DNA from: Flavobacteriales bacterium
GTDB taxonomy: Bacteria; Bacteroidota; Bacteroidia; NS11-12g; UBA955
Assembly (NCBI GenBank): GCA_947463125.1
Contig: CANHQZ010000018.1
Span: 1-36,959 of the forward strand
DNA length: 36,959 nt
Reading direction: 5' to 3'
The notes under the pieces were generated by a model. It worked only from the letters and a program-made list of their open reading frames with translations, was not told where the DNA came from and ran no database searches. The position numbers were made by a program, and so were the translations under genes. How positions within the stretch are numbered: position 1 is the first letter of the stretch; each line of letters starts with the position of its first letter. Of the stretch, positions 1 to 36,959 are shown piece by piece.

Positions 1-552
1 CAACGTGGTTCAGAGCAGGTAGCAGCAGGTTATTTTTTATATGGTACCAGCACCATGCTCATCTACAGCACAGGCAATGGGGTTAACGGATTTACCCTTG
101 ATGATACCCTGCAGGAATTTTGCCTTTCTCACGAAAACATACGAATACCGGAACAAGGAGCTATTTTTTCCCTGAATGAAGGCAATACATCGGATTTTCC
201 GGAAGGGGTAAAACAATATATTGCCTGGTGTAAAGAAAAGGATAAATCTACTGGAAGGCCTTATGGCGCGCGTTATATAGGTAGTTTGATTGCCGATGTT
301 CACCGAAATTTACTGAGGGGTGGGATATTTATCTATCCGGGTACTGAAAAGAAGCCCAGTGGTAAACTTCGGTTAATTTATGAGTGCAATACCATGGCAT
401 TTATCGTTGAGCAGGCAGGAGGAATGGCTCATTCAGGCAATGAGCGAATTCTGGATATTCTGCCAACAGATTTGCACCAGCGCTCACCGTTGTTTATCGG
501 AAGCACCGAAATGGTAAAGCAGGCACTTGAGTATCTGCACCGATACGTCTGA
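1..552 (+). CDS. fbp: Fructose-1,6-bisphosphatase class I, C-terminal part (5' end outside window)
   Basis: The frame is open from the first base and ends at TGA 550-552; about 183 residues are visible, roughly the second half of a protein that is normally about 330-340 aa. The enzyme hydrolyses fructose 1,6-bisphosphate to fructose 6-phosphate in cytosolic gluconeogenesis. Recognisable class I FBPase blocks are, in order, GTSTMLIY, a SLNEGN stretch, [16 protein letters not shown] (sugar-phosphate binding Tyr/Arg region), [17 protein letters not shown], and near the end [12 protein letters not shown]. No frameshift is seen in the visible part. It converges on recO with no spacer: the two stop codons abut. 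The identification is secure from family motifs; the start and promoter lie outside the window. Confidence 0.96.
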
Positions 553-1221
553 TCAGTTATCCAATACTTCCAGCATTACCTTAAATGACCGGACATCTTT
601 GCCGGGAAAAACAACTTCGCCCATATAGGACAGCAGTTGCTCTGCCAGTTTTCTGCGTGCAAGCCTGTCGGCAATAGGTGTTTCTCTGTTAAGCAATTTT
701 TGTAGCAGAAGAAGGTTGTTTTCCTTTGAAATTCCGCTTAACCAACCGGTATGTATGTTAGCTTCTTCTGCATGCAGGGCAAGGCCGTGGCCTGCCGACT
801 CACACAAATTGATTATGAAGCGGTGCAGGAACCATAAATCGGTTTCATTTCTGCGATACAACCGCGAAAAATCTGTTTTTACCGATAAAAAAAGGTTTTC
901 GTCCGGCATCTGATCCGGCATCGTGTTGCGGATGAGTTCAGTGCAAATGAGGGCCGTATTGTTGCTCAGAAAGTCTTCGGTCATGAAGGGTTCTGTGGCT
1001 TTGATTTCTTTTGCCCTCAGCAGGGATTGTTTTTCTGTGAAATTGAATACTACTTCCAGAAAAGTACCTGGTCTTAGCAAAGCACTTTTGCCTTTTTTAC
1101 CCTGAACCCCGGAAAAGATGAATGACAGAATGCCGTGTGATTGGCAAAACAGGTGGACTACGGCAGAATTTTCGCCATAAGGTATTCTTTTTAGTACAAG
1201 TGCTTCGGTTTTAATCAGCAT
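553..1221 (-). CDS. recO: DNA repair protein RecO
   Basis: 222 aa. RecO anneals single-stranded DNA and, with RecR, loads RecA onto SSB-coated gaps (RecFOR pathway). The N-terminal OB-fold block is clear: TEALVLKRIPYGENSAVVHLF, with its last residue dropped here for length, followed by the HGILSFIFSGVQGKKGK segment typical of Bacteroidetes RecO. The rest is a helical domain. The four-cysteine zinc motif of some RecO proteins is not visible, as is common in short Bacteroidetes versions. The ATG (1219-1221) shares one base with the TGA of the upstream TolB-like gene (TGATG), so the two are probably translationally coupled. Its stop abuts the stop of fbp on the opposite strand. Confidence 0.9.
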   Translation of the reverse strand: MLIKTEALVLKRIPYGENSAVVHLFCQSHGILSFIFSGVQGKKGKSALLRPGTFLEVVFNFTEKQSLLRAKEIKATEPFMTEDFLSNNTALICTELIRNTMPDQMPDENLFLSVKTDFSRLYRRNETDLWFLHRFIINLCESAGHGLALHAEEANIHTGWLSGISKENNLLLLQKLLNRETPIADRLARRKLAEQLLSYMGEVVFPGKDVRSFKVMLEVLDN

Positions 1222-2288
1222 CAGTCAATCCAGTCGGCAACGAACAGGTTGGTGGCCCTGCCGCCTCCGTTGTTTCTGTTGGAGGAGAAAACCAACTGTT
1301 TCCCATTAGGTGAAAACATGGGAAAGGAGTTAAACACACTCTCGGTGGTTATTTGCTCCAGATTGCTTCCGTCTTCATTAATCATAAACAGCTGAAAATC
1401 ATATCCGCGAGCACTTTTATGGTTGCTTGAGAAAATGATTTTTTTATTGTTTGGATGATAAAAAGGGGCCCAGTTTGCTTTGCCCAGGGTCGTTACCTGC
1501 CTAAGATTGGTTCCATCAACATTGATGGTGTAAATCTCCATGTTTGTAGGTTCCACCAGGTTACGGGATAGCAGATCCTTGTATTTGGCAATTTCAGTTT
1601 CAGTTTTGGGTCTGCTGCTGCGAAAAACGATTTTCTTGCTGTCGGGGCTGAAGAAGGCGCCACCATCGTACCCCAGGCCAAAGGTGAGTTGCTTTTGGTT
1701 TTTCCCGTCAATATCCATCACCCATAACTCCAGATCGCCGCTGCGGGTGCTGGTAAAGACGATTTTTTTGCCGTCAGGGGATACAGTTGCTTCTGCATCA
1801 TATCCGGACTGATCTGTCAGTCTGGCTGTGATTTTGCCGTTTAAATCTGAAACGAAAATATCATAGCTCGGGTACAATGGCCATACATAGGCGCCCTTGG
1901 TTTCAGGTGGCGGCGGGCAGCTTTTGTTATCAAGGTGAGTACTGGCAAAAAGCACATGTTTGTTGTCGGGCATGAAATAGGAGCAGGTAGTGCGTCCTTC
2001 TCCCGTGCTGATCAGGTTGGGTACATAGCCCGAATCTCCAAAACCGGATAATTTTGAGGTGAAAATTTGGTCGCACTGCACGCCCCATGCGGCATTGTTG
2101 CTTTGAAAAGTTAACTGTTTGCCGTCAAAACTCCAGTAAGCCTCGGCATTGTCTCCGCCAAAAGTAAGCTGACGCAGGTTTCGAAGGTGTTTCTCATCCT
2201 TGCCCGGGGGCATGTAACTGACTTTTTTCTGGCTACTGCAACCTGCCAGCAGCAATACAAAGGCGACTAAAAAATGATACCGTAACAT
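1221..2288 (-). CDS. TolB-like beta-propeller lipoprotein (PD40 repeats)
   Basis: 355 aa from ATG 2286-2288. The N-terminus is a lipoprotein signal with lipobox LLAGC (Cys17), so the protein is predicted to be exported and lipidated. The remainder carries WD40-like/PD40 repeats of TolB type, for example DAEATVSPDGKKIVFTSTRS and GGAFFSPDSKKIVFRSSRP, and again near residues 270 and 320. These fold as a beta-propeller; such lipoproteins are common in Bacteroidetes and the ligand is unknown. An in-frame TTG-type start upstream at 2327 is rejected because a TAnnTTTG box (2308-2315) would lie inside that extension and because the lipobox is correctly placed only from 2288. It overlaps recO by one base. 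It is not the Pal-associated TolB of proteobacteria by context. Confidence 0.85.
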   Translation of the reverse strand: MLRYHFLVAFVLLLAGCSSQKKVSYMPPGKDEKHLRNLRQLTFGGDNAEAYWSFDGKQLTFQSNNAAWGVQCDQIFTSKLSGFGDSGYVPNLISTGEGRTTCSYFMPDNKHVLFASTHLDNKSCPPPPETKGAYVWPLYPSYDIFVSDLNGKITARLTDQSGYDAEATVSPDGKKIVFTSTRSGDLELWVMDIDGKNQKQLTFGLGYDGGAFFSPDSKKIVFRSSRPKTETEIAKYKDLLSRNLVEPTNMEIYTINVDGTNLRQVTTLGKANWAPFYHPNNKKIIFSSNHKSARGYDFQLFMINEDGSNLEQITTESVFNSFPMFSPNGKQLVFSSNRNNGGGRATNLFVADWID

Positions 2289-2307
2289 TGGTAAATGAAA
2301 GATGCTG

Positions 2308-2315
2308 CAAAGGTA
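2308..2315 (-). promoter_or_regulatory. Bacteroidetes -7 box (TACCTTTG) for TolB-like gene/recO
   Basis: On the minus strand the octamer TACCTTTG matches the Bacteroidetes -7 consensus TAnnTTTG. It sits 19 nt upstream of the ATG at 2288, giving a short leader, and separates this pair from the HmuY-like gene. No convincing -33 TTG was found at the usual spacing, so this is inferred from the -7 box alone. Confidence 0.55.
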
Positions 2316-2350
2316 CGTTTTTAGCACCGACCCATTGTGTAAGAAAGTGT

Positions 2351-3379
2351 TTAATTCAGCAATTCCCAGGCGATTTTTGGGTAACCTTTTTCACCTTTGT
2401 CATTGTAGAAGTCAACAAACCTCATTTTGAAATAATTGCCTTTGGCATCAAGGATGATAAAGATTTTCTTTTGATTGACGGTATATTTATTGGCCGACAG
2501 GCTCCAGGTTTTCCAGTCATATCCTATCTCATTGAGAAAATTGCTAAAAACAAGCGATTTGGCATATTGCAGGTTAATGGCATTAAAGTCAATAACATTG
2601 TTTAATTCCAATACCTTCACTTTGTTGGGATTGCTGAGAACGCCACGCAGGATATAGGGCATGGTAGTGCCGATGGTTTCTTCCGTAACCGTTTGTTTGT
2701 AGGTGGTGATTACAATATCCCAGTTATCGCGCTGGAATGGTTCGTTGTAAACTTCTTTTTCTGTGGAGAAGCAGTAATAGGCATAGTTGTACTCATTTTT
2801 AGCGGTAATATACACGTCGTGCGGTGTGGTATCTGTTAACGCACCCCACTGAAAGTGGTAAGATCCCCCTTCTCTGCCCAGCATTTTCAATTTGATGTAT
2901 TTTTTTGTTCCAAGGGAATCCGCTCCGCGATTAATGATGTACAAACGGTCTTTGGGCTTGGCTTTTCCGGATTGATAACTCTCGCACCAACCGGAAAATG
3001 ACAATGAATCCGCATGTCCGTTAGGGTTATCAAAAGTCCAATTATGTTTGCTTTCTTCAATGTACTGAATATCGCGGAAATTGGTGTTTTCCATGTAGGT
3101 TACGGCATAGGCACTGTGCTTGCCGCAATTGATAATAATATTGTTTTTTTCACTGAGCGAGAATCCGATATCCCATAAACCAAATGAATTAGAAGCTGTT
3201 TTTTGGGTGGAAAACTCAAACCATAGCTGATTCTCATAATTTTCTCCCATGGCAAATGTAGCTGACTGTGTTCCCAGCGGCACTTCCGGTGCCGTGTATA
3301 AGGGTTCATCCTTTTCACAGGCGGTAATGCTCAGGCATGTAAGTATGACAAACAATATGTATAGCTTGTTTTTCCTCAT
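2351..3379 (-). CDS. HmuY-like lipoprotein (putative hemophore-type protein)
   Basis: 342 aa. The signal ends in lipobox SITAC (Cys21), predicting an outer-membrane lipoprotein. HmuY-type features are two blocks with WDI motifs (GLWDIGF near residue 68; NWDIVITTY near residue 220) and a C-terminal block with NYFKMRFVDFYND. HmuY proteins of Porphyromonas/Bacteroides bind heme and pass it to the TonB receptor HmuR. The ATG overlaps the receptor TGA by 4 bp (ATGA), the usual hmuR-hmuY partnership. It also resembles the T9SS-sorted protein at 5653-6963 at the same blocks. Heme ligands cannot be assigned from sequence alone, so the ligand is inferred from family and context. Confidence 0.8.
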   Translation of the reverse strand: MRKNKLYILFVILTCLSITACEKDEPLYTAPEVPLGTQSATFAMGENYENQLWFEFSTQKTASNSFGLWDIGFSLSEKNNIIINCGKHSAYAVTYMENTNFRDIQYIEESKHNWTFDNPNGHADSLSFSGWCESYQSGKAKPKDRLYIINRGADSLGTKKYIKLKMLGREGGSYHFQWGALTDTTPHDVYITAKNEYNYAYYCFSTEKEVYNEPFQRDNWDIVITTYKQTVTEETIGTTMPYILRGVLSNPNKVKVLELNNVIDFNAINLQYAKSLVFSNFLNEIGYDWKTWSLSANKYTVNQKKIFIILDAKGNYFKMRFVDFYNDKGEKGYPKIAWELLN

Positions 3380-5649
3380 TTGATATCGAAACTTAAACGT
3401 AGAAATGCCGTTCTGCCGGGTGCAATATTGACATTCAGACCCTGTTCAGAGTGGGGTGTCAGGTTGCGGCGTGTAGAGGCAAGTGTGGTAACTCCGAGTA
3501 TGTTTTTAATGCCGCAGGAAATATGCAGATTTGCTTTGGGAAAAGCTTTTTGGGCGGTGATGTCTATCAGATAAAAACCTGCAGTTCTGTAGCGATCGTT
3601 GTTTTCCATGTATCCCATGGTGGGGCTGGTGTATCTGCTCAGCAGGGATACGGAGGCATTCTGCCGTTTAATTTTTCGCGTGAGATTGAAAGCGAGCTGT
3701 CCGTTCAGGTATGAGCGCTGATTTACAGTATCGGCCTGTTCCAGTAAGTCGTATACATTGAGCAGGGTGCCGGACATTTGAAACGAGAATTTTTCATTGT
3801 GAAATTCAAAGTTGGTACTCAGGCCCTGGGAACGGAATCTTCCTATATTGATGTAGGTGTAGTAGTTGGTATTCAAATCAATCAGGGCGAGGTTGATTTT
3901 GTTTCTGATGATGTTGTTAAACAAAGAGAAGCTGAATATGGCTCCTGAAGTGCTTGAAAACGGGTGTCGGTAATCAAAAGACAGAATAAAATTATCTGAT
4001 ATTTCCGCTTTCAGGCTGTCATTACCATGAACATTGTGGCTCATGTCCACAAAATAGAAGTTCAGTTCTTTCAGTGATGGCGCCCTGAAACCTTTGGCGT
4101 AGCTGCCGCGGAAACACAGGTGTTTGGATAAATTATATTTCAACTGTAAAGAAGGAATAACAGGAGCCATTTTCAGCCTGTTGCCAAACACAGAGGTAAT
4201 GACGGGGCTGCCGAACCGAGAATTATGCAAAACCCGAACGGAGGGTCTGATCTGCCACTCTTTGCTGGGGGAGTATTCCAAAGAGCCAAAAACAGCAAGA
4301 TCTGTAATACCGGGAAGCTCCGCAGGTATTCTCTTTCCGGTTCCGGTTTCTCTCATAAAATCATAGCCAGCGGTCCAGGATGCCTTGTTTACCGGATTTC
4401 TGTGCGTATACACCCCACGCGAATTAATCATAGTAAAAATGGTTGTATCCTGGTCTTCAGGCCTGTAGGGCGTTTCCGCGCCGGTTACCAGGTTCCTTTT
4501 GATCGTGTTTTTGGCTCTGTTAAAGTAATTGAACGCATTTTGCCATTCAAACCGGCTAAAAGCGTTTATCTTGAACACTGAATGTATGGTATTGTCAATC
4601 CTTGTGGTCTGGTAAATGGAATTGTAACCGGTAACATTGGCCAGGCTGAATTCAGCGTCGCTGCGGTCTGTAAGCTTCTCCTGGAAAATAGATGAACTGA
4701 TGCGGTGGTTGCTATTTTTTGTGTTCAAAAAAAATGCTGCATCCGCAAACTGCTTGGTTTTTGGTTTCCAGTCAAAGCTTCTGGTTGATGGATTGAAATC
4801 CCTGCCGGCAAAGAAATGACGTCCCGCATTTAATGTAATTGGCATGTTTTTGTGCAATCTGCCTGAAACATTAACATCGTAGTTGAAGTTGCTGAAGGAA
4901 GACATATAATCGTGAAACACATTAATTCGGGTGTTGAATCGCTGGTTAGAGGGGTTTTTGGTGATAATGTTAATGACTCCGCCGAGAGCATCGGTTCCGT
5001 ATACCACACTCATGGGCCCTTCAATAATTTCAACACGCTCCACGTTGCTGAGAACAATCTGACCCAGATCTACATTGCCATTTACCCTGCCTATTACCGG
5101 AATACCATTGATGAGAATTTTTATATCCTGTCCGCCAATTCCTTGCATAATAGCATTGCTACCCATAACGGCATCCTGGCCTACCTGAATGTTGGCTTCG
5201 TTCAACAGCAGTTCGCCCAGATTTTGTGCTCCCAGTTGTATGAACTTTTCTTTTTGTATAACACGAACCAGATAGGGGTTATCTGCAATTTGCCTGGGAC
5301 CTGTGGCTCCGGTTATGGTTACCGGGTTGATGAGCATGTTTTTTTGCTTCAGGGAAACAACGATATGCAGGTCCATTGCGGAATAGGTGCCTGAAAAATC
5401 TATCATTGAGTCGGAAGGTGAAATGATGCTCAGTTTGAACGCACCTGTACTGTTTACTGTGAAAATTCCCTGTGCATCGGTTTTGCCCGTGAGCAGTGAG
5501 GTCTGAGGCCGAAAATCCGCCAGCACATCAGCCCCGGCCACCGGTTTTCCTTTCTCATCCGTAACCCGGACGGTTCGCTCCTGGGCAAACACACCCACAC
5601 AACCCGCTACCAGGCTTATAAAAGAGGCTATGTAGGGTTTAATGCGCAA
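3376..5649 (-). CDS. TonB-dependent outer-membrane receptor, HmuR-like
   Basis: 757 aa, a 22-stranded barrel receptor by family. Signal peptide 1-22; CarboxypepD_reg-like Ig domain about 25-100; plug about 105-235, with NVERVEIIEGPMSVVYGTDA near 202-221 and GGVINIITKNP; barrel to the terminal LRLSFDIK. FRAP at 521-524, His538/His541 and the GNDSL box at 542-546 resemble the FRAP...His...NPNL arrangement of heme receptors, which together with the adjacent HmuY-like genes favours heme as substrate; cobalamin or another metal chelate is not excluded. No ATG is available near the signal peptide: translation appears to start at TTG 5647-5649, two codons after the in-frame TAA of the preceding gene. 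Its TGA overlaps the next ATG by 4 bp. Confidence 0.88.
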   Translation of the reverse strand: MRIKPYIASFISLVAGCVGVFAQERTVRVTDEKGKPVAGADVLADFRPQTSLLTGKTDAQGIFTVNSTGAFKLSIISPSDSMIDFSGTYSAMDLHIVVSLKQKNMLINPVTITGATGPRQIADNPYLVRVIQKEKFIQLGAQNLGELLLNEANIQVGQDAVMGSNAIMQGIGGQDIKILINGIPVIGRVNGNVDLGQIVLSNVERVEIIEGPMSVVYGTDALGGVINIITKNPSNQRFNTRINVFHDYMSSFSNFNYDVNVSGRLHKNMPITLNAGRHFFAGRDFNPSTRSFDWKPKTKQFADAAFFLNTKNSNHRISSSIFQEKLTDRSDAEFSLANVTGYNSIYQTTRIDNTIHSVFKINAFSRFEWQNAFNYFNRAKNTIKRNLVTGAETPYRPEDQDTTIFTMINSRGVYTHRNPVNKASWTAGYDFMRETGTGKRIPAELPGITDLAVFGSLEYSPSKEWQIRPSVRVLHNSRFGSPVITSVFGNRLKMAPVIPSLQLKYNLSKHLCFRGSYAKGFRAPSLKELNFYFVDMSHNVHGNDSLKAEISDNFILSFDYRHPFSSTSGAIFSFSLFNNIIRNKINLALIDLNTNYYTYINIGRFRSQGLSTNFEFHNEKFSFQMSGTLLNVYDLLEQADTVNQRSYLNGQLAFNLTRKIKRQNASVSLLSRYTSPTMGYMENNDRYRTAGFYLIDITAQKAFPKANLHISCGIKNILGVTTLASTRRNLTPHSEQGLNVNIAPGRTAFLRLSFDIK

Positions 5650-5652
5650 GGT

Positions 5653-6963
5653 TTACTCGATAACCAGTTTTTTGGTCATCACTTCATTTCCGGATTGCAG
5701 TTGAAGCAGATACAGGCCTGCCGGTATTTTATCTAGCGAGATGGCGTAAGCATTCCAGGCCACCTGCGCAGCAATGTTCTCAGAAACGAGGGTTTTACCG
5801 TCAAGGGATTTAATAGACAGGGTGCAGTTTTTGGGTGTTTTTAGGTCAAGCGTTAGGTAAAGATTCTTGGAAGCGGGGTTTGGATAAACATTAACGTTTC
5901 CGAAAACCGGGTCTTTCACCGACAGGCTGTTTCGAAGTTGCATGCGGCTGAACCTGATTTTTCCGGAAGCGGATCCGGTAAAGCCAGTCATGTGTATGAG
6001 CCAGTAGGTAGTATCATTGGTGCGAACACGCTCAACCAGGTAGCTCATGGTGTCGCTGAGTGTCCAGGTGCTGTTGAATGATTTCCAACCGGAACCAATG
6101 CCTGTAAGGTCATTTTTGAAGGATTTGGTGTAATCGCCAACCAGCCAGTTGCTGTCAGGTTTGAGGCTGTTAAATGGTTTTCCGAACACCTTGGCAGTCC
6201 GGGTTCCACGCTTACTTTCTATCCCCATTACAGGATACATCTCCATTCCTCCTGTCATTGGATTCGCAGATAATTCAAAATAACGGTTGAAGCTGATGTC
6301 CCAATCTGTTGAAGTTGGTTCACGATCGGGTTTTGTGCCTCCGTTGAATCTGAAATACTTGTACATTTTACCTGCAGCAGCCGACTGAAAAAGGGTGTCT
6401 GTTTTTTCGGCTGATCCGTCCAGGTTGGCATAACGGAAGATTAAATCGCCATTTGCTTTCTGAATCACAGGCCAGAATTTCAAAAACCGTGTGTAGGTTC
6501 CCGGTGCCATGCCCGCCCAGGCCAGTAAAAAGAGAGAGTCGCCTGTAACTTCTTTTGAATTTACATCGTAGGTACCCCATCCGAACTTCCATTTGGCCAT
6601 GTCATTGTAGAGATTGAAGGCACCTTTGTTATGGTCGTGAATATCATTCCACAGCGGTTTCCATGTGTTCCACCCGCTGGTGTCGAAAGTAGACCAAGCA
6701 CCGGTTTTCCCTTTAGGGTACTGAAACACACGCAGACCACTCATGTGATTGGCGCGGATGCAATTGTCGCGGCTAACGGATGTGTGGGCAATATCCCAGT
6801 TGTTGACGGTGGCGTTTGATTTGGTGCCGGTTTTGATGTCATAATATACCTGATTGGCGTAGCCCGGGCCCATTACAGCCGAGTCATTCAAAACGGTTTG
6901 AGCAGAAATACGATCTGCAGCAAGCGCAGTCAACACAGGTAAAATCAAAAGAGAATATTTCAT
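5653..6963 (-). CDS. HmuY-like protein with T9SS type A sorting domain
   Basis: 436 aa, first gene of the receptor operon. Signal peptide 1-21 (ending SAQ). Residues about 33-250 resemble HmuY-family proteins: ANQVYYDIKTGT, NNWDIAHTS and, around 220, STDWDISFNRYFE; the SGKIRFSRMQL block near 335 recalls the HmuY C-terminus. From about 350 a T9SS type A tail follows (VYPNPASKN ... LDGKTLVSE ... PAGLYLLQLQSG ... KKLVIE), which directs export across the outer membrane and surface attachment. The stop TAA is 3 bp before the TTG of the receptor. A surface hemophore or ligand-capturing partner of that receptor is the natural inference; no ligand is proven. Confidence 0.78.
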   Translation of the reverse strand: MKYSLLILPVLTALAADRISAQTVLNDSAVMGPGYANQVYYDIKTGTKSNATVNNWDIAHTSVSRDNCIRANHMSGLRVFQYPKGKTGAWSTFDTSGWNTWKPLWNDIHDHNKGAFNLYNDMAKWKFGWGTYDVNSKEVTGDSLFLLAWAGMAPGTYTRFLKFWPVIQKANGDLIFRYANLDGSAEKTDTLFQSAAAGKMYKYFRFNGGTKPDREPTSTDWDISFNRYFELSANPMTGGMEMYPVMGIESKRGTRTAKVFGKPFNSLKPDSNWLVGDYTKSFKNDLTGIGSGWKSFNSTWTLSDTMSYLVERVRTNDTTYWLIHMTGFTGSASGKIRFSRMQLRNSLSVKDPVFGNVNVYPNPASKNLYLTLDLKTPKNCTLSIKSLDGKTLVSENIAAQVAWNAYAISLDKIPAGLYLLQLQSGNEVMTKKLVIE

Positions 6964-6993
6964 GGTTAGTGAGAATGTTGTTTTTTAACGCTG

Positions 6994-7001
6994 CAAAGTT
7001 A
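6994..7001 (-). promoter_or_regulatory. -7 box (TAACTTTG) for the HmuY/TonB operon
   Basis: On the minus strand TAACTTTG fits TAnnTTTG and lies 30 nt upstream of the ATG at 6963. The 186-bp divergent gap 6964-7149 holds this and the hscA promoter. No Fur-like dyad was recognised by eye. Confidence 0.5.
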
Positions 7002-7095
7002 CTTCATTGCCGCCTGATGCTATTGTATTTGACCTTGTATTACTGTCATTTTTGGGTAATGATTTCCTCGGGTTATTTTCCATCAAAAAAGAACA

Positions 7096-7123
7096 TTGGG
7101 CAGTTCAATGTGTTGTACCTTTG
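7096..7123 (+). promoter_or_regulatory. Promoter for hscA: TTG (-33), 17-bp spacer, TACCTTTG (-7)
   Basis: TTG at 7096-7098 and TACCTTTG at 7116-7123 are spaced as expected for the Bacteroidetes housekeeping sigma factor. The leader to the TTG start at 7150 is about 20 nt. It contains an out-of-frame ATG at 7125 that opens a 14-codon reading frame ending at 7169, overlapping the hscA start. Confidence 0.65.
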
Positions 7124-7149
7124 CATGAACAAAAATTTTATCTGCGGTT

Positions 7150-9012
7150 TTGGCAAAAATCAGCATTAATATCAAGTCCGGAACCCTTGAAAAAGAGGGT
7201 TTGGTGGTGGGGATAGATCTGGGTACCACGAATAGCATCGTGGCCCTTGTGAACCCTGAAACGGGAATGCCGGAAGTCCTGGGCAGATCGGGGGAATTGC
7301 TGGTTCCTTCTGTGGTACATATTACCCACGACGGCATGCCCGTAGTGGGCAGCATTGCCAGGCAGGCGCTGGTTTCTCACCCACAGAGCACCATTTTTTC
7401 GGTGAAACGGCTATTGGGCAGAAGTTACAAGGATATTGAGGCACATGCGCCATACTATACCTACCGGATTCTGGACGAAGAAGATGATAAACTGGTTCGT
7501 GTAGAGGTAAATGGCAAGTACTATACGCCCATTGAGCTTAGTGCAGAAATTCTTGCCGAGCTAAAAAGACGAGCAGAATCTATAACCGGGAAATCGGTCA
7601 ACCGGGCAGTTATCACCGTCCCCGCTTATTTTAATGACAGCCAAAGACAAGCTACACGCGATGCCGGAAAGATGGCAGGCCTTGAAGTGCTTCGTATTGT
7701 GAATGAACCTACCGCGGCCAGTCTTGCCTACGGACTGGGTATGAATACCAGCGAGACAAAAACAGTGGTTGTTTATGATCTGGGTGGCGGTACGTTTGAT
7801 GTTTCCGTTTTGCGCATTGAAGAAGGCGTTTTTGAGGTGTTGAGTACGCAGGGAGATACCTATCTGGGCGGGGATGATTTCGATCGGGTAATCGTGCATT
7901 TCTGGCTGCAGTTCATGCCGGAAGCCCTGCACGCAGAGGCACACAAATCCCTCAGATTACTGGCCGAGGAAGCCAAAAAACAGGTTTGCAGCGGGCGTGA
8001 ATTTGAGGAATCAGTCACGCTTTCTGATGAGAATTTCAGGCTCACGCTGAACTTTGATACTTTTGAGTCTATTACCCGGTCCTTGATGGACAGAACCCTG
8101 GATTGCCTGCATATGGCACTGCGTGATGCAAAACTGTCAACCGGGGAAGTGGATGATGTGATTCTGGTAGGTGGCAGTACGCGCATGCCTTTTGTAAAGC
8201 AACGTTTGGCCGATTTGTTTGGTCATGATAAGGTGAACGATTCATTAAACCCGGATGAAGTGGTAGCGCTTGGAGCGGCTGTAGAGGCTGATGTGCTTGC
8301 CGGCAACCGAAATGATATTCTGCTGCTGGACGTAACACCGTTGAGTCTGGGAATTGAAACGCTGGGCGGTTTAATGGATGTGCTGATACCGAGAAATACC
8401 AAAATTCCCTGCAAGTATGTAAAATCATACACGACGTCTGTGGACGGGCAGGTAAAAATGAGCATTGCTGTTTATCAGGGCGAAAGGGAACTGGTTGCTG
8501 AAAACCGAAAGCTGGGAGAATTGCTACTCACCGGCATTCCTGCCATGCCGGCAGGTTTACCGAAAATTGAGGTGACTTTTCTGCTGAATGCCGACGGTAT
8601 TTTAACAGTAGAGGCCAAAGAACTGAGAAGCGGTGTTCAGCAAAATATTGAAATCAAGCCCCAGTATGGTTTGTCGGATGCCGATGTGGAGAGAATGCTG
8701 TTGGACAGCCTTAGCCATGCTAAGGAAGACGTGGCCCTTCGCATGCTGGTGGAAGCCAGAACAGAAGCAGAACAGATGATTTATACGGTGGGTCGGTTTC
8801 TGGAAAAAAATGCCGCATTGCTCAGTGAGGATGAGATTATTACAACCAAACAGCGCTGCGAATCTCTGGAAAATGCACTCTCAAATCCTGACAAAGACAC
8901 AATACTGCAGGGTATTGATGCGTTAAATGAATATACAAGGCCTTTTGCCGAAAGGCTGATGAACAAAGCGGTTTCATCGGCTCTTTCAGGCACCCATATT
9001 GATAACGTATGA
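7150..9012 (+). CDS. hscA: Hsp70-family Fe-S cluster assembly chaperone HscA
   Basis: 620 aa, the length of HscA (about 616) rather than DnaK (about 635-640). ATPase motifs: VVGIDLGTTNS near 19-29, YFNDSQRQATRDAG, NEPTAASLAYG, YDLGGGTFDVSVLRI, VGGSTRMPFV. The substrate domain follows (DVTPLSLGIETLGG) and then a helical lid that lacks the EEVD-like DnaK tail. The N-terminal leader MAKISINIKSG before the ATPase domain and the LVPSVVHI block are typical of Bacteroidetes HscA. The start is TTG 7150; no in-frame ATG exists before residue 41, which is inside the ATPase fold. No IscU, HscB or ferredoxin gene is nearby. Its TGA overlaps the next ATG by 4 bp. Confidence 0.85.
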   Translation: MAKISINIKSGTLEKEGLVVGIDLGTTNSIVALVNPETGMPEVLGRSGELLVPSVVHITHDGMPVVGSIARQALVSHPQSTIFSVKRLLGRSYKDIEAHAPYYTYRILDEEDDKLVRVEVNGKYYTPIELSAEILAELKRRAESITGKSVNRAVITVPAYFNDSQRQATRDAGKMAGLEVLRIVNEPTAASLAYGLGMNTSETKTVVVYDLGGGTFDVSVLRIEEGVFEVLSTQGDTYLGGDDFDRVIVHFWLQFMPEALHAEAHKSLRLLAEEAKKQVCSGREFEESVTLSDENFRLTLNFDTFESITRSLMDRTLDCLHMALRDAKLSTGEVDDVILVGGSTRMPFVKQRLADLFGHDKVNDSLNPDEVVALGAAVEADVLAGNRNDILLLDVTPLSLGIETLGGLMDVLIPRNTKIPCKYVKSYTTSVDGQVKMSIAVYQGERELVAENRKLGELLLTGIPAMPAGLPKIEVTFLLNADGILTVEAKELRSGVQQNIEIKPQYGLSDADVERMLLDSLSHAKEDVALRMLVEARTEAEQMIYTVGRFLEKNAALLSEDEIITTKQRCESLENALSNPDKDTILQGIDALNEYTRPFAERLMNKAVSSALSGTHIDNV

Positions 9013-9740
9013 AGAATACATTGCTGACCGTTTTGCTTCTGATGGCTTGTGCTTTTGCAAAGGCGCAAACCTGGACTGAATCTGAAATGATGGAGCGGCA
9101 GAACTATGGCTTAAAGCTGGGGTTCAATTTTACTTCGATCTGGGGAGGGGAACTGCAAAATCCCAGGCCGTATTTTGGTCCTACAGCCGGCTTTTTCTGG
9201 CATACAAAAGAGACTAAAAAGCCATTCATGTTCCAGACCGGCTTTGAAGGCAGCCTCCGCGGAAGCAATTTTGCCAACAAGGACAATGATTTGCCCGGCG
9301 GAGGGAACAGTAATTATCGCCGGATTGGTCTGATAACGGCTGATGTTCCCTTGTTGTTGAATTACAGGCTTGGACCCAAGAAAGAGGAAAGAACCCGCCT
9401 GATTCAGGCCGGTGCGATTGTTTCGGCCACTGTAAGAAGCACCGCCTATCTGGGAGAGGATAAGCTCCCTGCCCAGCATTTCCTTGATAGCTCCAGCCAC
9501 CTGTATAAGTGGGATAATTTGCCCTTAAGACCCATAGAGTTTCTGGCTGTTATCGGTTACCAGGACCGCGGCAGAACTGCGGGCTGGCAAGTGCAGCTAC
9601 AGGTGGGCATCAACAACCTTAATAACGTAAAATATGATGCAAACGGTCAGGTTATTCCATTCATGCGCTACGCTTATCCTGCCACCAACACCGGTAGGCG
9701 CATCAGCACCTGGAACCTGAAGTTCAGCGCCTTGTTTTAG
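9009..9740 (+). CDS. Outer-membrane beta-barrel protein (PorT/OmpW-like size), function unknown
   Basis: 243 aa. Signal peptide 1-20 (ends KAQ). The body is a series of short alternating beta strands (YGLKLGFNFTSIWGG, FMFQTGFEGSLRG, IGLITADVPLLLNYRLG, WQVQLQVGINNL) and the last residues, WNLKFSALF, end in Phe as expected for a barrel inserted by BAM. It belongs to the general outer-membrane beta-barrel proteins of Bacteroidetes; the exact family is not recognised. The ATG overlaps the hscA stop by 4 bp, so the pair is probably co-translated although the two products act in different compartments. No function is claimed. Confidence 0.75.
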   Translation: MKNTLLTVLLLMACAFAKAQTWTESEMMERQNYGLKLGFNFTSIWGGELQNPRPYFGPTAGFFWHTKETKKPFMFQTGFEGSLRGSNFANKDNDLPGGGNSNYRRIGLITADVPLLLNYRLGPKKEERTRLIQAGAIVSATVRSTAYLGEDKLPAQHFLDSSSHLYKWDNLPLRPIEFLAVIGYQDRGRTAGWQVQLQVGINNLNNVKYDANGQVIPFMRYAYPATNTGRRISTWNLKFSALF

Positions 9741-9762
9741 GGCATTTCCATAGTATTTTACT

Positions 9763-9770
9763 TAATTTTG
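9763..9770 (+). promoter_or_regulatory. -7 box (TAATTTTG) for mtaB
   Basis: TAATTTTG fits TAnnTTTG and lies only 8 nt before the ATG at 9779, so the transcript would have a leader of at most a few nucleotides. No good -33 was found. Confidence 0.45.
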
Positions 9771-9778
9771 CTGAAGAA

Positions 9779-11089
9779 ATGGCACAATCAGTGGCTTTTT
9801 ACACGCTGGGCTGCAAGCTAAACTTTGCTGAAACCGGCACCATTGGCAAGCAGCTGGCTGATCATGGATTTAAACGGGCTGAATTTACCGACGGTGCCGA
9901 CATGTATGTCATCAATACCTGCAGCGTTACGGATCATGCTGACCGAAAGTGTAAAAAAGTAGTGGCTGAGGCCCTGCGACACAATCCTGAGGCATATATT
10001 GTTGTTGTAGGTTGTTATGCGCAGCTGAAGCCTGTGGAGATTTCACAGATACCGGGTGTGGATCTGGTGCTGGGTGCTGCTGAAAAGTTCAACCTGATGG
10101 CCCATCTGGGAGAGTTGAGCAAGGAATCGAAGCCACGAATTTTGAATGCCCCTATCAAAGAAACACGCGATTTTGTGCCGGGCTTCAGTGAAGGGGAGCG
10201 AACCCGAGCTTTTGTGAAGGTGCAGGATGGTTGTGATTATTTCTGTTCGTTTTGTACCATTCCTTTGGCCCGCGGCAGCAGCCGCAGCGCAACCATTGAA
10301 GAAACAATCGAAAAGATAAAGCAGGTGGCAACCGGTGCAGTTCGTGAAATTGTGTTAACAGGCGTAAACCTGGGTGATTTTGGGGTGAATCATGGGGAAG
10401 ATTTTTTCGGTCTGATACGCGAACTCGATAAACTTGATTCAGTGGATCGTTTCCGTATCAGCAGCATCGAACCCAATTTGCTCAGTGATGAAATTATTGA
10501 TTTTGTAGCCGGATCGGCCCGGTTTGTGCCCCATTTTCACATCCCGCTGCAAAGCGGCAGCGATGAAATTCTGGGCAGAATGCGGCGCAGGTATAAAACC
10601 GACCTATACAAAAGCCGCATCGAACATATTCTTCGGGTAATGCCGCATTGTGCCATTGGTGTGGATGTGATTGTGGGATTCCCGGGAGAAACGGAAGAGG
10701 AATTCCTGAAAACCTATCATTTTCTCAATGAACTGGACATTTCCTATCTGCATGTTTTTCCGTATAGCGAACGCCCCAATACTACTGCAAAAAAGATGCA
10801 GGGCCGCGTTCCCCAGTCTGTGAGGCATGAACGGGTGAGTATGTTGCGCACACTGAGCGAGAAAAAGAGGCAGGCGTTTTACAGAAAACACTTGGGTACC
10901 ACCCGAACCGTGCTGTTTGAGGCAGAAGAAAAGGGTGGTTTTATGCATGGTTTTACGGATAATTATATCAAGGTAAAAGCAGTCTATGATCCCTTGCTGG
11001 TGAATGAGCTGGCAGCTATTTCCCTGGAAAATATGAATGAAGACGGCACCGTGAGCAGCATGCTTGATTTAGCGGTTGTGCATCCGTAA
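9779..11089 (+). CDS. mtaB: tRNA (t6A37) methylthiotransferase MtaB
   Basis: 436 aa radical-SAM methylthiotransferase that converts t6A37 of tRNA to ms2t6A37. N-terminal UPF0004 domain with the three cluster cysteines Cys12 (YTLGCKLN), Cys48 (INTCSVT) and Cys79 (VVGCYAQ). Radical-SAM CxxxCxxC is Cys152, Cys156, Cys159 (GCDYFCSFC). ARGSSRS, LTGVNLGDFG and the HIPLQSGSDEILGRMRRRY block follow, and a TRAM domain lies at the C-terminus (about 370-430). The LGCKLN and INTCSVTxxAD forms distinguish MtaB from MiaB and RimO. The stop is 9 bp before the lgt start, so the two probably form one transcript. Confidence 0.93.
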   Translation: MAQSVAFYTLGCKLNFAETGTIGKQLADHGFKRAEFTDGADMYVINTCSVTDHADRKCKKVVAEALRHNPEAYIVVVGCYAQLKPVEISQIPGVDLVLGAAEKFNLMAHLGELSKESKPRILNAPIKETRDFVPGFSEGERTRAFVKVQDGCDYFCSFCTIPLARGSSRSATIEETIEKIKQVATGAVREIVLTGVNLGDFGVNHGEDFFGLIRELDKLDSVDRFRISSIEPNLLSDEIIDFVAGSARFVPHFHIPLQSGSDEILGRMRRRYKTDLYKSRIEHILRVMPHCAIGVDVIVGFPGETEEEFLKTYHFLNELDISYLHVFPYSERPNTTAKKMQGRVPQSVRHERVSMLRTLSEKKRQAFYRKHLGTTRTVLFEAEEKGGFMHGFTDNYIKVKAVYDPLLVNELAAISLENMNEDGTVSSMLDLAVVHP

Positions 11090-11098
11090 TTTGCAAGC

Positions 11099-12292
11099 GT
11101 GTTTCCTACCCTGTATCATTTCATAAAGGATTTGTTCGGAATTGAAATTCCGGCCCTTCAGATTCTCAATACTTTCGGCTTTTTTGTGGCATTGTCCATT
11201 GCGGGTGCCTTTTGGGCCATGTCTGCTGAAATGAGGAGAAGAACCGCGCTGGGCCAGTTTAAACCGGTGGAAGTAAAAACCATTACAGGAGCGGCATATC
11301 CTTTATCCGACTATATTCTGAATGGGGTTTTTGCTTTCATTTTTGGATATAAAATACTGTATCTGATGTTTCCCGGGGAAGAGAACTTTGTACCTCAGGC
11401 GCATATTTTTACTGCGGAAGGAAATCTTCTTTATGGATTTCTTACACTGCTGGCAGTGCTTGGCTGGCGCTATTACGGTGATAAAAAACAAAGGCTGCCG
11501 GAGCCCAGGATTGAAATCCAGACGCAGTCTGCAGAATGGCACATGGGCAATATTACCACGGTAGCGCTGTTGTCGGGATTTGCAGGTGCTAAACTGTTTC
11601 ACATTCTGGAAAATCCTGCCGGTTTGAGTCTGGCATCCATAGTAGATGCGTTTTTCAGTACCGGCGGGTGGACTTTCTTTGGAGGATTGGTTTGCGGAGC
11701 TGCGGGTGTGTTGATTTACTGCAGGCAAAAAGGCATAGGCCTGCTGCGGATGCTTGATGCAGGCGGACCTGCTATGATGCTTTCTTACGGAATTGGCCGT
11801 TTTGGCTGTCAGTTTTCCGGTGATGGTGACTGGGGTGTGGCGAATACTGCCGCGAAACCTTTTTCTTGGTTACCGGACTGGGCCTGGAGTTATACTTACC
11901 CGCACAATGTTCTGGGCGGACAAACCGGAGGTTTTACCCCCGATGGTATGGTACCCATTCCCGGCTGCGAAGGAGACTATTGCTTTCAGCTGGCGGTTCC
12001 TGTATATCCTACACCGCTTTATGAAGCCTTGATGGGCCTGTTGCTGTTCATGGTTTTATGGAAAGTACTTCGCTTTAAAGTGCAGGCTCCCGGTAAATTG
12101 TTTGCCTGGTATATGGTGTTTGCAGGGGCGGAGCGCTTTATGGTTGAGCTAATCCGTGAACATGGTGACAGTTTGTACAGAATGGGTTCTGTTGTGTTTT
12201 CGCAGGCACAGCTGATTTCACTCATCCTGATTCTGGGCGGTACATTCTGGCTTCTCAAAAAACCGGCGCGAGAAACAATAGTAACAGTTTAA
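11099..12292 (+). CDS. lgt: Prolipoprotein diacylglyceryl transferase
   Basis: 397 aa inner-membrane enzyme that transfers diacylglycerol from phosphatidylglycerol to the lipobox cysteine of prolipoproteins. Several hydrophobic segments are visible; the signature region around 225-240 reads MMLSYGIGRFGCQFSGDGDW, and PTPLYEALMGLLLF and GAERFMVELIRE are the conserved C-terminal blocks. It is longer than the usual 270-290 aa because of an insert between about 70 and 200, which is normal for Bacteroidetes. The start is GTG 11099, 9 bp after the mtaB stop; no in-frame ATG is better placed. It would process the four or more lipoproteins encoded in this window. Confidence 0.93.
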   Translation: MFPTLYHFIKDLFGIEIPALQILNTFGFFVALSIAGAFWAMSAEMRRRTALGQFKPVEVKTITGAAYPLSDYILNGVFAFIFGYKILYLMFPGEENFVPQAHIFTAEGNLLYGFLTLLAVLGWRYYGDKKQRLPEPRIEIQTQSAEWHMGNITTVALLSGFAGAKLFHILENPAGLSLASIVDAFFSTGGWTFFGGLVCGAAGVLIYCRQKGIGLLRMLDAGGPAMMLSYGIGRFGCQFSGDGDWGVANTAAKPFSWLPDWAWSYTYPHNVLGGQTGGFTPDGMVPIPGCEGDYCFQLAVPVYPTPLYEALMGLLLFMVLWKVLRFKVQAPGKLFAWYMVFAGAERFMVELIREHGDSLYRMGSVVFSQAQLISLILILGGTFWLLKKPARETIVTV

Positions 12293-12305
12293 AATCGTTA
12301 ATTGT

Positions 12306-12875
12306 ATGCAAAGTATGCAAGGCTATATCCGGATTTTAGTTGTATTGTTTTTTTGCGCTGTTTCGCAACTTTCTGCCCAGGAAAAGGGAGTAAACTGGAT
12401 TGTCATTGACGGAGACACGATTGACAACAAAACCCTGGACCCCGTGCTGGTGAGTGCGGGCATGGATGAACAAGGAAGAAAAGCCTACCAGCGTCTAAAA
12501 AAGCGTGTAAAACGTGTGATGCCATATGCGAAAATGGCTGCATACAAAATGCGTGTAATGGAGGACAATCTGACCCAGAAAAAGTCAAGAAAGGAGCGCA
12601 AAAGATATATCCGCGAATGTGAGGAAAGCCTGAAACAGATGTACATGGGGCAACTGAAAGATCTAAGCATTGACGACGGTAAAATTCTGATGAAATTAAT
12701 TCACCGTGAAACGGGGAAGACAACGTGGGAAATCATGAAAAATTACCGCGGGGGAGCAGAGGCTTTTTTCTGGCAGGCATTCGGAGCCGTTTATGGACAC
12801 GACATGAAGGTAGAGTTTGATCCGGTAACCGATTTTCAGATCGAAAACATCATCCGAATCGAAAAGCTGGAATAA
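12306..12875 (+). CDS. DUF4294 family exported protein
   Basis: 189 aa. Signal peptide about 1-24 (ends SAQ), then the DUF4294 core: VNWIVIDGDTID, PVLVSAG, a basic helix YQRLKKRVKRVMPYAK, the RKERKRYIRECEESLKQMY stretch, and HRETGKTTWEIMKNYRGG. This is a Bacteroidetes family of unknown function; the GDTI block near the N-terminus is its hallmark. A second ATG lies three codons in (12315) and could be the true start. It follows lgt by 13 bp. Its stop is one base from the stop of the convergent permease gene. Confidence 0.8.
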   Translation: MQSMQGYIRILVVLFFCAVSQLSAQEKGVNWIVIDGDTIDNKTLDPVLVSAGMDEQGRKAYQRLKKRVKRVMPYAKMAAYKMRVMEDNLTQKKSRKERKRYIRECEESLKQMYMGQLKDLSIDDGKILMKLIHRETGKTTWEIMKNYRGGAEAFFWQAFGAVYGHDMKVEFDPVTDFQIENIIRIEKLE

Positions 12876-12876
12876 T

Positions 12877-13821
12877 TTATTTGTTTCTTAGGATAATCCA
12901 GAGCACGGCCGGCGCTCCAATGATGGCACATACTGCATTGGTGGGCAGTATCATGTTGCTCATGGAGTGGTGTGAAATCCAGTCGGCAACCAAACATAAA
13001 ATCATACCGCAAAGAATAGTGGGGAGCCATAAAATGCCGTGGTTGTTGCTTTTCATGAGTCCCCGGGCAAAATGTGGGGCAATCATTCCCACAAAGCCAA
13101 TGGGGCCGCAAAAACCGGTAATTGCACCTGCAGTAATGCCCGACAGCAATATTATAGCCATACGGAACTTAGGCACGTTTATGCCTGCCGAACTTGCGTA
13201 GGTGTCCCCGGGCAAGTAGGCGTCCATTTTAAACCGTAAAAACCATGTAAATACGGCCGAAACAACGACAATGGCAGCAATCAGCGGTATTTCTTCCTGC
13301 TGCACCCTGTCAAAACTACCCATACCCCACATGACAAAACTCTTCACCTGTTCAGCCTGGGCAAGCGATTGCAGAATTTCCGTGCCTGCACCCATCAAAT
13401 AACCCAGCAGCACACCGGAAATAAGCAGTGTGAAGCCATTACTGTGTTTTCGCTGAATAAGCAATTGTAACAGCAACACGGCAATACTTCCCGCCATGCC
13501 AATGGTGGCAATACCTGCGCTTTGCAGCCAGCCGGATGCAAATCCTGCAGGAAATGCCATCAGGAAAACGGCTACCGCAAAGGAAGCGCCGGGTGTTGCT
13601 CCGGTAAGAAAAGGTCCTGCAAGCGGGTTTCTGAAAAGGGTTTGCATGGACAGTCCACTTACCGAAAGACCAATGCCTGCAAGGGCTGCAGCCAATACCC
13701 GCGGAAGGCGAAAGGTGTAAAAAACGGCATCATTCGGACTTATTGCGCCGGCCGTGGCATCGAGCCAAAACAGCATGCTGCAGAATAGAATCAGAAAAAA
13801 GCAGATGCCCCGGTTTCTCAT
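12877..13821 (-). CDS. FecCD-family ABC transporter permease (iron chelate / cobalamin type)
   Basis: 314 aa, about nine or ten hydrophobic segments across the whole length. Hallmarks of BtuC/FecCD permeases are the opening RLPRVLAAALAGIGLSVSG, NPLAGPFLTGATPGASFAV, and ITGFCGPIGFVGMIAPHFAR, the segment that contacts the ATPase. The homodimeric permease would move a metal chelate, heme or cobalamin through the inner membrane. Its ATG shares one base with the TAA of the binding-protein gene (TAATG), so it is coupled to it. No ATPase gene (FecE/BtuD type) follows: the next gene is convergent, 1 bp away. The ATPase must be encoded elsewhere. It is slightly short for the family but looks complete. 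Confidence 0.9.
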   Translation of the reverse strand: MRNRGICFFLILFCSMLFWLDATAGAISPNDAVFYTFRLPRVLAAALAGIGLSVSGLSMQTLFRNPLAGPFLTGATPGASFAVAVFLMAFPAGFASGWLQSAGIATIGMAGSIAVLLLQLLIQRKHSNGFTLLISGVLLGYLMGAGTEILQSLAQAEQVKSFVMWGMGSFDRVQQEEIPLIAAIVVVSAVFTWFLRFKMDAYLPGDTYASSAGINVPKFRMAIILLSGITAGAITGFCGPIGFVGMIAPHFARGLMKSNNHGILWLPTILCGMILCLVADWISHHSMSNMILPTNAVCAIIGAPAVLWIILRNK

Positions 13822-14951
13822 TACTTCACTGCTTCAAAGAAAACGAATTCCTGTTCTTCGGCGAGCAAACCGGGATGAAAAATGTTTACAAGATCGCGAA
13901 GCGCCAGATCCGGGCGCACCACAGCATAGTCCCACCAGGCATTTCCACCATCCTTGTTGAGGGTTTTTGTTGCATTGTAAATACCACCGGTCCGGGTTGC
14001 TGTGAAGCCACCAAGTCGCCGGTCCATGGCTGTAATACACTCAATACTTCTGCAGGCCCCCGGATTAATCCAGTAGTCGGCATCTTTTGCTTTTTGGTAT
14101 ACCTTTTCTATATCCAGGGAAATTTTACCTGCTCCTTCTTCGTTTTTCCAAAAATAATTTGCTCCTGCATCCCTGAATAGCGCAGCCATATAGCTTCCTC
14201 CGGAGGGTACATCCCAGTTTCCGCTATAGGGTGCGTTGCAAAAAACACTGGGCTCATCATTGCTTGACGCACTGATTTCATTTACAAGCGTTAGGTAATG
14301 CTCCTGAACCATGTTGAAGTAGGATTCAGCTTCAGCAGGTTTTCCCGTAAGCCAGCCTATTACTTTTAGCCATTCAGCCCTGGCCAGCGGGTGGTTTTCC
14401 AGGTAATTCTGTAGAAATAAAACCGGCACGCCCTGTTGCGCAATCGCATTCCAGTCTTCCTTGCCTTTATTGTCAATGAAGTAGGTTATAACCAAATCCG
14501 GTGTGCTTTTTAGCAGTTTTTCCCTGTCGAGTGAAACCCCTTTTACAGCTTCCGGGATGTTGCCTTTTGTAAACCATTTCCTGCATTTGGGTCCTGTGTG
14601 ATACTGTACATTGTCGGTACAGCAAATACGGGTTTCTGTGCCCAGCGCTTCCATCATACCGGAAAAGACGGCTGTCATGCACGCAATCCGGTTTCGTTTC
14701 TTTAGACCAATGCATCCTTCATATTCCACGTCTTTTCCCCAACAAACGACCTGCAGCCATTGCGAAGTATCGGCAGGGTTTTTAAAAGCAATGAAGGAAT
14801 CCTTTCCATGGGTTCCTAGCAGAAACAGTCTGCTGTAATCAGGCTGCTGCCATTGCACACCGGCCGGAAGTGTACCGGGCTTTTTATTTTGGCATGCAAA
14901 AAACTGCGACAGAAACAGCCATAAAAACGATATGCGAAGCAGCAACCTCAC
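13821..14951 (-). CDS. ABC transporter substrate-binding lipoprotein (Fe chelate / cobalamin type)
   Basis: 376 aa from GTG 14949-14951. N-terminal lipoprotein signal with Cys20 after QFFA. The two-lobed TroA-like helical binding-protein fold is indicated by VSLDREKLLKSTPDLVITYF (family block around the interlobe region), GVPVLFLQNYLENHPLARAEW and KVIGWLTGKPAEAESYF. I chose the GTG because it makes a 4-bp GTGA overlap with the upstream esterase stop; an in-frame TTG at 14960 is the alternative. The permease follows with a one-base overlap. Substrate is unresolved: ferric siderophore, heme or cobalamin are all possible for this class. Confidence 0.85.
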   Translation of the reverse strand: MRLLLRISFLWLFLSQFFACQNKKPGTLPAGVQWQQPDYSRLFLLGTHGKDSFIAFKNPADTSQWLQVVCWGKDVEYEGCIGLKKRNRIACMTAVFSGMMEALGTETRICCTDNVQYHTGPKCRKWFTKGNIPEAVKGVSLDREKLLKSTPDLVITYFIDNKGKEDWNAIAQQGVPVLFLQNYLENHPLARAEWLKVIGWLTGKPAEAESYFNMVQEHYLTLVNEISASSNDEPSVFCNAPYSGNWDVPSGGSYMAALFRDAGANYFWKNEEGAGKISLDIEKVYQKAKDADYWINPGACRSIECITAMDRRLGGFTATRTGGIYNATKTLNKDGGNAWWDYAVVRPDLALRDLVNIFHPGLLAEEQEFVFFEAVK

Positions 14952-16171
14952 GGGTTGCAAAGAAACGAACCTTCGCCTGATTTTGTTTGATAACGGATTA
15001 CGCAGGGTGTACGTGTAATTTCCGTCCGAAATTCAGATTCTGTTTTAACCTGATGAAATTTTCTTCCGGACAGGTCGAAGAACTCCCAGCTGCCGGCTTC
15101 CCGGGTTATCAAATACGTTTTGTCATGTTCAATTTGCAACCGATACGGTTTCTGCAGAGCGATATTTGCTACCGCTGTATTTGGAGAGCAAATAACGGAC
15201 GATGCCCAATTTGCGGTCATGGTGTCCATGAGTGCGGGATTATCAACATCGTGCACATTGCCGCTGATGATGCGGTTTCTCAATGAATTGCCGGTGTAAC
15301 CCAGCGCTTTCAGTCTTCGGCTGATGATGGTGCTGCCGTACAACATGGGCCAGTTGTCGGAAATGCCCAGCCCGATACCGTAAAAAGGACGGTTGATACC
15401 TGCAGGAACGACCGGATCTCCAAGCTGGTGATAGTTGAATACAGCAGGCCTCGCGGTTTCAAGCACAGCGGTGTCTGCCACTGCACCAAAATAGTTGAGA
15501 ACACCACGTACGGATGTGTTGTGTCTATTGAGGTGTAAGGTGCCTTCTACGCTGCCCAGGGCGGGTCTTTTGTAGTTTATGCCCTGGTATACTACGCTGT
15601 TGATAGAATCACATGAAGCAGGCCTGAACTTGTTATCATTGACAAAAGCCACATTCAGGCTTGTGATAGCACCGGCGCTGAATCCTCCGATAAAAAAGTT
15701 TAAGACATCAGCACTGTCGGCTTTGTTGCGTCCTTTCAGGTACCTTACTGCACCCTTAATGTCCTGCATGGCTCTGTATGCAGCGCGTTCCGGTTCTGCC
15801 TTGTCCAGCGCCCACGGATACTGGTCGGGAATAACGGGACGGAAAAACCCCAGTCTGTACGATGCCGTTGCAGCCACATATCCGCGTTGTGCAAATGCTT
15901 TAGCCTGGTTGGTAACGTCTTTGTAATTTCCGCCGCTGAAACCGCCACCATGGATAAACAAAATCATGGGGCGCAGGGTGTTGTTGTCGCCTACGGGCTT
16001 ATATATGTCTATGAATAGCGTATCTGTTCCATTTCCGTATGATTTCGCTACTCCGTAGACCGTTCTAAGTTCCTGGCGAACGTTGTATTTCTTTTGTGTG
16101 TAATCGCAGGGCTGGGCTGTAACTGAAACCGCAGTGCATAGGGCGAAAAGGCTTATAAAAAATTGGTTCAC
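14948..16171 (-). CDS. Secreted alpha/beta-hydrolase (carboxylesterase-like) with degenerate T9SS-type tail
   Basis: 407 aa from GTG 16169-16171, giving signal peptide MNQFFISLFALCTAVSVTAQ. An ATG at 16216 would add 15 residues with poor signal character. The hydrolase fold shows the HGGG oxyanion block (ILFIHGGGFSGG, His74 onward) and the nucleophile elbow GGFSAGA (Ser165); a C-terminal His may be in NVHDVDNP. Residues after about 355 resemble a worn T9SS type A tail (WEFFDLSGRKFHQ) but lack the normal PNP start and KKLV-type end. It leads the esterase / binding protein / permease set with a GTGA overlap, so a role in handling the imported compound is possible but unproven. A -7-like TATCTTCG lies at 16176-16183 (-). 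Confidence 0.75.
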   Translation of the reverse strand: MNQFFISLFALCTAVSVTAQPCDYTQKKYNVRQELRTVYGVAKSYGNGTDTLFIDIYKPVGDNNTLRPMILFIHGGGFSGGNYKDVTNQAKAFAQRGYVAATASYRLGFFRPVIPDQYPWALDKAEPERAAYRAMQDIKGAVRYLKGRNKADSADVLNFFIGGFSAGAITSLNVAFVNDNKFRPASCDSINSVVYQGINYKRPALGSVEGTLHLNRHNTSVRGVLNYFGAVADTAVLETARPAVFNYHQLGDPVVPAGINRPFYGIGLGISDNWPMLYGSTIISRRLKALGYTGNSLRNRIISGNVHDVDNPALMDTMTANWASSVICSPNTAVANIALQKPYRLQIEHDKTYLITREAGSWEFFDLSGRKFHQVKTESEFRTEITRTPCVIRYQTKSGEGSFLCNP

Positions 16172-16237
16172 AAAACGAAGATAGCAAAAAAATGGACATA
16201 CGCATAAATAGTGCATGAGGCTTTTCTGTTAAGCCTT

Positions 16238-16245
16238 TATATTTG
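16238..16245 (+). promoter_or_regulatory. -7 box (TATATTTG) for divIC/ftsB
   Basis: TATATTTG matches TAnnTTTG. It overlaps a TTG at 16243 and so rules that codon out as the start; the GTG at 16252 is 6 nt beyond the box. Confidence 0.5.
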
Positions 16246-16251
16246 TGGAGC

Positions 16252-16548
16252 GTGTTGCACAATTTGTTTAAATACCGTTATCTGATACTGTTCGGCTTTT
16301 TTAGTCTGTGGATGCTGTTTTTTGACAGCAACAATGCGTTTTACCGTTTTTCAATCGCTTCGGAAGTATCAGACCTGGAAGATTCAAAAGCACTGTATGA
16401 AAAACAAATTGCGGATTTAAAGCGACAGCGCACAGAGCTGTTCGGTAATCTGGTGAATCTTGAAAAATTTGCCAGAGAAAAATACATGATGAAGAAAGAC
16501 AATGAAGATCTTTTTGTCATTGTCAATGATACTTTGCCGGATGAATAG
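16252..16548 (+). CDS. Septum formation initiator, DivIC/FtsB family
   Basis: 98 aa from GTG 16252. Short cytoplasmic N-terminus, one membrane span at about 9-26 (YLILFGFFSLWMLFF), then a periplasmic coiled coil at about 36-65 (SDLEDSKALYEKQIADLKRQ) and the family motif LEKFAREKYMMKKDNEDLFV near the end, in which AREKY and the KxxEDLF block are characteristic. DivIC/FtsB pairs with FtsL in the divisome. An upstream TTG at 16243 lies within the -7 box and is not a credible start. It is followed after 101 bp by dnaN, which has its own -7 box. Confidence 0.88.
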   Translation: MLHNLFKYRYLILFGFFSLWMLFFDSNNAFYRFSIASEVSDLEDSKALYEKQIADLKRQRTELFGNLVNLEKFAREKYMMKKDNEDLFVIVNDTLPDE

Positions 16549-16613
16549 CGCATGCAAAAAATCTTTGTTCATAAAACCCAAAAATTTGTGCATTTCTATT
16601 CGTTCAACTTAGA

Positions 16614-16621
16614 TACGTTTG
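16614..16621 (+). promoter_or_regulatory. -7 box (TACGTTTG) for dnaN
   Basis: TACGTTTG fits TAnnTTTG and lies 28 nt before the dnaN ATG, giving an ordinary leader. A TTTG at 16585-16588 is rather far (25 bp) to be its -33. Confidence 0.5.
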
Positions 16622-16649
16622 CACCCAACATCAGAAAGAATATACTTTT

Positions 16650-17771
16650 ATGAAGTTTATAGCACCCAGCAACGAACTCCTTCAGCATTTGCTGACCGTA
16701 AATGGCGCCATTATTTCCAAGCCCATTATACCTATTCTGGAGAATTTCCTCTTTGACATTAAAGGAAACACACTCACCATATTCAGTACGGATCTCGATA
16801 CCAGCATGACCACCAGCATGCAGGTAGAATCGAAGGAAGATGTGCGTGTGGCTGTTCCCAGCAAAATGGTAATTGATATTCTCCGCTCGCTGCCCGATCA
16901 GCCGGTTACCTTCAGTATTGAAGAGCCCAGCTACGGTATTGAAGTGGTAAATAACAACGGTCGTTACAAAATGGCAGGCCTCAATGGTTCTGATTTTCCT
17001 GCTCTGCCTGAAAAATCGGGTGAAGGCAGTTTTACCGTTCCCGCCAATGTGCTGCTCCGTGCCATCAGCAAAACCCTTTTTGCCACAGGCAACGACGAAC
17101 TTCGTCTGAACCTGACTGGTCTTTTCGTGGAAATGAAGGAAGACAGTGTGAACTTTGTGGCCACCGATGCCAATAAGCTGGTGCGTTTTACCCGCAAAGA
17201 CCTTAAAACCGGTTCCGACCAGAATTTCATTATCCCCAAAAAGCCCCTGAACCTGCTTAAAACAGCGCTACCCAATGACGAGACTCCCGTAATTGTGGAT
17301 TATAACCGCAGCAACGTTTTCTTTACCTTTGGTTCAACCCAGCTGATTGCTCGCTTGCTGGACGAAAAATACCCTGATTACAACGCGGTAATTCCTACCG
17401 AAAACCCGAATACACTTACTATTTCGCGCAGCGATTTTCTCAGTTCCATCAACCGTATCAGCATCTTTGCAAGCAAAACCACGCATCAGATTCGCCTGAA
17501 GATTACCGGCAGCGAGCTGCAGATCAGTGCTGAAGACCTAGAAATGGCCAATGAGGCGCAGGAAAAAATCAACTGTGAGTACGATGGTGAGGATATGGAA
17601 ATTGGTTTCAATGCCCGCTTCCTGAAAGACATGCTGGCAACCATAGACGGCGAGCAGGTGGTGCTGAAGCTTTCAGCTCCCAATCGTGCGGGTTTGCTGG
17701 TTCCTACGGAAAATGAGAAGGATGAAGATATCACCATGCTCATTATGCCGATGATGCTGAACAACTACTAA
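16650..17771 (+). CDS. dnaN: DNA polymerase III sliding clamp, beta subunit
   Basis: 373 aa, three-domain processivity clamp that encircles DNA. Recognisable blocks: [21 protein letters not shown] at the start (first 20 residues fit the family), [57 protein letters not shown] with [32 protein letters not shown], and a C-terminus ending [11 protein letters not shown], which forms part of the hydrophobic partner-binding pocket. It is isolated from dnaA and gyrB here. The last three bases overlap the stop of the convergent photolyase-like gene, so no separate terminator fits between them. Confidence 0.96.
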
Positions 17772-19234
17772 GCGTTCCTCCGCCCTTTTCGGGTGTGGGT
17801 TTTCAGGATCCGCTCATTCTCTGACTTCGCTGCCTGCGTTTTTCGCATACCCCATATTTTTTCTCGGTGTTCTTTAGAGATGCCTTCTGTACTGCAAATC
17901 GGCAGCGGATAATTTTCGCCCGGGACAAATCCATATTCAGCCTGTTCAAGGGCGTTGGCTTCCCAGGGTTTGTGGCGTAGGTGTACAGGTAAATGAGCCA
18001 GTTCCGGGCACCATTTTGCGATGAAAAGGCCTTCGGGATCGTGATCCAGACTTTGTTTCACAGGATTGTACATACGCACGGTGTTGATGCCCGTGGTTCC
18101 AGCCTGCATCTGAAACTGCGGATAGTGAATGCCGGGTTCGTAATCGAGAAACAGTTGGGCAATGTGGACTTTGCCTTTACGCCAGTCTGCGCCCAGATGG
18201 TGACACAAAAACGAAACCAGCATGGCGCGCATTCGGAAGTTAATCCAGCCGGTTTCAGCCAGACAACGCATGTTGGCGTCCACCATCGGGAAACCTGTTT
18301 TGCCCTTTTTCCAGGCTTCTATGGCTTGTTCATCGTTGTTCCAGGTTAGTGAGTCATAGCCACGGTTGATGTTTTCTGTTTCATAGCGGCATTCCTGTTC
18401 AAACTTTTGAATGAAATGGCAATGCCAGCGAAGCCGTTCGCGAAAGGAGGCAAATGCGCGTTTGTGGATTTTGGCATTTTCGGTTGTATAAGCCACTTGA
18501 TAAGCTTGTCGCACACTCATATTACCCCAGGCCAGGTAAGGCGATAGCCGGCTGCAGGAAAGGCGGCTCTCCGTAGGCTTTGAAATATGTCGGTTGTAGT
18601 TTTGGCCACGGTTTTCAATAAAGCTTTGCAGGTATTGCCACGCATGGATTTCACCACCCGGCTGCATGTTTTTGTTCCATTGGGCGGAAAGGTCTTCGGT
18701 TTCCGGCATATCCGCAAAAGGCAATTCCAAATGGACGGCCAGCGCTGGCGAGAATGCATTTTCAATCTGTGGTGCGTGCATGTGTCCAAACCATTGTTTG
18801 TCCCAGCCATCCCGGTTTTGGATGCCCCGCAGAATACCGTCACGCTGAAATTCCTGCCACACAATATTGTGGCTTTTTAACAGCCTGGCAACGGCTTTAT
18901 CGCGGTCCCAGGTTTGTTGAACACCGCTTTCGCGGTAGCTGAAAACATGATTGACATTGAATTTGCCGATGATGTATTCAAAAACGGCCACAGCTTCTTC
19001 GCAGGCCACATGCACTTTTATGCCTGCTTTTTTAAGTCTTTTGTTCATGTCTTCCAGCGACTGCAGCTGAAATCGGATATGGCGCTCGCTGCAATCGGGG
19101 CGTGCCATAAGGGAAGGTTCAAACAGAAAAAATATCAGATACGGAAGTCCGTCGGCCTCTGCTGCGGCTAACGGCGCGTGGTCAGAGGTTCGCAGGTCTC
19201 GTTTCAGCCAAACAATATTGATGGAAGGTTTCAT
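17768..19234 (-). CDS. Photolyase/cryptochrome-family FAD protein, variant FAD-site class
   Basis: 488 aa. N-terminal Rossmann antenna domain ([18 protein letters not shown], 8-25) and C-terminal FAD domain (about 200-430). Family blocks include [49 protein letters not shown] and [13 protein letters not shown]. In classical CPD photolyases the block after LLDxD reads NNGGWQW; here it is HYPQFQM (370-376), so the residue near FAD N5 (E. coli Asn378) becomes His370 and the inner tryptophan (Trp382) becomes Phe374. FERLRWH near 266 also departs from the usual WRDFyRH. Close relatives annotated as photolyases exist in Bacteroidetes, but repair activity is not established by this sequence. It overlaps the upstream paralogue by 4 bp (ATGA). 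Confidence 0.85.
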
Positions 19235-20694
19235 GCATCCAGACTTTTGAGAAAATTCTCAGCGGCAGCAAAGTGCTGATTTCGCTTTTCTGCGTCCATG
19301 TTGTCCAGGGTTTTCAGCAGCATGCCAATGCGTGGGTTTTGGCCAAAGAAATCGCGCTGTTTGTCCATAAACGACCAAAACAGGCCATCCCATATTTTCT
19401 CCCACCGCCCATCGCCTTTGTAGTCCGACATTTTGAGCAAATAATTGCTTCCGCTGATGTAAGGTTTGGAGCACATGCGCCCACCATCGGCAAACTGGCT
19501 CATGCCATATACATTGGGTACCATCACCCAGTCGTAGGCATCGATGTACATTTCCATAAACCATCGGTACACTTCATCGGGGTCAAACTCACAAAGCAGC
19601 ATGAAATTACCCAGTACCATGAGTCGCTCTATGTGGTGGTTGTAGCCGGTTTTCAGCAGTTTTTGTATGCAATCGTCTACGGGTAAAATGCCTGTTGTGC
19701 CGGTGTAGAAAGTAGCAGGTATTTTTCGGGTGAAGCCCCAGAAATTTCGGTTGCGTTGTTCCGTGCCGTATTTTAGGTAAAACAGGCGTATGAATTCGCG
19801 CCAGCCTATAATTTGCCTTATAAAACCTTCCAGCGAAGCCAGTGGAATGGGATGTTTGTCGGCGTAATCGATGGCGGCATCTATGATTTGTTGGGGTGTG
19901 AGCAGCCCGGTATTGAGCATGGGTGTGAGCACAGAATGGTGCAGCCAGTGCTGGTTTTGAACCAGGGCATCTTCATAGGGGCCAAAATCATGAAAGCGGC
20001 GAACAAGAAAATCCTGCAGCCATTTTTCAGCGTCGGCATGGTTTATGGGATAAATGAACGAATCTGATATACTGCCCGGATTGTTTGGAAAGTGCTGTTC
20101 CGTATAGTTTATGGCCTCTAGGGTAAATGTATTTTCCGCCGGAAACCACAAAGTAGGCGGGGGTTGACCTTTGGGATAACGTTTGCGGTTGTCGGTGTCG
20201 TAGGTCCATTGTCCGCCTGCGGGTTTACCATTGTCCATGAGAATGTTTCGCTGTTTGCGCTGTGCCACATAGAAATCGGTTTGCACGATACTGCCATCTT
20301 TTCTGGTGTGCAACGAGCTTTCAGCATCATTCAGGAAGCAGGGTGCCGGCAGCATTTTTACAGGAACAGTTCCGGAATTCAGTCTTTTAACAAGCCAGTT
20401 GTCGCAGGGGTCGTAGCAGGTAATGTTGCTGATGTTGTTTTGTGGGGCTTCCGCAAGAAACTGTCTTATATCAGAAAGGGGTGAGGTGCTGTCAATGTAT
20501 TCCACCGCAATCCCCTGGTTTGAAAGCCATTGACAGTAATGCTTCATGGATGCCCTGTGCAGAGCGATTTTTTGTTTATGGAAAGTGTATTGTTTGAAAA
20601 AAAGGTATTCCTCCAGGAGATAAATCCTGGGACAACTTTTCAAAGTTTCAATTTCTTTGAAAAGCTGGTGCGGGAATACGATGAAGACATCCAC
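19231..20694 (-). CDS. FeS-BCP-type cryptochrome/(6-4) photolyase family protein lacking cluster cysteines
   Basis: 487 aa, COG3046-type. Start GTG 20692-20694: the conserved FIVFPHQLF opening lies directly after it and the next in-frame ATG is at residue 50. Blocks: [11 protein letters not shown] (160-170), [16 protein letters not shown] (288-303), [16 protein letters not shown] (351-366; the HH pair is the (6-4) active-site signature), [20 protein letters not shown] and [19 protein letters not shown]. Bacterial FeS members such as Agrobacterium PhrB hold a 4Fe-4S cluster through four cysteines. Only the first (Cys342 in DDCIQ) is kept here; the [17 protein letters not shown] stretch (421-437) lacks the other three. 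It is the promoter-proximal gene of a two-gene photolyase-family operon. Confidence 0.87.
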
Positions 20695-20757
20695 GCATGA
20701 GTAACAAACAGGTTGGATAAGGGTTTTTTCAAATTAAATATGTAGGATATCAAAAAA

Positions 20758-20784
20758 GTATATACAAATAGTGTATATTTGTGT
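20758..20784 (+). promoter_or_regulatory. Promoter/operator of the mazEF-type pair: overlapping dyads and -7 box
   Basis: ACAAATA (20764-20770) and TATTTGT (20776-20782) form a perfect 7-bp inverted repeat with a 5-bp centre. The -7 box TATATTTG (20774-20781) lies inside it. A second dyad, GTATATAC (20758-20765), is a perfect 8-bp palindrome next to it. This is where a ribbon-helix-helix antitoxin would be expected to bind and repress its own operon. The -7 box lies 10 nt before the ATG at 20792. Confidence 0.6.
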
Positions 20785-20791
20785 AACGCAT

Positions 20792-21022
20792 ATGAAAATA
20801 CTATCGCTGAAACTGGACGACCGTATTTTTGAAGACGCTGAAGCAATGTCTGATAAGCTGAAGCTTCCGAGAAATCGATACATCAACCAGGCGGTTGAAA
20901 TGTACAATCAGCTAAATAAACGCCGATTATTAAAGTTACAGCTGGAAAAGGAATCCGAGTTAACACGGAAAGAATCTATGCGTTTGTTGTCGGACTTTGA
21001 ACAAATCATGGATGAAACCTAA
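20792..21022 (+). CDS. Ribbon-helix-helix antitoxin (MazE-position partner)
   Basis: 76 aa from ATG 20792; an in-frame start at 20771 is rejected because it lies in the promoter. The N-terminus MKILSLKLDDRIFEDAEAM followed by KLPRNRYINQAVEMYNQL has the beta strand plus two helices of a CopG/MetJ-type ribbon-helix-helix DNA-binding domain; the charged C-terminal helix (residues about 46-76) would wrap the toxin. The last 11 bases overlap the toxin reading frame. The presumed role is to neutralise the toxin and, with the dyad upstream, repress the pair. Confidence 0.8.
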   Translation: MKILSLKLDDRIFEDAEAMSDKLKLPRNRYINQAVEMYNQLNKRRLLKLQLEKESELTRKESMRLLSDFEQIMDET

Positions 21023-21350
21023 GCAGTTTGAAATCTGGCTGGCGAATCTCAATCCACAGCTTGGTACGGAACCGGGAAAAACGCGTCCAGTTGTGATTGT
21101 ACAGACCAATCTTCTCAATGAAATCCATCCGTCAACCATTATATGTCCGGTTACTTCCAACGTGAATCGTGAAATACAATTATTGAGGGTACATCTGAAA
21201 AAAGGACAACTTGATAAACCTTCTGATGTGCTGGTAGATCAAATCCGAGCCATAGATAACAGAAGGCTGATAGAGCGACTTGGCAAGCTCACGAAATTGC
21301 AAATGCAAGAACTAAAGAGAAATATGGCTGTAGTGCTGGATTTACAATAA
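21012..21350 (+). CDS. mazF: MazF/PemK-family mRNA endoribonuclease toxin
   Basis: 112 aa from ATG 21012, overlapping the antitoxin end by 11 bp. An in-frame TTG at 20997 is an alternative. The fold is PemK/MazF SH3-like: FEIWLANLNPQLGTEPG, then KTRPVVIVQ, TIICPVTSN and DKPSDVLVDQIRAIDNRRL. Arg25 and Thr48 sit where the catalytic Arg and Thr of Bacillus subtilis MazF lie (also numbered 25 and 48), so the active site looks intact. It is predicted to cut single-stranded mRNA at a short sequence motif that cannot be inferred here. Its stop is 2 bp from the stop of the convergent yggS-like gene. Confidence 0.92.
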   Translation: MKPKQFEIWLANLNPQLGTEPGKTRPVVIVQTNLLNEIHPSTIICPVTSNVNREIQLLRVHLKKGQLDKPSDVLVDQIRAIDNRRLIERLGKLTKLQMQELKRNMAVVLDLQ

Positions 21351-21352
21351 GT

Positions 21353-22015
21353 TTATCCCTCAAAAACCTTGCTCCCCACCCGCACCATGGTGCTGCCACA
21401 GGCCGCAGCAATGGCAAAATCGCCACTCATACCGATGCTCAATTCGGTAAATGCTTGGTTTTGCTTCATAAACCCTGATTTCAGCTCCTCAAACAAATCC
21501 GCAACAGCACTAAACTCTTGTTTAATCTGTTCTGTATCTGCGGTGTTGCTTGCCATAGCCATAAGGCCGCACACGCGTATATTGAGCAATTCCTGAAATT
21601 CAGCAGAGGCGAGCAAAGCCTTCACTTCTGATGGTTCCAGGCCAAATTTGGTTTCTTCCTGCGCCACAAAAACCTGCAGCAATACATCCTGCACCTTATT
21701 GATTTTTGTGGCCTGTTTATTGATTTCCTGCAACAGTTTCAGGCTGTCTGCACTGTGAATCAGTTTCACAAAAGGCACTACATATTTTACCTTGTTGGTT
21801 TGCAAATGCCCGATAAGGTGCCACTCAATGTCTTTTGGAAGTGCTTCATAACGCTCAAGCAACGCTTGAACACGGTTTTCTGCAAACGTCCGCTGCCCGG
21901 CCTCATACACAGCTTCGATTTCGTCGATGCTGCGGTATTTGCTTACCACAATCAGGCGGGTGTTTGTTCCGAGTTTACTTTTTATATCCTGCAACCGTGC
22001 AGCTATCGCGTTCAT
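21353..22015 (-). CDS. PLP homeostasis protein, YggS/PROSC (YlmE) family
   Basis: 220 aa single-domain alanine-racemase-like TIM barrel that binds pyridoxal 5'-phosphate and buffers its pool. PLP lysine is Lys26 in LIVVSKYRS; further family blocks are FAENRVQALLERYE, WHLIGHLQTNKVKYVVPFV, HSADSLKLLQEI, KFGLEPSEV, VCGLMAMAS and near the end ELSIGMSGDFAIAAACGSTMVRVGS, which holds the phosphate-binding Ser/Gly residues. Length is normal (about 220-230 aa). It is a single-gene unit, divergent from the DUF4296/mutS2 operon and convergent with mazF. Confidence 0.92.
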   Translation of the reverse strand: MNAIAARLQDIKSKLGTNTRLIVVSKYRSIDEIEAVYEAGQRTFAENRVQALLERYEALPKDIEWHLIGHLQTNKVKYVVPFVKLIHSADSLKLLQEINKQATKINKVQDVLLQVFVAQEETKFGLEPSEVKALLASAEFQELLNIRVCGLMAMASNTADTEQIKQEFSAVADLFEELKSGFMKQNQAFTELSIGMSGDFAIAAACGSTMVRVGSKVFEG

Positions 22016-22020
22016 TTGCG

Positions 22021-22028
22021 TAATTTTG
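22021..22028 (+). promoter_or_regulatory. -7 box (TAATTTTG) for the DUF4296-mutS2 operon
   Basis: TAATTTTG fits TAnnTTTG. It lies only 5 bp from the yggS-like start codon on the other strand and 8 nt before GTG 22037, so it favours that start over any upstream codon. Confidence 0.5.
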
Positions 22029-22036
22029 TAGTGTCT

Positions 22037-22372
22037 GTGTTACTTCGCAAAATTACCATAGCCTGTCTGTTTCTGGTTGCTGCCTGTGCAAAAAAAGAAC
22101 CAATTGCCAAAGAAAAAATGGTGGATGTGATGACGGATGTGATGCTGATGGAGTCTGCCAATGCCATTAATTACAATCATGGGCTGTTGCCTGACAGTCT
22201 TTGGGAAAAGGATTATGCCGTTGTTTTTACCAAACACGGTGTTTCCAAAGAAGCTTTTAAAGACGCCATAGCTTATTACCAGGAGCATCCCGATCAGTTT
22301 TCAGGTATTATGGAAAAGGTAATTACGCGTTTGCAAAAAATGCAACTCAACCGCCAATCGGAGAAACCGTGA
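22037..22372 (+). CDS. DUF4296 family lipoprotein
   Basis: 111 aa from GTG 22037 (GTG 22031 is the alternative). Signal with lipobox FLVAAC (Cys17), then the DUF4296 helical domain: KEKMVDVMTDVMLMESANAIN, with the last residue omitted, followed by WEKDYAVVFTKHGVSKEAF and YYQEHPDQFSGIMEKVITRL. DUF4296 is a Bacteroidetes family of small exported helical lipoproteins with unknown function. An open frame continues upstream to 21755, but this is antisense to the yggS-like gene and is not coding. The stop overlaps the mutS2 start by 4 bp (GTGA). Confidence 0.8.
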   Translation: MLLRKITIACLFLVAACAKKEPIAKEKMVDVMTDVMLMESANAINYNHGLLPDSLWEKDYAVVFTKHGVSKEAFKDAIAYYQEHPDQFSGIMEKVITRLQKMQLNRQSEKP

Positions 22373-24723
22373 TTTATCCTGCGGAATTTGAAACCATTAT
22401 TGGCTTTGACCGCATTCGCGAAGCCCTGAAACAACGTTGTCGCTTTGTTTCTTCCGCTGCACGTGTCTCTGTTATGAGAATGCTAAACGATGTTTCAGCA
22501 ATCAGGGAGCAATTTGACCAAACCGATCAGTGGCGGCTGTTCACCGAAAAACACCCCGCTGCAATCCCATTCGAGGGTAGTGAGGATTTGATGCAAGGCC
22601 TTGTAGTCCTCTCTGTGCAGAATGCTTTTTTTTCAGAGGAGGATCTTTTTGCCCTGAGCAAAACCCTGCAGAATTATTTAAGGACTTCTGCTGTGCTGAG
22701 AAAATTCAGTGCGGATTACCCCTTACTGTATGCGCTTTTGGGTGAAGAAGAAGGGTTGCTGGCGGTTGTGCGCAGTATTGATGCCGTGCTGAGTGAAAAA
22801 GGGCAGCTGAAACCCAACGCCTCCGTGCCTTTTGCGAAGCTGAGCACCGATATTGAGCGTATAGAAAAGGAAGTACGTAACCAAGTCAAACAGATCTTTA
22901 AACAGTGGCGCGATGCAGGATACACGGCCGATGCAGAGCTTACCGTGCGGGAAGAGCGCATCGTGATTCCGGTTAAGGCCGAACACAAGCGCCGGGTTAA
23001 CGGTTTCGTGAAAGACATAAGTGCCACAGGCCAGGTACTTTTTGTGGAACCGGTTGAGAGCCTCGAACTGAATAATCGCCTGAAAGAACTGTATGCTGAG
23101 CGCCGGAGAGAGCGTGAGCGCATATTGCTGAAAACGACGGATGCTATAAGGCCTTATCAGGTTTCTTTACAATCGGTCATGCAATCACTGGTGAAAATGG
23201 ATTTGCTGGCGGCGAAGCTTTCCTATGCGGCAGCCGTGAATGCACAGCGTCCCATGCTTAGAGACGATGCGGTTTTGTTACTGAAAAAGGCAGTCAATCC
23301 ATTGCTCAAAACATCGAAAGTGGTACCCCTGGATTTGCAGTTGACCCGCGAAAACCGCTTTCTGGTAATTTCCGGTCCTAATGCCGGCGGTAAAAGTGTG
23401 GCACTAAAAACTGCCTTTTTGCTGCAATACATGGTGCAGCATGGGTTGTTCATACCAGCGTCGCCGGACAGTGAATGCGGCGTATTTTCGGGCATGATGA
23501 TCGATTGCGGAGATGGGCAAAGCATGGATTCGGGACTGAGTACATTCAGTGCGCATTTGGCTCATCTGAAAGCCATGACCGATGCTGCAAAGCCGGGCAT
23601 GTTGCTGGGTGTGGATGAAATCGGCGATGGCACAGATCCAAGATTTGGCGGCCCTATTGCACGCGTAATTCTGGATCAGCTGCTGAAAAAAGGGGCCAGT
23701 GCCATTGTAACTACACACTTCAGCAGTGTAAAGGAGTGGGCTGGACAAACAGAAGGTGTCCAAAACGCAGGCATGGCCTACGATTTGCAAAATCTGCAGC
23801 CTTTATACCGCATGATTCCCGGTAAGCCCGGCAGTTCCTTTGCGTTGCAGTTACTGAAGAAAACCGGGTTTTCGGATAAGATTATTCAAGAAATAGAGGG
23901 TCTCGGTGGAGAAGAAAGCCGCAAAACCGAACATTTACTGGTGGAACTGGAACAACAGCAGGCAAAACTGCAGCAACTGTTGACAGAAAATGAGCAGAAG
24001 GAAAAGCATTTGCAATTGCTGCTGGAAGAATATCATGCACTCAAGCAAAAGATTGAAGGCAGGCGTCGCGAAATGCTTGATCAGGCCAAAGTAAAGGCAG
24101 GCAGGATGCTGGATGAAGCGAACAAACAGATTGAAATGACCATCAGGGTTATTCGTGAGCACAAGGCTGACAAAGTGAAAACGCAGGAAGTGCGCGGAAA
24201 ACTGAACCGTTTCAGAGAGCAGATTAAAACGGAGACCGTGCCCGAAGAAAAACCCGTCAGACCGCCTGTGTCCGTGAAATGGCTGCCGGGCATGCCCGTA
24301 AAAAGCCTGCAGAACGGCGCAGTGGGAGAGGTGCTGGAAGTGAAAAAAGATAAACTGAAAGTGGCACTGGGGCTGGTGCAGGTGTGGCTACCTTTGAACG
24401 AAGTGGAGCCTGCCGAAAAACAAAAGACGGGTAAACAATCGGCTACCAAAGGGTATAATTGGGTAGAGCGAAATGCAACATTCAATCCGCGGCTTGATTT
24501 ACGAGGTGAAAGGGAAGAGGATGCGCTTAAAAAGGTGGCTATTTGGATGGATGAGGCCTATGCCTTGGGGCAGTTTAATTTAAAGATTATTCACGGCCGC
24601 GGGGATGGTATTTTGCGCAAATCGTTGCGACAGTATTTGAAAACCGTGAATTATGTGCGCAGTTATCACAGCGAGCAGGAAGAGCAGGGTGGTGATGGCT
24701 GCACGGTCATTACACTGATGTGA
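22369..24723 (+). CDS. mutS2: MutS2 family ATPase with C-terminal Smr nuclease domain
   Basis: 784 aa, normal for MutS2. Start GTG 22369. MutS core and clamp helices (about 1-310), ATPase with Walker A SGPNAGGKS near 334-341 and Walker B GVDEIGDGTDPR near 414-425, a long coiled coil (about 510-630, rich in Gln/Glu/Lys), a KOW-like segment, and a Smr domain from about 708 (LDLRGEREEDAL ... IIHGRGDGILRKSLRQYL). The LDLRG and HGxGxG motifs are intact. MutS2 lacks the mismatch-reading domain; known roles are suppression of recombination and rescue of collided ribosomes. It is translationally coupled to the DUF4296 lipoprotein. Confidence 0.93.
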   Translation: MIYPAEFETIIGFDRIREALKQRCRFVSSAARVSVMRMLNDVSAIREQFDQTDQWRLFTEKHPAAIPFEGSEDLMQGLVVLSVQNAFFSEEDLFALSKTLQNYLRTSAVLRKFSADYPLLYALLGEEEGLLAVVRSIDAVLSEKGQLKPNASVPFAKLSTDIERIEKEVRNQVKQIFKQWRDAGYTADAELTVREERIVIPVKAEHKRRVNGFVKDISATGQVLFVEPVESLELNNRLKELYAERRRERERILLKTTDAIRPYQVSLQSVMQSLVKMDLLAAKLSYAAAVNAQRPMLRDDAVLLLKKAVNPLLKTSKVVPLDLQLTRENRFLVISGPNAGGKSVALKTAFLLQYMVQHGLFIPASPDSECGVFSGMMIDCGDGQSMDSGLSTFSAHLAHLKAMTDAAKPGMLLGVDEIGDGTDPRFGGPIARVILDQLLKKGASAIVTTHFSSVKEWAGQTEGVQNAGMAYDLQNLQPLYRMIPGKPGSSFALQLLKKTGFSDKIIQEIEGLGGEESRKTEHLLVELEQQQAKLQQLLTENEQKEKHLQLLLEEYHALKQKIEGRRREMLDQAKVKAGRMLDEANKQIEMTIRVIREHKADKVKTQEVRGKLNRFREQIKTETVPEEKPVRPPVSVKWLPGMPVKSLQNGAVGEVLEVKKDKLKVALGLVQVWLPLNEVEPAEKQKTGKQSATKGYNWVERNATFNPRLDLRGEREEDALKKVAIWMDEAYALGQFNLKIIHGRGDGILRKSLRQYLKTVNYVRSYHSEQEEQGGDGCTVITLM

Positions 24724-24753
24724 TTGAACGGTTCGGAATTGTCATTATGACCT

Positions 24754-24761
24754 TATATTTG
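24754..24761 (+). promoter_or_regulatory. -7 box (TATATTTG) for folD-queE
   Basis: TATATTTG fits TAnnTTTG and is 7 nt before the folD ATG at 24769. An out-of-frame ATG lies at 24764. The leader would be nearly absent. Confidence 0.5.
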
Positions 24762-24768
24762 CCATGCT

Positions 24769-25662
24769 ATGGCAACTATAATCGATGGAAGGGTCGTTTC
24801 GGCGAGTATTCGCGAATCCCTTTCCAGGGAAGTACAAACCCTTGTTTCGCAGGGGCTCAGGCCGCCACACCTGGTTGCAATACTGGTGGGGAATGACGGC
24901 GGCAGCCAGACCTATGTCGGCGCCAAGGAGAAAGCCTGTCATGAAGTAGGTTTTCTGGGCACTGTCATTCGTTATCCGGATACAGTAACCGAAGAAGAAT
25001 TGTTGGAGAAAGTGAATGAAATTAACCACAACGATCAAATTGACGGGTTGATTGTGCAGTTGCCTTTGCCCAAACATATTAATGAAAACCGCGTTACGCT
25101 TGCCATAGCGCCGGAAAAGGACGTGGATGGTTTTCACGATGTGAATATGGGACGGCTCACCAAAGGCGCCGACGGCATAAAGCCGGCAACACCTTATGGC
25201 ATAACCCTGATGCTCAAACATTACGGTATTCCCACAGAGGGAAAACATGTGGTTGTGATTGGTCGCAGCAATATCGTGGGAAGACCTATGAGCATTTTGC
25301 TTTCCAATCCCGGAGAAACCGGTAATGCAACGGTAACCGTTTGTCACAGCCGCACACCCAATCTTTCCTGGTTTACCCAACATGCTGATATTATTGTAGC
25401 CGCGCTGGGCAAGCCCGGTTTTCTGACAGGAGATATGGTGAAGGAAGGCTGCGTGGTTATTGATGTGGGAACCACCCGCGTGGACGATCCCACCAAAAAA
25501 GCCGGCTGGCGGCTGTGCGGCGATGTGGATTTTGCATCCGTAGAGCCAAAAGCATCAGCCATTACCCCGGTTCCGGGGGGTGTAGGTCCTATGACCATCG
25601 CCGGATTGCTTGTGAATACATTAAAAGCCAGAAAAGCCTCAATTGAAGCCCATACAGCCTGA
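24769..25662 (+). CDS. folD: Bifunctional methylenetetrahydrofolate dehydrogenase/cyclohydrolase
   Basis: 297 aa cytosolic enzyme interconverting 5,10-methylene-THF, 5,10-methenyl-THF and 10-formyl-THF with NADP(H). Catalytic Tyr49 and Lys53 are in SQTYVGAKEKACHEVGF; other blocks are DGLIVQLPLPKH, EKDVDGFHDVNMG, the Rossmann motif VVIGRSNIVGRPM, and ITPVPGGVGPMTIA. The ATG at 24769 matches the usual MATIIDG opening. A queE start lies 10 bp beyond its stop on the same strand, so the two are likely co-transcribed; both use pterin/purine-derived chemistry but the link may be only positional. Confidence 0.96.
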   Translation: MATIIDGRVVSASIRESLSREVQTLVSQGLRPPHLVAILVGNDGGSQTYVGAKEKACHEVGFLGTVIRYPDTVTEEELLEKVNEINHNDQIDGLIVQLPLPKHINENRVTLAIAPEKDVDGFHDVNMGRLTKGADGIKPATPYGITLMLKHYGIPTEGKHVVVIGRSNIVGRPMSILLSNPGETGNATVTVCHSRTPNLSWFTQHADIIVAALGKPGFLTGDMVKEGCVVIDVGTTRVDDPTKKAGWRLCGDVDFASVEPKASAITPVPGGVGPMTIAGLLVNTLKARKASIEAHTA

Positions 25663-25672
25663 TCCCGTTCCA

Positions 25673-26266
25673 ATGTTGCCTGTCATGGAGCAGTTCTACA
25701 CCATTCAGGGTGAAGGACATTACGCAGGCACGGCCGCCTATTTTATTAGGCTCGGAGGCTGTGATGTGGGCTGTGTATGGTGCGATGTGAAGGAATCCTG
25801 GGATGCTGATGCGCATCCCAAAATTGCCATTGATATTCTGGCTGAAACCGCCGCGGCCTCCGGGGCGCCGTGTTGCGTAATTACCGGCGGAGAGCCTGCC
25901 ATGTATGACCTGACGCTGCTTACTCAGGCTCTTCATGAAAAAGGCATGCGCGTGCACATTGAGACTTCGGCCGCACACCCGCTGCAAGGCTCGTTTGACT
26001 GGGTTTGTATTTCTCCCAAAAAGTTCAAGTTTCCGCTTGAAACAGAAATGGGGAAGGCTCATGAGCTTAAAATCATTGTTTTTAACAAAAGCGATTTTGA
26101 CTGGGCGGAGCAATGGGCAAGCCTGGTTACCCTCGATTGTTTATGCCTGCTGCAGCCGGAATGGGATAAACGCAATGAAATTATGCCATTGATAGTGGAA
26201 TATGTGAAATCAAATCCGCGCTGGAAAATTTCTCTGCAAACACATAAATATATCGGTGTTCCCTAA
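25673..26266 (+). CDS. queE: 7-carboxy-7-deazaguanine synthase
   Basis: 197 aa from ATG 25673; an in-frame TTG at 25643 would add ten residues and overlap folD. Radical-SAM enzyme that rearranges 6-carboxytetrahydropterin into 7-carboxy-7-deazaguanine for queuosine synthesis. EQFYTIQGEGHYAG at the start (6-19), cluster motif CDVGCVWC with Cys30, Cys34, Cys37, then TGGEPAMYDL, HIETSAAHPL and CISPKKFK, and the end KISLQTHKYIGVP, all match QueE. The short form without an extra domain is typical for Bacteroidetes. No other queuosine gene is in the window. Confidence 0.93.
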   Translation: MLPVMEQFYTIQGEGHYAGTAAYFIRLGGCDVGCVWCDVKESWDADAHPKIAIDILAETAAASGAPCCVITGGEPAMYDLTLLTQALHEKGMRVHIETSAAHPLQGSFDWVCISPKKFKFPLETEMGKAHELKIIVFNKSDFDWAEQWASLVTLDCLCLLQPEWDKRNEIMPLIVEYVKSNPRWKISLQTHKYIGVP

Positions 26267-26336
26267 CGTTTTCCATTTTACAGGCCAAACGTGTTTGTTG
26301 TGTGAAAATTGAACCGGAGTAGTGTCAAACCTGTAT

Positions 26337-26344
26337 TAAATTTG
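26337..26344 (+). promoter_or_regulatory. -7 box (TAAATTTG) for the serine hydrolase
   Basis: TAAATTTG fits TAnnTTTG and is 4 nt before the ATG at 26349, so either the mRNA is leaderless or the real start is ATG 26376. The 82-bp gap 26267-26348 shows nothing else but a short CAAAC-GT-GTTTG palindrome (26286-26297). Confidence 0.45.
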
Positions 26345-26348
26345 TGAT

Positions 26349-27458
26349 ATGCGATTTTGGGGATGGATTAGGGTTATGCTTTGTTACTGGGTGCTGACAG
26401 CATTCACAGTACCAAACCCCGGTCCCATTCCGTCCAAATACTATGACTTGTCACGATACACGCGCTTTTCCGACAGCACAGAAAAGAAGATCGCTTCCTT
26501 TTTTCAGTATCACCACAGAACAGGGATTTTTAACGGAACCTACTTTTTCTTTCGCAACGACAGCATTACACAGGGGGCACTGGGCTATGCTAATTTCGGC
26601 AAACCCGATACACTCATAAACGATGATCTATTTCAGCTGGCTTCGGTAAGCAAAACCATCACAGGCATAGCGGTTATGATGCTTCAGCAGGATGGATTGC
26701 TGTTGATTGATGACAGTGTGCACTGGTATATTCCGGAATTAACCCGACGCAATCTCACCATTCGAAATCTGCTTTGCCACATGAGTGGCTTACCTGATTA
26801 TTTTTATTTCTCATCCTATTTGTGGCCAAATCAGTCGGCACACATGAAGAACTCGGATGTTGTCATTCAGTTGAATCAGCAGCCGGAAAGAAATTTTGGC
26901 GAGCCCGGTACATACTATTCCTACTGCAATACCAACTATGCGTTGCTGGCGTATATCGTGGAGCGATTGTCAGGTATGGATTTCAGGCAATATGCCCGTA
27001 AAAATATTTTTGAGCCCAGTGGCATGAAATATTCGCATATCTGCAATCATGATTCGGTGCCGCTATTTAATTATCCGGTGCAGGGATACGACAAAAGACG
27101 GGTGTTTTCAGATATTCCCCACAACGGCACTACCGGAGATAAAGGGGTGTACTCCAACGGGATAGAGATGTTTTTTCTGGATCGTGCTCTAAGGAGCAAT
27201 TTTTTACTGAACCAAAGCAGCAAAGAATTGATGTGGACACCGCAGGTGCAGGTTTCTGCCGACGGAGCCGGTTACGCACTGGGCTGGAGGGTTAAGGTCA
27301 TTAACGGACAAAAGTGGGTCTTTCACAACGGCTGGTGGAAGGGCTTTCGAACGTATTTCTGGCGCTGTCTGGATGAAGACAAGTGCTTTGTGGTGCTCAC
27401 AAACCATGTTTACGGGCCGTTCTTACGGACGGTGGATATGGTGGGCTTGCTGGATTGA
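26349..27458 (+). CDS. Exported serine hydrolase, class C beta-lactamase-like fold
   Basis: 369 aa. An N-terminal hydrophobic segment (about 3-20) indicates export. The SxxK motif is Ser99-Val-Ser-Lys102 (FQLASVSKTITG), the YxN motif is Tyr192-Cys-Asn194 in a YSYCNTNYALLAYIVERLSG context, and an HNG triad box (FHNGWWKGF) occurs near 325, so all three active-site elements are present. DNAs of this family encode esterases, D-amino peptidases or PBP-like enzymes; the substrate cannot be told. ATG 26376 (residue 10) is an alternative start in view of the promoter position. The stop is 38 bp from the convergent SRPBCC gene. Confidence 0.85.
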   Translation: MRFWGWIRVMLCYWVLTAFTVPNPGPIPSKYYDLSRYTRFSDSTEKKIASFFQYHHRTGIFNGTYFFFRNDSITQGALGYANFGKPDTLINDDLFQLASVSKTITGIAVMMLQQDGLLLIDDSVHWYIPELTRRNLTIRNLLCHMSGLPDYFYFSSYLWPNQSAHMKNSDVVIQLNQQPERNFGEPGTYYSYCNTNYALLAYIVERLSGMDFRQYARKNIFEPSGMKYSHICNHDSVPLFNYPVQGYDKRRVFSDIPHNGTTGDKGVYSNGIEMFFLDRALRSNFLLNQSSKELMWTPQVQVSADGAGYALGWRVKVINGQKWVFHNGWWKGFRTYFWRCLDEDKCFVVLTNHVYGPFLRTVDMVGLLD

Positions 27459-27496
27459 GGCGCTTGTTATTGTTGACAGATTGTAATCCAACCCGT

Positions 27497-27874
27497 TCAC
27501 TCAAAAAAATCCATGAGAGAAGCCATGTAGGTATCATCCCAGCCTGTGGTAATGTCTTCCCAGGCTTCTTCCGGTATATTGGTATGGCGAACTTCCACAC
27601 TACAACCTTTTTTATGTGGATGCAGCTTGATGGTTACTTCACTGGGTAATTCCAGGTGTCCAAAATCCCAGTGCTGCACAATTTTATGGTTGGGTTCAAA
27701 GGTGATATTGATGCCTGTAATACTTCCGTCAAAAAGACTAAAAGTTGTTCCGGGTTCTGTTCCCATTTCGATGTTTTCTCCCGCCCAAAGTGATAAACTG
27801 GGAGCATAGGTTAGGGCCATGTAAACTTCTTCAGGCGGTGCAGGTATGGTGTAGTATTTTTTAAAATCAGGCAT
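27497..27874 (-). CDS. SRPBCC/AHSA1-like domain protein
   Basis: 125 aa single-domain protein. The opening KKYYTIPAPPEEVYMALTYA with SLSLWAG, the central HWDFGHLE and EVTIKLHPHKKGCSVEV, and the ending WEDITTGWDDTYMASLMDFFE follow the START-like fold of Activator-of-Hsp90-homologue (AHSA1) domain proteins: a curved sheet around a long C-terminal helix, able to hold a hydrophobic ligand. Ligand and role are unknown. Its ATG shares one base with the TAA of the upstream T9SS protein (TAATG), so it is the last gene of a coupled minus-strand run. Confidence 0.8.
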   Translation of the reverse strand: MPDFKKYYTIPAPPEEVYMALTYAPSLSLWAGENIEMGTEPGTTFSLFDGSITGINITFEPNHKIVQHWDFGHLELPSEVTIKLHPHKKGCSVEVRHTNIPEEAWEDITTGWDDTYMASLMDFFE

Positions 27875-28851
27875 TATCGTATTATTTCTATAATATGGCT
27901 GCTTGTACTGTAGTTATTACTAAAAACAAGGCAATACATACCGGTAGGTTGGTCAATTTTAAGGGTGTTTTCGCCTTTTTGTATATTCCAGGATACAATT
28001 TTGCTGCCTGAAATATCATACAATGTGGCCAATGATTGTCCTTCTGTGTATACATTCATAAAGTTGCCGTATAATGGATTGGGCCCTAATTTTATGGACA
28101 AGTCCAACCGGGAATTGTTTTTCTTAATAGACGCTTTGGCATGAATTACACCCACCGCATCCAGGTCAAATCCACCCGATGAAAACCGGGTTGGCCATGG
28201 ATCATTTATTTTATTTTCTTTCGAATCCCTGGATGCAAATGTTGGCTGCATGCTTCCCGTTACATCTTTGATTCGGACATGGGTTATGGACGAAATATTA
28301 ATTCCCAGCGAATCTTTCAATTCCTCCAGATCGAAGGGCGTGCCGAATCCCACGCGGTATTTGCCCGCAAGATTGTTTATTCTCTCAGGAAACGTATATC
28401 CAAAAGCGCCGGTCTGCATTGTAGTATCGGTGAGGCTTATGGCCGGAAACCGAACGAATTTTTTGCCATCGCTGCTTACTTCCACAAAAGCCAGTTCAAG
28501 GAAAGTGTCCAGAAAGCTGTTTTCAAAAACGGCAAAATCCCAGCCGGGGCCATTGGTAACCGGTGATTCAAATGTGAGTGTGGCAGTGCCGCCGTCGCCC
28601 AGGCTCACAATGCCGTTTTGCAGGGCCGCACCTACAGCGGACTGCGCTGAACCGGCATCGGCATAGCCACTGTCGGGCTGGGAGATATCGCGGAACCCCC
28701 TTACTATTTCACAACTTTTTGCCCAGGCGATGAAGCACGCACTGTCATGCTTTATCGCAGTACTTCCCGGTTTGCCCGCGGCAGCTGCGAATTGGGCGTT
28801 CGTATTGATTATAAAAAACAATGATGGAAGAAAGGCAGCAAGATTTTTCAC
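27874..28851 (-). CDS. T9SS type A-sorted surface protein
   Basis: 325 aa from GTG 28849-28851. Signal peptide 1-19 (ends NAQ). The middle domain (about 25-235) reads GKPGSTAIKHDSACFIAWA, SLGDGGTATLTFESPVTNG, FAVFENSFLDTFLELAFVEV, SSDGKKFVRFP and FDLDAVGVIHA, a conserved Bacteroidetes secreted domain without a function I can name. From memory, relatives sit beside TonB/cobalamin-type uptake genes, but no such gene adjoins this one. The tail (about 250-325) has LGPNPLYGNF, LYDISGSKIVSW and GMYCLVFSN, a T9SS type A sorting domain. GTGA overlap with the NTase gene upstream and a one-base overlap downstream indicate one operon. Confidence 0.78.
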   Translation of the reverse strand: MKNLAAFLPSLFFIINTNAQFAAAAGKPGSTAIKHDSACFIAWAKSCEIVRGFRDISQPDSGYADAGSAQSAVGAALQNGIVSLGDGGTATLTFESPVTNGPGWDFAVFENSFLDTFLELAFVEVSSDGKKFVRFPAISLTDTTMQTGAFGYTFPERINNLAGKYRVGFGTPFDLEELKDSLGINISSITHVRIKDVTGSMQPTFASRDSKENKINDPWPTRFSSGGFDLDAVGVIHAKASIKKNNSRLDLSIKLGPNPLYGNFMNVYTEGQSLATLYDISGSKIVSWNIQKGENTLKIDQPTGMYCLVFSNNYSTSSHIIEIIR

Positions 28852-29312
28852 GTGTCAGCGTTATTTTGAAGCCCCTCGATATCGGCAATGTCCTGTGCTC
28901 TTCCTGTCACTATTTTAGATTCTATCAAATGATTTTTATGTATGAAAGGTATGCTTAATTTGTCTATATCCACCATTGTTTTAACAGCCCATGCATTGTT
29001 CCATTCAACACCAGCTATATAAGTTAAAAAGTCAATCCTCGCCGGTTCTTCGCCCACATGAAATGCGAGGTGCGATTCGAAATCCAAAGATTCAAGATGT
29101 TGAATATCTGTGTACTCTATATCCATCCTGTTAAATACCTTTATTAATTTAGATTTATTAAAGTTATCAGGTTTGAGCCACAAATCTACATCGCCTGTAC
29201 TTCGACGATAGCCATAAAAGTTCACTGCAAATCCGCCAACGATAAGAAATTCAACATTTTCTTCCAGCAGCAAATTCAGAACTTCAATATGTTCATCCTG
29301 AAAAATATTCAT
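28848..29312 (-). CDS. Nucleotidyltransferase-fold protein (DUF6036/AbiEii-like)
   Basis: 154 aa from ATG 29310-29312. NTase core: FLIVGGFAVNFYGYRRSTGD with GG at 26-27 and the metal-binding Asp41-Val-Asp43, and a third carboxylate Asp94 in ARIDFLTYI, so the active-site triad looks intact. The rest is helical. Such minimal NTases include toxin-antitoxin (MNT, AbiEii) and DUF6036 proteins that transfer nucleotides to tRNA, protein or small molecules; the acceptor is unknown. It overlaps the small upstream ORF by 20 bp and the downstream T9SS gene by 4 bp. Local DNA is more AT-rich than the flanks, suggesting acquisition. Confidence 0.78.
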   Translation of the reverse strand: MNIFQDEHIEVLNLLLEENVEFLIVGGFAVNFYGYRRSTGDVDLWLKPDNFNKSKLIKVFNRMDIEYTDIQHLESLDFESHLAFHVGEEPARIDFLTYIAGVEWNNAWAVKTMVDIDKLSIPFIHKNHLIESKIVTGRAQDIADIEGLQNNADT

Positions 29313-29493
29313 TAAATACAATCCTTTTTTGGGATATTTTATTTTTATTTTGGTGAATTTCTTTACTATAAACCCTCTCAATATCCCTGCGCAACTGCAA
29401 CAATCTTTCAACAGGTGTCAAGCGCCGGAACTCAGCTTGTGTAAGTTTTGCCTGATTGTCAAAGTCGCTGAATATGATTCTTTTTTTTGCCAA
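29293..29493 (-). CDS. Small conserved-type partner of the nucleotidyltransferase
   Basis: 66 aa, start TTG 29491-29493 (MAKKRIIFSDF opening), 5 nt after a strong TAACTTTG box. It is charged and helical, with FRRLTPVERLLQLRRDIERV as the main helix, and ends in FNEYFSG. No family is recognised for certain. Small genes with an LTPVERL-type helix precede nucleotidyltransferase genes in other Bacteroidetes, from memory. The 20-bp overlap with the NTase frame, a shared promoter and the AT-rich composition favour a two-gene module, with this product as the likely regulatory or antitoxin partner. That role is inference. Confidence 0.6.
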   Translation of the reverse strand: MAKKRIIFSDFDNQAKLTQAEFRRLTPVERLLQLRRDIERVYSKEIHQNKNKISQKRIVFNEYFSG

Positions 29494-29498
29494 TGTAA

Positions 29499-29506
29499 CA
29501 AAGTTA
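29499..29506 (-). promoter_or_regulatory. -7 box (TAACTTTG) for the NTase module / surface-protein operon
   Basis: On the minus strand TAACTTTG fits TAnnTTTG; the TTG start codon is 5 nt downstream, so the mRNA would be leaderless or nearly so. It probably drives all four overlapping genes down to 27497. Confidence 0.5.
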
Positions 29507-29532
29507 AATCATTTAACCTGTTTTAGGATTAA

Positions 29533-31224
29533 TTAACCCTTCAACCTGTTTTCAACTTCCATTATGATGGCATTGCATGCGCTGCGGCCTTCCTGTATCA
29601 ACTTTTCAGCTTTGGCCATGATGTCGGCGGCCCAGGCTTTGTCATCCAGCCCCTGTGCGTTAATCAATACATTCATCCATGCGCCCTGCATGGCGGTGAG
29701 CAGGCAGGATGCGCCCACACCTGCATCGCTGAGTGAATTGGGATTGCCTTTATTTACCATTTGCAGTATGAGGGGAATAGCCTCAACGGCAGTTTGCAAC
29801 GTTCTGAATGGCACTTCCGTGGCATACTTGCTCGCCTGCTGAATGGCTGCTTTTCTGGCATTCTTTTGCTCATCGCTGTCTTTGGGCAAGCCAAAGGCAT
29901 TCATGATGGTATTGAAAGCACGTGTATCCTCATCTACCAAAGCCAGCAGTTTGTCTTTCAGAAGCTGCCCTTTTTCTGCCCATGGACTAAATTCAGCTGT
30001 TCTTTCTTCCCAGCCTCTTTTAGATGCGGATAAGTTGGCAACCATGGTTCCCAGCGCTACACCAAAAGCGCCCACGGCTGCGGCTACGGAGCCGCCTCCG
30101 GGTGCCGGACTGTCAGATGCAGTTTCATGGGCAAATGCCTTAACCGACATGGCGATGAGCTTTTCATCCAGTTCGTTTTTAAGCAGGTGTTCAATAATCT
30201 TTTTTTGCGGATCGAAAGGTCCCAGTTCATCAAGCCCCATGCTTTTTACGGCAGACCATATAAGTTCATCTTCACTGACTCCGGTACTGAGACCTTGTTT
30301 TTCCAGAAAATACTTACCCGCATCCAGCATGGGTTGCAGCGGTATCAGGCCCACCAGTTCACTGCCGGTAACCCTTGCGCCCCGTTCGTCTGCACTTTTT
30401 CTGCACTCTTCAAATACACGGTGCAAAGGTGTTTCACGGTAATTGGTCAGGTTGATACTGATTTGTGCCATTTTGTATTCCTCAATATACCAACCAATGG
30501 CTTTCACATGTTTGAGTTTGCCGGGAATCCTTACAGGCTCACCGCTATCGTCGGTTTTTATTTTCCCGGTGTAAGGATTTCCCTCCCGCACCACACGTCC
30601 GGCTTCGCGTAGATCAAACGCAATTCGGTTGGCAATACGTGTGCTTTTGGTGTTGAGGTTTACGTTGTAGGCAATCAGAAAATCACGGGCACCAATAACA
30701 GTGCCACCAGCGGTGGGATTGAATGTAGCAGGACCAAAGTCAGGTTTCCATTCCGGCAGTTTTATTTTATCAAAAAACCCCTCGTATTCCCCTGCGCGTA
30801 TAATGCTAAGGTTGCTGCGTTTTTTATCAGGTTGGGCATATTCATACAGATAGGCGGGTATTTGGAGTTCTTCACCCACACGTTTTGCCAGTTTTACTGC
30901 CCAGGCAGCGGTTTCTTCCATTGAAATACCTTGAATAGGAATCAGCGGACAAACATCGGTAGCGCCCATGCGGGGGTGTTCGCCCTTATGCTTGCTCATG
31001 TCTATAAGCTGTGCGGCCTTGCGTATGCCCCTGAAAGCGGCTTCAATAACATATTCAGGTTCGCCCACAAAGGTTACCACCGTGCGGTTGGTGGCCTTTC
31101 CGGGATCCACATCCAGCAGTCGGACTCCTTCTACGGATTCAATTTCATCGGTAATTTGCCTGATGATACCGCTGTCGCGGCCTTCACTGAAATTCGGTAC
31201 ACATTCAATGAGCTGTTTTTGCAT
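29533..31224 (-). CDS. ftcD: Bifunctional glutamate formimidoyltransferase / formimidoyl-THF cyclodeaminase
   Basis: 563 aa. The N-terminal half (about 1-330) is the formimidoyltransferase: IECVPNFSEGRD at the start, HKGEHPRMGATDVCP with His79 and His83 (one of them equivalent to the catalytic His82 of pig FTCD), GGTVIGARDFLIAYNVNL, and GSELVGLIPLQPM. The C-terminal half (about 345-563) is the cyclodeaminase, with SDSPAPGGGSVAAAVGA and SDAGVGASCLLTAMQGA. It takes the formimino group from formiminoglutamate, the product of histidine breakdown, onto THF and then deaminates it. No hutHUI genes are in the window. The fusion is as in animals and many Bacteroidetes. Confidence 0.95.
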   Translation of the reverse strand: MQKQLIECVPNFSEGRDSGIIRQITDEIESVEGVRLLDVDPGKATNRTVVTFVGEPEYVIEAAFRGIRKAAQLIDMSKHKGEHPRMGATDVCPLIPIQGISMEETAAWAVKLAKRVGEELQIPAYLYEYAQPDKKRSNLSIIRAGEYEGFFDKIKLPEWKPDFGPATFNPTAGGTVIGARDFLIAYNVNLNTKSTRIANRIAFDLREAGRVVREGNPYTGKIKTDDSGEPVRIPGKLKHVKAIGWYIEEYKMAQISINLTNYRETPLHRVFEECRKSADERGARVTGSELVGLIPLQPMLDAGKYFLEKQGLSTGVSEDELIWSAVKSMGLDELGPFDPQKKIIEHLLKNELDEKLIAMSVKAFAHETASDSPAPGGGSVAAAVGAFGVALGTMVANLSASKRGWEERTAEFSPWAEKGQLLKDKLLALVDEDTRAFNTIMNAFGLPKDSDEQKNARKAAIQQASKYATEVPFRTLQTAVEAIPLILQMVNKGNPNSLSDAGVGASCLLTAMQGAWMNVLINAQGLDDKAWAADIMAKAEKLIQEGRSACNAIIMEVENRLKG

Positions 31225-31228
31225 GCTG

Positions 31229-31257
31229 CAAAGGTATTAAGGTTTGTTGATTTGCAA
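31229..31257 (-). promoter_or_regulatory. Promoter for ftcD: TTG (-33), 18-bp spacer, TACCTTTG (-7)
   Basis: On the minus strand TTG (31255-31257) and TACCTTTG (31229-31236) are ideally spaced. The -7 box ends 4 nt before the ftcD ATG at 31224, whose N-terminus is firmly fixed by homology, so the start of transcription must fall at or next to the start codon. It lies within the last codons of the SatD-like gene. Confidence 0.65.
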
Positions 31258-31905
31258 GGATAAATCGCCGCTTACATTGTTTTCTGCAAGCAATCTTCCC
31301 GACAGTAAAATCTCCCTGATACTGAAATATGCCGGCATCTGCAGACTTCGGTATTTTCGCCATGTTTGGGGGCGGGCAATGTTCAGTGCGTCGGCGGCAT
31401 ACTTGTAATCGTTGCCTTCCAGAAATATGCCCAGTATTTCTTTATCTTTTTTCAGGTTCCATCCTCCCATCAGGTGATCCCAGACATAGAGGCCCTGCAA
31501 AAGAAAAAAATCGTCCTCGCGGTCATGGGTGCGAACAAAAAATCGGTTTTTAGTGCCTTCCCGCTGCAGGGTCTGTCTCAGTAGCGGCAATTCTCTGCCA
31601 CCCACAATAGGATTGCGTTTCTCATCTTTCATCAGGGTAAACGCCCCGCTACAGATACTCCAGTGCATGATGGGGCCAACACCGGACTGCATCAGTTCCT
31701 CTTCCAGAAAAACCATCGCATTAATAGCATCTGTTGCATGTTGAAACAGCCCATTGACCTCATTCCCGTAAGCCAGCCGAAAGGGCAGAAGCGTACGTTT
31801 TTTTATTCTTTTATTTACGGATACAATGCTGTCAAGCAGTGCTTCACCCGTTTTAACGGTTGTTTTTTCCGGTTTTCGGATTCTTCCAAGAACAATGTAA
31901 TTCAT
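31237..31905 (-). CDS. SatD-like family protein
   Basis: 222 aa from ATG 31903-31905; a TTG at 31914 is possible. The N-terminal half resembles the SatD family: NYIVLGRIRKPEKTT (compare the GDIxxSR opening), a helix with LLDSIVSVNKRIK, then FRLAYGNEVNGLFQHATDAI, where the SatD proteins have a GDEFQGL block. The C-terminal part ends in a helix-turn-helix-like region (YAADALNIARPQTWRKYRSL) that resembles the WSK-type end of the family. SatD was described with SatC in streptococcal acid resistance; molecular function is unknown. No SatE-like membrane gene adjoins it. The match is to motif spacing, so it is moderate. Confidence 0.5.
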   Translation of the reverse strand: MNYIVLGRIRKPEKTTVKTGEALLDSIVSVNKRIKKRTLLPFRLAYGNEVNGLFQHATDAINAMVFLEEELMQSGVGPIMHWSICSGAFTLMKDEKRNPIVGGRELPLLRQTLQREGTKNRFFVRTHDREDDFFLLQGLYVWDHLMGGWNLKKDKEILGIFLEGNDYKYAADALNIARPQTWRKYRSLQMPAYFSIREILLSGRLLAENNVSGDLSLQINKP

Positions 31906-31921
31906 TAACAACAATAAAAAG

Positions 31922-31929
31922 CAAAATTA
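31922..31929 (-). promoter_or_regulatory. -7 box (TAATTTTG) for the SatD-like gene
   Basis: On the minus strand TAATTTTG fits TAnnTTTG, 16 nt before ATG 31905. The 156-bp divergent gap 31906-32061 is very A-rich from 31911 to about 31990 and otherwise holds only this and the glmM promoter. Confidence 0.5.
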
Positions 31930-32041
31930 CAAAAATAAAGTAATAATATAAAAATAACCAAAAAATAGTAAAAATAGCCTAAAAATCTTATTTGTTTAGC
32001 CTGACAGTCCCTTAGCGGATACAACTGCAGCCCAAATCCTT

Positions 32042-32049
32042 TAATTTTG
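32042..32049 (+). promoter_or_regulatory. -7 box (TAATTTTG) for glmM
   Basis: TAATTTTG fits TAnnTTTG, 12 nt before ATG 32062. It includes the TTG at 32047, which therefore is not the start codon. Confidence 0.5.
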
Positions 32050-32061
32050 CACCCCTCGTTT

Positions 32062-33438
32062 ATGACGCTGATTAAGTCTATTTCCGGTATTCGCGGCACC
32101 ATTGGTGGTATTCCCGATCAAAACCTTACTCCCATTGACATTGTAAAATTTGCCTCAGCCTTTGGCACCTGGATTTTGGGCAAAGACTGCGGAAACAAAG
32201 TGGTTATCGGAAGAGATGCCCGGTTGAGCGGCCCAATGGTACATGGTCTTATCAGCAACACGCTTGTCGGTCTTGGAATAGATGTAATTGATCTCGGCAT
32301 GGCAACAACCCCAACTGTAGAGGTAGCGGTTACGGAACTGCAGGCAGCCGGAGGAATTATCATTACGGCCAGCCACAATCCAAAACAGTGGAATGCTTTG
32401 AAATTGCTCAATTTCCGAGGTGAGTTTATCAGCGATGAGGACGGCAAAGAAGTGCTGACTCTGGCAGAAAACAATGATTTTTCTTTTGCCACTGTTGATG
32501 ATCTTGGCAAAACAGAACAGCTGGATTTTTTAGACAGGCACATAGAAATGATCCTGGCGCTGAGTCTTGTGGATGTGGAAGCGATTGCGTCGAAAAAATA
32601 TAAAATAGCCGTAGATGCCGTAAACAGTGTGGGTGGAATAGCCGTTCCACGCCTGCTGAAGGCTTTGGGCGTTGAAGAAATTCTTGAACTGAATTGTGAG
32701 CCAAGCGGCCGTTTTGCACACAACCCGGAACCATTGCCTGAGCATCTCGGAGAGATATCGTCTTTGGTAAAAAGCAAGAAATGTCATTTGGGTATTGTGG
32801 TAGATCCTGATGTGGACAGGCTAGCCTTGGTTTGTGAAGATGGAGAGATGTTTGGCGAAGAATACACCCTTGTAGCGGTTGCCGACTATATTTTGAAAAA
32901 CACTCCGGGATCAACGGTGAGTAATCTTAGCAGTACCCGAGCGTTGAAGGAGATTACAGAAAAAGCTGGACAGGCATACAATGCCAGTGCTGTTGGTGAA
33001 GTGAACGTGGTGCAAAAAATGAAAGAAACCGGCGCTGTGATAGGCGGTGAGGGAAACGGAGGGATTATTTATCCTGAACTGCACTACGGTCGTGATGCCT
33101 TGGTTGGAATAGCATTGTTCCTTACGCATCTGGCAAAAAGCGGTATGCGGACCGGAGCCCTGCGTGCATCCTATCCTTCTTACGTAATCAGTAAAAATAA
33201 GGCTGAATTGCAACCCGGAATGGATGTGGACGCTGTACTGGAAGCACTGAAACAGAAATACAAAAAACATCCTATCAATTCCATTGATGGTGTGAAAATT
33301 GAATTTGACGGTGACTGGGTGCATCTGCGCAAATCCAATACAGAACCTATTATTCGCATATATGCCGAAAGCAATACGCAGAATACCGCTGATGCGCTCG
33401 CCAGGAAAGTGATTCAGGATATTGGAGATCTGATTTAG
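32062..33438 (+). CDS. glmM: Phosphoglucosamine mutase (alpha-D-phosphohexomutase family)
   Basis: 458 aa from ATG 32062. Converts glucosamine 6-phosphate to glucosamine 1-phosphate for UDP-GlcNAc, the precursor of peptidoglycan and LPS. Blocks: SISGIRGTIGG at the start, GRDARLSGPMVHG, the phosphoserine loop IITASHNPKQWNALK with Ser104, the metal-binding loop VVDPDVDRLAL, the sugar-specificity loop GGEGNGGIIYP, and the phosphate-binding end VHLRKSNTEPIIRIYAES. The GEGNGG form is seen in archaeal/Bacteroidetes GlmM-like enzymes and leaves open a phosphomannomutase/phosphoglucomutase activity. The gene is followed at once by the inverted-repeat cassette. Confidence 0.88.
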   Translation: MTLIKSISGIRGTIGGIPDQNLTPIDIVKFASAFGTWILGKDCGNKVVIGRDARLSGPMVHGLISNTLVGLGIDVIDLGMATTPTVEVAVTELQAAGGIIITASHNPKQWNALKLLNFRGEFISDEDGKEVLTLAENNDFSFATVDDLGKTEQLDFLDRHIEMILALSLVDVEAIASKKYKIAVDAVNSVGGIAVPRLLKALGVEEILELNCEPSGRFAHNPEPLPEHLGEISSLVKSKKCHLGIVVDPDVDRLALVCEDGEMFGEEYTLVAVADYILKNTPGSTVSNLSSTRALKEITEKAGQAYNASAVGEVNVVQKMKETGAVIGGEGNGGIIYPELHYGRDALVGIALFLTHLAKSGMRTGALRASYPSYVISKNKAELQPGMDVDAVLEALKQKYKKHPINSIDGVKIEFDGDWVHLRKSNTEPIIRIYAESNTQNTADALARKVIQDIGDLI

Positions 33439-33443
33439 TTTAC

Positions 33444-33467
33444 AGTTAACAGTTGATAGTCAACAGT
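33444..33467 (+). repeat. Left arm of inverted repeat flanking the four-helix-bundle gene
   Basis: 24 bp beginning AGTTAACAGTTGATAGTC, 5 bp after the glmM stop. It pairs with 33944-33967 at 22 of 24 positions (mismatches at arm positions 14 and 19). It also contains most of a near-tandem repeat: AGTTAACAGTTGA (33444-33456) against AGTCAACAGTTGA (33458-33470), 12 of 13 identical. Confidence 0.85.
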
Positions 33468-33519
33468 TGAACTCTAGGATGATAAGTTGAAAATCGAACA
33501 AGAACTTAATTTAAAAAAA

Positions 33520-33915
33520 ATGAGCAATCGTGATAACAGTATCATCTTGAAAAAGGCGTTTGATTTTGCGGTTAAAATTGTCAAGTTTAATAATAAACTA
33601 ACATCTGAAAAGCATTTTATTCTGGGCAGGCAACTTTTACGGAGTGGTACATCCATTGGAGCCAATGTGAATGAGGTACTTGCGGCATATAGTCGAAAAG
33701 ACTTTATACACAAAATGATGATAGCTCTTAAAGAAGCGCAGGAAACTGAATACTGGCTTAAATTGATCAATGCCTCTGATTTACTAAAAGAGTTCGATCT
33801 TCTCTATTATTTAAATGATGTAGTTGAATTACAGAAAATACTTACTTCAATAATTAATACTTCAAAAAAACAATTAATAAAGGAAAATGATGTATCAAAA
33901 GCGAATCTTAAATAA
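33520..33915 (+). CDS. Four helix bundle protein (23S rRNA intervening-sequence / S23 type, PF05635)
   Basis: 131 aa from ATG 33520, preceded by a run of eight A. Family blocks: NSIILKKAFDFAVKIVKF (helix 1), EKHFILGRQLLRSGTSIGAN (helix 2; the LLRSGTSIGAN motif is diagnostic), VNEVLAAYSRKDFIHKMMIA, KEAQETEYWLKLINAS (helix 3), and an AT-rich fourth helix. Relatives are encoded by IVS elements in 23S rRNA genes and, as Avd, in diversity-generating retroelements. They form pentameric barrels and bind nucleic acid in the Avd case. Function outside those settings is unknown. An in-frame TTG at 33487 is the alternative start. Confidence 0.88.
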   Translation: MSNRDNSIILKKAFDFAVKIVKFNNKLTSEKHFILGRQLLRSGTSIGANVNEVLAAYSRKDFIHKMMIALKEAQETEYWLKLINASDLLKEFDLLYYLNDVVELQKILTSIINTSKKQLIKENDVSKANLK

Positions 33916-33932
33916 TATAATTAATTTAGTAT

Positions 33933-33967
33933 CAGTCTACCAGACTGTAGACTGTCAACTGTTAACT
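33933..33967 (+). repeat. Right arm of inverted repeat plus nested hairpin
   Basis: The right arm is 33944-33967 (reverse complement of the left arm, 22 of 24). Nested in and next to it, AGTCTAC (33934-33940) and GTAGACT (33947-33953) form a perfect 7-bp inverted repeat with a 6-bp loop. The arm ends 13 bp before the ychF ATG. In RNA the two arms could pair across the gene or the local hairpin could form instead. Confidence 0.8.
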
Positions 33968-33980
33968 TTCAACTAAAAAA

Positions 33981-35078
33981 ATGAGTTTACAATGCGGAAT
34001 CGTCGGACTGCCCAATGTGGGTAAATCCACCTTATTCAACGCGGTGAGCAGTGCCAAAGCACAGGCTGCCAATTTCCCTTTTTGTACCATAGAACCCAAC
34101 GTTGGGACTATTACCGTTCCGGATGAGCGGCTTTCGGTGCTGACCGAGCTGGTAAATCCACAGAATGTGGTTCCTACCACTATTGAAATTGTAGATATAG
34201 CCGGTCTGGTAAAAGGCGCAAGCCAGGGCGAGGGTCTGGGTAATCAGTTTTTGGGGAACATCCGCAATACCCACGCTATTTTGCATGTCCTGCGTTGCTT
34301 TGATGATCCCAATGTGATACACGTGGATGGTAAGGTGGATCCCGTGGCCGATAAGGAAATCATCGACACAGAATTGCAGCTAAAGGATTTGGAATCCATT
34401 GATAAGAGCATAGCCAAAATCCACAAACAGGCAAAGGCAGGTGATAAAGAAGCTGTCCGATTGCTGGAAGTGCTCGAGGCTTTCAAGACACATCTGGAAC
34501 AGGGCAAAAATTGCCGCACCCTGAATACCGATGCAGAACGCCGCGCTTTGCTGAAAGATATGCACCTGCTTACAGACAAACCCGTACTATATGTATGCAA
34601 TGTAGATCCGGAGAGTGTGGTAAAAGGAAATGCCCACGTGGAAAAGGTAAAACAAGCCATCGCAGATGAAAATGCCGGAATACTGATTATTTCGGCTGCT
34701 ATTGAAGCTGAAATTGCGGAGCTGGAAAGTTTTGATGACCGCAAGTTGTTTCTTGAAGAAATGGGATTAACCGAAAGCGGTGTTGAGAAACTGATTAAGG
34801 CTGCCTACAAATTGCTGAATTACATAACCTATTTCACCGTAGGCGTTAAAGAAGTGCGTGCGTGGACCATCACCGAAGGTACCAAAGCCCCACAGGCTGC
34901 CGGAGAAATTCATTCAGATTTTGAAAAGGGATTTATCCGTGCTGAGGTAATCGCTTACCAGGATTATGTAACCCTAAAAACAGAAGCAGCTTGCAGAGCC
35001 GCAGGAAAACTAAGGGTTGAAGGCAAAGAGTATATTGTGAAGGATGGTGACTGTATGCACTTCCTTTTCAATGTGTAA
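33981..35078 (+). CDS. ychF: Redox-regulated ATPase YchF (Obg/OLA1 family)
   Basis: 365 aa. P-loop GLPNVGKST (9-17), switch region AANFPFCTIEPNVGTI, DIAGLVKGASQGEGLGN (Walker B/G3), and NVDPE in place of the NKxD specificity motif, the change that makes YchF/OLA1 prefer ATP to GTP. A coiled-coil insert spans about 130-200 and the C-terminal TGS domain runs from about 275 (YFTVGVKEVRAWTITEGT) to the end. It binds ribosomes and responds to oxidative stress in other bacteria. It has no clear promoter: the 13-bp gap after the cassette leaves only a TAATTTAG near-match at 33922-33929. Its 3' end overlaps the HTTM-like gene by 11 bp. Confidence 0.95.
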   Translation: MSLQCGIVGLPNVGKSTLFNAVSSAKAQAANFPFCTIEPNVGTITVPDERLSVLTELVNPQNVVPTTIEIVDIAGLVKGASQGEGLGNQFLGNIRNTHAILHVLRCFDDPNVIHVDGKVDPVADKEIIDTELQLKDLESIDKSIAKIHKQAKAGDKEAVRLLEVLEAFKTHLEQGKNCRTLNTDAERRALLKDMHLLTDKPVLYVCNVDPESVVKGNAHVEKVKQAIADENAGILIISAAIEAEIAELESFDDRKLFLEEMGLTESGVEKLIKAAYKLLNYITYFTVGVKEVRAWTITEGTKAPQAAGEIHSDFEKGFIRAEVIAYQDYVTLKTEAACRAAGKLRVEGKEYIVKDGDCMHFLFNV

Positions 35079-36498
35079 GTGGGATTCTTTGAGGTTCGTC
35101 TTTCCCTGTAAAGTTATATTTTCTTACTTCCACCAGAGAATCGCTGTAGTCCCAGCTGGGAATGCCGTTTTTATTGGGTTTGGTGCGTTCCCAGAATTCT
35201 ACTTCATATTCGTGTGAGCCCTTGTAGCCTTTCACGAAATAATCAATGCGAATTAATCGTTCTACGGCTCTGCCTTTCCATTTGTAGGGGGTGGGAGAGT
35301 TCATATAGGTAAAGGAGTCGTAAGCCACCAGATGCGCTCCGGTATTGCCATAAACAATCTCCAAACCCTGATGCTCAATAAACAACGGGTCTGGTAGGTA
35401 GGATAAGCGCTCGCCATCTTTACCGGTAATGAGTAAAAATTCTTTTTTGCTTCCGTTTTTATGATAAATCATGAAGCGCCGGGCACTTTGTAACCCTTGC
35501 GCATTTAAAATGTCAGGTTGCCCCAGGCCCATTTGTGTGATTCGTTTATTAAACCAAACTTTCGTGTCCCACTCCTTAAGAAACCAGAAAACCTTGTCGG
35601 TGGCAGTGGAAATTCCGGGTGTCTTTAAGACAAATAAAAGGGTGAATATTATATAAGCAACCCACATGTAGTTGCGAAGCGGTTTAATGGTTTTCTCCGG
35701 TTTAAGAAGGCGCAGTCCGAATTCAGAATCTGTTTTTCGGTAAAAAACCAATATGAAAAACAATAAGGTAAAATGCGGCAATAAAACGATACGCAGTAAA
35801 ACAAATATGTGAATTAGCAGAATAATAAACCAGGCTACGAGCCATTTTCTCGTAGGTTTGAACAGATAAAGCGGTATGAGCAGCAGCTGTGATATTATAA
35901 CACCATAATTATTGACAGGCATTAATAAATCCATCAAGGCAGGGTGGTTATTCCGTAATTCTCTGAAAAAATAATAAAACCGACCCCAGTAACTGTGGGC
36001 CAGGTTTATCTCCATGGCAACTCCACTTTTCCAATATGGGTCTGCCATATGCAACAGCGCTGAAAGCCCGTTTATGAGGCCATACGCAGCGAATAAAATC
36101 CAGTACAATTTATTTAAAATTCTGTTAGCAGTATCCTGGTTTTCAGTTTTATTTAGTTCATACTTATCAAATAAATAACGCCACATGCCCAGAAAAAAGC
36201 AGAAATAAATAAACAGTGCCGTACTTATGCTGCCACAGCCAAAAACAGTTTCAAATTTGGGATAAAGCACTGCTGTGGCAAAAGCCACTGCCGAGGTTTT
36301 TTTATCGGCTAAAAGCATGATAAGCAGTGCAACAACTACTGATAAATAAATCCATTCTTCGTTGGCAAGAGCGTATCCGTTATAAATAAACTGACCTGCC
36401 GCAATACTGAGCGTTCTGTATAAAGACAGTGCAGCAAAACCAATGGTAATCCATCGGATCTTTTTTATTTCAAACGCTATACCCGTATTGTTTTCCAA
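35068..36498 (-). CDS. HTTM-like multi-pass membrane protein with C-terminal soluble domain
   Basis: 476 aa, start TTG 36496-36498, 3 bp after the stop of the upstream gene. About eight membrane segments (roughly 14-33, 48-64, 88-108, 131-151, 197-213, 218-236, 240-253, 276-292) are followed by a soluble region (300-476) rich in beta strands and aromatic residues. The arrangement, and features such as PYWKSGVAMEINLAHSYWG and HIFVLLRIVLLPHFTLLFF, recall HTTM/vitamin-K-dependent gamma-carboxylase-like proteins of Bacteroidetes. This is a moderate call from topology and general resemblance. It ends inside the last codons of convergent ychF. No substrate can be proposed. Confidence 0.6.
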   Translation of the reverse strand: MENNTGIAFEIKKIRWITIGFAALSLYRTLSIAAGQFIYNGYALANEEWIYLSVVVALLIMLLADKKTSAVAFATAVLYPKFETVFGCGSISTALFIYFCFFLGMWRYLFDKYELNKTENQDTANRILNKLYWILFAAYGLINGLSALLHMADPYWKSGVAMEINLAHSYWGRFYYFFRELRNNHPALMDLLMPVNNYGVIISQLLLIPLYLFKPTRKWLVAWFIILLIHIFVLLRIVLLPHFTLLFFILVFYRKTDSEFGLRLLKPEKTIKPLRNYMWVAYIIFTLLFVLKTPGISTATDKVFWFLKEWDTKVWFNKRITQMGLGQPDILNAQGLQSARRFMIYHKNGSKKEFLLITGKDGERLSYLPDPLFIEHQGLEIVYGNTGAHLVAYDSFTYMNSPTPYKWKGRAVERLIRIDYFVKGYKGSHEYEVEFWERTKPNKNGIPSWDYSDSLVEVRKYNFTGKDEPQRIPLTH

Positions 36499-36501
36499 AC
36501 T

Positions 36502-36959
36502 TTACATTTTGTCGCAGGATTGCGCCCGTTTAATTTTTTCTTTCTCTTCTTTATCGCTGCCCAGGCGGTCAATCCATGCGCCGGGAATGTCGCCAAAACT
36601 GATACCTATAAAGTAATCCAAATCCTTCACGTTTTTGGTTCTTACAGCCGAAATCAAACTGTTGGTTCCGAAATAAATGGGTCCTATGCGCATGCTGGCT
36701 GCAGGTCTCAGGCTGCGGTAGTCATATTCCAGCATCACCGGCAGGGTAAATGCAAACAAATCCGATTCGTAGCGGGGGCCAATCATCATGTAGGATGCAT
36801 GCCGCATACTATTTCCGTATTTGCCCCGCATGGATTGTACCCACTGACTTTGAATAAACCAGTGGCGCTTGAACTGATAATCGGCGCTCCATACCATGCG
36901 CGTAGGCAGTCCAATGCGCAGGTTTTGGGTAAAGGACGAGCCGCCGGGCAATCCGGCCA
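36502..36959 (-). CDS. DUF5723-type outer-membrane beta-barrel protein, C-terminal part
   Basis: About 152 residues visible; the frame stays open to the window end, so the 5' part is missing. The pattern is of barrel strands and matches DUF5723: LRIGLPTRMVWSADYQF, WFIQSQWVQSM, ASYMMIGPRYESDLFAF, LPVMLEYDYRSLRPAASMRI and GPIYFGTNSLIS. The run YFIGISFGDIPGAWIDRLGS ends the barrel, and a charged tail (EEKEKIKRAQSC) follows. These proteins are common in Bacteroidetes and of unknown function. It precedes the HTTM-like gene by 3 bp on the same strand, so the two likely form an operon. Confidence 0.65.
   Translation of the reverse strand, partial: AGLPGGSSFTQNLRIGLPTRMVWSADYQFKRHWFIQSQWVQSMRGKYGNSMRHASYMMIGPRYESDLFAFTLPVMLEYDYRSLRPAASMRIGPIYFGTNSLISAVRTKNVKDLDYFIGISFGDIPGAWIDRLGSDKEEKEKIKRAQSCDKM

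What the first reader, a model, noticed from the sequence alone, without database searches (positions are those of the whole stretch)
33444..33967. A four-helix-bundle gene boxed by 24-bp inverted repeats, inserted between glmM and ychF
Seen: arms 33444-33467 and 33944-33967 pair at 22 of 24 bases around a single PF05635 gene, with strongly AT-rich content and short remnants on each side (5 bp after glmM stop, 13 bp before ychF start). Known: PF05635 genes sit in intervening sequences of 23S rRNA that fold as long stems and are excised by RNase III. Inference: this is a free-standing, IVS-like mobile cassette that has landed in a protein-gene spacer, where the transcript could fold into a stem carrying the ORF in its loop. 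Its movement mechanism would be undescribed since it has no transposase.
Basis: partly seen in the sequence, partly recalled or inferred. Interest (0 to 1): 0.72.

Follow-up and report, generated by a model that had tools for sequence, protein, structure and literature searches.

The report
Transposase-less gene cassette with heptad-repeat ends
A small ring-forming protein's gene sits between two mirror-image arms, each made of five copies of a 7-letter DNA repeat, and hundreds of unrelated bacteria carry the same kind of cassette squeezed between the genes of their operons, which points to a very common and apparently undescribed mobile element with no known enzyme to move it.

Summary
The inverted arms at 33434-33467/33944-33977 (34 nt, 88%) are the cores of two 35-nt arrays of exactly five heptads (33436-33470 and, inverted, 33941-33975). 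They enclose a PF05635 four-helix-bundle (4HB) gene; the 540-bp unit fills the glmM-ychF spacer. Eleven genomes of other genera in the family have an empty site (9-167 bp). A second own-genome copy (pntA-pntB) is empty in four congeners. It is one of a class: about 73% of 165 PF05635 genes have such arms, against about 1 of 376 neighbouring control genes, and 58 of 80 fresh loci repeat this. Repeat units differ between elements but match within each one, in register. Arms follow the protein lineage across sites, genomes and phyla. Cassettes lie in sense inside operons (76 vs 10), with the left arm at the upstream stop codon. Arm mismatches show no G-U bias, so pairing looks DNA-level rather than an RNase III RNA stem. 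No transposase, reverse transcriptase or target-site duplication was found. Best reading: a transposase-less mobile cassette whose pentameric 4HB protein reads its own five-heptad ends. Binding and the moving enzyme are inferred.

The parts
33436..33975 (+). whole cassette (540 bp), filling the glmM-ychF spacer from the first base of the glmM stop codon to 5 bp before the ychF start
   Evidence: empty sites in 11 genomes of other genera
33436..33470 (+). left arm: five heptads TAGTTTA CAGTTAA CAGTTGA TAGTCAA CAGTTGA; overlaps the glmM stop codon TAG (33436-33438)
   Evidence: inverted-repeat core 33434-33467
33520..33915 (+). 4HB gene (131 aa from ATG; longest frame starts TTG 33487), PF05635/TIGR02436, close to 2RLD (BT_0352, five chains)
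   Evidence: AlphaFold2 pLDDT 95.8, four helices
33941..33975 (-). right arm: five heptads read inward on the minus strand, TAGTTGA AAGTTAA CAGTTGA CAGTCTA CAGTCTG; in register with the left arm
   Evidence: inverted-repeat core 33944-33977
32047..33438 (+). upstream neighbour glmM-like phosphosugar mutase gene (host gene; its stop codon lies in the left arm)
33981..35078 (+). downstream neighbour ychF GTPase gene (host gene), starting 5 bp after the right array

Best explanation
This is one copy of a very common class of minimal mobile DNA cassette. A single PF05635 four-helix-bundle gene lies between terminal inverted arms of about 36 nt, each normally built of five heptads (core A-[A/G]-T plus four variable positions). 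The gene product is a homopentameric ring in solved relatives. I propose that one ring binds one arm, one protomer per heptad, that two rings hold the two ends together, and that this marks the cassette for copying or moving by a host or other trans-acting enzyme not yet identified. The cassette lands in short spacers of operons in the sense direction, so that it needs no promoter and its arm supplies or overlaps the upstream stop codon. SHOWN: cassette anatomy, the fixed arm length with a five-unit mode, arm register, co-travel of arms and gene, presence/absence polymorphism, sense bias, purifying selection on the protein. INFERRED: binding of the arms by the ring, bridging of ends, action at DNA level, a helper in trans.
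For: Generality: 120 of 165 distinct PF05635 genes have flanking arms scoring >=30, against 9 of 384 neighbouring ORFs, 8 of which are duplicate 4HB loci. Fresh set: 58 of 80. Heptads: period 7 in 95 of 120; exactly five units in 78 of 162 non-redundant period-7 arms, 6 in only 10. The window has 5 + 5, and the solo arm in the same genome has 5 in the same unit order, 31/35 identical. Register: 87% in-register against 73% shifted by whole units, higher in 76 of 78 loci. Arms travel with the gene: arm similarity rises with protein identity at non-orthologous sites. Each element's arms resemble those of its nearest protein homologue in another genome more than those of its own genome's paralogues (0.36 vs 0.23, P 7e-5). 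Label-level cross-phylum pairs: Anaerolineales/Lentisphaerae 80%, Desulfuromonadales/Bacteroidota 76%. Two copies 91% identical in nucleotides at different sites of one Ignavibacteria genome. Gain and loss: pntA-pntB filled in 2, empty in 4 congeners, with the filled ones not sister to each other; glmM-ychF empty in 11 other-genus genomes. A gene-less pair of arms with the pntA-pntB arm type. Sense placement 76 vs 10. dN/dS about 0.03-0.09 in pairs with measurable dS. Fold: 2RLD Z 18.7, 2GSC Z 15.3, DGR Avd Z about 13; the 2GSC protein is a pentameric toroid (PMC4990558).
Against: No protein-arm binding was tested. Period-8 arms have the same length (median 37 nt) as period-7 arms (36 nt), so 'five units' and 'fixed about 36 nt' are not separated. 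No target-site duplication and no identified moving enzyme: no reverse transcriptase in G000 and five of its six congeners, and Y1 transposase absent from two cassette-bearing congeners. Some cassettes are inherited vertically for long times (mvaD-mevalonate kinase site in 21 Flavobacteriaceae genomes), which could mean domestication. About a quarter of PF05635 genes show no detectable arms. Cross-phylum pairs rest on MAG labels. Filled/empty pairs are different species, so the exact junctions are not fixed.
Confidence: 0.58

Rival explanations
1. IVS-like RNA element: the transcript folds so that the two arms form a long stem, RNase III cuts it, and the cassette is excised from the operon mRNA, which makes it nearly neutral wherever it lands, as in 23S rRNA.
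For: Same protein family as 23S rRNA intervening sequences. The Coxiella IVS has a 28-bp terminal stem cut by RNase III (PMC4990558). The window RNA folds with the arms paired, z -3.7. Strong sense orientation inside operons.
Against: A helix selected as RNA should tolerate G-U more than A-C; counts are 107 vs 103 and 24 vs 25 in the orthologous series. No own-genome copy in rRNA. No Rfam match. Sense bias is also expected if the gene only needs read-through transcription.
Confidence: 0.2
2. TRAP-like post-transcriptional regulator: the pentamer wraps the five heptads of the 5' arm in mRNA and controls its own or the neighbouring gene's translation; the elements are largely domesticated.
For: Five repeats for a five-subunit ring; left arm lies at the stop codon of one gene and upstream of the 4HB start; dN/dS about 0.03-0.09; vertical retention in Flavobacteriaceae. 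TAACTGA heptad arrays upstream of start codons were proposed as regulator sites (PMC4679880).
Against: Does not need a right arm, yet the right arm is present and in register. Gain/loss within a genus and transfer of arms plus gene fit a mobile element better. The same cassette type sits in many unrelated operons.
Confidence: 0.15
3. The arms are only ordinary simple-sequence repeats of these genomes, and the pairing around the gene is incidental.
For: Heptad arrays also occur alone (G000:C38; L243; L338) and in long tracts in some genomes.
Against: In 437 kb of the own genome only two such inverted pairs pass the threshold, the window's and one gene-less element. Control genes have none beyond about 1 of 376. 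Arms match in register and follow the protein, not the genome.
Confidence: 0.03

Closest known systems
Intervening sequences (IVS) of 23S rRNA with an S23p ORF (Leptospira, Coxiella)
   Same: PF05635-type gene in the loop of a terminal inverted repeat; sense orientation; size about 430-540 bp; no transposase; AT-rich
   Different: sits between protein genes of operons, not in rRNA helix 9/25/45; arms are heptad arrays; no sign of selection as RNA; many different copies per genome
TAACTGA heptad direct repeats (MacGregor 2015, PMC4679880)
   Same: same 7-nt unit type in intergenic DNA, including Bacteroidetes and Cyanobacteria; 2-6 copies typical in one genome
   Different: described as direct repeats upstream of start codons, without the inverted partner and without a link to the 4HB gene
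Terminal-inverted-repeat elements and MITEs
   Same: short element with matched inverted ends, copies with and without the gene, scattered sites
   Different: no transposase, no target-site duplication detected, ends are repeat arrays that differ between elements
Avd of diversity-generating retroelements (4DWL; DGR ribonucleoprotein 8UB7)
   Same: same four-helix-bundle fold (Z about 13)
   Different: Avd works beside a reverse transcriptase and template RNA; no reverse transcriptase is present in the window's genome
S23 family proteins BT_0352 (2RLD) and XCC0516 (2GSC)
   Same: closest solved structures, five chains each in the entries; XCC0516 reported as a pentameric toroid
   Different: no function or nucleic-acid partner known; arms around these two genes were not examined here

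Membership tests
23S rRNA intervening sequence (IVS) | encodes a PF05635/S23p four-helix-bundle protein | tested here: met
   E 1.1e-25 over 103 residues; 2RLD fold Z 18.7
23S rRNA intervening sequence (IVS) | located within a 23S rRNA gene | tested here: not met
   between glmM and ychF; the only other own-genome PF05635 gene is between pntA- and pntB-type genes
23S rRNA intervening sequence (IVS) | terminal inverted repeats able to form a long stem | tested here: met
   34 nt, 88%; predicted stem
23S rRNA intervening sequence (IVS) | excised from RNA by RNase III | not testable with these tools
   indirect sign is negative: no G-U excess in arm mismatches
Autonomous IS / transposon | encodes a transposase or recombinase | tested here: not met
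   only gene is PF05635
Autonomous IS / transposon | terminal inverted repeats | tested here: met
Autonomous IS / transposon | target-site duplication | tested here: inconclusive
   shared words at the outer edges equal the shuffled expectation, but edges are uncertain by some bases and some elements make none
Diversity-generating retroelement (Avd) | adjacent reverse transcriptase | tested here: not met
   no PF00078 match in G000
Diversity-generating retroelement (Avd) | template and variable repeats | not tested
   not searched for; no reverse transcriptase present

The most novel reading that the evidence does not exclude
A categorically new, widespread mobile element in which a pentameric ring protein without any known nuclease or polymerase domain recognises exactly five heptads at each of two inverted ends, one protomer per heptad, and thereby directs movement of its own gene. 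Each lineage evolves its own heptad 'address', and the 23S rRNA intervening sequences are the few members that landed in rRNA.
Probability: 0.3. Interest if true: 0.93.

Novelty: new variant of a known kind. Interest (0 to 1): 0.77.

Why it matters
'Four helix bundle protein' genes occur in 235 of 296 sampled Bacteroidota genomes, often with many copies, and have no known function outside rRNA intervening sequences and retroelements. If their genes are cassettes with readable ends, this class may be among the most common small mobile elements in that phylum. It gives the protein family a concrete, testable ligand (its own five-heptad arm). It also offers an explanation for heptad repeats that have been noted without one, and poses a clear question of what moves an element that has no transposase.

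Tried and rejected
RNA-level selection on the arms: G-U vs A-C mismatches 105/105, 107/103 and 24/25, no signal. Target-site duplication: no excess over shuffles. Reverse transcriptase as helper: absent from G000 and five of six congeners. Y1 transposase as helper: absent from G003 and G004, which carry the cassette; of 13 fetched regions around these genes and the G001 reverse transcriptase, only one held a clear array of the arm type (L338) and it is not next to the transposase. Other cargo: in 437 kb of the own genome no other gene lies in such arms; around other 4HB genes a few extra inverted arrays lie next to the cassette, and I did not resolve what they hold. Defence association: no PADLOC match. 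Rfam: no match. Test whether 'five units' holds for other unit lengths: period-8 arms have the same nucleotide length, so not decided. A first, wider alignment was too diverse for the collection scan. Paper searches for PF05635 with repeats or mobility gave no description of these arms, but only open-licence papers are held.

Full report
WHAT IS IN THE WINDOW. The reported repeat is real: 33444-33467 and 33944-33967 pair at 22 of 24 positions. The tool extends it to 34 nt, 88% complementary, 33434-33467/33944-33977, including the glmM stop codon. The score of the two flanks (48) exceeds all of 100 dinucleotide-preserving shuffles (maximum 26). Each arm is an array of exactly five heptads: left 33436-33470 TAGTTTA CAGTTAA CAGTTGA TAGTCAA CAGTTGA; right, read inward, 33975-33941 TAGTTGA AAGTTAA CAGTTGA CAGTCTA CAGTCTG. 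The unit is 540 bp, runs from the first base of the glmM stop to 5 bp before ychF, and is 30.6% GC in a 46.0% GC window. Its gene is PF05635/TIGR02436. The AlphaFold2 model is a confident four-helix bundle (pLDDT 95.8) closest to 2RLD, then 2GSC, then the Avd proteins of diversity-generating retroelements.

EMPTY SITES AND OTHER COPIES. In the genus, all six genomes in which the site could be read have a 4HB gene between glmM and ychF, each with its own arm sequence; the G004 copy has an in-frame stop. Eleven genomes of other genera in the family have glmM and ychF 9-167 bp apart with no such gene. The second own-genome copy lies between pntA and pntB-type genes. It is present in G000 and G001 (spacers of 547 and 616 bp) and absent in G002, G004, G005 and G006 (28-53 bp). 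On the pntA tree G000 groups with empty G004, while filled G001 is distant, so the site has been gained or lost more than once. At glmM-ychF the 4HB tree joins G003 and G006, unlike the ychF tree, which hints at replacement at the same spot, with modest support. The genome also has a gene-less pair of arms with the pntA-pntB arm type (L241) and a solo five-heptad array 31/35 identical to the window's left arm with the units in the same order (G000:C38).

A CLASS, NOT A CASE. Of 165 distinct PF05635 genes tested, 120 have flanking arms with score 30 or more. Among 384 neighbouring ORFs 9 do, and 8 of those are duplicate 4HB loci, so the control rate is about 1 in 376. A fresh set of 80 loci, drawn from the strongest PF05635 hits in 296 Bacteroidota genomes, gave 58 significant. 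Hosts with arms include Bacteroidota, Clostridia, Cyanobacteria, Anaerolineales, Cloacimonadota, Lentisphaerae and Desulfuromonadales by record title. PF05635 itself is found in 235 of 296 Bacteroidota genomes.

ANATOMY OF THE ARMS. Period 7 dominates (95 of 120). The heptad core is A-[A/G]-T with variable other positions, C-poor on the inward strand. In the non-redundant set of period-7 loci, arms with exactly five units are the clear mode (78 of 162 arms; 40 have four, 10 have six), with a median length of 36 nt. Period-8 arms have a median of 37 nt, so the fixed quantity could be length rather than unit number. The two arms agree in register at 87%, against 73% when shifted by whole units, and in-register is higher in 76 of 78 loci. 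They are therefore true inverted partners, not merely two arrays of the same unit. Solved relatives are five-chain entries and the Xanthomonas protein is described as a pentameric toroid (PMC4990558). One protomer per heptad is my inference from these two facts.

ARMS TRAVEL WITH THE GENE. Between non-orthologous sites, arm similarity rises with protein identity. In genomes with several copies, an element's arms resemble those of its nearest protein relative in another genome more than those of its own genome's paralogues (0.36 vs 0.23, Wilcoxon P 7e-5). Pairs such as L133/L168 (Anaerolineales/Lentisphaerae, 80% protein identity) and L153/L159 (Desulfuromonadales/Bacteroidota, 76%) share the unit type. 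Two copies in one Ignavibacteria genome, 91% identical in nucleotides, lie at different sites. Labels of metagenome-assembled genomes can be wrong, so the cross-phylum cases are suggestive.

PLACEMENT. In the non-redundant set both neighbours run in the sense of the 4HB gene in 76 loci and antisense to it in 10 (26 and 4 in the fresh set). In the first set the left arm starts at a median of 3 nt before the end of the upstream stop codon, and the right arm ends a median of 10 nt before the next start. In Flavobacterium columnare the published coordinates put such a gene between guanylate kinase and nadD genes with about 35 nt on either side (strain 94-081; PMC5524665).

HOW IT PROBABLY WORKS. 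The protein is under purifying selection (dN/dS about 0.03-0.09 where dS could be estimated), so it does something. If the arms were selected as an RNA stem, G-U mismatches should outnumber A-C; they do not (107 vs 103; 24 vs 25 in a 20-sequence orthologous series with compensatory changes). I therefore favour action on DNA ends: a ring on each five-heptad arm and a helper enzyme in trans. Neither binding nor movement has been shown. No reverse transcriptase exists in the genome, Y1 transposases are not consistently present, and no target-site duplication is seen. Sense placement fits an element that relies on read-through transcription.

COMPARISON WITH WHAT IS KNOWN. The closest known thing is the 23S rRNA intervening sequence, which shares the gene family and terminal stem but is defined by its place in rRNA, a criterion tested and not met here. 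It works like a terminal-inverted-repeat element but fails the transposase criterion. The heptad repeats recall the TAACTGA repeats described in Beggiatoaceae, Cyanobacteria and five Bacteroidetes (PMC4679880), where searches of the text for four-helix-bundle or S23 terms found nothing. I found no description of 4HB genes boxed by heptad arms in the held literature, which does not exclude one elsewhere.

LIMITS. Exact junctions are unknown because filled and empty sites come from different species. About a quarter of PF05635 genes show no detectable arms. Some sites are kept for long times (mvaD-mevalonate kinase spacer in 21 Flavobacteriaceae genomes), so part of the class may be domesticated.

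Noticed in passing
L241:8447-8885 (G000:C4 about 28447-28885): Pair of GTTTATT-type arms with about 350 bp of AT-rich DNA and no recognisable 4HB gene between them: a gene-less relative of the pntA-pntB cassette.
   Followed up: partly
L004:1501-1535 (G000:C38:10348-10383): Solo array of exactly five heptads, 31/35 identical to the window's left arm, next to a tRNA gene and between two identical 40-bp direct repeats.
   Followed up: partly
L121:5232-5633 and L125:2206-2425 (Ignavibacteria bacterium CoA_1_bin.73): Heptad arrays with a shared 80-bp tail occur with and without a 4HB gene in one genome, as if the arrays were dispersed repeats of their own.
   Followed up: no
L145, L156, L162, L169, L182, L184 and others, about 3930-4390: A 4HB cassette is kept between mvaD and a mevalonate-kinase-type gene across 21 Flavobacteriaceae genomes; its left arm encodes the end of MvaD.
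   Followed up: partly
G001:C154:1419-3041 (in L337): A reverse transcriptase next to a weak PF05635 match: probably a diversity-generating retroelement with its Avd protein, in a congener.
   Followed up: no
L338:270-341 and L338:749-1267 (G000:C77): Solo 8-mer array upstream of a repetitive small-protein gene, and nearby a Y1 (REP-associated type) transposase with hairpin-like repeats.
   Followed up: no
L243:11562-11624 (G000:C5 about 31562-31624): Solo array of about six AGTGTAG-type heptads in an intergenic region without a 4HB gene.
   Followed up: no
alignment A3, residues 38, 52, 58, 61, 62, 65, 72, 75, 78 of the protein: Q38 and E75 are invariant and E52, S58, D61, F62, K65, E72, Y78 nearly so over 44 diverse members: an unusually polar conserved set for a plain helix bundle, possibly a functional site.
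   Followed up: no
L172:4348-4950 and L146:3691-4522: Several heptad palindromes in tandem beside a 4HB gene (Bacteroidales bacterium; Oscillatoria sp.), unlike the simple two-arm cassette.
   Followed up: no
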